Translations under genes and position numbers: made by a program
Source of the DNA: Bacteroidota bacterium
Lineage (GTDB): Bacteria; Bacteroidota; Rhodothermia; Rhodothermales; UBA10348
Reading direction: 5' to 3'
Assembly: GCA_022571255.1 (NCBI GenBank)
Contig: JACZYD010000005.1
Coordinates: forward strand, 1-53,321
Length of the DNA stretch: 53,321 nucleotides
Part shown: in pieces, positions 1 to 53,321 of the stretch
Position numbering within the stretch: the stretch's first letter is position 1
Layout: each line of letters opens with the position of its first letter
The notes under the pieces: model-generated
Told to the model about the DNA's origin: nothing
What the model saw: the letters and a program-made list of their open reading frames with translations, nothing else
Database searches by the model: none

Positions 1-367
1 TTTCCGATGCAATTCGAACCGCCGCATCAAGCTTCGTCGGAGCCTTCTCGATACGGTCCTCGAGCGTTTCCCCGTCTATATACTCCATCGCTATGAACGG
101 GCGCAGCTCCTCTCTCGACGCGCCCTCGGGAACCGCTTCGTCTACCCCGTGAATTACCGCGATGTGCGGATGAGTAAGAGCTGCCGCCGCTTTAGCTTCC
201 CGGTAGAACCGTGCTCGGTCCGTTTCGCTTGTCAGCGCAGCCGCAGGGAGCACCTTGATCGCTACGGTACGATCGAGTCTCGTGTCCTCGGCTTTATAAA
301 CGATTCCCATGCCCCCGCGCCCGAGCTCGGAGATAATGCGATAATGAGATAAGGTTTTGCCGATCAT
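1..367 (-). CDS. Ser/Thr protein kinase, N-terminal part (cut by window edge)
   Basis: Reading leftward from the ATG at 365-367 gives a protein starting MIGKTLSHYRIISELGRGG, with the glycine-rich loop GRGGMGIVY, the VAIKVLP lysine strand and an MEYIDGETL hinge. This is the N-lobe of a bacterial PknB-type Hanks kinase. The remaining domains lie beyond base 1. It closely resembles the kinase that starts at 4878 (same start, GRGGMGIVY and ARFYREA stretches), so the two are paralogues about 4.5 kb apart in divergent orientation. By analogy it may carry a membrane segment and a PD40 propeller further on, but that cannot be seen. No clear Shine-Dalgarno site precedes the ATG. Kinase identity is certain; function is unknown. 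Confidence 0.93.
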   Translation of the reverse strand, partial: MIGKTLSHYRIISELGRGGMGIVYKAEDTRLDRTVAIKVLPAAALTSETDRARFYREAKAAAALTHPHIAVIHGVDEAVPEGASREELRPFIAMEYIDGETLEDRIEKAPTKLDAAVRIASE

Positions 368-521
368 TGAGTATCAGCGTGATGAGCAAAGCAATAAACG
401 GGATTCATACTGTAAGAATAAGGATCAGCATGGAAGACCGTACTGCAAACCCGGGTAAAACGTCAGACGAACAGAAAGATAGCCAACACTCCCTGCAGAT
501 CGGGTCAGATAGTGTAAATCC

Positions 522-587
522 GCTACCATTTCGCTGAATACAGTGATTTCGTTACTATTTCGCCAAATACAGTGAATTCCTTACTAT
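522..587. repeat. Two-copy 29/30-nt tandem repeat in an intergenic gap
   Basis: Within the gap 368-613, which holds no gene, unit 1 (522-550) and unit 2 (551-580) are diverged copies sharing the core CTATTTCGC...AATACAGTGA. A seven-base start of a third copy (581-587) follows. There is no spacer between copies, so this is a tandem duplication rather than a CRISPR. The gap also has to hold the start region of the leftward kinase. No terminator hairpin was recognised for the permease that ends at 614. Confidence 0.75.
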
Positions 588-613
588 CGCTGCCAGGCGC
601 GCCGACCCAAACG

Positions 614-2137
614 TCAATCCAAGCGTCGACCCTTTCGTTTTCCCTTGCGCAGCCAGAAATAACTCACTGGCAACCCGGTCGCCACAAACATGAAGTCGAT
701 CGCTGACTTTTCCGGCTCGAAAATGATGCGGGCCACAAGCAGCCCGACAATGCCCATCAGATAGATCGCCGGGAGAACAGGATAAAACGGCATTCGATAT
801 ATATCTGCACGGTCGCGGTCTTCACCGTTGGTGTCACCCCGCTGCCGGTCATCATGCTCCCTTCCGACCGCCTCTCCAGGCCGCTCCCGTCCGGCCTCTC
901 CATGCCGCTCCCGTCCGGCCTCCTCGTTACGCTGCCCGTTTCCAGACGCCTCTTTGCGTTGCTCCTCTATCCGCTCTTCCCGCCGCATCTTGAAGAGCGA
1001 CAACGTCGTCAAGGTATAAAAAATCAGGATGGCGAAGACCATTCCGGCCGCGATGTTTTCGAATGAACCCCGCGCGATCAGGATCACTCCGGCCCATATA
1101 CAGTGAACGATAATCGCTCTGGACGGCGTTCCGAAAGTGGGATGCACGTAATTCAGACCTTTAAAAAATAATCCGTCTCGAGCCATGGCGTAATACACAC
1201 GTGATGAGGCCATCATCGTCCCGTTAATGCTGCCCACGGCCGAGATGATCGCAAGCAGCGCCACCAATGCCGCCCCTACGGTACCCACCATCAGATCTGC
1301 GACAGCCGCCGCCGGAGTAGCGGTTGCCCGAATGCCCTCCATCCCGAGGGCATAATGATAAATCGTGTTCGTCGCCCAGTAAATCACAATAATGATCGAA
1401 AGACCAATAACCATTGCCCTCGGAATCGCGTGGCGAGGGTTCCTGTACTCGCCCGCCACGTATCCGAGGCGGTCCCAGCCCGTGTGAGAGAAAACAATCA
1501 ACATCAAAGCGGCGACCAGATTCCCGGCGGGGCCGAGGGCCCGTGTGGGCGGAGACACGCTGCCAAGCTCGCTGGATATCCCGGAAAGCAGCCAGACCCC
1601 GACGGTGGCGAATAAAACAAGGCCTACGACTTTGATCGAGGTAGTCACATTCAGAAACGCCGCCGATTTTTTTACGCCGACTACATTAAGAACACCCAGC
1701 AGGGCAATGATTGACAACGCAACGCTCATGTGCGCCACACTGCTCATCGGCACGAAATAGCCGACGTAGTCGGCGGCGATGATGGCCAGTCCTGCGGCCG
1801 GGCTGGTCCGGATGATGAAGAGTTGCGCCCAGCCGAACATGAATCCCGCAAACCGCCCGAAAGACCGGCTGATGTACATGTATTCGCCGCCCGTTGACGG
1901 CATGCGCGTTCCGAGTTCCGCGTACACGGCTCCGCCGATCAGCACAAACGCGCCGACACTCACCCATGCGATGATTACGGTCGTGAAAGAAGGGAAATAC
2001 CCGGCAATGATGGACGGGGTCGAATAAATACCCGAACCAATCGTGATTCCAACCAGGAGGCCGATACCGGAAAAGACACCCAGGGATCTTTTCAGAGCAG
2101 GATCGGTGGTTGTTACGTTATCTGACTGGAGCGACAT
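614..2137 (-). CDS. APC-family amino acid permease
   Basis: A polytopic inner-membrane transporter of the amino acid-polyamine-organocation family, about 507 residues with roughly twelve hydrophobic segments. After a short cytoplasmic start come LGVFSGIGLLVGITIGSGIY (the unwound TM1 substrate site GxGI) and TGGEYMYISRSFG in TM3, both typical of LAT/SLC7-type exchangers. The start is placed at the ATG of MSLQSDN; an upstream in-frame ATG at 2264-2266 would add 43 atypical residues and overlap the divergent peptidase gene. Near the C-terminus, between two membrane segments, is a hydrophilic loop with a 24-nt tandem duplication at 881-928 that encodes GRERHGEA and GRERPGEA, part of a longer Glu/Arg-rich stretch. 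Substrate is unknown. It is divergent from the DUF885 gene across about 150 bp. Confidence 0.9.
   Translation of the reverse strand: MSLQSDNVTTTDPALKRSLGVFSGIGLLVGITIGSGIYSTPSIIAGYFPSFTTVIIAWVSVGAFVLIGGAVYAELGTRMPSTGGEYMYISRSFGRFAGFMFGWAQLFIIRTSPAAGLAIIAADYVGYFVPMSSVAHMSVALSIIALLGVLNVVGVKKSAAFLNVTTSIKVVGLVLFATVGVWLLSGISSELGSVSPPTRALGPAGNLVAALMLIVFSHTGWDRLGYVAGEYRNPRHAIPRAMVIGLSIIIVIYWATNTIYHYALGMEGIRATATPAAAVADLMVGTVGAALVALLAIISAVGSINGTMMASSRVYYAMARDGLFFKGLNYVHPTFGTPSRAIIVHCIWAGVILIARGSFENIAAGMVFAILIFYTLTTLSLFKMRREERIEEQRKEASGNGQRNEEAGRERHGEAGRERPGEAVGREHDDRQRGDTNGEDRDRADIYRMPFYPVLPAIYLMGIVGLLVARIIFEPEKSAIDFMFVATGLPVSYFWLRKGKRKGRRLD
881..928 (-). repeat. 24-nt in-frame tandem duplication in permease loop
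   Basis: Two adjacent 24-nt units (881-904 and 905-928) share the 17-base core CCGCTCCCGTCCGGCCT. They encode the eight-residue repeat GEAGRER(H/P) in a cytoplasmic loop of the permease. The period is a multiple of three and the frame is kept. Confidence 0.85.
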
Positions 2138-2287
2138 GACCGCAGAATACACCCGCTTTCGCACACCGCCAAAAACGCTGCACAAAGTCAATAATGTACG
2201 TTCGGAAAGTTTCTGGTATCCATGGCAGTTGCGATGGCCGATATTATCTTTACGACTGACCGTCATCCAGATCTGAGAGGGTATATT

Positions 2288-3988
2288 ATGAGGCCTGTAT
2301 TATTTATCCGCATTGCTGCCGTACTTGCTTTCGTATGGACGGGAATGGCACCTGCGACTGCGGCGCAGTCGACCGGTGCGGATTCCTCGTATTCTGCTTT
2401 TCAGTCGTTGTCCAAAGATTTCTGGGCATGGCGAGCCATCAGCCAGCCACTTTCCGGCGACGATATCACGCGCATAACAAGACCCGTAGGCTGGCTTCCC
2501 GACTGGTGGCCTGCAACCGTCGAAACAAATAGGCAGTTTCTAATCCAGTTCGAGGAGGGGTTCGCACAGTTTGACACGTTTGATTGGTCTGTTTCGAGAC
2601 TGGTCGATTACCGGCTGATGCGCTCAGCCGTAGCACGAGTTCGATGGGAATTGGTTGTTCTCGCTCCGTGGCGTACGAATCCACTGTTTTATGTTGATCA
2701 GACGCTGGGATCACTTTTTCGCCTCTTTCTTGTGCCGCTGCCCTTCGATGAGGCCAGAAGTGACAATATCATCGCTACGATGGAGCATATCCGAACCACC
2801 GTGGAATCGGCAAAAGTGAATCTCAAAGAGCCGATCCGTCCATTTGCGGAGCTCGCAATAACTGAATTAGGCTCGTCAGCGGAACGTCTGCATACGATCC
2901 GGGATGAAATCAGACCCCATTTGTCGGGGAAACAGATCCGTCGACTGGACTTTGTGACGGAAGTGGCGATTGAAGCCCTTGACGGATTCGTGGAGTGGCT
3001 GCGGGAGGGATTGAATGGAATGAAAACGCAAACTGCCGTCGGCGCTGAAGATTATGCCTTCTTCCTCCACGAAGTCGCGCTGATGCCGTATTCGACCACA
3101 CAGCTCATTGATATGGCCCGCCAGGAATGGGAGCGAGCGGTTGTGTTTGAGACTTTTGAGGGCCGGCGCAACAATGGCCTCCCGGAGCTGGATCTGGCCG
3201 CATCGATAGAAGCTCAGATCAACCGCAATGCGAGAGTCGAAGCTTCCGTGCGGGTTTTTCTGGAAGAAAATGACATTTTATCGGTTCCGGACGGCCTGGC
3301 GCATTATATCAATGCACCTCTTCCCTCGTATCTGGTCCCGCTGGCGCATCTGGGTGTTGTGGATGATCTGACATCCGAGCGACGTCTCGACGAAAACGCT
3401 GTCAAATACATCCTGGAGCCTTCTCCCGATCTGGGCTACTTCTGGCTGGCGACGGCGAAAGATTCGCGCCCCATCCTGGTTCACGAAGGAATTCCAGGGC
3501 ACTATTTCCAACTGGCTCTCTCCTGGAAACATGAGAATCCGATTCGGCGACATTATTACGATTCCGGAGCCAATGAAGGGATCGGTTTTTACGCCGAAGA
3601 GATGATGCTGCAGGCCGGTTATTTTGACGACAGTCCACGGACGCGCGAAATCATATATAACTTCATGAGGCTTCGCGCTCTGCGTGTGGAGGTCGATGTC
3701 AAACTGGCGATCGGTGAATTCACCATCCAGGAGGCGGCTGATTATCTTGCTGGCGCTGTTCCCATGGACCAGGCCACCGCGCTGCAGGAAGCGGCTTTTT
3801 TTGCATCTTCACCGGGGCAGGCCATCAGTTATCAGATCGGGAAAATCCAGATCATGAAATTTTTAGCCGACGCCCGACGTCTTCAGGGAGATGCTTTCAG
3901 TCTTCGTGATTTTCACGATTTCGTCTGGTTGAACGGAAACGTCCCCATCGCTCTGCAGCGAATGGAATATCTCGGCCTGCGTGAATAA
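2288..3988 (+). CDS. DUF885-family secreted metallopeptidase-like protein
   Basis: A 566-residue exported protein. The N-terminus MRPVLFIRIAAVLAFVWTGM...ATAAQS is a signal peptide. The zinc-binding motif HEGIPGH starts at about residue 399, and a downstream NEGIGFYAEE (Glu about 430) sits where DUF885 proteins carry the third ligand. DUF885 members are related to zinc carboxypeptidases and thermolysin-like peptidases; the substrate is unknown. The start is the ATG at 2288 preceded by GAGAGG at 2275-2280; the longer frame upstream has no leader character. The length is close to the family's usual 560-600 residues. It is transcribed away from the permease and ends before a strong terminator. 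Confidence 0.9.
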   Translation: MRPVLFIRIAAVLAFVWTGMAPATAAQSTGADSSYSAFQSLSKDFWAWRAISQPLSGDDITRITRPVGWLPDWWPATVETNRQFLIQFEEGFAQFDTFDWSVSRLVDYRLMRSAVARVRWELVVLAPWRTNPLFYVDQTLGSLFRLFLVPLPFDEARSDNIIATMEHIRTTVESAKVNLKEPIRPFAELAITELGSSAERLHTIRDEIRPHLSGKQIRRLDFVTEVAIEALDGFVEWLREGLNGMKTQTAVGAEDYAFFLHEVALMPYSTTQLIDMARQEWERAVVFETFEGRRNNGLPELDLAASIEAQINRNARVEASVRVFLEENDILSVPDGLAHYINAPLPSYLVPLAHLGVVDDLTSERRLDENAVKYILEPSPDLGYFWLATAKDSRPILVHEGIPGHYFQLALSWKHENPIRRHYYDSGANEGIGFYAEEMMLQAGYFDDSPRTREIIYNFMRLRALRVEVDVKLAIGEFTIQEAADYLAGAVPMDQATALQEAAFFASSPGQAISYQIGKIQIMKFLADARRLQGDAFSLRDFHDFVWLNGNVPIALQRMEYLGLRE

Positions 3989-4000
3989 AGGAGACGGCAG

Positions 4001-4037
4001 GAGGGTGTGCAACCACGCTGCACACCCTCTCTCTTTT
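4001..4037 (+). terminator. Rho-independent terminator after DUF885 gene
   Basis: A perfect 11-bp stem (GAGGGTGTGCA at 4001-4011 with TGCACACCCTC at 4019-4029) and a 7-nt loop are followed by TCTCTTTT. It lies 12 bases beyond the stop codon. Confidence 0.9.
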
Positions 4038-4082
4038 AAACACCAGTCTCTTTTGAGCGGAGATGTCTACTGGAAAGCGATT

Positions 4083-4146
4083 TCTTGTGAGCGGCGATCT
4101 TTCGAATTGTGAAATCTTGAGAGCCACGATCTTTTGAATCGTGCTG
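4083..4146. repeat. Two-copy 32-nt degenerate tandem repeat
   Basis: Units 4083-4114 and 4115-4146 agree at about 24 of 32 positions (TCTTG.GAGC..CGATCTTT.GAAT.GTG). A shorter related piece (CTCTTTTGAGCGGAGATG) lies at 4048-4066. The repeat fills the intergenic space between the terminator and the peroxiredoxin start. Confidence 0.7.
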
Positions 4147-4228
4147 TCGTACATTCGTGATCCCGATATCCCCATCAGAATTTATTCCGGGCGGTCAGAA
4201 TCGCCGGCTGCCCCTAATATCCCCAGTT

Positions 4229-4864
4229 ATGAAATCAACCCGTATGCTCCTTGCGGCAGCAGCCGTTGTTATTGCAGTCGTCGTTATTCTCAACGTTAAC
4301 GGCACGAACGATCCTGCTTCAGAAGAAGCAGACCTTTCATCTTCCGCAACTACCGGTTCTATGACCCCGGATTCGACGCCGACGGAGATGGTCACCTTGA
4401 AAGATCCACCAGCCGTCGGCGACGAAGCTCCGGCCATCACGCTGGAATCGAATGAGGGCAACATGGTAAGACTGTCTGACTACAAGGGCAGTTGGGTGGT
4501 GCTGTATTTTTATCCGAAAGATTTCACCCGGGGGTGCACAATACAGGCGCAAAAATTCCAGAAAGACCTCGCCGAGTACCATGACCGAAATGCCGTGATT
4601 CTGGGAGTCAGCCTTGACACGGCTGATTCGCACAAAGAGTTCTGCGCAAAAGAGAGCCTCGAATTCAAGCTTTTGGCGGACATCGGTGGCCATGTCTCGG
4701 GCGCCTATGGCTCGCTGAATGTCGGTGAAGAATTGTCCTATTCCGCCCGTAACACGTTTGTTATTGACCCGGAGGGCGTCGTGGCGAAGGTCTTCATGAA
4801 AGTAAATCCAACTCCACACAGCCAGGAAGTCCTTGCTGCGCTTGACGAATTACAGACCGACTGA
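4229..4864 (+). CDS. Membrane-anchored or exported peroxiredoxin (Bcp/PrxQ type)
   Basis: A 211-residue AhpC/TSA-fold thiol peroxidase. The N-terminus MKSTRMLLAAAAVVIAVVVI is a single membrane anchor or uncleaved signal, followed by an acidic low-complexity linker, so the enzyme domain (from about residue 60) should be periplasmic. The peroxidatic site is FYPKDFTRGCTIQA with Cys103 and Thr100. A second Cys at 139, 36 residues later, matches the spacing in PrxQ proteins whose resolving Cys lies in helix alpha-3. Role: reduction of peroxides with thioredoxin-like partners. The ATG at 4229 was chosen because the 24 residues upstream in frame look like untranslated repeat sequence. It ends 13 bases before the kinase start, so the two may be co-transcribed. 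Confidence 0.9.
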   Translation: MKSTRMLLAAAAVVIAVVVILNVNGTNDPASEEADLSSSATTGSMTPDSTPTEMVTLKDPPAVGDEAPAITLESNEGNMVRLSDYKGSWVVLYFYPKDFTRGCTIQAQKFQKDLAEYHDRNAVILGVSLDTADSHKEFCAKESLEFKLLADIGGHVSGAYGSLNVGEELSYSARNTFVIDPEGVVAKVFMKVNPTPHSQEVLAALDELQTD

Positions 4865-4877
4865 GAGCCACAAATAA

Positions 4878-7550
4878 ATGGTCGGCTCCACCCTATCCCA
4901 CTATAAAATCACCGCCGAGATTGGCCGCGGTGGAATGGGGATTGTGTACCGCGCCGACGATACGAAGCTGAACCGAACGGTCGCCATCAAGGTGCTTCCT
5001 TCTGCGGCCCTGTCCAGTAAGGATGATCGCGCCCGGTTTTACCGGGAAGCTCAGGCTGCCGCCCAGCTCCATCACGCACATATTGCGACCGTGTTTGAGA
5101 TAGACGAGGCTGTTCCGAACGATGCTCCGCACGGTACCGCGCCCAGCCCTTTCATCGTGATGGAATTTATCGATGGAGAAACGCTGAGCACTCGTGTATC
5201 AAAAGGCCCATTAAAACTGGCCGACTCTATTCGGATCGCTTCGGAAATGGCCTCTGCGCTCGATGCCGCACACGAGAAAAACATTGTGCACCGCGACATC
5301 AAGTCGGCCAACGTCATGCTGACCTCTAAAGGAGATGCCAAGGTGCTCGATTTCGGGCTCGCTCAGACGGCGCAATCGACGAAACTTACAAAAATGGGAT
5401 CGACCCTGGGCACGATCACCTACATGAGCCCGGAGCAGGCCAAAGGCGAGGAAGTGGACCGCCGAACGGATATCTGGTCGCTTGGGGTCGTTCTGTACGA
5501 AATGATCGCGGGGCGCGCGCCGTACGCCGGAGAGTATGACAAGGCCGTCATCTACAGTATTCTGAATGAGGATCCCGAGCCGCTGACGGCTGTGCGCACA
5601 GGTGTCCCGATGGGACTCGAGTGGATCGTTTCGAAAATGCTCGCCAAGAATGCGGCGGATCGCTATCAGACCGCCGCCGATTTGCAGGTGGATTTGCGGA
5701 CGGTCGACCTGGCCGCGACAACAACGATGAGCCGTGTGCCGACAACGATCGAGGGCACTGCCGCGGCGCCGGCGATGCAGGCCGCTCAAAAATCAAGGCC
5801 CAGTGCCATTCCTTATATCATCGGAGGCGTGGTCGGGGCCGCGCTGGTTTTTCTGGCATGGGTGCTATATCCGACGGAGCCAGCAAGGCGCGCAATGCCA
5901 CCCATCAGAGTCAGTCACTCCATCACTTCATCGGTAGCTCCCACCAATCTCGCAATTTCACCTGACGGAGTCGATGTCGCGTACGTGTTACCCGACGGAG
6001 TTCATGTGCTCAACCTCACATCTGGACAAACGCGATTGCTGAATGGAACGGAAAACACGACGGTGATCGAATTTTCTCCGGATGGCGATGATCTGCTTCT
6101 GACAAAGACGGTTTCCATCGATCGAATTCCAATGGCTGGAGGCGCGCCGCTTGAGATCGTACGTACGATTGAGGGCTCCCCTCGGGCTTCCTGGGGGCCC
6201 GATGGCTGGATCATCTATGAAGACGAACAACAGATATTCAAGTACTCCGAATTCCGGGGAGAAAAAAGGCAGCTGACGTCACGAGATTCTCTTGAAAAAG
6301 AGTCCGACTATGACTGGCCGTCGATGCTTCCGGACGGAAAGACCATGATGGCCACACTAGAAATCATCGGGCGGCCCGCTAAAGTCCGTTTTTTCGATTT
6401 CGAGACGGGAGAAGTAAAGAGTACCATTAACTTTTCGGGATACGCTGTAAAGTATCACGAACCAGGATTCCTTACGGGAATCGTTGATAGAGAAGGACTC
6501 GTTGCCGTACCCTTTGACCTCGAAAGCCTGACGATTACCGGTCCGCGTCGCTCAATTCTCGCCAATGCAACAGTTACTGTTACATCCATATCGGCAAATG
6601 GGACGATCGTCTATTCGGACAGAGATCCGTTTGGAAATGTGGCGCTTCCCGAGTCACGACCTGCCATTCTGACCTTTCCGAGTTTCAAAGAGTTGCTTGC
6701 GATCCCGGAGGGTTTTTACAGCGACTTCAGACTGAGTCCGGATGAAAAAAGGTTGGTCTACCTGAGACGCGGTGGTACAGGAAGTACGATTCAGCGTGAG
6801 GTAGTTGTGTACGATTTTGAAACGGGTCAAAACAGGCCAATCACGAGGAGTGATCTGGTTGATTTTCCGGTCTGGACTGTGGGCGGGGATTCGGTTGCGT
6901 ACCTCACAAGCGTAACGATTGGTAGTCCGCACGAAATTCATGTGCGCGCTGCAGACGGATCCGGTGATGCAAGACGAATATTCGGCGGCTCGTCCCGATA
7001 CAGGGAATTCGATTTTTCTCCCGACGGATTAAAAATGGTACGAGTAGCCGAAGTCGGGCCAGGGGCGGGTTTGCTGCGAACCACAGATCTTTAAAGGGAC
7101 GAATCCTTTACCATCGCAGGAGAGGACGCGGCAGCAGATATCCGCCGACCCCGGATTTCACCCGATGGAAAATACGTCGTATATCAGAGCGGAGAAGCTG
7201 CGTTCATGAGCCGCACGGATGGCTCCGGAACAGCCCTGAATCTCAGCAGTGGTTTTGCGGAATTCCCCCAGTGGAGCGAAGACGGACGATATTATTTTCA
7301 GGTCACCTTCCAGGGAGCTGTCCAGCGATTCAAAGTAACCACATCAGGGACCGGTATTCCGTTTCTCGCTGCCTTCGATGAAGTCGCGATACTGGGAGCG
7401 AATCCTCCATACTTCGACGTGTTTTCTGACGGTCAGCGAGCCATCGTCGGGGGTCTCGTCACCAGAAACTCATTGTCCGGTACCGACTCCACCGTAGCCA
7501 GCAGCTTCCCGCTGCATTTCATTTTCAACTGGTTCGAGGAGCTCAAATAG
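4878..7550 (+). pseudogene. Ser/Thr kinase with PD40 propeller, interrupted by an in-frame stop
   Basis: An intact Hanks kinase domain: GRGGMGIVYRA loop, catalytic Lys38, HRDIKSANVM with Asp140, DFGLA with Asp158, and GTITYMSPEQAKG activation/P+1 segment. One membrane helix follows at about 311-332, then a periplasmic beta-propeller with PD40/TolB-like motifs (AISPDG, EFSPDG, DFSPDG). A TAA at 7092-7094 ends the reading frame after residue 738. The same frame then stays open from 7095 to 7550 and continues the propeller (RISPDGKYVVYQS, then WSEDGRYYFQ). So one gene is split by a single nonsense codon, not by a frameshift. The 738-residue product keeps kinase, helix and most blades and may still work. 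The start ATG at 4878 matches the paralogue at 367. Confidence 0.85.
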
Positions 7551-7610
7551 CGGCCGGTGCCGCGCTGACACACCGTCTGCAGTCTGTCTCAAGGTCTGCT
7601 GGCGCCAACA

Positions 7611-7687
7611 AAAAACGGCCTGCGATAAGATGGTACCCGATACTGCCGACAATCGTCGACAGAGCCATCTATCGCAAGCCGTAAAAA
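7611..7687. repeat. Long imperfect inverted repeat
   Basis: The arms 7611-7633 (AACGGCCTGCGATAAGATGG core) and 7665-7687 (CCATCTATCGCAAGCCGT core) are reverse complements apart from one bulge and one mismatch, around a 31-nt centre. The structure begins about 60 bases after the kinase frame ends. It could be a large hairpin terminator, since the right arm ends GTAAAAA rather than in T on the plus strand (favouring the minus strand), or a relic of a palindromic element. No gene is seen in 7551-7950. Confidence 0.6.
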
Positions 7688-7838
7688 CGAGTACCATTCG
7701 ACGCTGGAGTGCGCGACACCAAGACCGTTTCCGTCGCACTTATGAACAGGACTCGGTGTGAAGTATCGGAAGCCGATAAGCCGATTATATGGGTATTCTT
7801 ACGTAATTCGTCTTCCGCATCAGAATTTTCTCACTGGC

Positions 7839-7949
7839 AGTCTGTCGGACTTTCGATGTAAGTAATTGTTTTTATTGAATTAGTGTTTCGGCCAAATTTA
7901 GCGTAAACCTGATAAAAACAATTGGAGATTCTTCTTAGTCCAACAGACT
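7839..7949. mobile_element. MITE-like palindromic element, 111 bp
   Basis: The ends are mirror images with a two-box design. The outer boxes AGTCTGTCGGACT (7839-7851) and AGTCCAACAGACT (7937-7949) match as reverse complements at 12 of 13 bases. The inner boxes AATTGTTTTTAT (7864-7875) and ATAAAAACAATT (7912-7923) match at all 12. Box separations are 12 and 13 bases, around a 36-bp core without an open frame. This looks like terminal inverted repeats of a non-autonomous element. No obvious target-site duplication is visible. It sits directly beside the decayed lipoprotein copy. A plain regulatory or terminator palindrome is the alternative. Confidence 0.5.
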
Positions 7950-7950
7950 C

Positions 7951-8143
7951 TTAGCCGATGTTTATCCCGAACTCAACATCGAAGGATCCGCTCGTAACCG
8001 AGACATCAGCTCCATCTGAAAAGCGCGTTGCTTCGAAGGAGAAGGTTCCTTTGACTTTGTCACTGTTGATTCTCGTTCAAATCACATGCGCCCAGCGTAA
8101 GCGCAAAAGCGAGGGTTATAATCTGAAATAATCTGAATTTCAT
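7951..8143 (-). pseudogene. Internally deleted lipoprotein gene remnant
   Basis: Reading leftward from the ATG at 8141-8143 gives MKFRLFQIITLAFALTLGAC followed by DLNENQQ and a stop: a lipoprotein signal peptide with lipobox LGAC. In another frame, directly after this, is KVKGTFSFEATRFSDG followed by a tail ending SGSFDVEFGINIG and a TAA at 7951-7953. That segment matches the C-terminus of the intact neighbour at 8332-8853 (RLKGTFAFEATRASDG, SGTFNVEIG). So the gene kept its first ~25 and last ~40 codons and lost roughly 100 in between, with a frameshift at the joint. It is a paralogue remnant, not a functional gene. Confidence 0.75.
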
Positions 8144-8275
8144 GGTAACATTCTCTGAGAATTTGATTTTTCAGTTACGCCGCAACGATTGTAACCAAAA
8201 ACACATCTTTTTTCTGTTGAGGCCACCATTTCGGCGACTGGCCGCGCGAAAATCATCCCGATTGAATACGGAAAT

Positions 8276-8301
8276 GAAAACCCCGGAAACAGGGTGTTTT
8301 C
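8276..8301 (-). terminator. Weak hairpin after the lipoprotein gene
   Basis: The inverted pair GAAAACCCC / GGGTGTTTTC lies about 30 bases beyond the stop of the leftward lipoprotein gene. The stem is short with one bulge, and the T-run is only partly outside the stem. A tentative terminator. Confidence 0.3.
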
Positions 8302-8331
8302 AAGAAGTGTTATCGGACCCCGATCCAACGA

Positions 8332-8853
8332 CTACTGACGGTCTCCAATCTCTACGTTAAATGTGCCGCTTTTTCCTGTAATCGACTGACCGTCACTGGC
8401 CCGGGTCGCCTCAAAAGCGAACGTACCCTTCAGCCTCATCGTGCTTATCGAGGTAAATGTAACCGTTCCCGCAATGGTAGCTACAAACGCTTGATCCTGA
8501 GACGCGCCGAAATCCCTGAACGTAATGTTAACGAGACGCCCGTTGCCTACGATATACGTGCGCGTTTCGATGTCGCCCTCAAAAAGAATAGTCAGTTCAT
8601 CTGCCAGCGCCGTCATTCCGGTGATCTCCAGAATCGGGAGACCGTTTACTCTGTCTGTAACAGCCGTCACATTTATTGCAGCCCAGGATTTCCCCTGAAG
8701 GATCATAATCATGGTAGACGGAATGACGGACTCTTCTTCTTCCTCCAGCTCTCCCATCGGATCCTCGACGACCATGGCCGTATCCGTTGAATCGCAAGCA
8801 CCGATCAACAGTAATCCGGAACAAAGCAGGAGAATTGTGCAGGTTTGTCGCAT
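8332..8853 (-). CDS. Predicted lipoprotein of unknown function (DUF6252-like)
   Basis: A 173-residue protein. MRQTCTILLLCSGLLLIGAC is a lipoprotein signal with lipobox IGAC. An acidic linker follows (GELEEEEES), then a beta-rich domain (KSWAAINVTA, ITFRDFG, GTVTFTS, RLKGTFAFEATR). The pattern of an alternating-strand barrel-like domain ending in a GTFNVEIG strand recalls small Bacteroidota lipoproteins grouped as DUF6252, though this was not tested. It should be anchored to the outer membrane. Its decayed paralogue lies just downstream at 7951-8143. No enzymatic motif is visible. Confidence 0.75.
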   Translation of the reverse strand: MRQTCTILLLCSGLLLIGACDSTDTAMVVEDPMGELEEEEESVIPSTMIMILQGKSWAAINVTAVTDRVNGLPILEITGMTALADELTILFEGDIETRTYIVGNGRLVNITFRDFGASQDQAFVATIAGTVTFTSISTMRLKGTFAFEATRASDGQSITGKSGTFNVEIGDRQ

Positions 8854-8963
8854 GTCAGCTGACCCCGTCTGATTGAATCCGTTCCTGGCAGCATAATATC
8901 CACCCTAAGTTAGTGACTTTGCTCAGGATTCGTTTCATGCGTTTAAAAAATAAGTCCCGTTCC

Positions 8964-9068
8964 TTCGATTTGGTGGCTTTCTTCGAATTGGTGGGCTCCT
9001 TCGATTTGATGGGTTCCTTCGAATTGGTGGGCCCTTCGTCTTGATGGGTTTCTTCGTCTTGATGTTCG
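8964..9068. repeat. 18-nt tandem repeat, six units, at the 3' end of thiD
   Basis: Units start at 8964, 8982, 9000, 9018, 9035 and 9053, with consensus TTCGA(T/A)TTG(G/A)TGGGYTYC; the fourth is 17 nt and the last is truncated. Two alternating sub-types (TTCGATTTG and TTCGAATTG) suggest duplication of a 36-nt pair. On the minus strand they can be read as HQFEGT/HQIEGA hexapeptides, but they lie just past the thiD stop (9071-9073) and in a different frame. The rest of the gap 8854-9070 shows nothing else. Confidence 0.85.
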
Positions 9069-9070
9069 TT

Positions 9071-9892
9071 CTATCCGAATGGAAATTCTTGGCGACCCCG
9101 GAGAAAATAAAAATGATCGGTGGGACCGTGCCCGCTGCCTATCGGCAGACCAGCCCTGATGGCTTCTGTCACATAGCGCTTCGAGCGAAGCGCTGCGTCC
9201 CTCAGCGAGTGTCCCTTTGCCAGATTGGCGGTGAGCGCCGAAGCAAATGTACATCCAGTTCCATGCGTATGCCGTGTATCGATTCGCTCGGAGCGCAGAA
9301 TCAGAAAATCATCCCCGTCATAGAGCACATCAATCGCGTCTTGCTCCATGTCAAAGTGCCCTCCTTTTATCACAACCGCTGCGGGTCCCATCTCGTGAAT
9401 CAGAACGGCTGCTTCGTGAGCGTCTGTTTCATCTCTAATCTCCATTCCAGCGAGTAGCGCAGCCTCATGCGAGTTGGGGGTCAGAACGACGGCGAGAGGC
9501 AAGATCCTTTCGCGCAGGGCATCCATGGCATCTTCCTTCAGCAACCTGTACCCACTTTTCGAAATCATCACCGGATCCACAACGACCGGACCCACGTCGT
9601 TATGCTCCAAGCGATTGGCAACGGCTTCGATGATCTCAATAGACGATAACATGCCCGTCTTGGTCGCTGAAATCTGCATATCAGAAACCACAGCATCGAA
9701 CTGCGACTCGATCAGAGAAACTGGAAGATCCATGGCTGCAGTCACAGCAGTCGTATTCTGTGCGGTTACCGCAGTGATTACGGAAGTCGCGAAAACTCCG
9801 TTGGCTTGCATAGCCTTGATATCCGCTTGGATTCCAGCCCCTCCTCCAGAATCGCTGCCTGCGATTGTGAGGCAAACCCTGGTGTTGTGCAT
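9071..9892 (-). CDS. thiD: Hydroxymethylpyrimidine (phosphate) kinase ThiD
   Basis: This ribokinase-fold enzyme phosphorylates HMP and HMP-P to HMP-PP in the pyrimidine branch of thiamin synthesis. Seen: [19 protein letters not shown] near the N-terminus, [11 protein letters not shown] in the middle, [13 protein letters not shown], and the anion-hole/catalytic [20 protein letters not shown]. Its length of 273 residues is usual. The start is placed at the ATG 9890-9892, four bases after the tenI stop; an ATG at 9929-9931 would overlap tenI by 35 bases. It is the last gene of the leftward thi operon, and its stop abuts an 18-nt tandem repeat array. Confidence 0.95.
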
Positions 9893-9896
9893 TTTA

Positions 9897-10589
9897 TTAT
9901 GTGGATTGTCCCCGACCGACCAGGTATTCACGAGGCTGGGTTACGGGATATACGTGTTGGATGGCCGCAAGGTATCGTTCGACCGTTTCCGGAATATGTT
10001 CGGATTCCAGAATTCCGGATAATACCGCCACGCCGTGTGCACCAGTCTTGAGACATTTTGCAGTGTTTTCTGCGGTAACGCCCCCCATTGCAATAACGGC
10101 TATATGTTTTGCGGATTTGACTGCTTCTGCCAGATTCTGGATACCCGTTCCCTTGTGTCCAGGCTTGCTCTTTGTTGGAAATACGGGGCTCCAGAGGAAA
10201 TAATCGACCTCCCCGCTGCAGATTTGTCCGATGGAATGAACGGATATTCCAACGGGCGTGCCGGCGCGTAACACACGGCGAGCTTCCTCTACCGAGGGGC
10301 CTCGCTTGCCCACGTGAACTCCGGCGACCGGACCGTCCTCTGCCGAAAACATCGATGCAATCCGAATTCGCGTGTTGATTGAAATCAACACGTGGCGTGA
10401 AACGGATCTGATCCGGTCAACCAGATCGAAAGCCGCCTCGCTGAATAGTTCTTCTTCGATTTCATGATCCCGAAGCTGGACCCACATGACACCAGATTCA
10501 ACCGATGTGATTATTGCACCGGCAACTTCCGGTCTGGAAAATCGGTTGCCGATCAGAAGCAGCCTGGGTATCGGAAGCGAAGGAATCAT
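9897..10589 (-). CDS. tenI: TenI-like thiazole tautomerase (ThiE/TenI superfamily)
   Basis: A 230-residue (beta/alpha)8 protein. It could be mistaken for thiamin-phosphate synthase ThiE, but the positions that bind Mg2+ in ThiE are not aspartate here: the INDD region reads SINTR and the HIGQxD region reads HVGKRG. Instead it carries SVHS with His118, which fits the catalytic His of TenI, plus DYFLWSPVF and GVAVLSGI as in TenI. TenI aromatises the ThiG thiazole product. Context agrees: it lies between thiG and thiD, as TenI sits in the B. subtilis tenA-tenI-thiOSGF-thiD operon. It starts 13 bases after thiG. The ThiE reading remains possible but less likely. Confidence 0.8.
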
Positions 10590-10602
10590 AGGTCAGTTCA
10601 CA

Positions 10603-11448
10603 TCAGGAATCCTCAGGATGTGATCGGGCATTGGCTGATACGCGACCGGTCATGGACGACGATGCCCGGGCATAAAATCTCCTCGGAATACGACCGGCTG
10701 TGAATGCAAATCGTCCGGCCTGCACGGCATTACGCATGGCCGCAGCCATTTTCATCGGATGTTTTGCCCGTGAAATTGCCGTATTGACCAGCACGCCATC
10801 GTATCCCAGCTCCATCGCCCTCGTGGCATCACTCGCAGTTCCTATGCCAGCGTCAACGACCAGTGCACACTCCGAAATCTGATCTCGAATCAGCTCCAGA
10901 TTGTAAGGGTTGACGAGCCCCATCCCGCTTCCAATGGGAGATGCCAAAGGCATAACGGCCGCACACCCCATGGCAGCCAGCTTCTTACAGGTAATCGGGT
11001 CGTCATTGGCATAGGCCAGCACCGTAAAGCCAGAGTCGATCAACTGTCTGGCAGCTTTCATGAGTTGTTCCGTATCAGGCAACAACGTTTCGTCGTCACC
11101 AATGACTTCCAGTTTGATCAGATCTGTTTCGAGCGCCTCGCGGGCCAATTCGGCAACCAGCACAGCTTCTTTCGCCGTATAACATCCGGCCGTATTGGGA
11201 AGGATTTGAACCGGTGCAGCCCTTAACATCCCGAGCAGGCTCTCTTCACCACTTTCGTTAAGGTTCACCCGCCGAATGGCCACAGTGACCATCTCCGTAG
11301 CGGATGCTGCAAAGGCCTCCATCATGGTCAGTGGATTCGGAAAACCGCTGGTTCCAAGTAGAAGGCGCGACGTGAGTTTCCGACCGCCCAGATACCAGAA
11401 ATCTCCGTTAACTCCCGGCTCCGGTTGGCTGAATTTTGTTTTTTTCAT
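10603..11448 (-). CDS. thiG: Thiazole synthase ThiG
   Basis: ThiG condenses deoxyxylulose phosphate, dehydroglycine and ThiS-thiocarboxylate to the thiazole. Seen: [13 protein letters not shown], the Schiff-base lysine in [41 protein letters not shown], and the phosphate-binding [19 protein letters not shown] with [11 protein letters not shown]. At 281 residues it has a slightly longer N-terminus (about 15 residues before the GRKL strand) and C-terminus than usual. It lies 17 bases downstream of thiS, so sulfur carrier and synthase are co-expressed. Confidence 0.96.
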
Positions 11449-11465
11449 GTCGGTCGATAGCGGGA

Positions 11466-11675
11466 TTATCCTCCCTGCTGTGCGGTTACAACCTCAACTC
11501 GATCTCCGGTACTCAGAATCATACCGTACCAATCATTTCGGCGAACAATTTTTTCATTGACGGCCACGGCAATTCCTTGCGCCTCATCGGGATCAATCGC
11601 GATGGACGCCAGGAGATCGTTTACAGAACTGCCCTCTGTCAGGCTTCGAGACTCTCCATTTATTGTCAATTTCAT
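11466..11675 (-). CDS. thiS: Sulfur carrier protein ThiS
   Basis: A 69-residue ubiquitin-fold protein ending in the required Gly-Gly ([10 protein letters not shown]), which is adenylated and thiocarboxylated to deliver sulfur to ThiG. The pattern [20 protein letters not shown], then [13 protein letters not shown], is standard for ThiS. It lies between thiO (12-base gap) and thiG. The activating enzyme ThiF is not encoded in this window, so a ThiF or MoeB homologue elsewhere must serve. Confidence 0.95.
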
Positions 11676-11687
11676 TAAAAAATCCGA

Positions 11688-12803
11688 TTACGCAAAACGT
11701 TGCGGTCTGAAATCCGAAAACCATTCGGACTCGACCGACTCGCAGATTTCCAGAGCGATCTCCTCGGCTGAAAGCGCCGAATGCAGAATACCGTGCCGAA
11801 AATGTCCCGTAGCAAAATACACACCGGGCACATCCGAAAAACCCATGATGGGATGGTTGTCACGACTGCCCGGACGCAGTCCCACAAAGATCTCCGTCAG
11901 GGATAGATCATAAATGCCCGGCACGATTTCCCAGCCTCCCTCCAGAATCTTGTATATTCCTCCGGCCGTCACGCGCGTGTCGTAGCCCATTTCCTCGCTC
12001 GTTGCCCCGACCATTATCCGCCCATCAAGATGAGGAACCAGGTAGGCATTCGGTCCGCGAACGACGTACTTCAGGTCGAAAGGATTTACTTTTTGCAGTT
12101 CGATGATTTGCCCTTTTACCGGTCGAACAGGAGGTTTTTTCCCGTTTTCCAGGCCCTTGATCTGATTTGACCATGCACCCGCCGCGATAACCACCACATC
12201 CGCATCGAAATCTGATCCATCATCCATGACAATTCGAGGTCGGTGCTCATCGGGCCCCACATCGGTCACCAGACTGTTTTCAAACAGTTCGCCGCCGGCT
12301 CTTTGAAACGCGGTCACCAACGCTTCAAGAACGGCTCGATTGTCGACAGCGTGATCGTCCGAGGCCAAAACCGCCCCTGTAATTCCCGGCGCCAGAAATG
12401 GCTCTAAATCCCTTGCTTCCTCGCCGCTCAACCATGAAACGTCAACTCCTTCACCAAGTTGAAAATCAAACATTCGTCGCAGCGCCTCTTCGTGATCTCT
12501 ATCATTGGCCACAACGAGAGTCCCCTGGTCCTGATACCCTACACTCACGCCGCTGTCCTCCTCGAGAAGGTGAGCAAAAGCGGGCCATCGACCGAGGCTT
12601 TCTCTGGAAACCCGATACAGTTTTTTTTCTTCGAATCCAAGCTCGGCGTCGGCGGTCAACATTCCAGCGGCCGCGAATGAAGCACCCCGGCCCATAGAAC
12701 CTCTCTCAAAAATACGCACGGAGATTCCGCGTCGCGCAAGTTGCCATCCTGCCGCCAAGCCGATGATTCCTCCACCGATGATATTTACGCTGTTTACCGA
12801 CAT
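11688..12803 (-). CDS. thiO: Glycine oxidase ThiO
   Basis: An FAD enzyme of the DAO family that oxidises glycine to dehydroglycine (iminoacetate) for ThiG. Seen: the dinucleotide fold VNIIGGGIIGLAAGWQLARRG, the ThiO signature GRGASFAAAGML, VVIAAGAWSNQI, VRPVKGQI, and the C-terminal GLRPGSRDNHPIMG with ATGHFRHGI. It has 371 residues from the ATG at 12801-12803; an upstream ATG at 12873-12875 would add 24 unlikely residues and overlap the divergent gene. It is the first gene of the operon. The 59 bp to the divergent flavoenzyme must hold both promoters. No TPP riboswitch (THI box) could be recognised there. Confidence 0.95.
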   Translation of the reverse strand: MSVNSVNIIGGGIIGLAAGWQLARRGISVRIFERGSMGRGASFAAAGMLTADAELGFEEKKLYRVSRESLGRWPAFAHLLEEDSGVSVGYQDQGTLVVANDRDHEEALRRMFDFQLGEGVDVSWLSGEEARDLEPFLAPGITGAVLASDDHAVDNRAVLEALVTAFQRAGGELFENSLVTDVGPDEHRPRIVMDDGSDFDADVVVIAAGAWSNQIKGLENGKKPPVRPVKGQIIELQKVNPFDLKYVVRGPNAYLVPHLDGRIMVGATSEEMGYDTRVTAGGIYKILEGGWEIVPGIYDLSLTEIFVGLRPGSRDNHPIMGFSDVPGVYFATGHFRHGILHSALSAEEIALEICESVESEWFSDFRPQRFA

Positions 12804-12862
12804 GATAACTTGTAACGTACTGACCGCAGTGTTTATCATTTCGGGTTCTTGGGCATAGAAAA

Positions 12863-14218
12863 ATGAATCTTTCATTCGATACGGTCATCGTAGGATCCGG
12901 AGTGGGCGGAGCCGCCGTTGCTGCTGCTTTATGCAGCGACGGATCATTTACCGACGGAGCGGTTCTCGTCGTGGACGCCGGCGCCGGGCGTGACGAAAGG
13001 GCCGGCCATGACGAAAGGGCCGGGCGTGACGAAAGGGCCGGCCATGACGAAAGGGCCGGGCGTGACGAAAGGGCCGGGCCTGCGGAATCTGAAGACCGCG
13101 AGGGGTCTGCGGGCCGGAACGGGACCTTTGTCGGAACGCGATTCTCCGATGTCTATCCGACTGCTTCTTCCATTGGAAGCGGAATCAGCAGCCCCTTGAT
13201 GTCGCGTCGCGCCCGGCCAGTCTGGCGAATGGAATCGGCCGTTTCGGCTTTGAAACATTTGATGGATATTACCCGCGCAGACGCGCTTTTTTCGAAAAAA
13301 GGCATCCTTAAACTGGCTCTGAGTGAGGAACAGGCCGCGCATTTCAAAGACGCTGCCGGGAAGTGGCCCGTTTACGGTCAATGGATTGACACGATGGATG
13401 CCGGGCGCCGATGGCCTGCAATTCATGCCCCATTCGGGGCCCTGCATGTATCAGAGGGCACGAGTGTCTCGCTTCCGGCGTGGTCCGAACATCTCATTCG
13501 TTATGCCACTTCGCGCGGCGCGCACTGCATGACCGATGCGCGTATGCTCTCGTGGACGGAACGTGGCCCGAAGATCACAGTCAGGATCAGAGTCGGCAGA
13601 GGCAAAAATGGCCGGATAGAGGGCATCGATACATCGAGGCTGATTCTGGCGCTCGGAGCCGATTACCTCCGATTCGCTGAACTCGCAGCACTGAATCTTC
13701 ATCCCATCAAGGGACAGTGGGCGCTTGTCGAGTGCCCGCATTTCGAGGACGACGTAATTCCCGTTTCCGGCGCAGGGTATGTCGTAGAGGAGAAACGTAT
13801 TATCGACGAGAAGCCGTTCGGCGGTCAGAAGCAGTTCAGCGGTCAGAAGCGGTTCGGCGGTCAGAAGCAGACAAAAGACAGCCCCGGCCTCTCGCTCGGC
13901 AGCACTTTCGAACACGCTTATCGGCATCTGCGCACCGACAGGGGTTCCTTATCTGGAATGATTTCCAATGCGGCCCAGATGATTCCGGCTGTCGAACAAT
14001 CCAGAGTCCTGGCCTCCGGCGCTGCCATCCGAGTCACCGTTCCGGGAATCCGCCTGCCCATGGTCGGACCGCTCCGTCGCGATTCGAACGTATGGATTTT
14101 TACCGGGCTGGGCTCAAAGGGCATTCTGATGGCACCGATGCTGGCGCTGGAACTACCGGATTATTTCTCAGATCCAGGTTCCATTCCGAAAGAAATTCGC
14201 GTTACTTATAGGCTGTAA
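12863..14218 (+). CDS. DAO-family FAD-dependent oxidoreductase with minisatellite insertions
   Basis: A 451-residue flavoenzyme related to D-amino-acid/glycine oxidases and the MnmC oxidase domain. Seen: DTVIVGSGVGGAAVAAALC (FAD fold), then VLVVDAGAG with the ribose-binding Asp, SRLILALGAD, HPIKGQWALV, SLGSTFEHAY, and C-terminal GLGSKGILMAPMLA. Right after the ribose-binding strand an 18-nt repeat encodes five copies of GRDERA/GHDERA (residues 42-71). A second 18-nt array encodes three FGGQKQ/FSGQKR copies at about residues 319-336, just before the SLGSTFEH strand. Both keep the frame and fall in surface loops. It is divergent from thiO, so a link to amine or glycine oxidation is possible; the substrate is unknown. 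Confidence 0.85.
   Translation: MNLSFDTVIVGSGVGGAAVAAALCSDGSFTDGAVLVVDAGAGRDERAGHDERAGRDERAGHDERAGRDERAGPAESEDREGSAGRNGTFVGTRFSDVYPTASSIGSGISSPLMSRRARPVWRMESAVSALKHLMDITRADALFSKKGILKLALSEEQAAHFKDAAGKWPVYGQWIDTMDAGRRWPAIHAPFGALHVSEGTSVSLPAWSEHLIRYATSRGAHCMTDARMLSWTERGPKITVRIRVGRGKNGRIEGIDTSRLILALGADYLRFAELAALNLHPIKGQWALVECPHFEDDVIPVSGAGYVVEEKRIIDEKPFGGQKQFSGQKRFGGQKQTKDSPGLSLGSTFEHAYRHLRTDRGSLSGMISNAAQMIPAVEQSRVLASGAAIRVTVPGIRLPMVGPLRRDSNVWIFTGLGSKGILMAPMLALELPDYFSDPGSIPKEIRVTYRL
12986..13075 (+). repeat. 18-nt in-frame tandem repeat, five units
   Basis: The units GGGCGTGACGAAAGGGCC and GGCCATGACGAAAGGGCC alternate (starts 12986, 13004, 13022, 13040, 13058). Apart from the GGGCGT/GGCCAT start, the copies are identical, so the expansion is recent or kept uniform. 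They encode G(R/H)DERA hexapeptides. A degraded sixth start (GGGCCTGCGG) follows. Confidence 0.95.
13817..13870 (+). repeat. 18-nt in-frame tandem repeat, three units
   Basis: The units at 13817-13834, 13835-13852 and 13853-13870 (TTCGGCGGTCAGAAGCAG and variants) encode FGGQKQ, FSGQKR, FGGQKQ in the DAO-family enzyme. Copies 1 and 3 are identical; copy 2 differs at two bases. This is the second array in the same gene. Confidence 0.93.
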
Positions 14219-14232
14219 TTGGTTCAAACAGT

Positions 14233-14322
14233 CTGTATTTTTCGACGCTGTATTTCTTGATGGTGTATCTTTCGATGCTGCATTTATTGACCGTGGATTT
14301 TCAAACGCGACATTTTTTGTCG
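14233..14322. repeat. 15-nt tandem repeat, six degenerate units, intergenic
   Basis: The units begin at 14233, 14248, 14263, 14278, 14293 and 14308 with the loose consensus CTGTATTTTTCGATG. Identity falls toward the 3' end. They fill most of the gap (14219-14356) between the flavoenzyme and the aldolase, upstream of the aldolase ribosome binding site. Confidence 0.7.
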
Positions 14323-14356
14323 GTCATGTCAACGCCCTATTCTGGAGGATTTATTG

Positions 14357-15436
14357 ATGTCCCACCTGAACGCCACTGAAATCGCCGACATCCTCGGAGA
14401 TCAGGCTGCTTTTCTCCTCGAACACACATCCGCGACGATCCCCGCCGGTGACCTTCATCTGCCCGGCCCTGATTTCGTGGACCGAATATTTTCGGACTCG
14501 GATCGTCATCCGCGAGTGCTCCGATCTCTGCAGAGCCTGTTCAATCATGGCCGCCTTTCGGGCACCGGCTATCTGTCCATCTTGCCGGTTGATCAAGGCA
14601 TTGAGCATTCCGGTGGGGCTTCGTTTGCACCGAACCCCCGATATTTCGATCCCGGAAATATTGTCGAACTTGCAATCGAGGGAGGCTGTAATGCGGTCGC
14701 GTCCACGTTCGGAATTCTCGGTATCATTGCCAGAAAATACGCCCACAAGATTCCCTTCATCCTCAAATTCAACCACAACGAGTTACTGACGCATCCGAAT
14801 ACGTACGAGCAGATCAGTTTCGCCCGCATCGAGGATGCCTGGAACATGGGATGCGTGGCCGTCGGTGCGACGATTTATTTTGGATCAGAAGATTCGGGCC
14901 GACAAATCGTCGAGGTCTCAGACGCCTTCAGCGCGGCCCATGAGATGGGTATGGCGACCATTTTGTGGTGCTACATGCGGAACAGCGCCTTCAAGGTGGA
15001 TGGAGTCAATCACGAATCAAGTGCAGATCTGACGGGTCAGGCCAACCACATCGGGGCCACCATTGAAGCCGACATCCTCAAGCAGAAACAGCCCACACAG
15101 AACCGTGGATACCCGGCGCTGAACAAAGGGGATGCCAGTTTCGGCAAATATGACGAGCGAATGTACACCGAGCTCTCCTCGGATCACCCGATTGATTTGA
15201 CAAGATATCAGGTGGCCAACGGGTATATGGGTCGGATCGGACTCATAAATTCCGGAGGAGCATCGGGAGACAACGATTTTCAGCAGGCTGTCGCAACCGC
15301 AGTCATCAATAAACGTGCGGGCGGTATGGGCCTTATTTCGGGGCGCAAGGCATTTCAGAGGCCGCTCAAAGATGGCATTAAACTGCTGAACCAGATTCAG
15401 GATATTTATCTGTGTGACGAAGTCACGATTGCCTGA
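14357..15436 (+). CDS. fbaB: Class I fructose-bisphosphate aldolase (FbaB/DhnA type)
   Basis: A Schiff-base aldolase of the archaeal/DhnA kind that splits fructose-1,6-bisphosphate in glycolysis and gluconeogenesis. Seen: [26 protein letters not shown], the likely Schiff-base lysine region [34 protein letters not shown], and the phosphate-binding [15 protein letters not shown]. Its length of 359 residues matches the E. coli FbaB class. The ATG at 14357 has GGAGG at 14344-14348, eight bases upstream, one of few clear Shine-Dalgarno sites here; a TTG directly before it is less likely. It stands alone, between a repeat-filled gap and the AAA gene. Confidence 0.94.
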
Positions 15437-15528
15437 ACTCTATTTTGGCCCGGAGCGCAACCCTGAGGGGTCCGGCCACCGTATATTGCCGCTCGTTCAA
15501 TATTTCATGATTCAGACGAGTTGTTCTC

Positions 15529-17655
15529 ATGGCGGAAGACAGCGTCGCCACTGGCGCGAATGATACGGGTACGGACGCGAACGGTCAGGGCACAAAAAAG
15601 CGGGGCTCGAAAAAGCGAACCGTGCGGAACAAGGTCGAGCAGAACCGAGCCGCCCCGGGTACAGCCGCCAAACAAACGACCGCCGACCGAAAAGGCACCG
15701 GGAAAACGACCGCCGACCGAAAAGGCACAGGGAAAACGTCCGCCGACCGAAAAGGCACCGCCAAACAAACGACCGCCGACCGAAAAGGCACCGCCAAACA
15801 AGCGACCGCCAACCGAAAAGGCACCGGGAGTTCGGGTGATTCCTCCGAAGGCGTGGTATCATCAACAAAGCTGGCTACCGTGACACTTACTGTGCCTTCA
15901 CCCGAAACACCGACCCTTCTGGAACAATACACCTCCCATTATCCGAAATGGGTACAGGAATTTGCACGGAAATATTTCACAAAAACGCTCTCCCAGTTTT
16001 TGCTCTACGGAAATGTGCGTGATCTGGTGCCAACGCTCGACGAGCACGGTAAGAAAACCTACGTCTCTTTGCGTGACTTCATGACATATGATCTGTTCGC
16101 ATCGAGGGACATCATCATTTTTTATGATCGGTCAAGCGGAATTCATTTCGCGGACAAAGAATCGCAAAGAGACTTCAACCGCGCGCTCTCCGGATACGAC
16201 ACCATATTCGGTACCGACTACGCTAAAAAACTACCGAAAGACCCCGTTCGCGTACTTTCTGTGCTCGAGAACTATTTCCGGACCCGGCTGGCAGATGGCA
16301 AACGCATCGCATGTGTGATCGACTATGCCGAAACGGTTATTCCTATGGCCGAGGCGTCGCACTACTCTTCAGAGGACCGTAACTCGCTCGTATTCCTGCA
16401 GAAATGGGCCCATGACCCTCTCTTTTTGTCCAGTGATTTTACCATCACCCTCATTGCGGAGAATCTTACAGAACTGAATCAGCAGCTTGTTCAGAGCGCA
16501 TACACAGCAGAAATCAAAATCCCTATTCCCGATGGGGAGTCGCGAAAAAAGTATGTCGACTATTATCTGGAGGGGCGGGAAGATCAGTTCGACCGACACT
16601 CGGAGGTCAAACCGGCTCGACTCGCATCAAATACGGCAGGACTCGGGTATATCCAGCTTCAGAGTATTCTTGCCGACGTACTCGAAAACCGTCGTAAGTT
16701 GACGTACGAAGTGCTTTCATCGATGAAAAAAGAGTTCATCGAAGCGGAAGCACACGGCATGCTTGAATTTGTGGAAACCGACTGGAATCTGGATATGGTT
16801 GCCGGCCACGCGGAGGCCAAAGCGCATCTGCGTGATGCTGCTCGAACACTGAGGACGGGCAATCCTGATGTAATGCCCATGGGATATCTGGTCAGTGGCC
16901 CGGTGGGATGTGGAAAGACGTTCCTCATCCGCTGTTTTTCGGGCGATATCGGAATACCCATGGTAACTCTTAAAAATTTTCGTTCTCAGTGGCAGGGCCA
17001 GACGGAAGCGAATCTGGAGAAAATCCTGTCATTGCTCGAAGCCATGACCCCGGTCGCAGTCATGATCGACGAAGCAGACGCGGCGCTGGGCAGTCGTGAC
17101 TCCGGCGGCGATTCCGGGGTTTCACAAAGGGTCTTCGGGCAGATTGCCCAGTTCATGAGCAATCCCGCTCATCGTGGCCGGGTAATTTTTTTCCTGGTTA
17201 CGGCCAGGCCCGATTTCATGCCGGTTGACCTCAAGCGGCAGGGTCGAGCGGAAGAGCACATCGCCCTTTTTTATCCGTCCACGCCTGAACAGAGAGAGGA
17301 ACTGCTGCGAGTAATGCTGAAACGAACCAACGTGCAGATTGAATTCTCCGACGTGCCCGAGTCACTCATGAATGGTGAAAGGACTTTCAGCGGCGCCGAT
17401 ATGGAAGCATTGTTGACCCGGGCCAAGTTTCGAGCTGCTGCAGAGGGAGGAAATAAGGGAAAAGTAACTGCGCGTATCCTGCAAGAAGTTGTTGACGACT
17501 TTATTCCTCCCACATACCCGTTGGAAATTGAATTGCAGACGCTGGTCGCCGTTCTTGAGTGTACCAGTCGGCAGCTTTTACCGGAGCAGTACAGGGAAAT
17601 GGACCGAGAAACGATCGTTCGGCGCGTCGAGGAATTGAAACAGCTTGTCGCGTGA
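15529..17655 (+). CDS. Double-module AAA ATPase with repeat-rich N-terminus
   Basis: 708 residues. Residues 1-110 are a basic low-complexity tail with tandem copies of TTADRKGTGK-type decapeptides. Residues about 140-380 resemble an AAA module that lost Walker A (YGNVRDLV, then ACVIDYAETVIPM as a Walker-B-like strand). Residues about 430-640 are a complete classical AAA module: Walker A SGPVGCGKT, Walker B VAVMIDEADAALG, and sensor-like FFLVTARPDFMP with a following QGRAEEHI arginine. The C-terminal helical part ends ETIVRRVEELKQL. Such paired active/inactive modules occur in Ycf46-like and other uncharacterised bacterial AAA proteins; the substrate is unknown. It converges with the small antitoxin gene 12 bases away. 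Confidence 0.85.
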   Translation: MAEDSVATGANDTGTDANGQGTKKRGSKKRTVRNKVEQNRAAPGTAAKQTTADRKGTGKTTADRKGTGKTSADRKGTAKQTTADRKGTAKQATANRKGTGSSGDSSEGVVSSTKLATVTLTVPSPETPTLLEQYTSHYPKWVQEFARKYFTKTLSQFLLYGNVRDLVPTLDEHGKKTYVSLRDFMTYDLFASRDIIIFYDRSSGIHFADKESQRDFNRALSGYDTIFGTDYAKKLPKDPVRVLSVLENYFRTRLADGKRIACVIDYAETVIPMAEASHYSSEDRNSLVFLQKWAHDPLFLSSDFTITLIAENLTELNQQLVQSAYTAEIKIPIPDGESRKKYVDYYLEGREDQFDRHSEVKPARLASNTAGLGYIQLQSILADVLENRRKLTYEVLSSMKKEFIEAEAHGMLEFVETDWNLDMVAGHAEAKAHLRDAARTLRTGNPDVMPMGYLVSGPVGCGKTFLIRCFSGDIGIPMVTLKNFRSQWQGQTEANLEKILSLLEAMTPVAVMIDEADAALGSRDSGGDSGVSQRVFGQIAQFMSNPAHRGRVIFFLVTARPDFMPVDLKRQGRAEEHIALFYPSTPEQREELLRVMLKRTNVQIEFSDVPESLMNGERTFSGADMEALLTRAKFRAAAEGGNKGKVTARILQEVVDDFIPPTYPLEIELQTLVAVLECTSRQLLPEQYREMDRETIVRRVEELKQLVA
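15676..15828 (+). repeat. 30/33-nt in-frame tandem repeat, five units
   Basis: Unit starts are 15676, 15706 (30 nt each), 15736, 15769 (33 nt each) and 15802 (27 nt, partial). They encode TTADRKGTGK twice, then T(S/T)ADRKGTAKQ twice, then ATANRKGTG, residues 50-100 of the AAA protein. The extra codon in units 3 and 4 is a Gln. The frame is kept throughout, and the Lys/Arg-rich product is probably disordered. Confidence 0.95.
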
Positions 17656-17667
17656 AAGAGTTATCTC

Positions 17668-17880
17668 TTATCGAGATTTTTGACCCTTTCTGGAATTTCC
17701 ATCCTGAGATCGGATGAGCTTTTCGTATACGTCATAACTGATCAGAACAGCATACGGTTCATTGTTTTTCTGTATCAGAATGCCACTTTCAATGTCCTTG
17801 GCGTGTTCCAGAAGTTCTGACGTGTTCGACCGAAGTTCCGTTATCGTCGCTACGGCTTCGATTCCTTTGGTGAAGTACAT
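17668..17880 (-). CDS. Phd/YefM-family antitoxin-like protein, apparently without toxin
   Basis: 70 residues. The pattern AVATITELRSNTSELLEHAK, then GILIQKNNEPYAVLISYDVYEKL, is the Phd/YefM fold: an N-terminal DNA-binding dimerisation domain that represses its own promoter and a tail that neutralises a toxin. Neither side encodes a RelE, YoeB, Doc or PIN toxin: downstream is the convergent AAA gene and upstream 244 bases have no convincing frame. It may be an orphan regulator, a solitary antitoxin, or partner of a distant toxin. The C-terminus is short and basic (RSQDGNSRKGQKSR). Confidence 0.8.
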   Translation of the reverse strand: MYFTKGIEAVATITELRSNTSELLEHAKDIESGILIQKNNEPYAVLISYDVYEKLIRSQDGNSRKGQKSR

Positions 17881-18041
17881 TGTGGGAGCAGTACCTTTCG
17901 TTCAGACGCTGTTCGTCCGGTGTGAATTACGGGAATACGGTCTCGCCAATCTGCGATGAGGAACACACGGGCTGTAGTACCGAAGAGAAAGGATATGAAA
18001 GAGTACACGAATAATACCACTTTTTTGTCCATTTATTTATT

Positions 18042-18080
18042 AACAATAAGTCCGGCTCATGATCTAGCTTATTGTTTTTT
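18042..18080. terminator. Hairpin with T-run between antitoxin and EutN-like gene
   Basis: AACAATAAG (18042-18050) pairs with CTTATTGTT (18068-18076) around a 17-nt loop, with T on the plus side and A on the other. It lies 45 bases upstream of the EutN-like start, in an AT-rich gap (17881-18124) with no gene. It may end an upstream transcript or act as a leader structure. Confidence 0.4.
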
Positions 18081-18124
18081 GGCCACTTACGTGTCACAAT
18101 TTTTCTCTGCAAACAGACGAATCA

Positions 18125-18403
18125 ATGCAACTTTGTAAAGTAACAGGGACGATTGTGGCGTCGATAAAAGCAGAAGCACTTCGAGAAGGCAAGCTCTTGA
18201 TCGTGCATCCGATTGCCCTCGACGGACAACTTGATGGCGAAAGGGACCAACTGGCCATTGACCCGGGCTACGGAGCGGGAGTCGGAGATGTCGTACTGGT
18301 GGCCAGAGAGGGTTCAGTTGTGCGCCAGATCATTGGCCGAGAGGACATACCGGCCAACGCGATTATCCTCGGGGTGGTCGACGACTGGACGGCGGATATT
18401 TAG
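18125..18403 (+). CDS. EutN/CcmL-family bacterial microcompartment vertex protein
   Basis: A 92-residue protein with the whole EutN/CcmL pattern: CKVTGTIVASIKAEAL, KLLIVHPI, GERDQLAIDPGYGAGVGDVV, REGSVVRQI, and terminal IILGVVDDW. These proteins form pentamers that cap the vertices of bacterial microcompartment shells. No BMC-domain shell protein, aldehyde dehydrogenase or other compartment enzyme is found in the window, so it is an orphan here. It is followed by three amidohydrolases on the same strand after 109 bases that include a short direct repeat. Family identity is strong; whether it belongs to a shell at all is open. Confidence 0.88.
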   Translation: MQLCKVTGTIVASIKAEALREGKLLIVHPIALDGQLDGERDQLAIDPGYGAGVGDVVLVAREGSVVRQIIGREDIPANAIILGVVDDWTADI

Positions 18404-18477
18404 GGTCCGGTCAGCCGGGGCGTATTCCCGTGTATTGCGCCGTCGTCAACAGACCAATATCTTGGTGGTTCATCCCT

Positions 18478-18508
18478 GTTTTTTCTCGTACCCGTTTTTT
18501 CTCGTACC
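18478..18508. repeat. 16-nt-period direct repeat
   Basis: GTTTTTTCTCGTACC occurs at 18478-18492 and again at 18494-18508, directly before the amidohydrolase start at 18513. It belongs to the window-wide set of short tandem duplications. Confidence 0.85.
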
Positions 18509-18512
18509 TGTT

Positions 18513-20012
18513 ATGACATCCTCGCATCCGCGCGCGCTGTATTGTAGCACCGCGTCTGTTTTTGCCGCTTTTCTGTTGTTCCTCCCGGGCACTGCTGCCC
18601 TCGCTCAGCGAAATGCCCCCGATATCCCTGCAGTCTCGGGAGCTTTCGCGATCGAAAATGCCCGGATCGTACAGGCGCCCGGCCGGGTCATTGATTCCGG
18701 CACAGTAGTGATTCGAGACGGCCTTATTGAGGCCGTAGGAGCCGACATTGCCATCCCATATGATGCGGCGCGAATCGACGGAACAGGAAAAACGGTTTAC
18801 GCCGCCTTTATCGATGGACTTTCGATGATCGGTGTTCCGAAACCCAAGCAGAAAAACGACTTACCTCCGGTACCGGATCGATCCAATCCACCCGACGATC
18901 GGGCGGGTATTCAGCCGCAGCGAGATGTTCGAACCCTTTTAGCCTCAGATGAAAAATCGATTGATGAATACCGGAAGGCAGGATTTGGCGCCGCGCATAT
19001 CGTCCCCCACGGGCGAATGCTTCCTGGCTCGGGCGCCATCATACTTCTTGCAGGCGAAAATGCGAACGCCATGGTATTGAGTGGCGATTATTCCATGTAC
19101 GCTCAGTTTGAGGGCGCGCGGGGAATGTACCCGGGAACGCCGATGGGAATGACGGCGAAAATGCGCCAGTTGTACCGGGAGGCCGAGCGCCGCAAGGCCA
19201 TGCAGATGAATTACGATCAGGATGCTGCCGGAACCACCCGCCCCGAATTCGACGCCGTCCACTACGCTTTTTTTCCGGTTATCGAAAACACCAAGCCTGT
19301 TTTCTACTATGTGGATGATGTTCTGGAAATATACAGAGCGTTAAAACTGCGAGACGATCTGGGATTCGAACTCATGCTGGGAGGGCTGAACGAATCCTTC
19401 GATGCCGTCGATATTTTGAAGTCTGCCGACGTACCGCTCTTTGTTACGCTTGATCTTCCGGAGAAACCCGATTGGATGAAAGAATTCAAGGCCGATTCCA
19501 TCCAGTACGTCCTCGATAACTACGATCCCGAAGAAAGAACGGCATCGTACAGGGATCTGGAAGCCGAAAGGCGTAACCTTGAGGCGCGGGCTTTCCTTAC
19601 GCGAAGTCGCTACGCCGGCGCGGCAGCCGATTTAAAAAAAGCGGGTCTGCGATTCGGATTTACCACGAAAGGAGTAAAAGCAAAAGATCTTCGAGAAAAC
19701 ATCCGAGAATTGATCGAGAACGGGCTCTCAGAAGACGATGCGCTGGCGGCGCTGACAGTCGACTCGGCCGACCTTCTGGGCCTTGGCAGTTCGCTGGGAA
19801 CCATAGATGCAGGGAAAATCGCCAATCTGATTATCGCCGACGGCGACTTGTTTGCGAAGGAAACGCAGTATGAATTCGTCTTCGTGGACGGGCACAAGTA
19901 TGCGTACCCGAAGAAAGACGAAGAGGACGAGTCGAAGGAAGGCGACGACGAAAAGACAAAGACAAAGACAAAGACAAATCGAAGAAAGATAAACCCGAAA
20001 ACGAGGAGATGA
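18513..20012 (+). CDS. Exported amidohydrolase-like protein lacking the HxH metal motif
   Basis: 499 residues with a signal peptide (FAAFLLFLPGTAALAQ). The start of an amidohydrolase fold follows: FAIENARIVQAPGRVIDSGT, VVIRDGLIEAVG and IDGTGKTVYAAFIDG. Where active members have the metal-binding D(A/G)HxH, this one reads FIDGLSMIG, so the first two ligands are missing. The C-terminal part keeps family hallmarks (AALTVDSADLLGLG, LGTIDAGKIANLIIADGD). The extreme C-terminus is Lys/Glu-rich with a KTKTKTKT run from a six-base repeat near 19955-19980. It is probably periplasmic and non-catalytic, or uses other ligands. The ATG at 18513 was chosen for the signal peptide; upstream frame is repeat-filled spacer. 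The next gene starts 4 bases after its stop. Confidence 0.85.
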   Translation: MTSSHPRALYCSTASVFAAFLLFLPGTAALAQRNAPDIPAVSGAFAIENARIVQAPGRVIDSGTVVIRDGLIEAVGADIAIPYDAARIDGTGKTVYAAFIDGLSMIGVPKPKQKNDLPPVPDRSNPPDDRAGIQPQRDVRTLLASDEKSIDEYRKAGFGAAHIVPHGRMLPGSGAIILLAGENANAMVLSGDYSMYAQFEGARGMYPGTPMGMTAKMRQLYREAERRKAMQMNYDQDAAGTTRPEFDAVHYAFFPVIENTKPVFYYVDDVLEIYRALKLRDDLGFELMLGGLNESFDAVDILKSADVPLFVTLDLPEKPDWMKEFKADSIQYVLDNYDPEERTASYRDLEAERRNLEARAFLTRSRYAGAAADLKKAGLRFGFTTKGVKAKDLRENIRELIENGLSEDDALAALTVDSADLLGLGSSLGTIDAGKIANLIIADGDLFAKETQYEFVFVDGHKYAYPKKDEEDESKEGDDEKTKTKTKTNRRKINPKTRR

Positions 20013-20016
20013 GACT

Positions 20017-21423
20017 ATGATCTTTAAACGGTTATCCCTTTTTTCAGGACTCGTGATGACGCTGGGACTTTTTTCTGCAAGTCTGTCGTCTGCGCAGTCG
20101 AACGTGGTCAATGACGTCCTGATCAGGGGCGCCACGGTGCTGACGATCACGAACGGAACACTGCAGAACACGGACGTCCTCGTTCAGGACGGGGTTATCA
20201 CCGCAATCGGTACGGATCTGCGTGCACCTGGAGGCATCAAGACGATTGATGCCGACGGACAATACCTGATGCCCGGAATCGTAGATGCGCATTCGCATAT
20301 TGCGCTGAGCAGCGTGAACGAAGGGTCGTCGCCCGTCACCTCTGAAGTGACGATGGAAGATGTGGTCAATCCGTATCACATCGGCATTTACCGGGCCCTC
20401 GCCGGCGGGGTGACGACGTCTCACCTCATGCACGGCTCGGCCAATGTGATCGGGGGGCAGAACGAAACGATCAAACTTCGATGGGGGATGATCAATCCGG
20501 ACGATCTTCGGTTCAAAGGCGCTCCGCGAACCATTAAATTCGCACTTGGCGAAAACCCGACGCGCAATCACGGACGGCGAGGAAGCAGTGGTAGCCAACC
20601 GGGAATCCGGCCGTCGAGCCGGATGGGTGTGGAGGCCGTCCTCCGTGACGCTTTTTCAGAGGCGCGGAATTACATGCGCGAATGGGCTGACTATGAGTCA
20701 GCGAAACTGAACCATCCTCGCCAAACATCCCCTCCGTACAACGAACGGCTGGAAGTCATTGCAGATATCATGCGCGGAGAAATACTGGTTCATTGTCACA
20801 GTTACCGCGCCGATGAAATCCTGATGCTGATGCGGGTCCTCGAAGACTTTGGCGTACACAACATCACGTTTCAACACGCGAACGAAGGATTCAAGGTTGC
20901 CCCTGAACTGGCTGCCTTCGGCGCCGGCGCATCGGTGTTCGCGGACTGGTGGTCCTATAAATTCGAGGTCTATTATTCTACCGCATACAATGCGACGATA
21001 TTGACGAGAAACGGAGTGGTGACGTCCATCAACTCAGATTCCGGCGAATTGAACAGGCATCTCTACCACGAGGCCGCGAAGACTCAGCGCTACGGCGACC
21101 TGAGCGATGACGAAGCCCTGTCGCTCATTACGATCAACCCTGCCATGCAGTTGGGAATTGCAGACCGGGTCGGGTCCATCGAAGTCGGTAAAGATGGAGA
21201 CCTGGTTCTATTTGACAAACACCCGTTGTCCGTTTATGCGATCGCGCAGAAAACGTTTGTTGATGGTGTGCAGTATTTCGACCGGGAAACAGATCGGGAT
21301 GACCAGCGCCTCCGTGTAGACCCGTCGGCAAAACTTGACACGTACATGGAGCAGGAGACTGGCGTGCACCGCTTCGTCAAGAGTGAATACGTGACACTGG
21401 ATATTCTGTTCGAGCAAAACTGA
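20017..21423 (+). CDS. Exported metal-dependent amidohydrolase
   Basis: 468 residues with a signal peptide (GLVMTLGLFSASLSSAQS). This member of the three-gene set keeps the active-site motif: PGIVDAHSHIAL supplies the HxH ligands of the imidazolonepropionase-like superfamily. GGVTTSHLMHGSANVIGG, ILVHCHSYRADEIL and FQHANEG supply further His, and INSDSGELNRHLYHEA the catalytic Asp. Substrate is unknown; relatives hydrolyse cyclic amides, isoaspartyl or prolyl peptides. GAGGAG-like sequence (20003-20010) precedes the ATG. It is tightly packed between its two divergent paralogues, so the three products may form a complex with one catalytic subunit. Confidence 0.92.
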   Translation: MIFKRLSLFSGLVMTLGLFSASLSSAQSNVVNDVLIRGATVLTITNGTLQNTDVLVQDGVITAIGTDLRAPGGIKTIDADGQYLMPGIVDAHSHIALSSVNEGSSPVTSEVTMEDVVNPYHIGIYRALAGGVTTSHLMHGSANVIGGQNETIKLRWGMINPDDLRFKGAPRTIKFALGENPTRNHGRRGSSGSQPGIRPSSRMGVEAVLRDAFSEARNYMREWADYESAKLNHPRQTSPPYNERLEVIADIMRGEILVHCHSYRADEILMLMRVLEDFGVHNITFQHANEGFKVAPELAAFGAGASVFADWWSYKFEVYYSTAYNATILTRNGVVTSINSDSGELNRHLYHEAAKTQRYGDLSDDEALSLITINPAMQLGIADRVGSIEVGKDGDLVLFDKHPLSVYAIAQKTFVDGVQYFDRETDRDDQRLRVDPSAKLDTYMEQETGVHRFVKSEYVTLDILFEQN

Positions 21424-21430
21424 ATTCAAA

Positions 21431-22783
21431 ATGAATCTGATTCTTTCGCTACTCCTCGCAACCACAACGCTTGTTCATCAACAGGATGCCGAACAACAGA
21501 CTGCAAAACCGCGCCAGGGAACGTATGCGATCACCAACGTGCGCATTGAAACGGTTTCCGGGGGCACGATCGACAATGGTACAATCGTCATCAAGGCAGA
21601 TCGTATAACAGCCGTAGGTACAGATGTTGTTGTACCAGAGGGTGCCCACGTGATAGACGGCACCGGACTGCGTGTTTATCCGGGCATGATCGATTCCGGG
21701 ACCCGACTCGGCCTGACGGAAATCGGAGCGGTCCAGGAAACCAACGATTCCTCTGAACTCGGAGATGTCACGCCCCAGATGCAGGCGCTCTCGGCTATCA
21801 ATCCGAACATTCCCCAGATTCCCGTCACACGAGTCAGCGGCGTGACCACGGTAATCGCGGAGCCGTCCGGCGGCCTGCTGCCGGGAACAGCGGCATTGAT
21901 CAATCTGGTCGGATACACACCCGATCAGATGCACGCCGGTGGCGTGCTCCTTCTTGTCCTCTCGTTTCCGGTAAATCGTACGCCGCGATTTTTTCGAGGT
22001 GGATCTCCGCCTGACGATTTTGATCCGGATAAAAAATACCGAGAGGCTGTCGAGAAGCTCGACGAGATATGGGATCGAGCCGAACTGTACGACAGGATCG
22101 ATGCTGCATACGCCGAGAATCCGAATCTCAGTACGCACCCCGAATACGTGCCCGAAATGGCTGCTATACTTCCCGTGTTGCGGGGCGAAATGATTTTGAT
22201 GGTTAAAGTCAACGCCAGAAAAGAAATTGAGGCGGCCATCGAATGGGTACAGGAACGCAACATAAAACGCGTCATTTTCAGCGGCGTTTCCGAAGGCTGG
22301 CGCGTTGCCGACAAACTGGCCGAGGCCGGAATTGATTGCCTGGTGGGACCAATTTTTTCGACGCCGACGCGCGAATCTGACCGCTATGACCGCGCCTATG
22401 CAAACATCGGAATGCTTGCGGATGCAGGAGTGAATGTGGCCATCAGAACGGGTCAATCTGAAAATGTACGTAATTTGCCGTTCAACGCGGGTTTTGCGGC
22501 GGCATACGGCCTGGGAAAAGAGCGGGCATTACGCGCCGTCACGCTCGGGCCCGCCGAAATGTTTGGAATCGCCGACGATTACGGATCCATTGAGGTCGGT
22601 AAAAAAGCGAATCTCATGCTTACCAACGGGGATCCTTTTGAACCGGCCACACAGGTGCTTGGCGTATTCATCGACGGATTCAACATTCCTATCGACAGTC
22701 GCCATATCCGGCTTTATGAAGAATTTCTGCATCGGGATGAAGGCCGCGTGCAACCCGTACAGGTACAACCGGCGGTGAACTGA
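21431..22783 (+). CDS. Exported amidohydrolase-like protein lacking the HxH metal motif
   Basis: 450 residues with a short signal (MNLILSLLLATTTLVHQ). The fold markers are clear: YAITNVRIETVSGG, TIVIKADRITAVG, VYPGMIDSG, SGVTTVIAEPSGGLLPGTAA, and a C-terminal LGPAEMFGIADDYGSIEVGK ending in NLMLTNGDPF. The metal-binding HxH is replaced by SGTRLG after PGMID, and no HCHS-like segment is present (it reads LMVKVNA). So it is likely non-catalytic or altered, like the first gene of the set. It begins 8 bases after the middle gene's stop, indicating one operon. Confidence 0.88.
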   Translation: MNLILSLLLATTTLVHQQDAEQQTAKPRQGTYAITNVRIETVSGGTIDNGTIVIKADRITAVGTDVVVPEGAHVIDGTGLRVYPGMIDSGTRLGLTEIGAVQETNDSSELGDVTPQMQALSAINPNIPQIPVTRVSGVTTVIAEPSGGLLPGTAALINLVGYTPDQMHAGGVLLLVLSFPVNRTPRFFRGGSPPDDFDPDKKYREAVEKLDEIWDRAELYDRIDAAYAENPNLSTHPEYVPEMAAILPVLRGEMILMVKVNARKEIEAAIEWVQERNIKRVIFSGVSEGWRVADKLAEAGIDCLVGPIFSTPTRESDRYDRAYANIGMLADAGVNVAIRTGQSENVRNLPFNAGFAAAYGLGKERALRAVTLGPAEMFGIADDYGSIEVGKKANLMLTNGDPFEPATQVLGVFIDGFNIPIDSRHIRLYEEFLHRDEGRVQPVQVQPAVN

Positions 22784-22921
22784 GGCCTGTTGACACTTTC
22801 TGAAAATGTCCTGTCAGTTTTCTCTGCACAAGCCCTGGATCAAATCTTGCGGGCTGGAAACAATTCCGCGCTTCGCACAAATAAGGGACAGTTTCTATTC
22901 GATTCCGCTTTTCGGATCCAG

Positions 22922-24088
22922 ATGATATTTTGCCGGCTCGCCTTTATACACGGATTTGGACTGCTGTTTTTTCTTGTCCTGCCCTTTACGGTAGTCGCGC
23001 AGGACCAGGACTCAACTGCAGTGGCCCAAGATTCGCTTTTGCAAGCCCTGCAGAAAGAAATGGCCAGGTTTGCAGCTCCTGAGGACCCGCCGCCGCAGAG
23101 AGGTTCGACAAGCCGCTCGGCACTGACAACGAACCCGGATATCAGCGTGATCGGTGACCTGCGCGCCCTCTACACCTCGGAAGGAGAGCGCAACTTCGAC
23201 CTGCAGCTCGAAGAAGTGGAGCTGGCTTTGAAATCGGTCGTTGACCCGTATGCCCGGGCCGACGTGTTCATCTCGATGGCCAACGACGACGGCGATATTG
23301 TTTTTGAACTGGAAGAGGCCTACCTCACAACGCTCGCTCTCCCCTACCGACTTCAACTGAAGGCCGGAAAATTCAGAAGCAATGTTGGAAAAATCAACCA
23401 GATCCACCCGCATTCGCTTCCTTTCCCAGATTTTCCTGCCGTATACGTTAATTTTCTGGGTGCCGAAGGACTCAACGATCAGGGCGTCTCGCTGAGCTGG
23501 CTCCTTCCGAACGCTTCATTCTACCAGGACGTCACGGTGGAGGTAACCCGCGGTCCGGGCGAAAATGAACGTTTTGTGACCGATGAAGTGAATCAGCTCC
23601 TGTATACGGGACATTCCAAGAACTTCTGGGATTTGAGTGAAAACACGACGCTTGAAATAGGACTGACTGGAATGTTCGGACCCAATGACACGGGAAATAC
23701 GACCCTGATCGGAGGCATCGACATCACATACAAGTGGAAGCCACTTCAGTTCAATCAATTCCGATCTTTCACCTTCCAGGCGGAATCTTTCTTCAGCCGG
23801 CGGAATAATGACATCGGACATATCAATGCGTCTGGATTCTACGCGCTGGCCAGTTACCAACTTTCGCAGCGCTGGAGCGTTCTCGGTCGCTACGACCAGT
23901 CCGATAAACCTGATGACGGTGATTGGAATGAGAGGGGCATATCGACCACTCTGGGGTGGCTTTTGACAGAATTCCAGAAAATTGAATTCGGTTTCAGGCG
24001 GTCCTGGGGAGACAAAATCGATACGTCTTATCAGGGCATCGTCCGTGTCGTTTTTGTCATTGGTACGCATGGCGCACATGTTTACTGA
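22922..24088 (+). CDS. Outer-membrane beta-barrel (porin-like) protein beside metal importer
   Basis: 388 residues with a signal peptide (GFGLLFFLVLPFTVVAQ), a short coiled or helical segment (LLQALQKEMARFAAP), then alternating amphipathic strands from ISVIGDLRALYTS to the C-terminus. KAGKFRSNVGKINQIHPHSL followed by PFPDFPAVY recalls porins found next to zinc/manganese ABC importers. The last strand is IVRVVFVIG followed by a His-containing tail (THGAHVY). No TonB box or plug domain is visible. It is inferred to pass metal or a metal complex across the outer membrane for the importer 12 bases downstream. The ATG at 22922 was chosen for the signal peptide; the frame runs further upstream without a leader. 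Confidence 0.75.
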   Translation: MIFCRLAFIHGFGLLFFLVLPFTVVAQDQDSTAVAQDSLLQALQKEMARFAAPEDPPPQRGSTSRSALTTNPDISVIGDLRALYTSEGERNFDLQLEEVELALKSVVDPYARADVFISMANDDGDIVFELEEAYLTTLALPYRLQLKAGKFRSNVGKINQIHPHSLPFPDFPAVYVNFLGAEGLNDQGVSLSWLLPNASFYQDVTVEVTRGPGENERFVTDEVNQLLYTGHSKNFWDLSENTTLEIGLTGMFGPNDTGNTTLIGGIDITYKWKPLQFNQFRSFTFQAESFFSRRNNDIGHINASGFYALASYQLSQRWSVLGRYDQSDKPDDGDWNERGISTTLGWLLTEFQKIEFGFRRSWGDKIDTSYQGIVRVVFVIGTHGAHVY

Positions 24089-24100
24089 AATCCCGCGATC

Positions 24101-25057
24101 ATGAACAGATTCCATTTTCGACGAGCCGATTCAAAGAAAGTCGTCGCTGTTTTGCTTCTTGCCCTATGTTTCACGTCGTTCACGTCGTCCGCGTACGCAC
24201 AGAAGAAACTCAACGTCGTAACCACGCTGACGGATCTGAAAAGTATCGCGCTCGCCGTTGGAGGCGATCGGGTCGACGTCACGACGATTGCTACCGGATA
24301 TCAGAATCCGCATTTTGTGGACCCGAAGCCCAGTTTCATCATGAAGATGACGCGGGCAGATGTATTTGTGACCATCGGTCTGGACCTGGAACTCGGCTGG
24401 GTACCTCCGCTTCTGAACAGCGCCCGAAACCCCGACATTCTGAAGGGATCCGCGGGGTACGTGGATGCCTCCGAGAATATTCCGCTGCTTCAGATACCGG
24501 TGAGCATCAGCCGCGAGCAGGGCGACATCCATATTTACGGCAATCCGCACTACTGGCTGGATCCGCAGAACGGCAAAATCATCGCACGTAATATTTTAGA
24601 CGGCCTTGTTCGTCGGCAGCCGGAAAGCCGCGACTATTTCAACGCCAATTACAACGCTTTCGTCGATGAACTCGATCGAAAGATGGCTGAATGGGCTGCG
24701 GCCATGGCTCCATACCGGGGCCGGCGATTGATCGCGTATCACAATCAGTGGCCGTATCTGGAGACGGCTCTCGGTTTTGTCGTACTGGATTTCTTAGAAC
24801 CGAAACCGGGTATTCCTCCGACCCCGTCGCAGCTCGCAAAAATCATCGGACTCATGAAGCGAGAGTCCGTACATACGCTGATCATCTCTCCCTATTTCAG
24901 GGTGGACTCGGCCGAACTTGTTGCTCGAAACGTAGACGGATCGGTCGTCATACTGGCGTCCTCGGTAGAAGCATTTCCGGAAGTCAAAACGTATTTCGAT
25001 CTGTTCGATTATAATGTGGCCCGCCTCAAAGAGGCTTTCCAAACGGCCACCCATTGA
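24101..25057 (+). CDS. Metal ABC transporter substrate-binding protein (ZnuA/TroA type)
   Basis: 318 residues with a signal peptide (VVAVLLLALCFTSF...AYAQ). Cluster A-I fold with the usual ligand His residues: GYQNPHFVDPKPS, YGNPHYWLDPQNG and IAYHNQWPYLE. The flexible His-rich loop of many ZnuA proteins is absent, so zinc or manganese is possible. It delivers the metal to the permease 33 bases downstream. No signal-peptidase II Cys is seen at the cleavage point, so it is probably soluble in the periplasm. Confidence 0.93.
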   Translation: MNRFHFRRADSKKVVAVLLLALCFTSFTSSAYAQKKLNVVTTLTDLKSIALAVGGDRVDVTTIATGYQNPHFVDPKPSFIMKMTRADVFVTIGLDLELGWVPPLLNSARNPDILKGSAGYVDASENIPLLQIPVSISREQGDIHIYGNPHYWLDPQNGKIIARNILDGLVRRQPESRDYFNANYNAFVDELDRKMAEWAAAMAPYRGRRLIAYHNQWPYLETALGFVVLDFLEPKPGIPPTPSQLAKIIGLMKRESVHTLIISPYFRVDSAELVARNVDGSVVILASSVEAFPEVKTYFDLFDYNVARLKEAFQTATH

Positions 25058-25090
25058 TTCTACGCTCGAGTTCCACGTCCAAGACCGGCC

Positions 25091-25900
25091 ATGTCCGATA
25101 TTTTCGCCCTTGATTTCGTCCGAGCAGCGCTGATCATCAGCGTATGCATGGGACTTATGCTGGCGTATCTGGGTACACACGTGGTTAGACGGGGAATTGT
25201 TTTTGTGGATTTGGCTCTGGGTCAGATTTCAATGATGGGGGTCGCACTGGCCGCCTATTTCGAACTTAATCCGACGATCATCGCCATCGTTTTTACGTTG
25301 ATCGGAGCCTTCCTGATGTCGTTCATCAAGGTGTCGGACAAACGATTGAAGGTGGAAGCGATCATCGGCATCATATACGCCGTAACCTCTGCCATAACGG
25401 TACTCCTGATATCAAAGGGCGCGCACGGCGACGCCGATATCCAGGAGGTTCTGTTCGGTAGTTTTTTCACGGTCACGACGTCTGAAATAGGATGGCTCGC
25501 GGCTGTCTTCACCATTCTCGCAGTGATGCACGGAGTTTTTCGCAAGCAGTTTTTCGAGATCACAGAAAAATTTGCCAATCACGACACGGAGGATCTGGGG
25601 GTCTTCAATCTCTGGAATTTCCTTTTCTACATCTCCATCGGACTTGCCATCGTGCTAGCCGTTCGCGCCGGCGGCGTTATTCCCGTTTTTTCTTTTATTG
25701 TGATTCCCCCCGTAGCGGCCATATTAGTGACCAGGAGCAAAGCGGGTGTGGTATTGATCGCACTTGCCCTCTCGGTGCTGGGCTCTTTCATGGGTATTTA
25801 TTTCTCTGTCCGATTCGATTTTCCGGCAGGCTCCTCCATCGTAGCCATGCTGGGTGTCTTATTTGTCGTTGCCGCAGTCATCCGTTTAATTCGTCGCTGA
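25091..25900 (+). CDS. Metal ABC transporter permease (ZnuB/ABC-3 family)
   Basis: 269 residues with about eight membrane segments. LAYLGTHVVRRGIVFVDLAL and GQISMMGVALA are the ABC-3 signature, and IPVFSFIVIPPVAAILVTRS is the conserved late helix. It works with the binding protein upstream. The ATP-binding subunit (ZnuC) is not in the window: the next gene is convergent mazG. The stop (25898-25900) lies inside a 15-base direct repeat and overlaps the end of mazG by 15 bases. Confidence 0.93.
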   Translation: MSDIFALDFVRAALIISVCMGLMLAYLGTHVVRRGIVFVDLALGQISMMGVALAAYFELNPTIIAIVFTLIGAFLMSFIKVSDKRLKVEAIIGIIYAVTSAITVLLISKGAHGDADIQEVLFGSFFTVTTSEIGWLAAVFTILAVMHGVFRKQFFEITEKFANHDTEDLGVFNLWNFLFYISIGLAIVLAVRAGGVIPVFSFIVIPPVAAILVTRSKAGVVLIALALSVLGSFMGIYFSVRFDFPAGSSIVAMLGVLFVVAAVIRLIRR

Positions 25901-26755
25901 GCCTGGTCGCCGTGGCTTCGTCGCTGAGCCTCCTTCCAGTGGATTGGCTTCCAATAACTTGGCCTCGTCCCAGTACTGCTGCATCTGCTCCAGCGGCGCA
26001 TCTACAATCGAGCACCCCGCATCTGTGAGGCGACTCTCGATATGCTGGAATCTCCGGATAAATCTGGCATTCGTATCACCAAGTGCATTTTCCGGATTGA
26101 GTCCTGACAGGCGGGCGTAATTTATTATCGCAAACAGGAGATCGCCCAGTTCTGCCTGCTGCGCGTCGAGCGGATTTTTATCATTTTGAGAGGCAACAAA
26201 CTCGCCCAGTTCTTCCTCAACTTTCTTCCAGGCGTCTGAGGCATTTTCGAAATCGAACCCGACACCGGCAGCCTTCTCCTGAATCCGGAACGCGCGCAAA
26301 AGTGTGGGCAACCGGCGAGGCACTCCCTCCAATACCGATTTTTTTTCACCCTGCCTTATTTTTATCGACTCCCAGTTTTTCAGCACGTCCTCTACGCCTC
26401 CTACTGTGACATCACCAAAAACATGAGGGTGGCGCCGCACGAGTTTGTCGGTTTCACTCTGAATTACATCACCGAGGTCGAAATCGTCGGTTTCATTCGC
26501 CATGACGGCGTGAAACACGACGTGTAAAAGCAGATCGCCGAGTTCCTTTTTCAATTCCTGCTGATTACCATCGTCGATCGCCTCAACCGTCTCGTACGCT
26601 TCTTCAATCAACAGGTGTTTGATGGATTCGTGCGATTGCTCCCGGTCCCATGGACAGTCTCGACGAAGCTGTCTTACGATAGCGACAAAATCGGCAAAAC
26701 GTTCGAGTACATCGGACGCGGTCTCGAATTCGGAATCGTAGATTTTTTCAGTCAT
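25886..26755 (-). CDS. mazG: Nucleoside triphosphate pyrophosphohydrolase MazG
   Basis: This house-cleaning enzyme hydrolyses NTPs to NMP and PPi. It has two tandem MazG folds in 289 residues: LRRDCPWDREQSHESIKHLL with EEAYE and the metal-binding ELGDLLLHVVFHA, and a second EELGEF ... ELGDLLFAIINYARL with NPENAL. It is a full-length family member. The C-terminal tail EGGSATKPRRPGSATN contains a GSAT duplication caused by a 27-nt repeat at the DNA level. It converges with the metal permease and overlaps it by 15 bases. Confidence 0.95.
   Translation of the reverse strand: MTEKIYDSEFETASDVLERFADFVAIVRQLRRDCPWDREQSHESIKHLLIEEAYETVEAIDDGNQQELKKELGDLLLHVVFHAVMANETDDFDLGDVIQSETDKLVRRHPHVFGDVTVGGVEDVLKNWESIKIRQGEKKSVLEGVPRRLPTLLRAFRIQEKAAGVGFDFENASDAWKKVEEELGEFVASQNDKNPLDAQQAELGDLLFAIINYARLSGLNPENALGDTNARFIRRFQHIESRLTDAGCSIVDAPLEQMQQYWDEAKLLEANPLEGGSATKPRRPGSATN
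25890..25931. repeat. 15-base exact direct repeat at a convergent gene overlap
   Basis: TTCGTCGCTGAGCCT occurs at 25890-25904 and 25917-25931, a 27-nt period. The first copy holds the permease stop codon, and both copies encode the duplicated GSAT of the MazG tail. A slippage or duplication event has reshaped the 3' ends of both genes. Confidence 0.9.
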
Positions 26756-26931
26756 TCTGGAAATGGTTCGTACATGGAATGTGCAGCGTTAAAACCGCAT
26801 CGAGTACGGGCACACGAGCGTACCATGATGCGGCGAGTATCGAGCCTTGGCGCATCAACGTTGTGGATAAATTTTTGTTTATTCCGGGTGGTAGTGAAGC
26901 AACCGTGTCAGTGGACGGGAGTATCTTGATA

Positions 26932-26985
26932 GGTCCAAATCAGAATACTGGTACAAATCAGAATGCTGTTACAAATATGAATCTG
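26932..26985. repeat. 18-nt tandem repeat, three units, upstream of ssb
   Basis: The units 26932-26949, 26950-26967 and 26968-26985 follow the consensus GGTACAAATCAGAATRCT. They lie in the 387-base gap 26756-27142 between the mazG start and ssb. The rest of that gap holds a possible -10 (TATAAA at 27112-27117) and the ssb ribosome binding site; no gene is seen. Confidence 0.85.
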
Positions 26986-27129
26986 GTGTCTCTATGTCGG
27001 GGCAGCGGGTTTATCATCGTCCATCCACATTACATCTCCTGGTGAATTAATAGGACGAAGTCAGAACAGACCGGACATCCGGTGGACTCGTATGTAATCG
27101 CCAGGGGCTCGTATAAAAGACTAACATCT

Positions 27130-27137
27130 AGGAGGTG
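27130..27137 (+). promoter_or_regulatory. Strong Shine-Dalgarno site of ssb
   Basis: AGGAGGTG is an extended complement to the usual 16S rRNA 3' end, five bases before the ATG at 27143. Most genes in the window have no such site, so strong initiation of ssb is implied. Confidence 0.85.
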
Positions 27138-27142
27138 TATAT

Positions 27143-27670
27143 ATGGCACGTGGAATTAACAAAGTCATCTTGGTCGGAAATGTCGGACAGGATCCGGAGC
27201 TTCGCTACACAGGGTCCGGTACGGCTGTCTGCAACCTGAGACTGGCTACGAATGAATCGTATAAAGATTCAAACGGTGAATGGGTAGAGCGCACCGAATG
27301 GCACAGCGTTGTAGCTTGGGCGCGGCTCGCTGAAATCTGTAATGAATATCTGCACAAGGGTTCGCAGGTTTACATCGAAGGATCGCTTCAGACGCGGAGT
27401 TATGAGGACAAAGACGGAATCACGCGATATACGACAGAAATCAAGGCACGTGAAATGATGATGCTTGGTGGTCGCGGCGATAACGGCGGCTTCAGCGGCT
27501 CATCTTCCTTACATGCGACAACTTCATCGTCGGCCTCAGAGACCCGTGGAAGTGAGGGTAATGACAGCGCGGCCAATGGAAGCGCGGGTAATGGCAGCGC
27601 GGAAAGTGTCAATTCCGACAGCGATTCAGGCGGCATGTCGTTTCAACCAGACGACGAACTCCCCTTCTGA
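27143..27670 (+). CDS. ssb: Single-stranded DNA-binding protein
   Basis: 175 residues. The OB fold starts [20 protein letters not shown] and continues [31 protein letters not shown] and [21 protein letters not shown] Gly/Ser/Asn-rich linker holds imperfect repeats ([20 protein letters not shown]). The acidic protein-docking tip DDELPF ends the chain. It coats ssDNA in replication and repair and recruits partners through the tip. It is monocistronic: its own strong ribosome binding site before it and a terminator after it. Confidence 0.96.
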
Positions 27671-27724
27671 CGTTTCCAAGTCTTCTGTCGATTCCTTCAG
27701 AAGTTGATTTCAAAGTAGGATCTG

Positions 27725-27754
27725 CGCCGCCCCGACCCCGGGGCGGCGTTTTCT
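27725..27754 (+). terminator. Rho-independent terminator after ssb
   Basis: A perfect 10-bp GC stem (CGCCGCCCCG at 27725-27734, CGGGGCGGCG at 27739-27748) with a 4-nt loop is followed by TTTTCT. Confidence 0.92.
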
Positions 27755-27946
27755 ATTGGTCTGAGTGGGACAGTTCGCCATTCCTTCTTCAGGGGACCGC
27801 TTGTTCGACTCACGGCCTCGCGACATTCGCGATCGTGCAACCGGAAATACCCCGATCAGCCATTCTATCGGCGCATCAATTTTCGGGGATCATCCGTACC
27901 GGCGTGGTTCATTGTCAACATTATCGATCGTGGGTAAACGTTTATC

Positions 27947-28125
27947 ATGCTGAAAAATTACCTCGTTGTTGCACTTCGGAATCTGACGCCTACTCGACAT
28001 CCATCGGCATCGCAATTTTTGTGATTACGTTTTTGGCGACCATGCTGATTGCATCTCTGACTGTAGGATACCAGGCCGTAAGAGCAGCTTTGGCCAATCC
28101 CGTCGATGCGCTGAAATACGAATAA
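27947..28125 (+). pseudogene. Internally deleted FtsX/MacB-type ABC permease remnant
   Basis: The ATG at 27947 opens with MLKNYLVVALRNL, the typical first residues of MacB/FtsX-type permeases in this phylum, then runs out of frame to a TGA. From about 27988 another frame reads STSIGIAIFVITFLATMLIA and then SLTVGYQAVRAALANPVDALKYE ending at TAA 28123-28125, which is the typical last helix and tail of the same family. About 700 codons of the middle are gone and the joint is frameshifted. This is the same kind of remnant as at 7951-8143. The 190 bases before it look like an ordinary leader. Confidence 0.75.
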
Positions 28126-28288
28126 TTCAGACTGTTCCCCACCTTTCCTGCTTGCATTTGGACATTTTGTGCCAGTTATTGCGTGATTCGCATAAACAGG
28201 CGGTTTCCGTTCCATATATTTCGGCGGATCCGCAACGTCGAGTCGGATCGAAACCAGTTAATAACTCATTACAACACAGGAATTTTTC

Positions 28289-29656
28289 ATGGCATCAGCA
28301 AGCCGGGGACAATGGAGCGGAAAACTGGGATTCATCATGGCAGCGTCAGGATCCGCGATTGGCCTGGGAAACATCTGGCGTTTCCCTTATACGGCTGGAG
28401 AAAACGGAGGAGGCGCGTTCGTTCTTCTGTATCTCATTTTTGTGGCGCTGATCGGAATACCGCTTGTGCTCGCCGAGCTCTCGGTCGGTCGAGAAACAGA
28501 GTTGAATCCTGCGGGGGCTTTTGAAAAACTGAGCCCGGGATCCAAGTGGCCCTGGCTGGGACGCCTCGGCGTTTTGACCGGTTTTGCCATTCTGGCATTT
28601 TATGCGGTCATCGCCGGCTGGACATTGTGGTACCTGTGGGAAGCCTTGACGGGAGCGTTTTCGGGTGAGATCACACCAGAAGTAAGTGCTCAGATGTTTA
28701 CCGATATGACGTCGAATCCGTTACTGGCTATCGCTTTTACCGCAGCATTCATTCTGCTGACAATCGTTATTGTTCAGAGAGGTATCTCGGCCGGCATCGA
28801 ACGCACGACAAAAATCCTCATGCCGCTTCTTCTCGTGATTCTCGTGGTTCTGGCTGTTCGTTCCGTAACGCTGCCTGGCGGAATGGATGGTGTGAAATAC
28901 CTCTTCACGCCTGACTTTTCGAAGATCGATTTTCCTGTGGTCATGAGCGCCATTGGCCAGGCTCTGTTCAGTCTGTCTCTTGGCATGGGCGCGATGATCA
29001 CGTACGGATCCTATTTCCCGAAAAATGAAAATCTGCCCCAGTCTGGAATAATCGTAGCTTTCTTTGATACTGCCATTGCCGTGCTCGCCGGTCTTATCAT
29101 TTTTCCGGCTCTTTTTTCGGTGGGCATTGCGCCTGACGGCGGCCCGGGACTTGTCTTTATCGTACTGCCTACGATCTTCAACAGTCTTCCGGCAGGGGGG
29201 CTTTTTGCCGTTGCATTTTACGCGCTCCTGGCAATCGCCGCCCTGACCTCCACCATCAGTCTTCTCGAAGTGGTGGTCACGTATTTCATCGATGAAAAAC
29301 AGTGGCCCAGGAAAAAAGCCTCGTGGGTACTCGGGGGGCTTTGTTTTGTAGTGGCCATTCCGTCGGCCCTGGCTGCGGGAGGCTCGCAGTTTTTTACGAA
29401 TTTCCTGGGTTTCGGTATCGATTTCCTTTCGCTTCAGAACATTTTCTGGGGTAATTATTCCCTCAGTATCGGAGCGATTCTGCTGGCGGTTTTCGTAGGA
29501 TGGTCGTGGGGGGCACCAAAAGCCATCGAATCTCTCGAATCCAGCGGTATCAAGTTTCAGGGCAGCGGGTTATGGACTGTGCTTATTCGTTATGTCTGTC
29601 CGGTGGCCATCGGGATCGTTCTCATCTACATCATCGTTACCGGACAATATTTTTAA
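28289..29656 (+). CDS. Sodium-dependent transporter, NSS/SNF family
   Basis: A 455-residue LeuT-fold symporter with about 11-12 helices. The TM1 signature GFIMAASGSAIGLGNIWRFP contains the Na+ and substrate site; ENGGGAFVLLYL, GIPLVLAELSVGRE and SLSLGMGAMITYGSY (TM6 unwound region) follow. It couples uptake of an amino acid or similar solute to sodium; the substrate is not deducible. AGGAA lies before the ATG. It is transcribed alone; the 163 bases upstream hold no recognised element. Confidence 0.94.
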   Translation: MASASRGQWSGKLGFIMAASGSAIGLGNIWRFPYTAGENGGGAFVLLYLIFVALIGIPLVLAELSVGRETELNPAGAFEKLSPGSKWPWLGRLGVLTGFAILAFYAVIAGWTLWYLWEALTGAFSGEITPEVSAQMFTDMTSNPLLAIAFTAAFILLTIVIVQRGISAGIERTTKILMPLLLVILVVLAVRSVTLPGGMDGVKYLFTPDFSKIDFPVVMSAIGQALFSLSLGMGAMITYGSYFPKNENLPQSGIIVAFFDTAIAVLAGLIIFPALFSVGIAPDGGPGLVFIVLPTIFNSLPAGGLFAVAFYALLAIAALTSTISLLEVVVTYFIDEKQWPRKKASWVLGGLCFVVAIPSALAAGGSQFFTNFLGFGIDFLSLQNIFWGNYSLSIGAILLAVFVGWSWGAPKAIESLESSGIKFQGSGLWTVLIRYVCPVAIGIVLIYIIVTGQYF

Positions 29657-29688
29657 GGCGTATTATCGGTTTTTTAGGCGTATTATCG
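29656..29688. repeat. 20-nt-period direct repeat after the NSS gene
   Basis: AGGCGTATTATCG occurs at 29656-29668 (overlapping the stop codon) and 29676-29688, separated by GTTTTTT. The second copy can fold with the following CGCCT into a small hairpin. It may be a duplicated, decayed terminator. Confidence 0.7.
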
Positions 29689-29857
29689 CCTTCGCTTGTG
29701 AAATCTGGAAACTCGAAACCAGAGCAAGTCGTAAAGAGATCTGTATATTTGCCTGAAGACATGTCTCACTTGACGAGGAATTTTCCTCACCGCATTGGAC
29801 CCTGACCAATCCGCATCATTCCGTTCGGGTTTGATCGTTTTTTTACTGGCGCAGGAG

Positions 29858-31159
29858 ATGGTCCTCGACGCCGATCCGTTTATTATCGGGGGCGTGGTCC
29901 TTATCGCCTTGCTCTTTCTGTCGGCCGTTTTCTCTGGATCGGAAGTGGCTCTTTTCTCACTCTCTGCTCCTGAATGCGAGGAACTCAAGGCTTCCGGTGA
30001 CCCAACCTCCAAACGTGTGGTTCGCCTTCTCGACTCACCGCGCGAGATCCTGATTACTATTCTGATTCTCAATACGCTGACCAATGTGATGGCAGCCATT
30101 ATCACCGCCATCATGATGCATGATCTGGCTGCGGCGTATCAGTGGAATCCGACCCTGACGATCTTCGCAGAAATCGTCGGTCTCACATTTCTCTTGCTCA
30201 TTATCAGCGAGATCACTCCAAAACTGATCGCCACCCGGCAACCACTCGCTTTTGCTCGCAGAATTTCTTTTCCACTGTATATCCTTCACCGCCTTCTCGG
30301 CCCGATTTCCAAAGTGCTCGCCCGTTCCATGAGCGCGTTTCATGGCCGTTTTCAGAATTCCAACGCTCGCCTCTCTGGAGATGACCTTAAAGCAATGGCC
30401 GATATCGGAAAAGCCCATGGTACTCTCGAAGAGGATGAATCTGAGCTCATCCATTCGATCGTTGAATTTGGAGATACGGCAGTCCGCGAAATCATGATCA
30501 GCAGAATGGATATTGTCGCTCTCTCGACGGCATCTACCATTGAAAGCGCGATGAATATTATTCGAAAAACCGGACACTCGCGGTTACCACTCTACGTGGA
30601 GCACCTGGACAATATCCTGGGGGTTGTCTATGCGAAAGATCTTCTCCGACACGTAGCGCAACATAAAGCGGACACAAGACTGGACTGGACCCACCTGGCC
30701 CGCCCCCCCATGTTTGTACCTCTCGGGAAAAAGTTGGATGACCTTTTAAGAGATTTCCAGGGTCGAAAAACACATATCGCCCTGGTGGTGGACGAATACG
30801 GCGGCACCGCAGGACTGATTACGCTGGAAGACGTGCTCGAAGAAGTCGTTGGAGACATCCGCGATGAACACGACCTGGCCGAAAGTGATCTTGTCGAACA
30901 ACTCGCTCCTGACCGATACCGCGTCGACGCCAAGATCGACCTGGATGAACTCAATGAAATAACCGGTACCGCGTTTGATACGGATACGTCCGAATTCGAA
31001 ACACTGGGAGGACTGATTCTTCACCTTGCGGGTAAAATTCCGTCAAAGGGAGACAATTTTGAGCACGAGAATATGCGTCTTATCGTGGAATCCGTAGAGA
31101 ATCACAGAATCAGAAATGTACTGGTTACGGTTACCGGTACAAAATCCATTCAGAATTAA
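29858..31159 (+). CDS. CNNM/CorC-family transporter (hemolysin-like, CBS domains)
   Basis: A Mg2+/Co2+ transport-associated membrane protein. It has a CNNM/DUF21 domain with about four helices (IALLFLSAVFSGSEVALFSL, SPREILITILILNTLTNVMAA, LLLIISEITPKLIA), an acidic loop EEDESELIHSIVEFGDTAVREIM, two CBS domains (SRLPLYVEHLDNILGVVYAK; RKTHIALVVDEYGGTAGLIT and LEDVLEEVVGDI), and a C-terminal CorC-HlyC domain (RVDAKIDLDELNEITG). Gliding-related GldE belongs to the same family. The start is uncertain: ATG at 29858 gives standard topology, while a TTG at 29795 would add 21 residues. Confidence 0.92.
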   Translation: MVLDADPFIIGGVVLIALLFLSAVFSGSEVALFSLSAPECEELKASGDPTSKRVVRLLDSPREILITILILNTLTNVMAAIITAIMMHDLAAAYQWNPTLTIFAEIVGLTFLLLIISEITPKLIATRQPLAFARRISFPLYILHRLLGPISKVLARSMSAFHGRFQNSNARLSGDDLKAMADIGKAHGTLEEDESELIHSIVEFGDTAVREIMISRMDIVALSTASTIESAMNIIRKTGHSRLPLYVEHLDNILGVVYAKDLLRHVAQHKADTRLDWTHLARPPMFVPLGKKLDDLLRDFQGRKTHIALVVDEYGGTAGLITLEDVLEEVVGDIRDEHDLAESDLVEQLAPDRYRVDAKIDLDELNEITGTAFDTDTSEFETLGGLILHLAGKIPSKGDNFEHENMRLIVESVENHRIRNVLVTVTGTKSIQN

Positions 31160-31241
31160 ACAGGTGTGGAAACCACGTCGACAGCGCAGCATTCAAACCG
31201 TTTCACCGTACGTTCTGCACACCAATAAACTCTCCCTTCAG

Positions 31242-32744
31242 ATGCGCAGCATCAAAGAGTTCTGTGGGATCTTCGGCATATACAACGCCGAAAACGCGTC
31301 AAATCACATTTACCTCGGCCTGCACGCTCTCCAGCATCGGGGGCAGGAGTCTGCAGGGATCTCGACCTCTGTCTACGACGAGTCCAAACGCCGGATGATC
31401 ATGCCCACACATAAGGGCAACGGGTTGGTACTGGATGTATTCAGGAAACCATCCGTGTTTTCTACCAAGCTGCTCGGCATCTCTGGAATCGGACACAACC
31501 GTTATTCTACTTCTGGATCAGCCAACAATCGCGCCAATATCCAACCGCTTGTGGTGCATTATCGCGATGGAAACCTGGCACTGGCTCACAACGGTAATCT
31601 GTCCAATGCGAGAGAATTGAGAACCAGTTTTATCGAAAGAGGTACGTTGTTCTCCACTTCGAGTGATTCGGAACTCATATTGCACCTGATCGCTCAAAGT
31701 ACACGCCGTAAACAAATTGATAAGATCCTCGACGCGCTGACGCAAGTGGAAGGCGCGTTTTCCCTGGGCATCCTGACGGACGAGTCATTGATCGCTGTCC
31801 GAGACCCGAATGGATTTCGGCCTCTCGCGCTGGGCATCCTGGACAGTGCTGGTCCCGGAGGAGGACCCGCGTACTGCCTGGCAAGCGAAACGTGTGCGTT
31901 CGATCTGGTCGGAGCAAGGTATCTGCGCGACGTAGAACCGGGAGAAATCGTTGTCATCGATAGAGATACCGTGCAAACCGGGGAATTCAAAAGTTATCAG
32001 CTTGCCCGACAGCACGGTATCAGCCAGTGTGTCTTCGAATATGTTTATTTTTCCCGGCCGGACTCAAAAATATTCGGGGAAATGGTCGACAAAGTCAGGC
32101 GTGAAATCGGGAAGCAACTTGCTCACGATGCTCCACCCCCCAGGGTCGAGGAAGGTGAAATTCCTCCTATCGTGATTTCAGTCCCTGACTCTTCGAACAC
32201 CGCCACGTTAGGCTACGCCCGTGAATGCCAGAAAATCGGCTATCCGTGCCTGTACGAAATTGGGCTGATAAGAAATCATTACATAGGTCGTACATTCATC
32301 GCTCCTGGCCAGCAGTCTCGAGAGCAAAAAGTCCGCAGCAAATTCAATCCTGTCGAGGGTGTGATACGCGATAGAGTCGTCGTCATGGTAGACGATTCCA
32401 TCGTAAGGGGCACTACCGCCAAACAACTTGTCCGGATGATTCGCAATGCCGGTGCAAAAGAGGTGCACTTTCGCGTCGCATCGCCACCTGTCGTCAGCCC
32501 GTGTTTCTACGGAATGGATTTCCCGAGCCACGAAGAATTGATGGCGAACCGGCATGATGGGAATCTCGAAAGAATGAGAAGCTGGTTGGACGTCGATACA
32601 CTTGCTTATTTATCCATTGACGGTCTTGCCTCGGCCGTATCTTCAACGAACGCGAGCACGCACGGATACTGCAACGCATGCTTCTCGTCTGAATATCCGG
32701 TCCCCGTTCAGATGGGCATCGAGAAAGATGAAAACGACTGGTAA
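31242..32744 (+). CDS. purF: Amidophosphoribosyltransferase
   Basis: The first step of de novo purine synthesis: glutamine amide transfer to PRPP. An Ntn-type glutaminase domain begins after a short propeptide (MRSIKEF) with the nucleophile in CGIFGIYN, then HRGQESAGIS, GHNRYSTSG and LAHNGNLSNA. The phosphoribosyltransferase domain has the PRPP loop VVMVDDSIVRGTTAKQLV. Cys residues in CVFEYVYFSRPDS, SPCFYGMDFPS and YCNACF are placed as in B. subtilis-type PurF, which binds a [4Fe-4S] cluster and is cleaved before the Cys. 500 residues from the ATG at 31242, chosen because the propeptide is then of normal length. Confidence 0.96.
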   Translation: MRSIKEFCGIFGIYNAENASNHIYLGLHALQHRGQESAGISTSVYDESKRRMIMPTHKGNGLVLDVFRKPSVFSTKLLGISGIGHNRYSTSGSANNRANIQPLVVHYRDGNLALAHNGNLSNARELRTSFIERGTLFSTSSDSELILHLIAQSTRRKQIDKILDALTQVEGAFSLGILTDESLIAVRDPNGFRPLALGILDSAGPGGGPAYCLASETCAFDLVGARYLRDVEPGEIVVIDRDTVQTGEFKSYQLARQHGISQCVFEYVYFSRPDSKIFGEMVDKVRREIGKQLAHDAPPPRVEEGEIPPIVISVPDSSNTATLGYARECQKIGYPCLYEIGLIRNHYIGRTFIAPGQQSREQKVRSKFNPVEGVIRDRVVVMVDDSIVRGTTAKQLVRMIRNAGAKEVHFRVASPPVVSPCFYGMDFPSHEELMANRHDGNLERMRSWLDVDTLAYLSIDGLASAVSSTNASTHGYCNACFSSEYPVPVQMGIEKDENDW

Positions 32745-32905
32745 ATTCTGCCAGTTATTCTTCAGTTATTTGGACAGCTCAGATTTCTTTGTCACCACCG
32801 ACCAGCGTTGATACGTACCACAATTGAGCTTAGGCGATGTTTGTTTCTCACGATACATGTACAGACAGGCTGTTTTTATGCAACATTTGTTATTATGAAC
32901 ATTTG

Positions 32906-33100
32906 ATGAATAACATATATGTGTGCTTATTAATGCCTGTATTCGTTTTGATAGGGTATTCAGGGCGTTACATTGATCAGCAACCGAACCAATACCCACC
33001 CGAAAGCATGAGAAATCCTGTCGACCGAGCGATCCGGGCAATGACGCTGAGCGCAGGCATAGTTGGTTTGATTGTTCTGATCGTGTTTCAGTTACTTTAA
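32906..33100 (+). CDS. Small two-helix membrane protein, hypothetical
   Basis: A 64-residue frame from ATG 32906: MNNIYVCLLMPVFVLIGYSG, a polar middle (QQPNQYPPESMRNPVDRAIR), then a hydrophobic end (LSAGIVGLIVLIVFQLL). Two membrane segments with a Pro/Asn-rich linker are plausible for a real small protein. An ATG at 32837 would add 23 residues. The family is not recognised and there is no clear ribosome binding site. It is followed by a terminator hairpin at 33183, which supports a transcript here. Confidence 0.4.
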   Translation: MNNIYVCLLMPVFVLIGYSGRYIDQQPNQYPPESMRNPVDRAIRAMTLSAGIVGLIVLIVFQLL

Positions 33101-33182
33101 ATTTTTGCCTGAATAAACGATTCCTGATGCCAGACACTGAGTAGTCTTTCGTCTGCTCTACGAAAATATTTTCATTCTGATG

Positions 33183-33213
33183 AAGCACGGTTTATTGAAG
33201 CCGTGCTTTTTTT
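33183..33213 (+). terminator. Rho-independent terminator
   Basis: AAGCACGG (33183-33190) pairs with CCGTGCTT (33201-33208) around a 10-nt loop, with a run of seven T ending at 33213. It covers the first codons of the longest glycosyltransferase frame (ATG 33180), so that ATG is unlikely to be the real start. Confidence 0.85.
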
Positions 33214-33284
33214 ATAGCATATTTTCGCCGGCATTTTCTTTAAATTCAGTCTCATATTCAGTCATAATTCCCGTACATATTTTC

Positions 33285-34550
33285 TTGCTTTCTCCTGATT
33301 CTATATCGCTGCTGGTAGTGGTTAATGTCGTTCGGCCGGATCTGGGAGGCGGCGTACTTTTTTCCGATCTGTTTGAAGGTCTTGCCGCAAGGGGCATTCG
33401 TGTTACTGTAAAATGCGCGTACTCATACTACCCTGAGTGGCGCGATAATAGCGGTAAGAATGGTTGGAATATCCGTCATTCCACAGAAAATGGTGTTCGA
33501 ATCGAGCGCCACGGCCTCTTCATACCACGTAATCCCAACAGTCTTTGTCAGCGACTGATTTACGAGGCATCGTTTTACCTGTCACTAAGGCGTCATATGC
33601 CGGACAAAGATGATTTTGACGCCATTCTGGTGTTTTGTCCTCTTGTCGGTGCCGTCGCTTATGCCACTGCTGTTCGCCGGCGACTGGGCGTGCCTCTCTG
33701 GTTGAACGTCCAGGATCTATCGGCTCAGGCGGCAGCGGCCAGCGGTATAGCCGGAAACAAAAAGGCAAGGGGGCTTCTTCTTCGTATTCAGAATTATCTG
33801 TTCTGCAAAGCTGATCTCTTGAGCAGCATATCTGCATCGATGATCGAGACGCTGCAAGCGCACAATCTCAAGCAGATCCCTGTCCGCCTGATGCCAAACT
33901 GGCTTCACCTCTCCCTGGCCGGGCACATCGAGTCCACAATCTCAGGGCAACCGGTAAGGGCAGTGACGCAGCCACTGAAGCTGCTTTATTCCGGCAATAT
34001 CGGATCCAAACAAGATCTGATTGGCGTTTGCCGTGAGTTCTCTAAAACAGACGCCGACTTCCTGTTTCGTATCCAGGGAACCGGTGCACGCGCTGAGGAA
34101 ATTGAGGAATGGATCCATTCGAGCGGTGACTCCCGATTTGAATTACACGCTCTCACAGATGAAAAAGGTCTCGCAGATGCCCTCTCCGCGTGCGACTATT
34201 ACGTTATTACGGAACGAACGAACAGTGGTCACTCATTCATTCCAAGTAAACTTATCCCGTCCCTGGCGGCCGCGACTCCCGTGCTTGCAATATGTGATGC
34301 GGATTCTCCGCTAGGATTCGAGATGGAGGAGTTTTGTCTCGGACCAAGGATCGACTGGTCCGATCTGTCCGGGATTCCGGCATTGCTCTCGGAAGGCGCC
34401 GGGCGCGAAGAACTCTATCGCACGTGGCAGGAAAACTGTAGAGAGAGAAGCAACTATTATGATCGGGAATCTGCCATAACGCGGTCGGTTGATCTGATCG
34501 TGGAAATGATCACTCTACATGGAGGCAGAGAGCGAAGTCACCAGAGGTGA
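33285..34550 (+). CDS. Glycosyltransferase (GT-B fold, WcaI-like)
   Basis: About 420 residues. N-terminal strand LLVVVNVVRPDLGGGVLFSD with a downstream LAARGIRVTVKC, and a C-terminal UDP-sugar domain with LLYSGNIGSKQDLIGVCREF and ITERTNSGHSFIPSKLIPSL, which are typical of GT4-like enzymes of the WcaI/WbuB kind used in polysaccharide assembly. The start is uncertain: the frame opens with ATG at 33180 inside a terminator stem and its first 35 residues are unlike a GT; a TTG at 33285 directly precedes the first Rossmann strand. The gene converges with holB and overlaps it by 36 bases. No other polysaccharide gene is adjacent. Confidence 0.82.
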   Translation: MLSPDSISLLVVVNVVRPDLGGGVLFSDLFEGLAARGIRVTVKCAYSYYPEWRDNSGKNGWNIRHSTENGVRIERHGLFIPRNPNSLCQRLIYEASFYLSLRRHMPDKDDFDAILVFCPLVGAVAYATAVRRRLGVPLWLNVQDLSAQAAAASGIAGNKKARGLLLRIQNYLFCKADLLSSISASMIETLQAHNLKQIPVRLMPNWLHLSLAGHIESTISGQPVRAVTQPLKLLYSGNIGSKQDLIGVCREFSKTDADFLFRIQGTGARAEEIEEWIHSSGDSRFELHALTDEKGLADALSACDYYVITERTNSGHSFIPSKLIPSLAAATPVLAICDADSPLGFEMEEFCLGPRIDWSDLSGIPALLSEGAGREELYRTWQENCRERSNYYDRESAITRSVDLIVEMITLHGGRERSHQR

Positions 34551-35696
34551 TGATTTCTCACCACGCATGGCACTGGACAACGTAGTTGCCAGGACCATCA
34601 GCCCCAATTTTGAATTTATATTTCGGTCCACAAGACGATGCGCCTCTTCCACAGCTTCTATCATGCTTTCGATATTTGCATGCGGCAGATTTGCGACAAA
34701 TTTTCTTATGGCGTCAGCCTGATCGACATTCAGAATTCGAGCAGTGTCGCCGAGTATCTTCTGAAGCAAAAGATCTCTCAACCAGAGAAGAAGCAGTCGA
34801 TAGAAGAAACGTAATTGCTCGCGAGACAATCTCTGAAGTTCTTCCGCGTAATTCACGACCTCCGGAGCCTTACACGCGTATGCCATTCGCAAAAATGCCA
34901 CCACATTCGAGCGCAACTCGATAAGATCAGAGCTGACGGCCAGATCCAGCGCTCGACTGAACGAGCCATCCGCCATGCGGGCATAAATGGCTGCGGAAGC
35001 GGCATCGATATCATTCCGTTTTTCGAGAGCAGTGACAATTTCATCATCGGTCAACCGATCAAATCGAATACCCTGGCACCGGGATCTGATCGTCGACAAC
35101 AACTGATCGGGTTGTTCTGTAGTCAGGATCAATACGGTTCGAGGCCGCGGTTCCTCGAGTATTTTCAGAAGTGCGTTTGCCGCCTGAACCATCAAACGAT
35201 CAGCATCAGAAAGGATTACGATTCGATATCCGCCTTCGACCGCTGTAAAACCCAGTGCCCGATGGACGTTTTTATGTATATGCTCAACGCTGTAAATCAC
35301 TCTTTTTCCGGACGCTCTCCCGGAGCTGTTCAGTACGGGTTTTCTCTCGAAATCTGTGGTTTCATATGGATTTGCACCCAGAATCTGAAGGCGCTCCGCG
35401 AACACATCTTCATTCGTGTCGCCCGGCGCAGGAAACAGAAAATGCACGTCTGGATGAACCAGTTTCCGTACGCGCTCACACGAATTGCACGACGCGCAGG
35501 CACGACCGGCCTCCCGTTCTTTGCACAACAACGCCGCTGCAAAAGAGATTGCCATCGCGCGCTTCCCCGTACCTTCCGGGCCATGAAACAGATAGGCATG
35601 GGATACACGTTCGGATTCCAGGGCCCCTGCGAGCATGGATTGAACCCGCTTCTGTCCGATTACACGTCCTTGTCCAGATGTATCGAGTGATTTCAT
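34515..35696 (-). CDS. holB: DNA polymerase III delta' subunit
   Basis: A clamp-loader AAA+ subunit of 393 residues. It has Walker A HGPEGTGKRAMA, a zinc module CASCNSCERV plus an upstream Cys, GYRIVILSDADRLMVQAANA with LLKILEEP (Walker B and sensor region), and STIRSRCQGIRFDRL (sensor 1/SRC region). The C-terminal collar helices include LRFFYRLLLLWLRDLL. A loop of about 40 residues after the zinc module (PAPGDTNEDVFAERLQILG) is common in this phylum. It is transcribed toward the glycosyltransferase and overlaps its 3' end. Confidence 0.94.
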   Translation of the reverse strand: MKSLDTSGQGRVIGQKRVQSMLAGALESERVSHAYLFHGPEGTGKRAMAISFAAALLCKEREAGRACASCNSCERVRKLVHPDVHFLFPAPGDTNEDVFAERLQILGANPYETTDFERKPVLNSSGRASGKRVIYSVEHIHKNVHRALGFTAVEGGYRIVILSDADRLMVQAANALLKILEEPRPRTVLILTTEQPDQLLSTIRSRCQGIRFDRLTDDEIVTALEKRNDIDAASAAIYARMADGSFSRALDLAVSSDLIELRSNVVAFLRMAYACKAPEVVNYAEELQRLSREQLRFFYRLLLLWLRDLLLQKILGDTARILNVDQADAIRKFVANLPHANIESMIEAVEEAHRLVDRNINSKLGLMVLATTLSSAMRGEKSSPLVTSLSASM

Positions 35697-35769
35697 GGTC
35701 GCAAGGTAAGCCCCGCATCATCACTCAAAACAATTGGATGGTGAAAATGTATATGTTATTTTCGGTCCC

Positions 35770-35803
35770 GAAAAATGGCGAGTCGATCCAGAAAAATGGC
35801 GAG
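35770..35803. repeat. Direct duplication of the tRNA 5' end and its leader
   Basis: GAAAAATGGCGAG occurs at 35770-35782 and 35791-35803 (21-nt period). The second copy includes the first six bases of tRNA-Met. The first copy is a partial tRNA start with no continuation. Confidence 0.85.
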
Positions 35804-35871
35804 GTAGCTCAGAAGGTTAGAGCGTCGGATTCATAACCCGAAGGTCGGCGGTTCAATTCCGCCTCTCGCCA
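35798..35871 (+). tRNA. tRNA-Met (CAT anticodon)
   Basis: 74 nt. The acceptor stem GGCGAGG pairs with TCTCGCC (one G-T), discriminator A; D-loop AGCTCAGAAGGTTAGAGC; anticodon loop TTCATAA; T arm GGCGG-TTCAATT-CCGCC. The anticodon stem TCGGA/CCCGA has an A-C mismatch next to the loop. G1-C72 pairing and the absence of three G-C pairs in the anticodon stem argue against the initiator, so this is elongator tRNA-Met; a lysidine-modified tRNA-Ile2 cannot be fully excluded. CCA is not encoded (CAC follows the discriminator). It is followed about 75 bases later by a terminator. Confidence 0.93.
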
Positions 35872-35945
35872 CACACGGTGGTAGAATTTCTGACCCCTCC
35901 CTTTTAACGGATTAGGGGTTCGTTGCGCGTCGAAATTGTCAAGAA

Positions 35946-35982
35946 GGCCCCGCCCGGATATACGGAGAGGGGCTGTTTTTTT
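35946..35982 (+). terminator. Rho-independent terminator downstream of tRNA-Met
   Basis: GCCCC (35947-35951) pairs with GGGGC (35969-35973), with an inner CCG/CGG pair around GATATA, followed by TGTTTTTTT. Confidence 0.8.
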
Positions 35983-36070
35983 GTGATACAGCGTGTCATG
36001 TACCATAGAATATATGGGCATTCTTCAAGGGGAAACATCGTTATTGACCGGAATCGAACCGTTGAAATCT

Positions 36071-36137
36071 GATATTACAGCCAGGATAACCAGGCGACTG
36101 ACATTACAGCCAGGAAATCCAGGCAACGGACATTACT
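36071..36137. repeat. 29-nt tandem repeat, two units plus partial
   Basis: The units 36071-36099 and 36100-36128 share GA(T/C)ATTACAGCCAGG and a (C)CAGGC end; a third start (GACATTACT) is at 36129. They lie in the 400-base gap 35983-36382 between the tRNA terminator and the pilin-like genes. The rest of the gap shows only two copies of TTGACCGG(A/T)AT (36042 and 36169 areas) and no gene. Confidence 0.8.
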
Positions 36138-36382
36138 CTTATTTCGAGGACTTCAAGGCTGTTTCTTGACCGGTATTTCCCGGCTCTCAGAGCAATCACA
36201 AGAATTATCGTTTGAGCATCCCAAAACGAGACAAAAAAAACGTATGTCCAACGAAATGCCCGACAAAACGCCCGTTCAGTAAGTTCAAGGCTTGTTATTG
36301 TAAGATGGCATGACTGTTGCGGAGGGTGAATCTGAATTTTTTATTCTCATTCCAGAACGGATCCACCTGATCCTTACCCCTC

Positions 36383-37222
36383 ATGCAACAGACGATTCTT
36401 GCCGTTCTCGCCCTTTTGACCGTCGCGAACTTCACGCTCAATCAGAATAGAAGCGTTGTTCGTACATACAGCGAACTGGTCGATGACGAACTCGAGGTCG
36501 CAGCCAGTGGCGTCGCCATGCACGTCCTGGAGTTGATCAGTAATCGATCATTCGACAGTCGTACGAGCCCCGCACAGGTTGAATCGGGGGGAATGGCGGT
36601 CGGTACAGCCAGTTATACCGTGGAAAGCGCCTTTGGATCACAGACCAATTGCGATCTCGACGAACCGTTCAAAGATACTATACCTTGCCTGGATATCGAT
36701 GACGCCGATATGGCTGACGACGAATGGCAGGACGTGCCTTTTCGCATGAGATATGGAAAGGAATTACCATTTGATGTCCAGGTTCAGGTCTATTACGTGG
36801 ACGCCGCGGATATGGACACCCCATTACCCTCCGGGCAAACAAGCAATCACAAGAAGGTGGTCGTAAAGGTTCGCAGTAAACACCACGTCAAGCAAAATCG
36901 CTACCCGAACGGCTTTGTGACGCTTGAGCGCGTGTTCTCTTACAACGAAACGCGGGCAGAAAATCGCCACCGGCAAAAAGTTGGAGACGTTGTTGTTGTG
37001 CCTGCTGATGATGACGACGATGGTGATGACGACGATGGTGATGACGACGATGGTGATGACGAACCCGTCGTTGACCCGGATCCAGATCCAGATCCTAACG
37101 AATTCGTTACCGTCTGCCACAGGAGAGTCCGATTCGGAAAGGTTCGGTGGGGAACAAGAACTATCCAACAGAAATATCTTGCCAGGCATATTGGTCACGG
37201 CGACACGCTGGGTGCCTGTTAA
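36383..37222 (+). CDS. Pilin-like anchored protein with Asp-rich linker and CH...HGDxxGxC tail
   Basis: 279 residues. The N-terminus MQQTILAVLALLTVANFTL is one hydrophobic helix running into an amphipathic one (RTYSELVDDELEVAASGVAM), as in minor pilins, but no prepilin peptidase site (G/A-F-xxxx-E) is present. The middle is a compact domain with Cys residues (TNCDLDE, IPCLDIDD). Residues about 207-240 are Asp-rich (three DDDDG units from a 15-nt repeat at 37010-37054, then PDPDPDP). The last ~35 residues, VTVCHRRVRFG ... HIGHGDTLGAC, match a Cys-His motif seen at the C-terminus of many secreted proteins in this phylum; its role is not known. It is the first of three consecutive pilin-like genes. 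Confidence 0.75.
   Translation: MQQTILAVLALLTVANFTLNQNRSVVRTYSELVDDELEVAASGVAMHVLELISNRSFDSRTSPAQVESGGMAVGTASYTVESAFGSQTNCDLDEPFKDTIPCLDIDDADMADDEWQDVPFRMRYGKELPFDVQVQVYYVDAADMDTPLPSGQTSNHKKVVVKVRSKHHVKQNRYPNGFVTLERVFSYNETRAENRHRQKVGDVVVVPADDDDDGDDDDGDDDDGDDEPVVDPDPDPDPNEFVTVCHRRVRFGKVRWGTRTIQQKYLARHIGHGDTLGAC
37010..37054 (+). repeat. 15-nt in-frame tandem repeat, three units
   Basis: GATGACGACGATGGT is repeated exactly at 37010, 37025 and 37040 and encodes DDDDG blocks, residues 210-224 of the first pilin-like protein. It forms an acidic, probably calcium-binding or disordered linker before the Cys-His tail. Confidence 0.95.
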
Positions 37223-37276
37223 AACCAAATCAGTTGATCCGGATCATCCCGAACTCACTATAAACACAAAGGCATT

Positions 37277-37894
37277 ATGTGGTTCATATTTGACAATATC
37301 AGAGCACAATTGATGGCCGGAGTCGTCATTTTCATGTTGCTGACGGCAATGACCAGGGTACGGGAAGCTTCCGTAGAACAACTCTCCATTTACTCGGCAA
37401 AAAGCCATGCATTGGATCTGGCCGATTGGCTCGAAAATGATATTTCCACTCTTGGTTCAAATTTCGACTCCACCATGGTTCGATTCCTTCTACCGACGAA
37501 GCTCGACGGAAACACAATAGAATTCACGTTTCTTCGCGATACGATCGGTGTCGCTCCTAACTTTGACCCCGTCCGCATCGAAACCAGGTATCAGTTGATT
37601 GACACGGATATGGTAGAACTGGAAGACTCGATGGTCCAGATGCACCAGATAGTCCGGTCGATCAGGATTCAGCAGGGAGCAGGATGGACACCGTGGCAAG
37701 AAGACGGCCGCAGTTCATCTAGAATGTCTTATTTCATGGTATCCCTGCTGGACGCGGTAGGGCAGGATGTGGGTAATGAAACGGAAACAGTATTTCTTAA
37801 AATGGACTTTTCATTAATACCACCCTTCCGCCAGGGAAAACAATATTTAAATCAGCTCAGCTGGGGTACAACCATTCGGCTGCGTCCGTATTAG
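37277..37894 (+). CDS. Pilin-like anchored protein (PilW-like layout)
   Basis: 205 residues. The N-terminus MWFIFDNIRAQLMAGVVIFM is a single hydrophobic helix, followed by a long helix (EQLSIYSAKSHALDLADWLE) and NDISTLGSNFD, then beta strands (EFTFLRDTIG, RIETRYQLI, FLKMDFSLIPP). The layout matches PilW/GspJ-like minor pilins: helix, then a globular beta domain beginning with a DI.xxGSN turn. No prepilin peptidase site is seen. It starts 54 bases after the first gene and 73 bases before the third. The family is not recognised by name. Confidence 0.75.
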   Translation: MWFIFDNIRAQLMAGVVIFMLLTAMTRVREASVEQLSIYSAKSHALDLADWLENDISTLGSNFDSTMVRFLLPTKLDGNTIEFTFLRDTIGVAPNFDPVRIETRYQLIDTDMVELEDSMVQMHQIVRSIRIQQGAGWTPWQEDGRSSSRMSYFMVSLLDAVGQDVGNETETVFLKMDFSLIPPFRQGKQYLNQLSWGTTIRLRPY

Positions 37895-37967
37895 ACTGTA
37901 CGATTTCGCACCTTTGTAACCTCTTTAATCTTAATAACTTCAACAATTCATACTTCAGGTACCAGTC

Positions 37968-39080
37968 ATGGGTAAAGGCCTACTTCTCATTGTTATAGGA
38001 GGGATCATGGCAGGATCTTCTCTTATGTTTCAAACCCAAAAAACGGCACTCGAAACCACAAAAGTGCAGACAGAATACCAGGAAACAGTTCTGGCGCGTG
38101 AGATCGCTCGCTCGGCATACAGTGTTGCATTCCGCAAAGCTCAGGCTGCCGGAAATAATCTCGATCTGGCGATCTCCAACGTTAACGGAACACTCCAGAG
38201 CGGCGAAGCCAATTTCGAAGGCGTAATGGCCGGTTCGTACCAGGGAGGTGCGTACGCGGTGCAGGCGTATACCCTCGATGGCCAGAACGTGGTGATTCGC
38301 TCCACCGGATATTTCGGAAACGGCGAGTTCACAATCAACGAGAATTATAACGTAAAGCTGCTGACCGTAACAAGTCACAGCAGGATTACTATCGATTTCC
38401 TTGAATCCATGGCCGGATACTGCTCTGCGGTGTTCATGCAGCGTTTCCTTCCCTACAAGGGTGAAAAGAAACCACCGATGTCAGGTAATTATGGTAACGC
38501 CGAGAAGAAAGGATATGCTCTTGGTAAAGCGCGGGTGAGCGACGACGAAAAATACTGGGTGATGCCTCCCGAGATGTTGCTTAATTCGGGACACAATCGA
38601 ACGGGTGCCGAACTCCGCGTGACACCTGACGATTTGAGTCTCGCCCCGGAAACCCGCATCAACTTTTTCATAGGCGTTGACAAAAACTGCAGCGAGGAAG
38701 GAATCTGGGAAGACGAATATAAAGCATCGCGCTACGACTATATCCACAACGCCCTGGAAGAAGACACGCAGAATATGCTGGACCTTCAGGAGGGTAAATA
38801 TGCCATGATCGAACAGAATAAGACTGACGATCAGCAGTGGCGCATTGCCTTTGAGGATCTGGAAGGCTTCTCAGACGCACAGCTTAACGACGTCAAAGCC
38901 AACAGTTACGGTGGAAACTGGAATGACGGCGATCAGACGTACGGTGGATCGGGCTGGACAGAAGAGGATGCCCTGGGTTATCACAAGCTGAAAGACTTCG
39001 GGAATAAACCTGACTTCAGCGACCAGGTCATTCAGGTTACGCTGACGCCGTGTGGCGGACCTTGCGCCCCTCCGGCATGA
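37968..39080 (+). CDS. Pilin-like anchored protein (PilX-like layout)
   Basis: 370 residues. The N-terminus MGKGLLLIVIGGIMAGSSLM is one hydrophobic helix, then QTQKTALETTKVQTEYQETV and LAREIARSAYSVAFRKAQAA form a long helix, as in PilX-type proteins. A beta-rich domain follows (GAYAVQAYTLDGQNVVIRST, KLLTVTSHSRITIDFLES), then an acidic, Asn-rich region (KNCSEEGIWEDEYKASRYDY) and a Cys-rich end (TLTPCGGPCAPPA). It is the largest of the three-gene cassette and ends at a strong terminator, marking the end of the unit. The exact function is unknown; a surface filament or adhesin complex is inferred. Confidence 0.75.
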   Translation: MGKGLLLIVIGGIMAGSSLMFQTQKTALETTKVQTEYQETVLAREIARSAYSVAFRKAQAAGNNLDLAISNVNGTLQSGEANFEGVMAGSYQGGAYAVQAYTLDGQNVVIRSTGYFGNGEFTINENYNVKLLTVTSHSRITIDFLESMAGYCSAVFMQRFLPYKGEKKPPMSGNYGNAEKKGYALGKARVSDDEKYWVMPPEMLLNSGHNRTGAELRVTPDDLSLAPETRINFFIGVDKNCSEEGIWEDEYKASRYDYIHNALEEDTQNMLDLQEGKYAMIEQNKTDDQQWRIAFEDLEGFSDAQLNDVKANSYGGNWNDGDQTYGGSGWTEEDALGYHKLKDFGNKPDFSDQVIQVTLTPCGGPCAPPA

Positions 39081-39112
39081 CCTTTCTCAAATAGCGAAAA
39101 CAGCAGGCCTTG

Positions 39113-39151
39113 GCGCCGGATCATCAATCTGATGATCCGGCGCTGTTTTTT
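39113..39151 (+). terminator. Rho-independent terminator after the pilin-like cassette
   Basis: A perfect 14-bp stem (39113-39126 with 39130-39143, GCGCCGGATCATCA) with a 3-nt loop is followed by TGTTTTTT. It lies between the third pilin-like gene and the SUI1 gene. Confidence 0.92.
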
Positions 39152-39215
39152 GTTGTCGTATCTTCAGATTCGGATTTCAGCAGCAATCACCCTGGTAAAG
39201 CGCTTTCAGAATAAC

Positions 39216-39473
39216 ATGTCCAGTTATCCCAACGATGGCATCGTCCGAATCGGACGCGAGACGAAGGGACGCAGAGGAAAAGGCGTCACCGTCATCACGG
39301 GCCTTCCCGGAAACACGAAAGCTCTCAAGAAAACGGCGAGCAAACTGAAAGCGCGGTGCGGCGTGGGAGGAACCGTGCGGGGTCGCACAATCGAGATACA
39401 GGGGGACCAGCGAGACCGACTTGTAAAAATGCTTACCGAGGACGGTTACACCGTTCGTAAATCCGGCGGATAA
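39216..39473 (+). CDS. SUI1/eIF1-family translation factor (YciH-like)
   Basis: 85 residues: VRIGRETKGRRGKGVTVITG followed by LPGNTKALKKTASKLKARCG, VGGTVRGRTIEIQGDQRD and LVKMLTEDGYTVRKSGG, the complete SUI1 fold. Bacterial YciH proteins bind the 30S subunit and affect start-site fidelity; their physiological role is debated. The ATG at 39216 was chosen because upstream codons overlap the terminator hairpin. Convergent with the leftward secreted protein gene. Confidence 0.93.
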   Translation: MSSYPNDGIVRIGRETKGRRGKGVTVITGLPGNTKALKKTASKLKARCGVGGTVRGRTIEIQGDQRDRLVKMLTEDGYTVRKSGG

Positions 39474-39525
39474 TCGCCGCTGTACCAGGACGAGAAACCG
39501 TACTGTACCGGGCGGGGTAAGCACA

Positions 39526-41289
39526 CTACTCGACCCGGACCACGGACCCGTCGATCTCCTTGACAAGATAAAATGCGCCGGCTCTCGGGACGTCAACCGT
39601 AATGTCGCTGTACGAAGGTATCGCAATCACCACCTCGCTTCGCGCCGCAACAGGCGCGTGGGCATAGACGAGCCACTCACGCGAGCCTTCGTCGCCTCGT
39701 TTGAGAGCCAGACTGAATACGGGAATCTGCGTGTACAGATCCCAGGGCCATGGCTCGTCCAGACTGGTGTCGAGAAGAAACCATCGCGGAATATCACGGT
39801 AGTTCTTCGGAATACCCACTTGGTACGGGTGTTTGTGGGCGCTGTTTGCCACGAGTTCGCCGAATCGCCAGAATGCAACGAGCGTTTCGTTATTCCAGAC
39901 ACGATCTACGGCGTACACCGTTTCCATCCAGTACGGCTTCACGGCCGCAAGCTGTGTTGCGTGACTTCGAAATTCGCGCACGACACGAGGCCGTAACAAC
40001 CACATTCCGAACTGCACCCAGCCGGCCACCCGCTCCGGCGGAAAATCTTGACCTTCAGCCATGTACTGAAGGGCCTTGGATTTTCTGATGTTTTTGCGTT
40101 CAAGCTGCTCGCGTTGCAATTGCGAGAGAGGTGTACTCGATAGATCGGCTATTTCAGAATCGGTGGTCGTTCCCAGGCCCTCTTTCCAGGCACCCACACT
40201 GTTTCCCTCCCAGGTCGACATCTCAAACCAGTGATCAGGATTCACACGTAATGCCTCGTCCTGCATATACACCCAATTCATGGATTCGATCTGTGTGGAG
40301 AACACCCAGTAGTCACGATTCTGATTCCAGTTGTGGGTATAATAGGACGGACTGCTTCCCTCCCAATAATACCAGCTGGGTGTCGTCCATTCGTCGGTAA
40401 TCAAGGAATACACTTTCCACTGACCCCAGCGACCAAAATGTGGTGGTCCGAATGCTCCGTACCCTACGAATCGGACATTCTCCTTCCACGCTGGCTCGAC
40501 CAATGCCTCACGCATCGCATCGAACATCACGTTGTAGCGCTCGATCCACCCCTCACCCATCACCCTGCGTTTGAATTCGCCTGTCCGCCCCTCACCGTAC
40601 AGATCCATGTACCGTTTGGATTTCTGCTCCAATGAACCATTTTTCGCCCAGCGCAATGAGGCCGGCTCGTTGTTTGAAATCCAGATGATAAGCGGGGGGT
40701 TCGGATACATCGCCTGGGCTCGTCTCATGCCATCCGTATTGACATAAACGCTCGCGGGGGCTTTCCACACTTCAATACTGCCAAACGGACTGAGTTGACG
40801 TCCCTTTGAACCGTCTGGTTTAATGACACCAGCCCAGAATTCATCCGGACCGGTTCTGAACTGTTTCGATACCAGTAAATTGGGCCACTGTGTGCCACGC
40901 ATTGATATGGGGAGGTTCAGCCTGGCAAAGAATCTGATCAGGCGATCCTGGTAGCTTTTTGCCCGACCGCGCGGCCACGCCATCCAGGGCAGGATGTGAT
41001 GGCCGTCTTGGATCAGTCCAATCTGGTGATCGGGTCCGAACGTACCGCGAACCGTACCGACATTCCAGTGGCTGGCCAGCGGGAGGGGTCTGCCGGCCGG
41101 ACCGCGCGGCGGCAGAATGGCTTCGCGCGTAATTTCTTCTGAGACACGAACAGCGGCTTCGGTCGGGACGTCCCGGCCTGGGTTCTGAGCGAAAGCGGTG
41201 GTTACGGCAGAGAAAACATCACTGAAAAGAACAAGACAGACCGCCCCTGTAATTACGCGCCACATCCGCCACCATTTTCTGAAGATCAC
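39526..41289 (-). CDS. Exported glycosidase-like protein of unknown family (NEP motif)
   Basis: 587 residues. Signal peptide WRVITGAVCLVLFSDVFSAV...AFAQ after a basic start. The middle is rich in aromatic residues, as in carbohydrate-active enzymes (WNVGTVRGTFG, PSWYYWEGSSPSYYTHNWNQ). PLIIWISNNEPAS carries the Asn-Glu-Pro of clan-A (TIM-barrel) glycoside hydrolases, where Glu is the acid/base. PDHWFEMSTWEGNSVG is a candidate nucleophile strand. The C-terminus (YSDITVDVP, AFYLVKEIDGSVVRV) looks like a beta-sandwich domain. No family could be named. The GTG start overlaps the actin stop by four bases (GTGA), so translation is coupled to it. Confidence 0.7.
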   Translation of the reverse strand: MIFRKWWRMWRVITGAVCLVLFSDVFSAVTTAFAQNPGRDVPTEAAVRVSEEITREAILPPRGPAGRPLPLASHWNVGTVRGTFGPDHQIGLIQDGHHILPWMAWPRGRAKSYQDRLIRFFARLNLPISMRGTQWPNLLVSKQFRTGPDEFWAGVIKPDGSKGRQLSPFGSIEVWKAPASVYVNTDGMRRAQAMYPNPPLIIWISNNEPASLRWAKNGSLEQKSKRYMDLYGEGRTGEFKRRVMGEGWIERYNVMFDAMREALVEPAWKENVRFVGYGAFGPPHFGRWGQWKVYSLITDEWTTPSWYYWEGSSPSYYTHNWNQNRDYWVFSTQIESMNWVYMQDEALRVNPDHWFEMSTWEGNSVGAWKEGLGTTTDSEIADLSSTPLSQLQREQLERKNIRKSKALQYMAEGQDFPPERVAGWVQFGMWLLRPRVVREFRSHATQLAAVKPYWMETVYAVDRVWNNETLVAFWRFGELVANSAHKHPYQVGIPKNYRDIPRWFLLDTSLDEPWPWDLYTQIPVFSLALKRGDEGSREWLVYAHAPVAARSEVVIAIPSYSDITVDVPRAGAFYLVKEIDGSVVRVE

Positions 41290-42308
41290 ATATCCTCCCA
41301 GTATTCTTCCGGCATATCCATGGCCAGTGCAAGCGCACCTTCCGCGCCGGCAAACAGCGGGTCGTCGACCACGGTGATGTTGAAGTCGCCGTACTCCTTG
41401 AGCGCCTCACGCAGCGCTTCATCAAGCCCGGCAATTTGACTTCCCCCGCCTGCGAGATATACGTTGTCTTTAACAGTATCCTGAAAATCTGGCTCATAAA
41501 CAGAAATCAGATCAATCGCGGTCTCGGCAATGGCCGGGACGATGCCTTCGCAAACGTACTGCATTTCACGTGTGATATCGATCGGCGTGGTCACACCGTT
41601 GATCGGCACTTTTACCTTCACGCGTTTTCGGGACTGCCCGACGAAGCCATAATCTTCTTTGAAGCCCCGGACCATGGTTTCACTGAAAGAAGCGTCAGGG
41701 TATTTTTCCCGAAGCCGACCCAGAAGTTGCTGATCAATAAAATCTCCTCCGGTGGTCAGTGTTCGCTGATCATCCTCACCCGGCATCGTTCCATGCAGGA
41801 TACAGAAATCAACAGTGCCGGCCCCGATATCGATAAAAAGAGCATTGTTCAACACTCCCACTCCGTAGGCGACTGCAAACGGTTCGGAAACCACCATCAG
41901 GCAGTCTGCATACTCCTTGACTGCATCTCGAATTGCTTCTTTATTGACACGCAATGCTTCCGCTGGAACTCCAACCGCCGCATAAATTTCCTGTGCCGAA
42001 CCCGGGTCGGCAAATTCGATGAGATGATGGACCAGTTCACGAACGGCTTCTTCGTCCCGAATCGTTCCATCGCGAATAACGCCGTTTTCAAGTGGCCTCG
42101 CAAGGTGGACAGACAGTCGGTTTTCCAATGCTTCCTCTCCAAAAAGAATGGACTTGCCAAGCATTTTTTTTGCCACAAAGTCTTTCGGCCATCCAACATA
42201 ACTCTGTTCCCATGCTCGTTTTCCATTGCTTGCGACAACGGCACTGCGGGATGTACCCAGATCGATTCCTATGTGGAGAATATTATTATTCTTCTTCTTC
42301 GGCGGCAT
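41286..42308 (-). CDS. MamK-like bacterial actin
   Basis: 340 residues with the actin/Hsp70 ATPase fold: phosphate 1 LHIGIDLGTSRSAVV, phosphate 2 FIDIGAGTVDFC (Asp160), and adenosine motif VYLAGGGSQIAGL (about 284-296). The arrangement resembles MamK of magnetosomes more than MreB or ParM: YVGWPKDFVAKKMLG, FGEEALENRLSVHLARPLEN, EIYAAVGVPAEALRVNKEAI, LMVVSEPFAVAYGVG and a terminal LALAMDMPEEYWEDM all have MamK counterparts as recalled. No other magnetosome gene is present. It overlaps the amidase gene before it by 23 bases and the secreted protein gene after it by four, so the three are one coupled unit. Confidence 0.87.
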   Translation of the reverse strand: MPPKKKNNNILHIGIDLGTSRSAVVASNGKRAWEQSYVGWPKDFVAKKMLGKSILFGEEALENRLSVHLARPLENGVIRDGTIRDEEAVRELVHHLIEFADPGSAQEIYAAVGVPAEALRVNKEAIRDAVKEYADCLMVVSEPFAVAYGVGVLNNALFIDIGAGTVDFCILHGTMPGEDDQRTLTTGGDFIDQQLLGRLREKYPDASFSETMVRGFKEDYGFVGQSRKRVKVKVPINGVTTPIDITREMQYVCEGIVPAIAETAIDLISVYEPDFQDTVKDNVYLAGGGSQIAGLDEALREALKEYGDFNITVVDDPLFAGAEGALALAMDMPEEYWEDM

Positions 42309-43395
42309 TTCCTGTTGTGCTGTTGTGTGATACTTCGTTTTGAGTCAGATCGGTCAGGTAATTTACGATCCCTTCTTCCAAAAACATGGCAATTTGTTCG
42401 CGATATTCGGGAGTCCTCAGACGAGCCTCGCTCTCGAGATTACTCACCACCCCGATTTCAGCCAGAATTCCGGGGGCATCTGCACCCACCAGAACTACAA
42501 ATGGAGCTGTTTTTACTCCCCAGTTGCTTACATCCTTGTTCCGTTCACTTGCATTCCCGAAAAGGCTTCGCTGAACGTAACGCGCAATTTTTCTGGATTC
42601 CTGAAGTTTTATTCGATCACCCATTCGCTGAATCATATGATTGAATTCAGCCACTGAATAATCCGAATTCTGATTCTCTACTTCAGCGAGTCGTAAGGCG
42701 AACCGATCGGCTTCCGGTCCGAAATAATATGTTTCCAGCGGGACCACACGATCATCCGGGATGGAATTGACATGAATTGAGACAAAAAGATCGGCATTCC
42801 GAGAGTTAGAAAACTCGGCCCGTCCACGAAGAGCGATCGTAGAATCTGTCGACCGGGTCATTAAAACCCTGTAGCCATACCCGTGCGCAAGTCTTCTTCG
42901 AAGACGTTCTGCCACGTCAAGAGTGATGTCTTTTTCTCGGGCTCCGGTAATTCCAATGGCTCCTGGATCCGTACCACCATGACCTGCATCAATGACGATC
43001 GTTTTTACTCCGAGGTCAAAAAGTGCGCGCAGTGAAGATGTACCATCTCCGATCGCCGCATACTCACTGGCCGTCGGAATGTCGCCCTCGTGAACCATCA
43101 AGTCTGGTGCAACCGACTGATCTGGCAGCAGAATCGCCGTCCGGGATAAAAACGTTGTCGCTTCGGTGACCAGAATCTGTGGAGCAGAATCACGAAACAC
43201 GTAGTCCGCCGCCAGCAGCAAAGTTACCAAAAGGACAAAAAGACCACTTACCCCGGTCACATAAGGGTGAGCTGAATACGAACTGCCACGTGGTTGCCGA
43301 TCGCGTATGCGAACATTGTCTTCGTAGATTTCCCGCAGGATATGTGCCCTGTCGGTATCAGGTCTACGATCATTCACGCTTTGTCTATCGGCCAC
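42286..43395 (-). CDS. Membrane-anchored N-acetylmuramoyl-L-alanine amidase (Amidase_3)
   Basis: 369 residues. A cytoplasmic basic start of about 45 residues leads into one helix (GVSGLFVLLVTLLLAADYVF), so the enzyme faces the periplasm. The Amidase_3 domain (about 130-350) has zinc and catalytic motifs TIVIDAGHGGTDPGAIG, REKDITLDVAERL, LFVSIHVNS and ILAEIGVVSN (catalytic Glu). It cuts the amide bond between MurNAc and the peptide stem. The ~60 residues between helix and domain are unassigned. The tail is acidic (GNAAEEEE). The GTG start lies 38 bases after the EF-G-like gene, and it overlaps the actin gene by 23 bases. Confidence 0.92.
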   Translation of the reverse strand: MADRQSVNDRRPDTDRAHILREIYEDNVRIRDRQPRGSSYSAHPYVTGVSGLFVLLVTLLLAADYVFRDSAPQILVTEATTFLSRTAILLPDQSVAPDLMVHEGDIPTASEYAAIGDGTSSLRALFDLGVKTIVIDAGHGGTDPGAIGITGAREKDITLDVAERLRRRLAHGYGYRVLMTRSTDSTIALRGRAEFSNSRNADLFVSIHVNSIPDDRVVPLETYYFGPEADRFALRLAEVENQNSDYSVAEFNHMIQRMGDRIKLQESRKIARYVQRSLFGNASERNKDVSNWGVKTAPFVVLVGADAPGILAEIGVVSNLESEARLRTPEYREQIAMFLEEGIVNYLTDLTQNEVSHNSTTGNAAEEEE

Positions 43396-43433
43396 GTCGA
43401 CATCAGGTTTCAGTTGACTTTTTTACGCCGTAC

Positions 43434-45554
43434 TCAGACCTCCGCCAGTTCTTCCGCCTCTGAGATCACTTTCTCCTGCACGTTCCGCGGCATCGCCTCA
43501 TAGCGGTCAAATGTGGAACGATGCAACCCCCTTCCCTGGGTCAATGATCGAACCACCGTTGAATACCGAAAAAGCTCCGCTTCTGGCACATCGGCAACGA
43601 TTTTTTGAAATATTCCTTCCGATTCAATGCCCTGGATCCGAGCCCGGCGCGTATTCATATCCCCCATGATTTCTCCTGTGTAGGATTCCGGACACAATAC
43701 TTCTACGCGATGAATGGGCTCCAGAATAACGGGTACTGCAGATCTGAAAGCGTCCCGATAACACATTCGCGCGGCTGACTTGAAAGCTGCGTCGTTCGAA
43801 TCCACCGGATGCATACCCCCGTCGTGAATCACGACGCGGACATCGCCAACCGGATAACCCGCTACCGGTCCCTTCTGGCTGGCTTCAAGGACTCCCTTTC
43901 GGATGGCACCAAAGAACCGGCGCATGTCAATAACACCCCCTACAACAGCATTTACGAATTCAATGGTTGATCCCCAGGGAGTTTTCTCTTCGTGAACTCC
44001 GCGTACGTTGATATCAGCTGGAGCATTGAACTCGCCGGTTAAGGGTTCGATGAGCATGGAAATATCGGCGAACTGCCCCGCACCACCCGTCTGTTTCTTG
44101 TGACGATATTTCGAGCGAGCCTGTGCCTGGACGGTCTCCCGGTAAGCAATTTTAGGACGTGAAAAAACGATATCAACACCGAATCGGTGTTTCAGTCTGT
44201 ATTTGGCAATGGCCAGATGCATTTCGCCCTGCCCACCCAGCACCAACTGGCTCAAATGCTGGTCGTGTAAAGCATGCAGCGATGGATCCTCATGGACAAG
44301 CTGGTGCAGACCCAGTGCAAGTTTATCTTCATCGCCATCGTTCTCGGTCGTTACCGCCGAACTGTACCGGGGAGCCGGGAATTCGATCCGTTCCATGACG
44401 ACCTTGCTTCCTTTGCGGTGAAGCGTATCGTTGGTGTGCGTGTTTTTCAATTTAACCAGCGCACCAATATCTCCGGCGGCCAATTTGCTGACCGGATCAC
44501 GATCGTGGCCGTTGATCGCAAAAAGCTGTCCCAGGCGTTCCATATCTCCCGTGTGAGCGTTAATCAGATCAGTACCTCCTTCGAGTGTACCCGAATACAC
44601 ACGCACGAATGAATAGTCACCCACATGGTGCTCCGCCATCGTGCGATACACAAGCGCAACGGGCTCGGCGGAAGGATCAGGAGCAATCGTCGCACCATCC
44701 ATCGTCGCAGGTTCCGGAACATCGCTTGGACTCGGACACACATTGCCTACGAACTCCATCAATCGGGAAACACCGATATTGGATGTAGCACTGGTGAGAA
44801 AGATCGGGTAAAGCTGCCTTTTAACCATAGCCTCACGCAAGCCGCCCCGCATTTCTTCCTCAGACAAATTGCCCTTTTCAAAATAAAGCTCCATGAGGCT
44901 CTCATCATTCTCTGCGATATTTTCAACGAGCTCGTTATGCAGGTCTTCCGCCTCCGCCAGGAATTCTTCAGAAATATCTGAATAGCTCGATTTTCCATGA
45001 TCGTCAAACTTGATTTCTTTCATCAGCAGGACATCAATCACGGATCTCGACCCTTCACCCGCAGGGAGCTGGACTACAGTAGCGCCCCTACCAAATCGTT
45101 CCTTGATCTGAGCAATACTCGTCCTGAAATCAGCTTTTGGCTTATCCATGTGATTGATCACGAACATGACAGGTGTCCCGGCCTCTTCAGCCGCCCGCCA
45201 TCCCAGTTCCGTCCCTACCTGTACGCCGTCGACCGCATTGATGACGAATATTGCAGTGTTTACCACGTGCAGAGATGCCGCCACCTCACCCACAAAGTCA
45301 GGATAACCCGGTGTGTCAATTACGTTGATTTTGATTCCGCCATATTCGACATGGACAAGCGAAGCAAAAACCGACATTTCTCGTTCATGTTCGCTGGAGT
45401 GATAATCACTGACAGTGGTACCTTCCTCAATGCTCCCCATTCTCTGCAGCACTCCCGTGGCATAGAGCATTGCTTCCGAAAGCATGGTTTTCCCGCTTCC
45501 CTGGTGTCCTACCAGCGCCACGTTGCGAATATTTCCTGACTCAAATACCTTCAT
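43434..45554 (-). CDS. EF-G-like GTPase (FusA2-type)
   Basis: 706 residues with all five EF-G domains. G1 is ALVGHQGSGKT, G3 is DTPGYPDFVGEV, and G4 reads NHMDKPKAD where EF-G has NKMD. A following GGQGEMHLAIAKYRLKHRFG (domain III), the domain IV segment KTGGAGQFADISMLIEPL type, and domain V RRARIQGIE complete it. The NHMD and the shorter G domain fit the EF-G2/FusA2 group, whose role in ribosome recycling or stress is not settled, rather than the main EF-G. It is the first gene of the leftward run that continues into the amidase-actin cassette. Confidence 0.9.
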   Translation of the reverse strand: MKVFESGNIRNVALVGHQGSGKTMLSEAMLYATGVLQRMGSIEEGTTVSDYHSSEHEREMSVFASLVHVEYGGIKINVIDTPGYPDFVGEVAASLHVVNTAIFVINAVDGVQVGTELGWRAAEEAGTPVMFVINHMDKPKADFRTSIAQIKERFGRGATVVQLPAGEGSRSVIDVLLMKEIKFDDHGKSSYSDISEEFLAEAEDLHNELVENIAENDESLMELYFEKGNLSEEEMRGGLREAMVKRQLYPIFLTSATSNIGVSRLMEFVGNVCPSPSDVPEPATMDGATIAPDPSAEPVALVYRTMAEHHVGDYSFVRVYSGTLEGGTDLINAHTGDMERLGQLFAINGHDRDPVSKLAAGDIGALVKLKNTHTNDTLHRKGSKVVMERIEFPAPRYSSAVTTENDGDEDKLALGLHQLVHEDPSLHALHDQHLSQLVLGGQGEMHLAIAKYRLKHRFGVDIVFSRPKIAYRETVQAQARSKYRHKKQTGGAGQFADISMLIEPLTGEFNAPADINVRGVHEEKTPWGSTIEFVNAVVGGVIDMRRFFGAIRKGVLEASQKGPVAGYPVGDVRVVIHDGGMHPVDSNDAAFKSAARMCYRDAFRSAVPVILEPIHRVEVLCPESYTGEIMGDMNTRRARIQGIESEGIFQKIVADVPEAELFRYSTVVRSLTQGRGLHRSTFDRYEAMPRNVQEKVISEAEELAEV

Positions 45555-45642
45555 ATCTTACGAACCTTGAATACTTCGCTCTATATCGAATTGGCAAGAC
45601 CGAAATATACATCCGGTCGCATAATTTTCAAGCTCGGAACCG

Positions 45643-46416
45643 ATGCCTCCTGACCCTGTGAATATCGCTGCGAAATCGCATATGATCGCAATAGAAACGT
45701 CGTCTGATGTATGCAGTGTCGCCGCATTCTCAGACGGGATCCTGATACAGGAAATACGGACCGACATCGCGCGATCTCACGCAACACAGCTGGTCCCGAT
45801 GATGGAACGGCTGCTCACGGAGTCTCTGGACACCCATATCGATGTCATCGCTGTCTCATCGGGCCCCGGCTCTTTTACAGGCCTTCGAATTGGCGTGAGT
45901 GCGGCCAAAGGATTGGCCTTTGCACGAAGGGCTCGAATCGTATCTGTGCCGACGCTTACCGGGATCGCACATGGCGTCATGAAACAGAGTTTTACGGTAC
46001 AGAGCAGCCGAACTCGTTCGCCTGCCGAACAGGCCATCATTGTTGTTTCGCCTTCGCGTAAAGAGGAAGTCTACTGCGCAGCGTTTCGCGGATACTCTGG
46101 AGAATACCCGCGATGCGTTCTCACGGAAGCAGCCGTTGACATTCATTCCTTTGAGGACCTGTTCGCCCGAAATGGAATCAGAAATGCACAGGTGATTCTT
46201 TCCGCTCCAATTCCAGTATTTGAATCGCTCATGGAAAAAATTCCTTCGTATACCGTCCGTGTCAAGAAACCAAGCGCCGTCGATGTGGGTTACTGGGCGC
46301 TTCAAAAGGTATTCCGAGGTGAATACGAAGACACTTCCACGTATGAGCCGTATTATTTAAAAGCGTTTCATGCCGAAAAGCCGAGGCTTTCGGCACTGGA
46401 CCGCCTTTCTTTCTGA
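45643..46416 (+). CDS. tsaB: tRNA threonylcarbamoyladenosine biosynthesis protein TsaB
   Basis: 257 residues, ASKHA fold. MIAIETSSDVCSVAAFSDG, VIAVSSGPGSFTGLRIGVSA with AKGLAFARRA, and a C-terminal YEPYYLKAFHAEKPR typify TsaB, the partner of TsaD and TsaE in making t6A37 of ANN-decoding tRNAs. The ATG at 45682 (MIAIETSS) would give a usual N-terminus, whereas 45643 adds 13 residues (MPPDPVNIAAKSH); neither has a clear ribosome binding site. It is divergent from the EF-G-like gene and 19 bases before accD. Confidence 0.93.
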   Translation: MPPDPVNIAAKSHMIAIETSSDVCSVAAFSDGILIQEIRTDIARSHATQLVPMMERLLTESLDTHIDVIAVSSGPGSFTGLRIGVSAAKGLAFARRARIVSVPTLTGIAHGVMKQSFTVQSSRTRSPAEQAIIVVSPSRKEEVYCAAFRGYSGEYPRCVLTEAAVDIHSFEDLFARNGIRNAQVILSAPIPVFESLMEKIPSYTVRVKKPSAVDVGYWALQKVFRGEYEDTSTYEPYYLKAFHAEKPRLSALDRLSF

Positions 46417-46435
46417 ACTATTCAGCATAACGAGA

Positions 46436-47299
46436 ATGTCCTGGTTTAAAAGGCAAGCAAAAGGAATCAAGACTGCACTCAACGATCAGATCAACGTGCC
46501 CGAAGGTCAGTGGGTGAAATGCCCGGGGTGTTCCCAGCCACTCAACGCAAGAGAGCTGGGTAATAATTTATTGGTCTGCCCGAAGTGTACGTATCACTTT
46601 AAAATGACAAGTCAGGATTACTTTGAGCTGCTTTTCGATGACCGGAAGTTCAGAATATTTGACGATAATCTGATTTCTGTCGACCCTCTCGATTTTACAG
46701 ACAAGAAGGCCTATACGACCCGCCTGAAAAACACCCGGAAGAAAACCGGGCTTTCTGATTCCGCACGGGCGGCTACAGGTAAGGTCGGTGGTCATTCTGT
46801 ATCCATGGCCTCCATGGATTTCTCCTTTATTGGTGGATCGATGGGTTCCGTCGTCGGAGAGGTTATCACGCGCGCGATCAAGAGAGCCTGCAGAAAAAAG
46901 ACGCCCCTCATACTGATTACACAGAGCGGTGGTGCTCGAATGATGGAGGGGGCGTTGAGTTTGATGCAAATGGCTAAAACTGCTGCCAATCTGACAAAAC
47001 TCTCAGACAAAGGTCTCCCGTTCATTGTCATTCTTACCAATCCGACAACCGGAGGTGTGACCGCTTCATTCGCAATGCTTGGCGATGTCCATATTGCAGA
47101 ACCAGGTGCTCTGATAGGATTTGCAGGCCCTCGGATAATCCGCGAAACGATGGGCCAGGATTTACCGGACGGATTTCAGAAGTCCGAATTCGTACAGGAG
47201 CACGGGTTTATTGATATGATCGTAGAGCGAAAAGATCTTCGCGGGCGACTCATTCATCTGCTGCATCTCTTCATGGAGGCGGTACCACTGGCAGACTGA
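46436..47299 (+). CDS. accD: Acetyl-CoA carboxylase carboxyltransferase subunit beta
   Basis: 287 residues. The N-terminal four-Cys zinc module CPGCSQPL...VCPKCTYH, then the crotonase-like carboxyltransferase core: GGSMGSVVGEVITRAI, SGGARMMEGALSLMQMAKT, TNPTTGGVTASFAMLGDV and PGALIGFAGPRIIRET. With AccA it transfers carbon dioxide from biotin to acetyl-CoA, first step of fatty acid synthesis. The start is the ATG at 46436 (MSWFKRQAKGI), the usual N-terminus; the upstream frame overlaps tsaB. Confidence 0.97.
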   Translation: MSWFKRQAKGIKTALNDQINVPEGQWVKCPGCSQPLNARELGNNLLVCPKCTYHFKMTSQDYFELLFDDRKFRIFDDNLISVDPLDFTDKKAYTTRLKNTRKKTGLSDSARAATGKVGGHSVSMASMDFSFIGGSMGSVVGEVITRAIKRACRKKTPLILITQSGGARMMEGALSLMQMAKTAANLTKLSDKGLPFIVILTNPTTGGVTASFAMLGDVHIAEPGALIGFAGPRIIRETMGQDLPDGFQKSEFVQEHGFIDMIVERKDLRGRLIHLLHLFMEAVPLAD

Positions 47300-47324
47300 A
47301 CGGTGCTGTCAAAAAGCGCTAATG

Positions 47325-47361
47325 ACAAAAAAACGTCCAGCGCACCCACTACGCTGGACGT
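47325..47361 (-). terminator. Rho-independent terminator on the minus strand
   Basis: ACGTCCAGCG (47333-47342) and CGCTGGACGT (47352-47361) form a perfect 10-bp stem. Read leftward it is followed by TTTTTT then GTCATT. On the plus strand no T-run follows, so it ends a leftward transcript, most simply that of the small frame at 47423-47803, or works from both sides after accD. Confidence 0.75.
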
Positions 47362-47422
47362 ATCGCAGCTACCTTTGCTTGATCACCCTTGGACATGCCT
47401 TGGGTAGCTCACCCACCTGATA

Positions 47423-47803
47423 CTAAAAAAAATCGTGGGCTTTCGCTCTGTGACCATGCTGAATGGTTTGAGATCGCCACTGAATGGGTGAATCTGTATG
47501 ACAAACCGTTATGTCCCGATAAAACAACTGGATGATCCAGCGGAAAAACTGTATTTTGGCAGTATTCCGTGTCGGAGGTAAGGTGATAAGTACGTTTTGA
47601 CTTACCCACTGCGGATCCAGATCAGCGTAATCGATTTCAGCTGTTATTGAAATAAACGGACGCTCCCCGGGAAGCAGATCATCTACGACTGCGTCCAGCA
47701 GAGCCGGTTGGCATCCTGCCGGCGCGTCCGGAAAAGGACGTAAAAATGCCCTCAACTGGCCACTGCGAAATCTTGACTGGAAGCAAAACGAGAGCAGGCA
47801 CAA
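47423..47803 (-). CDS. Hypothetical protein, possibly real small gene
   Basis: A 126-residue leftward frame with protein-like composition in its middle (LLDAVVDDLLPGERPFISIT, AEIDYADLDPQWVSQNVLIT). It ends about 60 bases before a minus-strand terminator, which is the main support for a transcript. The first 16 residues overlap the start of the rightward SpoIID gene; a TTG at 47753-47755 may be the real start. No family is recognised. The rest of the interval 47300-47745 contains an AGCTACC/GGGTAGCT pair that could fold with the terminator stem. A non-coding RNA is the alternative. Confidence 0.35.
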   Translation of the reverse strand: MCLLSFCFQSRFRSGQLRAFLRPFPDAPAGCQPALLDAVVDDLLPGERPFISITAEIDYADLDPQWVSQNVLITLPPTRNTAKIQFFRWIIQLFYRDITVCHTDSPIQWRSQTIQHGHRAKAHDFF

Positions 47804-49272
47804 TCGTTCTCGCCCTTTCGGTGGGCGTTCTCCTCAGTGCCGTGTCAGAGGCTCCGCGACACGGGACGAGGTTCGAAGATCAGCCAGCGGAAAAGGGCGT
47901 TTCGGACGAATTCATAGTGGTGCGCGTTCTGTCATCGAGCGACCTTTACGAGATCGATGTCTTCGCGAACGATTCCCAGCTGTTGATCACTTTTGATAAT
48001 GATCCATCTTCTTCCCGGGTGATATCGCGCGGCGAACGAACGACGATCGTTGTTGCAGGTGCTCGCGTCCAGCTTCGTTCCGGGACATCAGCAAAAAAGG
48101 CGGCTCGAATCAACGTGGCATCCTTGACCGGTCACGGCCTGTCCATCGGTGGACGGAATCAGACAACCCGCACGTACCGGGGCGAAATGGAATTCAGAGC
48201 AGATACAGAAACGGGAACGCTGACACTCCTTAATCGAGTAACCATTGAAGAATATGTATCGTCCGTGGTTGCCTCAGAATACGGTCTCCGGGATGTAGAG
48301 GGGGCAAAAGCGATGGCCGTGGTCGCCAGAACATACGCACTTCGATCCCGTGCACAACGCATTGAAACAAAGCTGTCCGGGGCGCAGCGCCTGAACGATT
48401 ATGATCTTCTCGATGATACTCGAGCGCAGGTTTACAGGGGCGCGCAGTCCGTCACAGATCAGAGCCGTCGGGCAGCGCTCGAAACTGCGGGAGAGACATT
48501 ATTTTTTGAAGGCGCTTTGATTCAGGCTGTGTATTCCTCCTCGAATGGAGGGAAAACAGCGGCGAACGAGAGTATCTGGGACGCAGAACCCGTCCCCTAT
48601 CTTCGCGGCAAAGACGATCCGTACGATGGAATCTCACCGCATTCCAAATGGCAGGTAGATATTGATCGGGATATGCTTCACGAAGCGCTCTCGGATCGAT
48701 TCGGCCTGCGCGTCGTAGCTCTGCAGTTCAGAAAGCCCGGTACAGACGGCCGAATCAGAGAGGTAAAACTTTTTGGAGACAAGGGCGACGAAAAAACAAT
48801 CGATGGAGGCGCTTTCAGAGTCGTCGCGAGCGCGCATACCAGTCAGTTGAAAAGCACATTTTTTGAGGTTGAAGAGCGTCGTGACCACTACCGTTTCCAT
48901 GGTCACGGTTTTGGCCACGGTGTCGGATTGAGTCAGTGGGGCGCACACGGTATGGCCCTCGGAGGTTCTACCTACAACAATATTTTGGATTTTTATTATC
49001 CCGGGACGACGCTGGTAGCGCAGCTTCCCGGCGAATTTGACCAGCAACCGGCCATAGCACAGGCAAATGCACAACCCGGTTCCACGACAGTCGCCGCCAA
49101 CGATGACGACGCCGACTTGCCGGCTTCCGGTTCACACCGCGTACAACTTGGTTGGGGGGGTGGCTGGAGAGATCTGCACGCCGAGGCAACTTCAGTCGAG
49201 AGGGCATTGCCACCGTCTCACCAGACGTCCGACAGCACGACGAAAAGCCGGAAGCGTCGCATTGGGTGGTAA
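47746..49272 (+). CDS. SpoIID/LytB-domain protein
   Basis: 508 residues. An N-terminal hydrophobic segment (TRAGTIVLALSVGVLLSAV) suggests export. The SpoIID domain spans about 90-420: VTIEEYVSSVVASEYGLRD holds the putative catalytic Glu, AMAVVARTYALR, AVYSSSNGGKTAANESIW, and FHGHGFGHGVGLSQWGAHGM with FYYPGTTL. SpoIID is a lytic transglycosylase acting on denuded glycan during sporulation; non-sporulating bacteria use related proteins in wall remodelling. The last ~75 residues are Gln/Ala/Asp-rich and end with a basic tail (STTKSRKRRIGW), probably disordered. It converges with the broken transporter gene 31 bases away. Confidence 0.9.
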   Translation: MPSTGHCEILTGSKTRAGTIVLALSVGVLLSAVSEAPRHGTRFEDQPAEKGVSDEFIVVRVLSSSDLYEIDVFANDSQLLITFDNDPSSSRVISRGERTTIVVAGARVQLRSGTSAKKAARINVASLTGHGLSIGGRNQTTRTYRGEMEFRADTETGTLTLLNRVTIEEYVSSVVASEYGLRDVEGAKAMAVVARTYALRSRAQRIETKLSGAQRLNDYDLLDDTRAQVYRGAQSVTDQSRRAALETAGETLFFEGALIQAVYSSSNGGKTAANESIWDAEPVPYLRGKDDPYDGISPHSKWQVDIDRDMLHEALSDRFGLRVVALQFRKPGTDGRIREVKLFGDKGDEKTIDGGAFRVVASAHTSQLKSTFFEVEERRDHYRFHGHGFGHGVGLSQWGAHGMALGGSTYNNILDFYYPGTTLVAQLPGEFDQQPAIAQANAQPGSTTVAANDDDADLPASGSHRVQLGWGGGWRDLHAEATSVERALPPSHQTSDSTTKSRKRRIGW

Positions 49273-49303
49273 AGAAGAGCAGCGACAAGTTACCCGATCC
49301 AGA

Positions 49304-50597
49304 TCACCCGCTGCCTTTTCCGAAAGACGGATTGACCCGAATCAGGCCGACTACCAGAAACCCGGGAATTGTGGCGAAAAGAACCCAAACGAAAAACAGC
49401 TCATATCCCAGGGATTCCTGTATCCAGCCGCTGACCATACCCGGAATCATCATACCGAGTGCCATGATGCCCGTGCAGATCGCAAAGTGAGACGTTTTAT
49501 GCTCACCATCGGCGATGTATATCATATATAACATGAATGCAGTAAATCCGAATCCGTATCCGAACTGCTCGACGGCAATCGCAATGTTGATGATGGTGTA
49601 ACTCACTTCATTCATGTAGGCGAGGAACACGTAAACCACATTGGGCAGGTTGATGGCCACGACCATGGGCCACAACCAGAATTTCAGGCCCTGTCGAGAA
49701 ACGGCAATCCCTCCCAGAATTCCACCCGCGACCAAAGCGAGAACTCCTACGAATCCATACGCCAGGCCCAGTTCGGATGTTGAAAGCCCGAGTCCGCCGA
49801 CCTCCGGGTCATCGAGCAGGAATGGGGCTGCCAGTTTGACCAGCTGCCCTTCGGCGAAACGGTAAAACAGAAGAAACAGAACACTCTTCATGATCAGGGG
49901 CTTCCGGAAAAAAGAGACAAACGTTTCCCGGATCTCAGTCATCAACGCCGGGAATGATTCCACTGAGCGCGAGTCGTCTGCCGGCGGCCTGGGCAGCGCC
50001 CACGTGTGATACGCACCGAAACCCATCATCAGCCCTGCGGCAACCAGAAATGTGATCGACCAGGCGTGTTCGATGGCATCGAATTTCGTTTCGAGAAAAC
50101 CGGCGAGCATAACAAGACCCCCCGACCGGCCACCACGGATACTCGATAAAACGTACTCCTGATTCCTACAAAAAACGCCTGGTCTTGATCATCCAGCCCG
50201 AGCATATAAAAACCGTCGGCCGAAATATCATGCGTGGCCGAACTGAAAGCCACTAACCACAAAAACGCCAGGGAATAAGAGAAAAAGGACGAAAGTGGAA
50301 GTGTGAGGGCGACGCCGGCCAGACCTCCGCCAATGAGTAACTGCATGGATAGAATCCAGATTCTCTTGGTCCGAATCGAATCAACAACCGGACTCCAGAA
50401 CGGTTTGATGACCCACGGCAGATACAGCCAGCTGGTATAAAGAGCGATCTCCGTATTCGAAATATCCAGCTTTTTGTACATGATGACCGAAACGGTCACG
50501 ATCAAGATATAAGGCAGTCCTTCCGCGAAATAAAGTGGGGTATCCAGCTCCAGGCTCTGGTCCTTACGGATCGTCCGTCGTCGATACTTTCGCTCAT
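49304..50597 (-). pseudogene. AmpG-like MFS transporter with two frameshifts
   Basis: Three frames together encode one PAT/AmpG-type permease. The ATG at 50595-50597 overlaps the upstream stop as ATGA and gives MSESIDDGRSVR. The second frame, from about 50570, reads KDQSLELDTPLYFAEGLPYI and continues YTSWLYLPWVIKPFWSPVVD and HDISADGFYML to VVAGRG. The third frame, from about 50115, reads GLVMLAGFLETKF to the stop at 49304. The second joint is a run of six G (plus-strand C, 50118-50123) where seven restore the frame. AmpG relatives import muropeptides for recycling. The protein is complete if both indels are repaired; decay, phase variation or read error are all possible. Confidence 0.8.
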
Positions 50598-53321
50598 CGG
50601 AAGAGATAATGTATGATCGATGACATGATGGCCGCGCGCGACACGTCGCCTGTTATCGTTTCAAACGGAAAACCGAAAACTACGCTCGCACCCGTACCAC
50701 GAAAACCAATAGCGGCGCTGCTGTTGCTCTCTGCGTACCTGAGAAGTACTTCTCCTTCGTCCGTTTGAGGAAGAATGGCATCGGGCGACTCTACGCGGTA
50801 CACGGACGCCGAAGGATCGACGTTGAAGTTCAATTCTGTCCCCAACGGTAACAGAATATCATTCGGACTCACCACCCGACCCGTTTCCGAGGCGTGATCT
50901 GTCTGGAATTTCATGTGAAGCACCTCTGAGGAAAATGTCCTGTCAGAATCGCTCGAATACGTTCCATGCAAATCGGAGCCCACATGTGCGCCCGATACGA
51001 AGAGGCGTCCACCGTTGACTGCATAACGTCGCAGTGCCACTTTTAAATCATCCGAGAATACTTCATATTGAGGCGCCCGACGGTTCCCCGCCTGCTCCAT
51101 CCTTTTTTGTTCACCCAGTATCACATCGACCATGTCAAACGCGCCGAGCAGGATGTCGCCGCCTGCAACCGCTTCATTGGAAGCGGTCACAAACGCCACC
51201 CCGCTCGATAGAATCGCCCTCCCATGAATGGCTGCGTAGTCAAACGTGTTTCCCACGCGGGGCCAGGTTTCGAACGTGGCGTAACTGGCTCCGTGACCGG
51301 GAGCATCGTCGTCCAGATACGGCGACGACGTATCATAATCGTACTGGTTTCCGACGAAACTGACATCCCAGCCGTCAGCAACACCTTCGTCGACGAGGCT
51401 GGAGAATCCTTTGAACGCCCCGTAGTCCACCGTACCGGGAGCAGATATTCGATCAAACCCATTGATCACAAGCATACGTTTTGTTTCGCCGTCGCCGCCG
51501 GTCGAGGCGGCGAAAGACATTTCAGGAATACCCATCGACACCACTTCGGATGTTGCGCTTTCTCCCCCCTCATTGGTGGCCGCGACTCGAAAGCTGTATA
51601 CCACGCCAGGGTCTAAAGCCTTGAATGACATAGTATTATCATTCGTATATACCCCGGTATCAAATCCCGAATCACCTCGCCGTCGATACACCACGTATCC
51701 GGTCGGCTCTGCGGTCGGCTCGAGAGGGTCAGAGCGAGGTTGCCACGTCAGAACGAATGATTCGCTCGAAACTTCGCCGATGGCGAGTGCGCGGACCGGG
51801 AGCGGCTGCACGGTATAAGGCAATCCATACTGAAAAGAAATAAATCGGAGCAGCGCCTTGTAAACAGACCGGCTGACATCAGATCTGAACGCCGGATCGA
51901 GCGCGAATTTCATATCTGTAAAATTTTGATGCGACAACAGTTCGAGGAGAATTCCAGGTACGTTCGGCCGAACGGCCTCGCTGTAATCCCTGTCCCAGAT
52001 TGAGCGTCGTGACCAGGTCGAATCGTATAGAACCCGGAGATCGTCCACAATCTGCGTCTGCATGATGTCACCCAGGTCCCGATTGGCCAACCGTGACATT
52101 CCATCTGGAAACGATCGTTCGGCTTCATACCCCTCGCTGCTGTAAATCATCAGTGTACCAATCGTGCGATCGTCTGCGATTCCCGCATCCGTATGAAATG
52201 CAAGGGATACGTCAATCGGTATTCCGAGACCTGAATGCGACCGCTCTTTGTTGGGGCCGAGCGGGGCCCCGCGAAGGAAGTTGACCCACTCGGCACGTCC
52301 GCGATAATCGTCCACATAATCGTTCAAAGTACCGGTGACATTGTATACGAGTGTATCAGGCATTCCGGAAAACTGCATGTAGTAACGGGCGGCCTCGGTA
52401 AACCTGGGGCGCCCGCTGGCCGCCGATCCGCGAATTACATTCCCACGACCCCCACCGAAACGAACCGCATCGCCCGAGATCAATTTTCCGGGTTCACTGC
52501 TTTCATTTTCAAGAGTAACCATTCCGACTTCGGAGTCAACACCTCTACCGAAACGAAAGGTACCCAGATACGTCCATGTGGCACTTCCCATGGTCTGATT
52601 GACAAGAAACGTAGTTTCGCCTCCAAGATGATGTACGGTATACCTCGCATCGGACGCAGCGTTGGCAAGTTTCGCATACGACACGTACACGGCATAATCT
52701 CCGTTCTCCGGAATATCAGGAATCCACGCCGCGCTCGCGGTCGTTACGCTGTCGGTCGTGATCAGCCGGTAAGTCCCCTTCAGGAACGGATTATCGGCTC
52801 CTCGAAGCATGCCGTCACCACCAGCAAAGCCGGGGTTGATGCCCGTCGCCCACCGCCGGTATGCTGGCGCCAGATTATCTGACTCAAGATATTTCCCTCT
52901 CGACATCACGGATTCACCGTCATTGTCGACGATTGCCTCGTTGTACTGCGGGTCGCGCTCTCTGGGCAGGTAAACCCGCGCACCGGCTCGTTCAAGCATC
53001 GGAGCCAGATACCGGGCGACAAACGACATCGGAAGAATATCCTCAACGGTCTGGAAGAGCCTCGCTCGCTGCCATTCCCACCTGTTTTCGCGGGCTTCAA
53101 AATACCACCCGTGACTCGGCCATATGGCGATGTGTCGGCCTTGAAGACCCGAGATCGGAGCAACAGGACGGCTGATATTTATGACATGCGGAGGCGTCTG
53201 AGCCGGCGTTGTCATGCGGGGTCGTCTGCTTGAATCGATAGAACCGACATCGCTCCGGTAAATATTGGGAATGAGTTCGGCAAGCAGAATATTTCCATCC
53301 CTGACATCAATTTCAAACGAT
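50594..53321 (-). CDS. Golvesin-domain/Amidase_3/FnIII protein ('xanthan lyase' type), 5' end beyond window
   Basis: An open frame enters from the right edge (SFEIDVRDGNILLAELIPNI before the first internal Met at 53215). Seen: amidase start IAIWPSHGWYFEARENRWEW, an inserted golvesin-type beta domain (GDYAVYVSYA, TVHHLGGETTFLVNQTMG, WTYLGTFRFG), then the rest of the Amidase_3 domain (SLAFHTDAG, ILLELLSHQN with catalytic Glu). A fibronectin III domain follows (FVLTWQPRSD, TGYVVYRRRG, YSFRVAATNEGGES), then a Rossmann-like C-terminal part (RMLVINGFDR, GGRLFVSGAHVGSDL). It is exported by inference and predicted to be a peptidoglycan amidase despite a common 'xanthan lyase' label. It is coupled to the broken AmpG-like gene by ATGA. 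Confidence 0.85.
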   Translation of the reverse strand, partial: SFEIDVRDGNILLAELIPNIYRSDVGSIDSSRRPRMTTPAQTPPHVINISRPVAPISGLQGRHIAIWPSHGWYFEARENRWEWQRARLFQTVEDILPMSFVARYLAPMLERAGARVYLPRERDPQYNEAIVDNDGESVMSRGKYLESDNLAPAYRRWATGINPGFAGGDGMLRGADNPFLKGTYRLITTDSVTTASAAWIPDIPENGDYAVYVSYAKLANAASDARYTVHHLGGETTFLVNQTMGSATWTYLGTFRFGRGVDSEVGMVTLENESSEPGKLISGDAVRFGGGRGNVIRGSAASGRPRFTEAARYYMQFSGMPDTLVYNVTGTLNDYVDDYRGRAEWVNFLRGAPLGPNKERSHSGLGIPIDVSLAFHTDAGIADDRTIGTLMIYSSEGYEAERSFPDGMSRLANRDLGDIMQTQIVDDLRVLYDSTWSRRSIWDRDYSEAVRPNVPGILLELLSHQNFTDMKFALDPAFRSDVSRSVYKALLRFISFQYGLPYTVQPLPVRALAIGEVSSESFVLTWQPRSDPLEPTAEPTGYVVYRRRGDSGFDTGVYTNDNTMSFKALDPGVVYSFRVAATNEGGESATSEVVSMGIPEMSFAASTGGDGETKRMLVINGFDRISAPGTVDYGAFKGFSSLVDEGVADGWDVSFVGNQYDYDTSSPYLDDDAPGHGASYATFETWPRVGNTFDYAAIHGRAILSSGVAFVTASNEAVAGGDILLGAFDMVDVILGEQKRMEQAGNRRAPQYEVFSDDLKVALRRYAVNGGRLFVSGAHVGSDLHGTYSSDSDRTFSSEVLHMKFQTDHASETGRVVSPNDILLPLGTELNFNVDPSASVYRVESPDAILPQTDEGEVLLRYAESNSSAAIGFRGTGASVVFGFPFETITGDVSRAAIMSSIIHYLFR

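Follow-up and report, generated by a model that had tools for sequence, protein, structure and literature searches.

A MamK-family actin paired with a membrane-anchored amidase: a candidate wall-cutting module in three bacterial phyla

The window (the whole stretch of DNA analysed, 53,321 nucleotides from a member of the Bacteroidota) contains a two-gene core on the reverse strand, encoding a bitopic amidase and an actin-like ATPase, together with two flanking genes that we treat as context:

42286 to 43395, reverse strand: amidase, a bitopic N-acetylmuramoyl-L-alanine amidase of the Amidase_3 family (369 residues, GTG start), core component
43288 to 43353, reverse strand: cytoplasmic tail motif of the amidase, RAHILREIYEDNVRIRDRQ (approximately residues 15 to 36), a predicted actin-binding helix
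43198 to 43263, reverse strand: single transmembrane helix of the amidase (approximately residues 45 to 66), from a hydrophobic stretch and a modelled helix at 45 to 66
41286 to 42308, reverse strand: MamK-family actin-like ATPase (340 residues, ATG start), core component
39526 to 41289, reverse strand: open reading frame of 587 residues (GTG start), predicted to be exported, without a family and outside the conserved module
43434 to 45554, reverse strand: EF-G-like translation factor with Pfam EF-G domains, a context gene 38 nucleotides upstream of the amidase

The first-pass annotation had described the amidase, the actin and the 587-residue protein as three overlapping leftward genes, and the positions of the reading frames and both overlaps are as it claimed. 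The amidase frame runs 23 bases into that of the actin, whose stop in turn shares the letters GTGA with the following start; the 587-residue gene is translationally coupled to the actin here. Scans for promoters and terminators returned sites no more numerous than in shuffled sequences.

The third gene, which had been included in the shared system as an exported, glycosidase-like protein with a clan-A NEP motif, was considered as a member of the module and rejected. Its hydrophobic N-terminus and an NNEP string are present, but the protein matches no Pfam, NCBIfam or PDB family, a place in glycoside hydrolase clan A is not supported, and the motif is not conserved, as the only relative found reads NNEA. 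That relative (44% identity) is the sole homologue in 114 genomes of the order and lies at an unrelated locus of genome G036; we therefore left the gene out of the system. It adjoins the actin in this genome only, its place being taken by holB or other genes in relatives from the window's family. A single-sequence structure model of the protein was unusable (pLDDT 33.6).

The proposed assignment of the actin to the MamK type, rather than to MreB or ParM, is borne out by profile scores, the best structural match and the tree. The window actin scores 404.5 bits against the NCBIfam MamK model (NF040964, cut-off 400) and belongs to that subfamily, several orthologous actins falling just below the cut-off (371-398 bits); in the PDB, MamK (5ljw, E=1.5e-82) is the structure that the window actin matches best. 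It is excluded from the NCBIfam MreB family (84 bits, cut-off 293) and from BeeR (NF053558, 221 bits, cut-off 530); BeeR is also characterized by a disordered N-terminal domain, and only about 10 residues precede the actin fold here. No ParM model in Pfam or NCBIfam matched. MamK as a protein is characterized by double filaments that form with ATP; the ATPase motifs DLGTS, SEPF, DIGAGT and AGGG are conserved in the actins that are linked to an amidase gene.

To place these actins, MamK-family sequences were gathered in the window's order, in 345 genomes of Desulfobacterota and in 198 of Nitrospirota, three phyla in which many of the genomes are metagenome-assembled, and an IQ-TREE phylogeny was computed that included BeeR and MreB. 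In this tree all 40 actins linked to an amidase gene fall into a single clade inside the MamK branch (UFB 98 / SH-aLRT 100). They are split from MreB at 100/100, and BeeR lies outside the MamK branch. Within that branch the tree places the amidase clade inside the magnetosome-type MamKs, with weak support, and a topology in which the linked actins and the remaining MamKs are two sister clades is not rejected (p-AU 0.33). Residues W33, W40, F44, G81, E86, L119 and I126-V130 are constant throughout the linked clade and differ outside it; they lie mainly in what we take, from the MamK fold, to be domain I of the actin, and a binding face would be sought there first. One Desulfobacterota case (L131) has a Nitrospirota sequence as its partner in each of two trees, which may reflect gene transfer or a mis-binned contig.

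The upstream gene product is, as had been claimed, a single-pass wall enzyme of the Amidase_3 family (PF01520, E=4.4e-43, 147.8 bits against a cut-off of 27). Its relatives are full-length in 37 of the 40 linked loci, the other three being cut at contig ends, and all 37 share one architecture: a short cytoplasmic N-terminus, a transmembrane helix, a variable linker and the catalytic domain, in which the zinc-binding and catalytic residues H/E/H/E are invariant. A structure model of the amidase built from three sequences is of low confidence (pLDDT 47.6) and was used solely for the positions of the helices in the tail and the membrane, which it draws at residues 12-32 and 45-66.

Beyond the window, a gene for an Amidase_3 protein lies directly upstream of the actin gene, on the same strand, in all 40 loci whose actin is at least 54% identical to that of the window, whereas none of the collected MamK-family loci with actins at 36-48% identity has one. 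The amidase stop codon falls 19-137 nucleotides from the DLGTS codon of the actin, and in many loci the two genes overlap. Genome-wide searches give the same picture: the tailed amidase (E<1e-60) is encoded by exactly the 20 actin-bearing genomes among 60 relatives (20 of 20) and by exactly the 13 genomes with a linked actin among 198 Nitrospirota (13 of 13), and is found in none of the 10 Nitrospirota that carry only the other class of MamK. The survey of neighbourhoods called for by the first-pass annotation thus finds the pair conserved in three phyla and never apart in complete loci. This pairing is far beyond chance, and amidase and actin are a genuine two-gene module. The distances of the amidase domains and of the actins are correlated (Mantel r=0.85, p=0.001), with r at 0.85 and 0.84 when each of the two larger groups is taken by itself, a pattern that inheritance of the pair as one unit would produce.

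The surroundings of the pair vary. The EF-G gene lies upstream throughout the window's family where contigs reach that far and is absent from this position in other families and phyla; thymidylate synthase (thyA) and DHFR genes surround the pair in another family of the order, and ScpA is encoded upstream in several Nitrospirota. Close spacing alone is weak evidence, because EF-G and the unrelated 587-residue gene flank the module just as tightly in the window. The two genes could be neighbours by chance, or could share their expression with housekeeping genes, their products being physically unlinked; we regard that explanation as very improbable, given that the pair is kept in different contexts in three phyla without ever being separated and that a motif in the amidase tail tracks the actin.

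That motif, approximately R-x-x-I-L-R-G-V-Y-E-[ED]-N-[LR]-R-I, is present in every full-length paired amidase (n=37). Its mean conservation (3.0 bits) is close to that of the catalytic domain (2.9 bits), with the linker ahead of the membrane at 1.47 bits and the transmembrane helix at 1.62 bits. N27 never varies, and L20, V/I23 and Y24 hardly do, a spacing that would put them on the same side of a helix. The tail profile, which matches the window at 43288-43353 (E=1.5e-9), was searched in six frames against the 60 relatives, 297 Desulfobacterota and 198 Nitrospirota genomes; strong matches were confined to paired amidases and to pieces at contig edges in three genomes (G004, G005 and G030). 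One of these, G004, is 70% complete and has no match to the linked actin. In the amidase of G032 (L047) the motif occurs in two tandem copies, as expected of a docking motif. Because the motif is conserved, lies across the membrane from the active site and is found only where the actin is present, it is most simply read as a predicted docking site for the actin.

From these sequence patterns we infer polymerization of the actin, its binding to the tail and a septal or polar role, and propose that the pair is probably a two-protein wall-cutting module. The MamK-family protein would polymerize at the cytoplasmic face of the inner membrane, and the filament would bind the short amphipathic helix in the cytoplasmic tail of the amidase, thereby concentrating, positioning or licensing the periplasmic enzyme. 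There, most likely at the division site or the new pole, the amidase would strip stem peptides from peptidoglycan to let daughter cells separate.

A different reading of the same tail is that the actin acts as a monomeric or oligomeric ATP-dependent adaptor, in the manner of PilM or FtsA, and gates the amidase allosterically, for instance during insertion of an envelope machine. We consider this quite unlikely: MamK has no IC domain, and the window actin lies inside the MamK subfamily with its ATPase motifs kept. FtsA and PilM bind tails by their IC domain (PMC7613929), and both MamK and its relative BeeR form filaments, the structures of which have been solved (PMC11929497). In favour of an adaptor, the PilM-PilN and FtsA-FtsN pairs offer a precedent in which tails of about 30 residues from bitopic partners are bound by actin-fold proteins (PMC7613929).

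The distribution of the module bears on what the wall cutting might serve. In the window's phylum, MamK-family actins occur in just 17 of 396 sampled genomes, all of them in the window's order, and ordinary MreB-like proteins are encoded in most of these genomes as well. The linked clade is found in this one order, in Nitrospirota and in Desulfobacterota, and is patchy even within one family, which indicates that the system is dispensable. The relatives' genomes also encode another Amidase_3 protein in addition to the tailed one; such separate, lower-scoring proteins are present in nearly all genomes (among the 60 relatives and the 198 Nitrospirota), and the tailed enzyme is therefore an extra amidase. 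No division gene is consistently adjacent to the pair in the loci surveyed from the window's order. The system may be accessory to division, or may serve cell curvature instead.

In 10 of the 13 Nitrospirota loci the gene following the actin encodes a family of proteins with one transmembrane helix; all six members that were scanned against Pfam or shown in full have a C-terminal SPOR domain, and all but one of these six have an N-terminal receiver domain. This partner is missing from the window's order and from the other three Nitrospirota loci. The ligands of SPOR domains are glycan strands that amidases have denuded, and such strands are enriched at septa (PMC6895207); the new pole of Sinorhizobium is marked jointly by AmiC and a SPOR protein (PMC7822825). 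With its receiver in the cytoplasm and its SPOR domain in the periplasm, the Nitrospirota protein would read the product of the cut. It is mainly because of this partner that we prefer a division or polar role.

The curvature alternative would employ the same module for cell shape, the filament running along one side of the cell and asymmetric loosening of the wall setting its curvature, as with bactofilin and LmdC in Rhodospirillum. It suits a system that is accessory and patchy, and it has precedents: bactofilin brings a bitopic M23 hydrolase to the inner curve of the cell by way of the enzyme's cytoplasmic tail (PMC10945521), and the MamK relative Mad28 is reported to localize by cell curvature (PMC12713370). 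Against it, the splitting of septa is the role in which such amidases are mostly known (PMC6895207), and denuded glycan at septa or poles is what the Nitrospirota SPOR partner points to. On balance we think a role in shape unlikely.

If the proposed placement of the amidase by a filament is correct, it suggests a previously undescribed internal scaffold directing where a bacterium cuts its wall. We know of no other actin-family filament dedicated to a peptidoglycan hydrolase; this would be the first, with an explicit docking motif that can be mutated, and as the system is a compact one of two genes, the placement of wall cuts by an internal filament could be tested both in vitro and in vivo. 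MamK-family proteins would gain a cellular role outside magnetosomes, with a bearing on the origin of the magnetosome actin. More speculatively, and with considerable doubt, MamK-type actins could be an old wall-remodelling cytoskeleton whose original client was a tail-docked bitopic amidase, magnetosome MamK being a co-opted branch.

Among known systems, MamK itself (NF040964) is the closest to the window actin, which falls in the same subfamily by profile score and tree and has conserved ATPase motifs, but differs in forming a separate clade, in always being paired with an amidase and in having no magnetosome genes beside it. The first-pass annotation had already set the locus apart from magnetosomes on this last ground, and at the locus itself this stands. 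The second class of Nitrospirota MamK provides the comparison: the neighbours in a sampled locus match models for MamB/MamM, MamP and MamQ, and this gene order recurs across other loci of that class, which is thus largely magnetosomal, whereas none of the mam-like clusters in Nitrospirota loci adjoins a linked actin. AmiA, AmiB and AmiC are soluble periplasmic enzymes; the window protein resembles division amidases of the AmiC type in the length of its Amidase_3 domain and in its conserved catalytic residues, but the paired amidases are anchored in the membrane and carry a conserved cytoplasmic tail. BeeR of the Verrucomicrobiota, which forms a three-stranded tube, is likewise a MamK relative from non-magnetotactic bacteria (PMC11929497), yet it is distant from the window actin in both profile score and tree, and the paper describing it does not mention an amidase. 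In the literature searched, no paper describes a MamK-family actin combined with an amidase, in keeping with the earlier statement that no described system of this composition was known to its author.

In its predicted mode of action, the pair resembles the bactofilin BacA and the M23 endopeptidase LmdC, where the short conserved tail that a bitopic wall hydrolase extends into the cytoplasm serves for its recruitment by a polymer there (PMC10945521); the likeness is drawn from the conserved tail and the strict co-occurrence, binding of the tail being a prediction here. The bactofilin polymer is nucleotide-free, however, the enzyme is of another class, and its tail motif is a beta-hairpin rather than the helix predicted for the amidase. 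FtsN ends in a SPOR domain, and its pairing with FtsA provides a second likeness. In FtsA-FtsN, as in PilM-PilN, the member with the actin fold binds its bitopic partner at a tail of about 30 residues (PMC7613929), but these partners are not hydrolases, and FtsA and PilM have an IC domain and are distant from the window actin. By analogy, the system described here would join the ideas of bactofilin-LmdC and of FtsA and PilM, using a MamK-family actin and an amidase.

The N-terminus of one amidase (locus L047, genome G032) contains two tandem copies of the tail motif, ILRAVYEEN and VLRGVYETN. At locus L131 (genome G617) of the Desulfobacterota, the amidase and the actin each group with a Nitrospirota genome, which would mean either that the two genes were transferred together or that the contig was assigned to the wrong bin. 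Another type of protein recurs among the Nitrospirota loci:

L154:7292-8521, protein with a receiver domain, a TM helix and a SPOR domain, with relatives in other Nitrospirota loci

This protein and its Nitrospirota relatives look FtsN-like and two-component-controlled.

The Desulfobacterota loci L056, L129 and L130 hold another clade of MamK-like proteins, which has an identity of about 48% and no accompanying amidase. Its MamK-like gene lies directly 3' of a 117-aa ORF, which had no match in a family search, and a gene for a 651-663-aa coiled-coil protein; ABC-transporter genes precede the set. This clade is possibly another MamK system outside magnetosomes.

Two other features of the window are:

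36383-39080, + strand, three consecutive ORFs (279, 205 and 370 aa)
39111-39145, + strand, strong hairpin (16 pairs), then a T run

The hairpin overlaps the start of a SUI1-domain ORF (39132-39473). The three consecutive ORFs, all with N-terminal hydrophobic stretches and none with a Pfam match, are perhaps prepilin-like. They separate holB from the amidase-actin module in this genome, whereas in most relatives in the window's family holB closely follows the actin.
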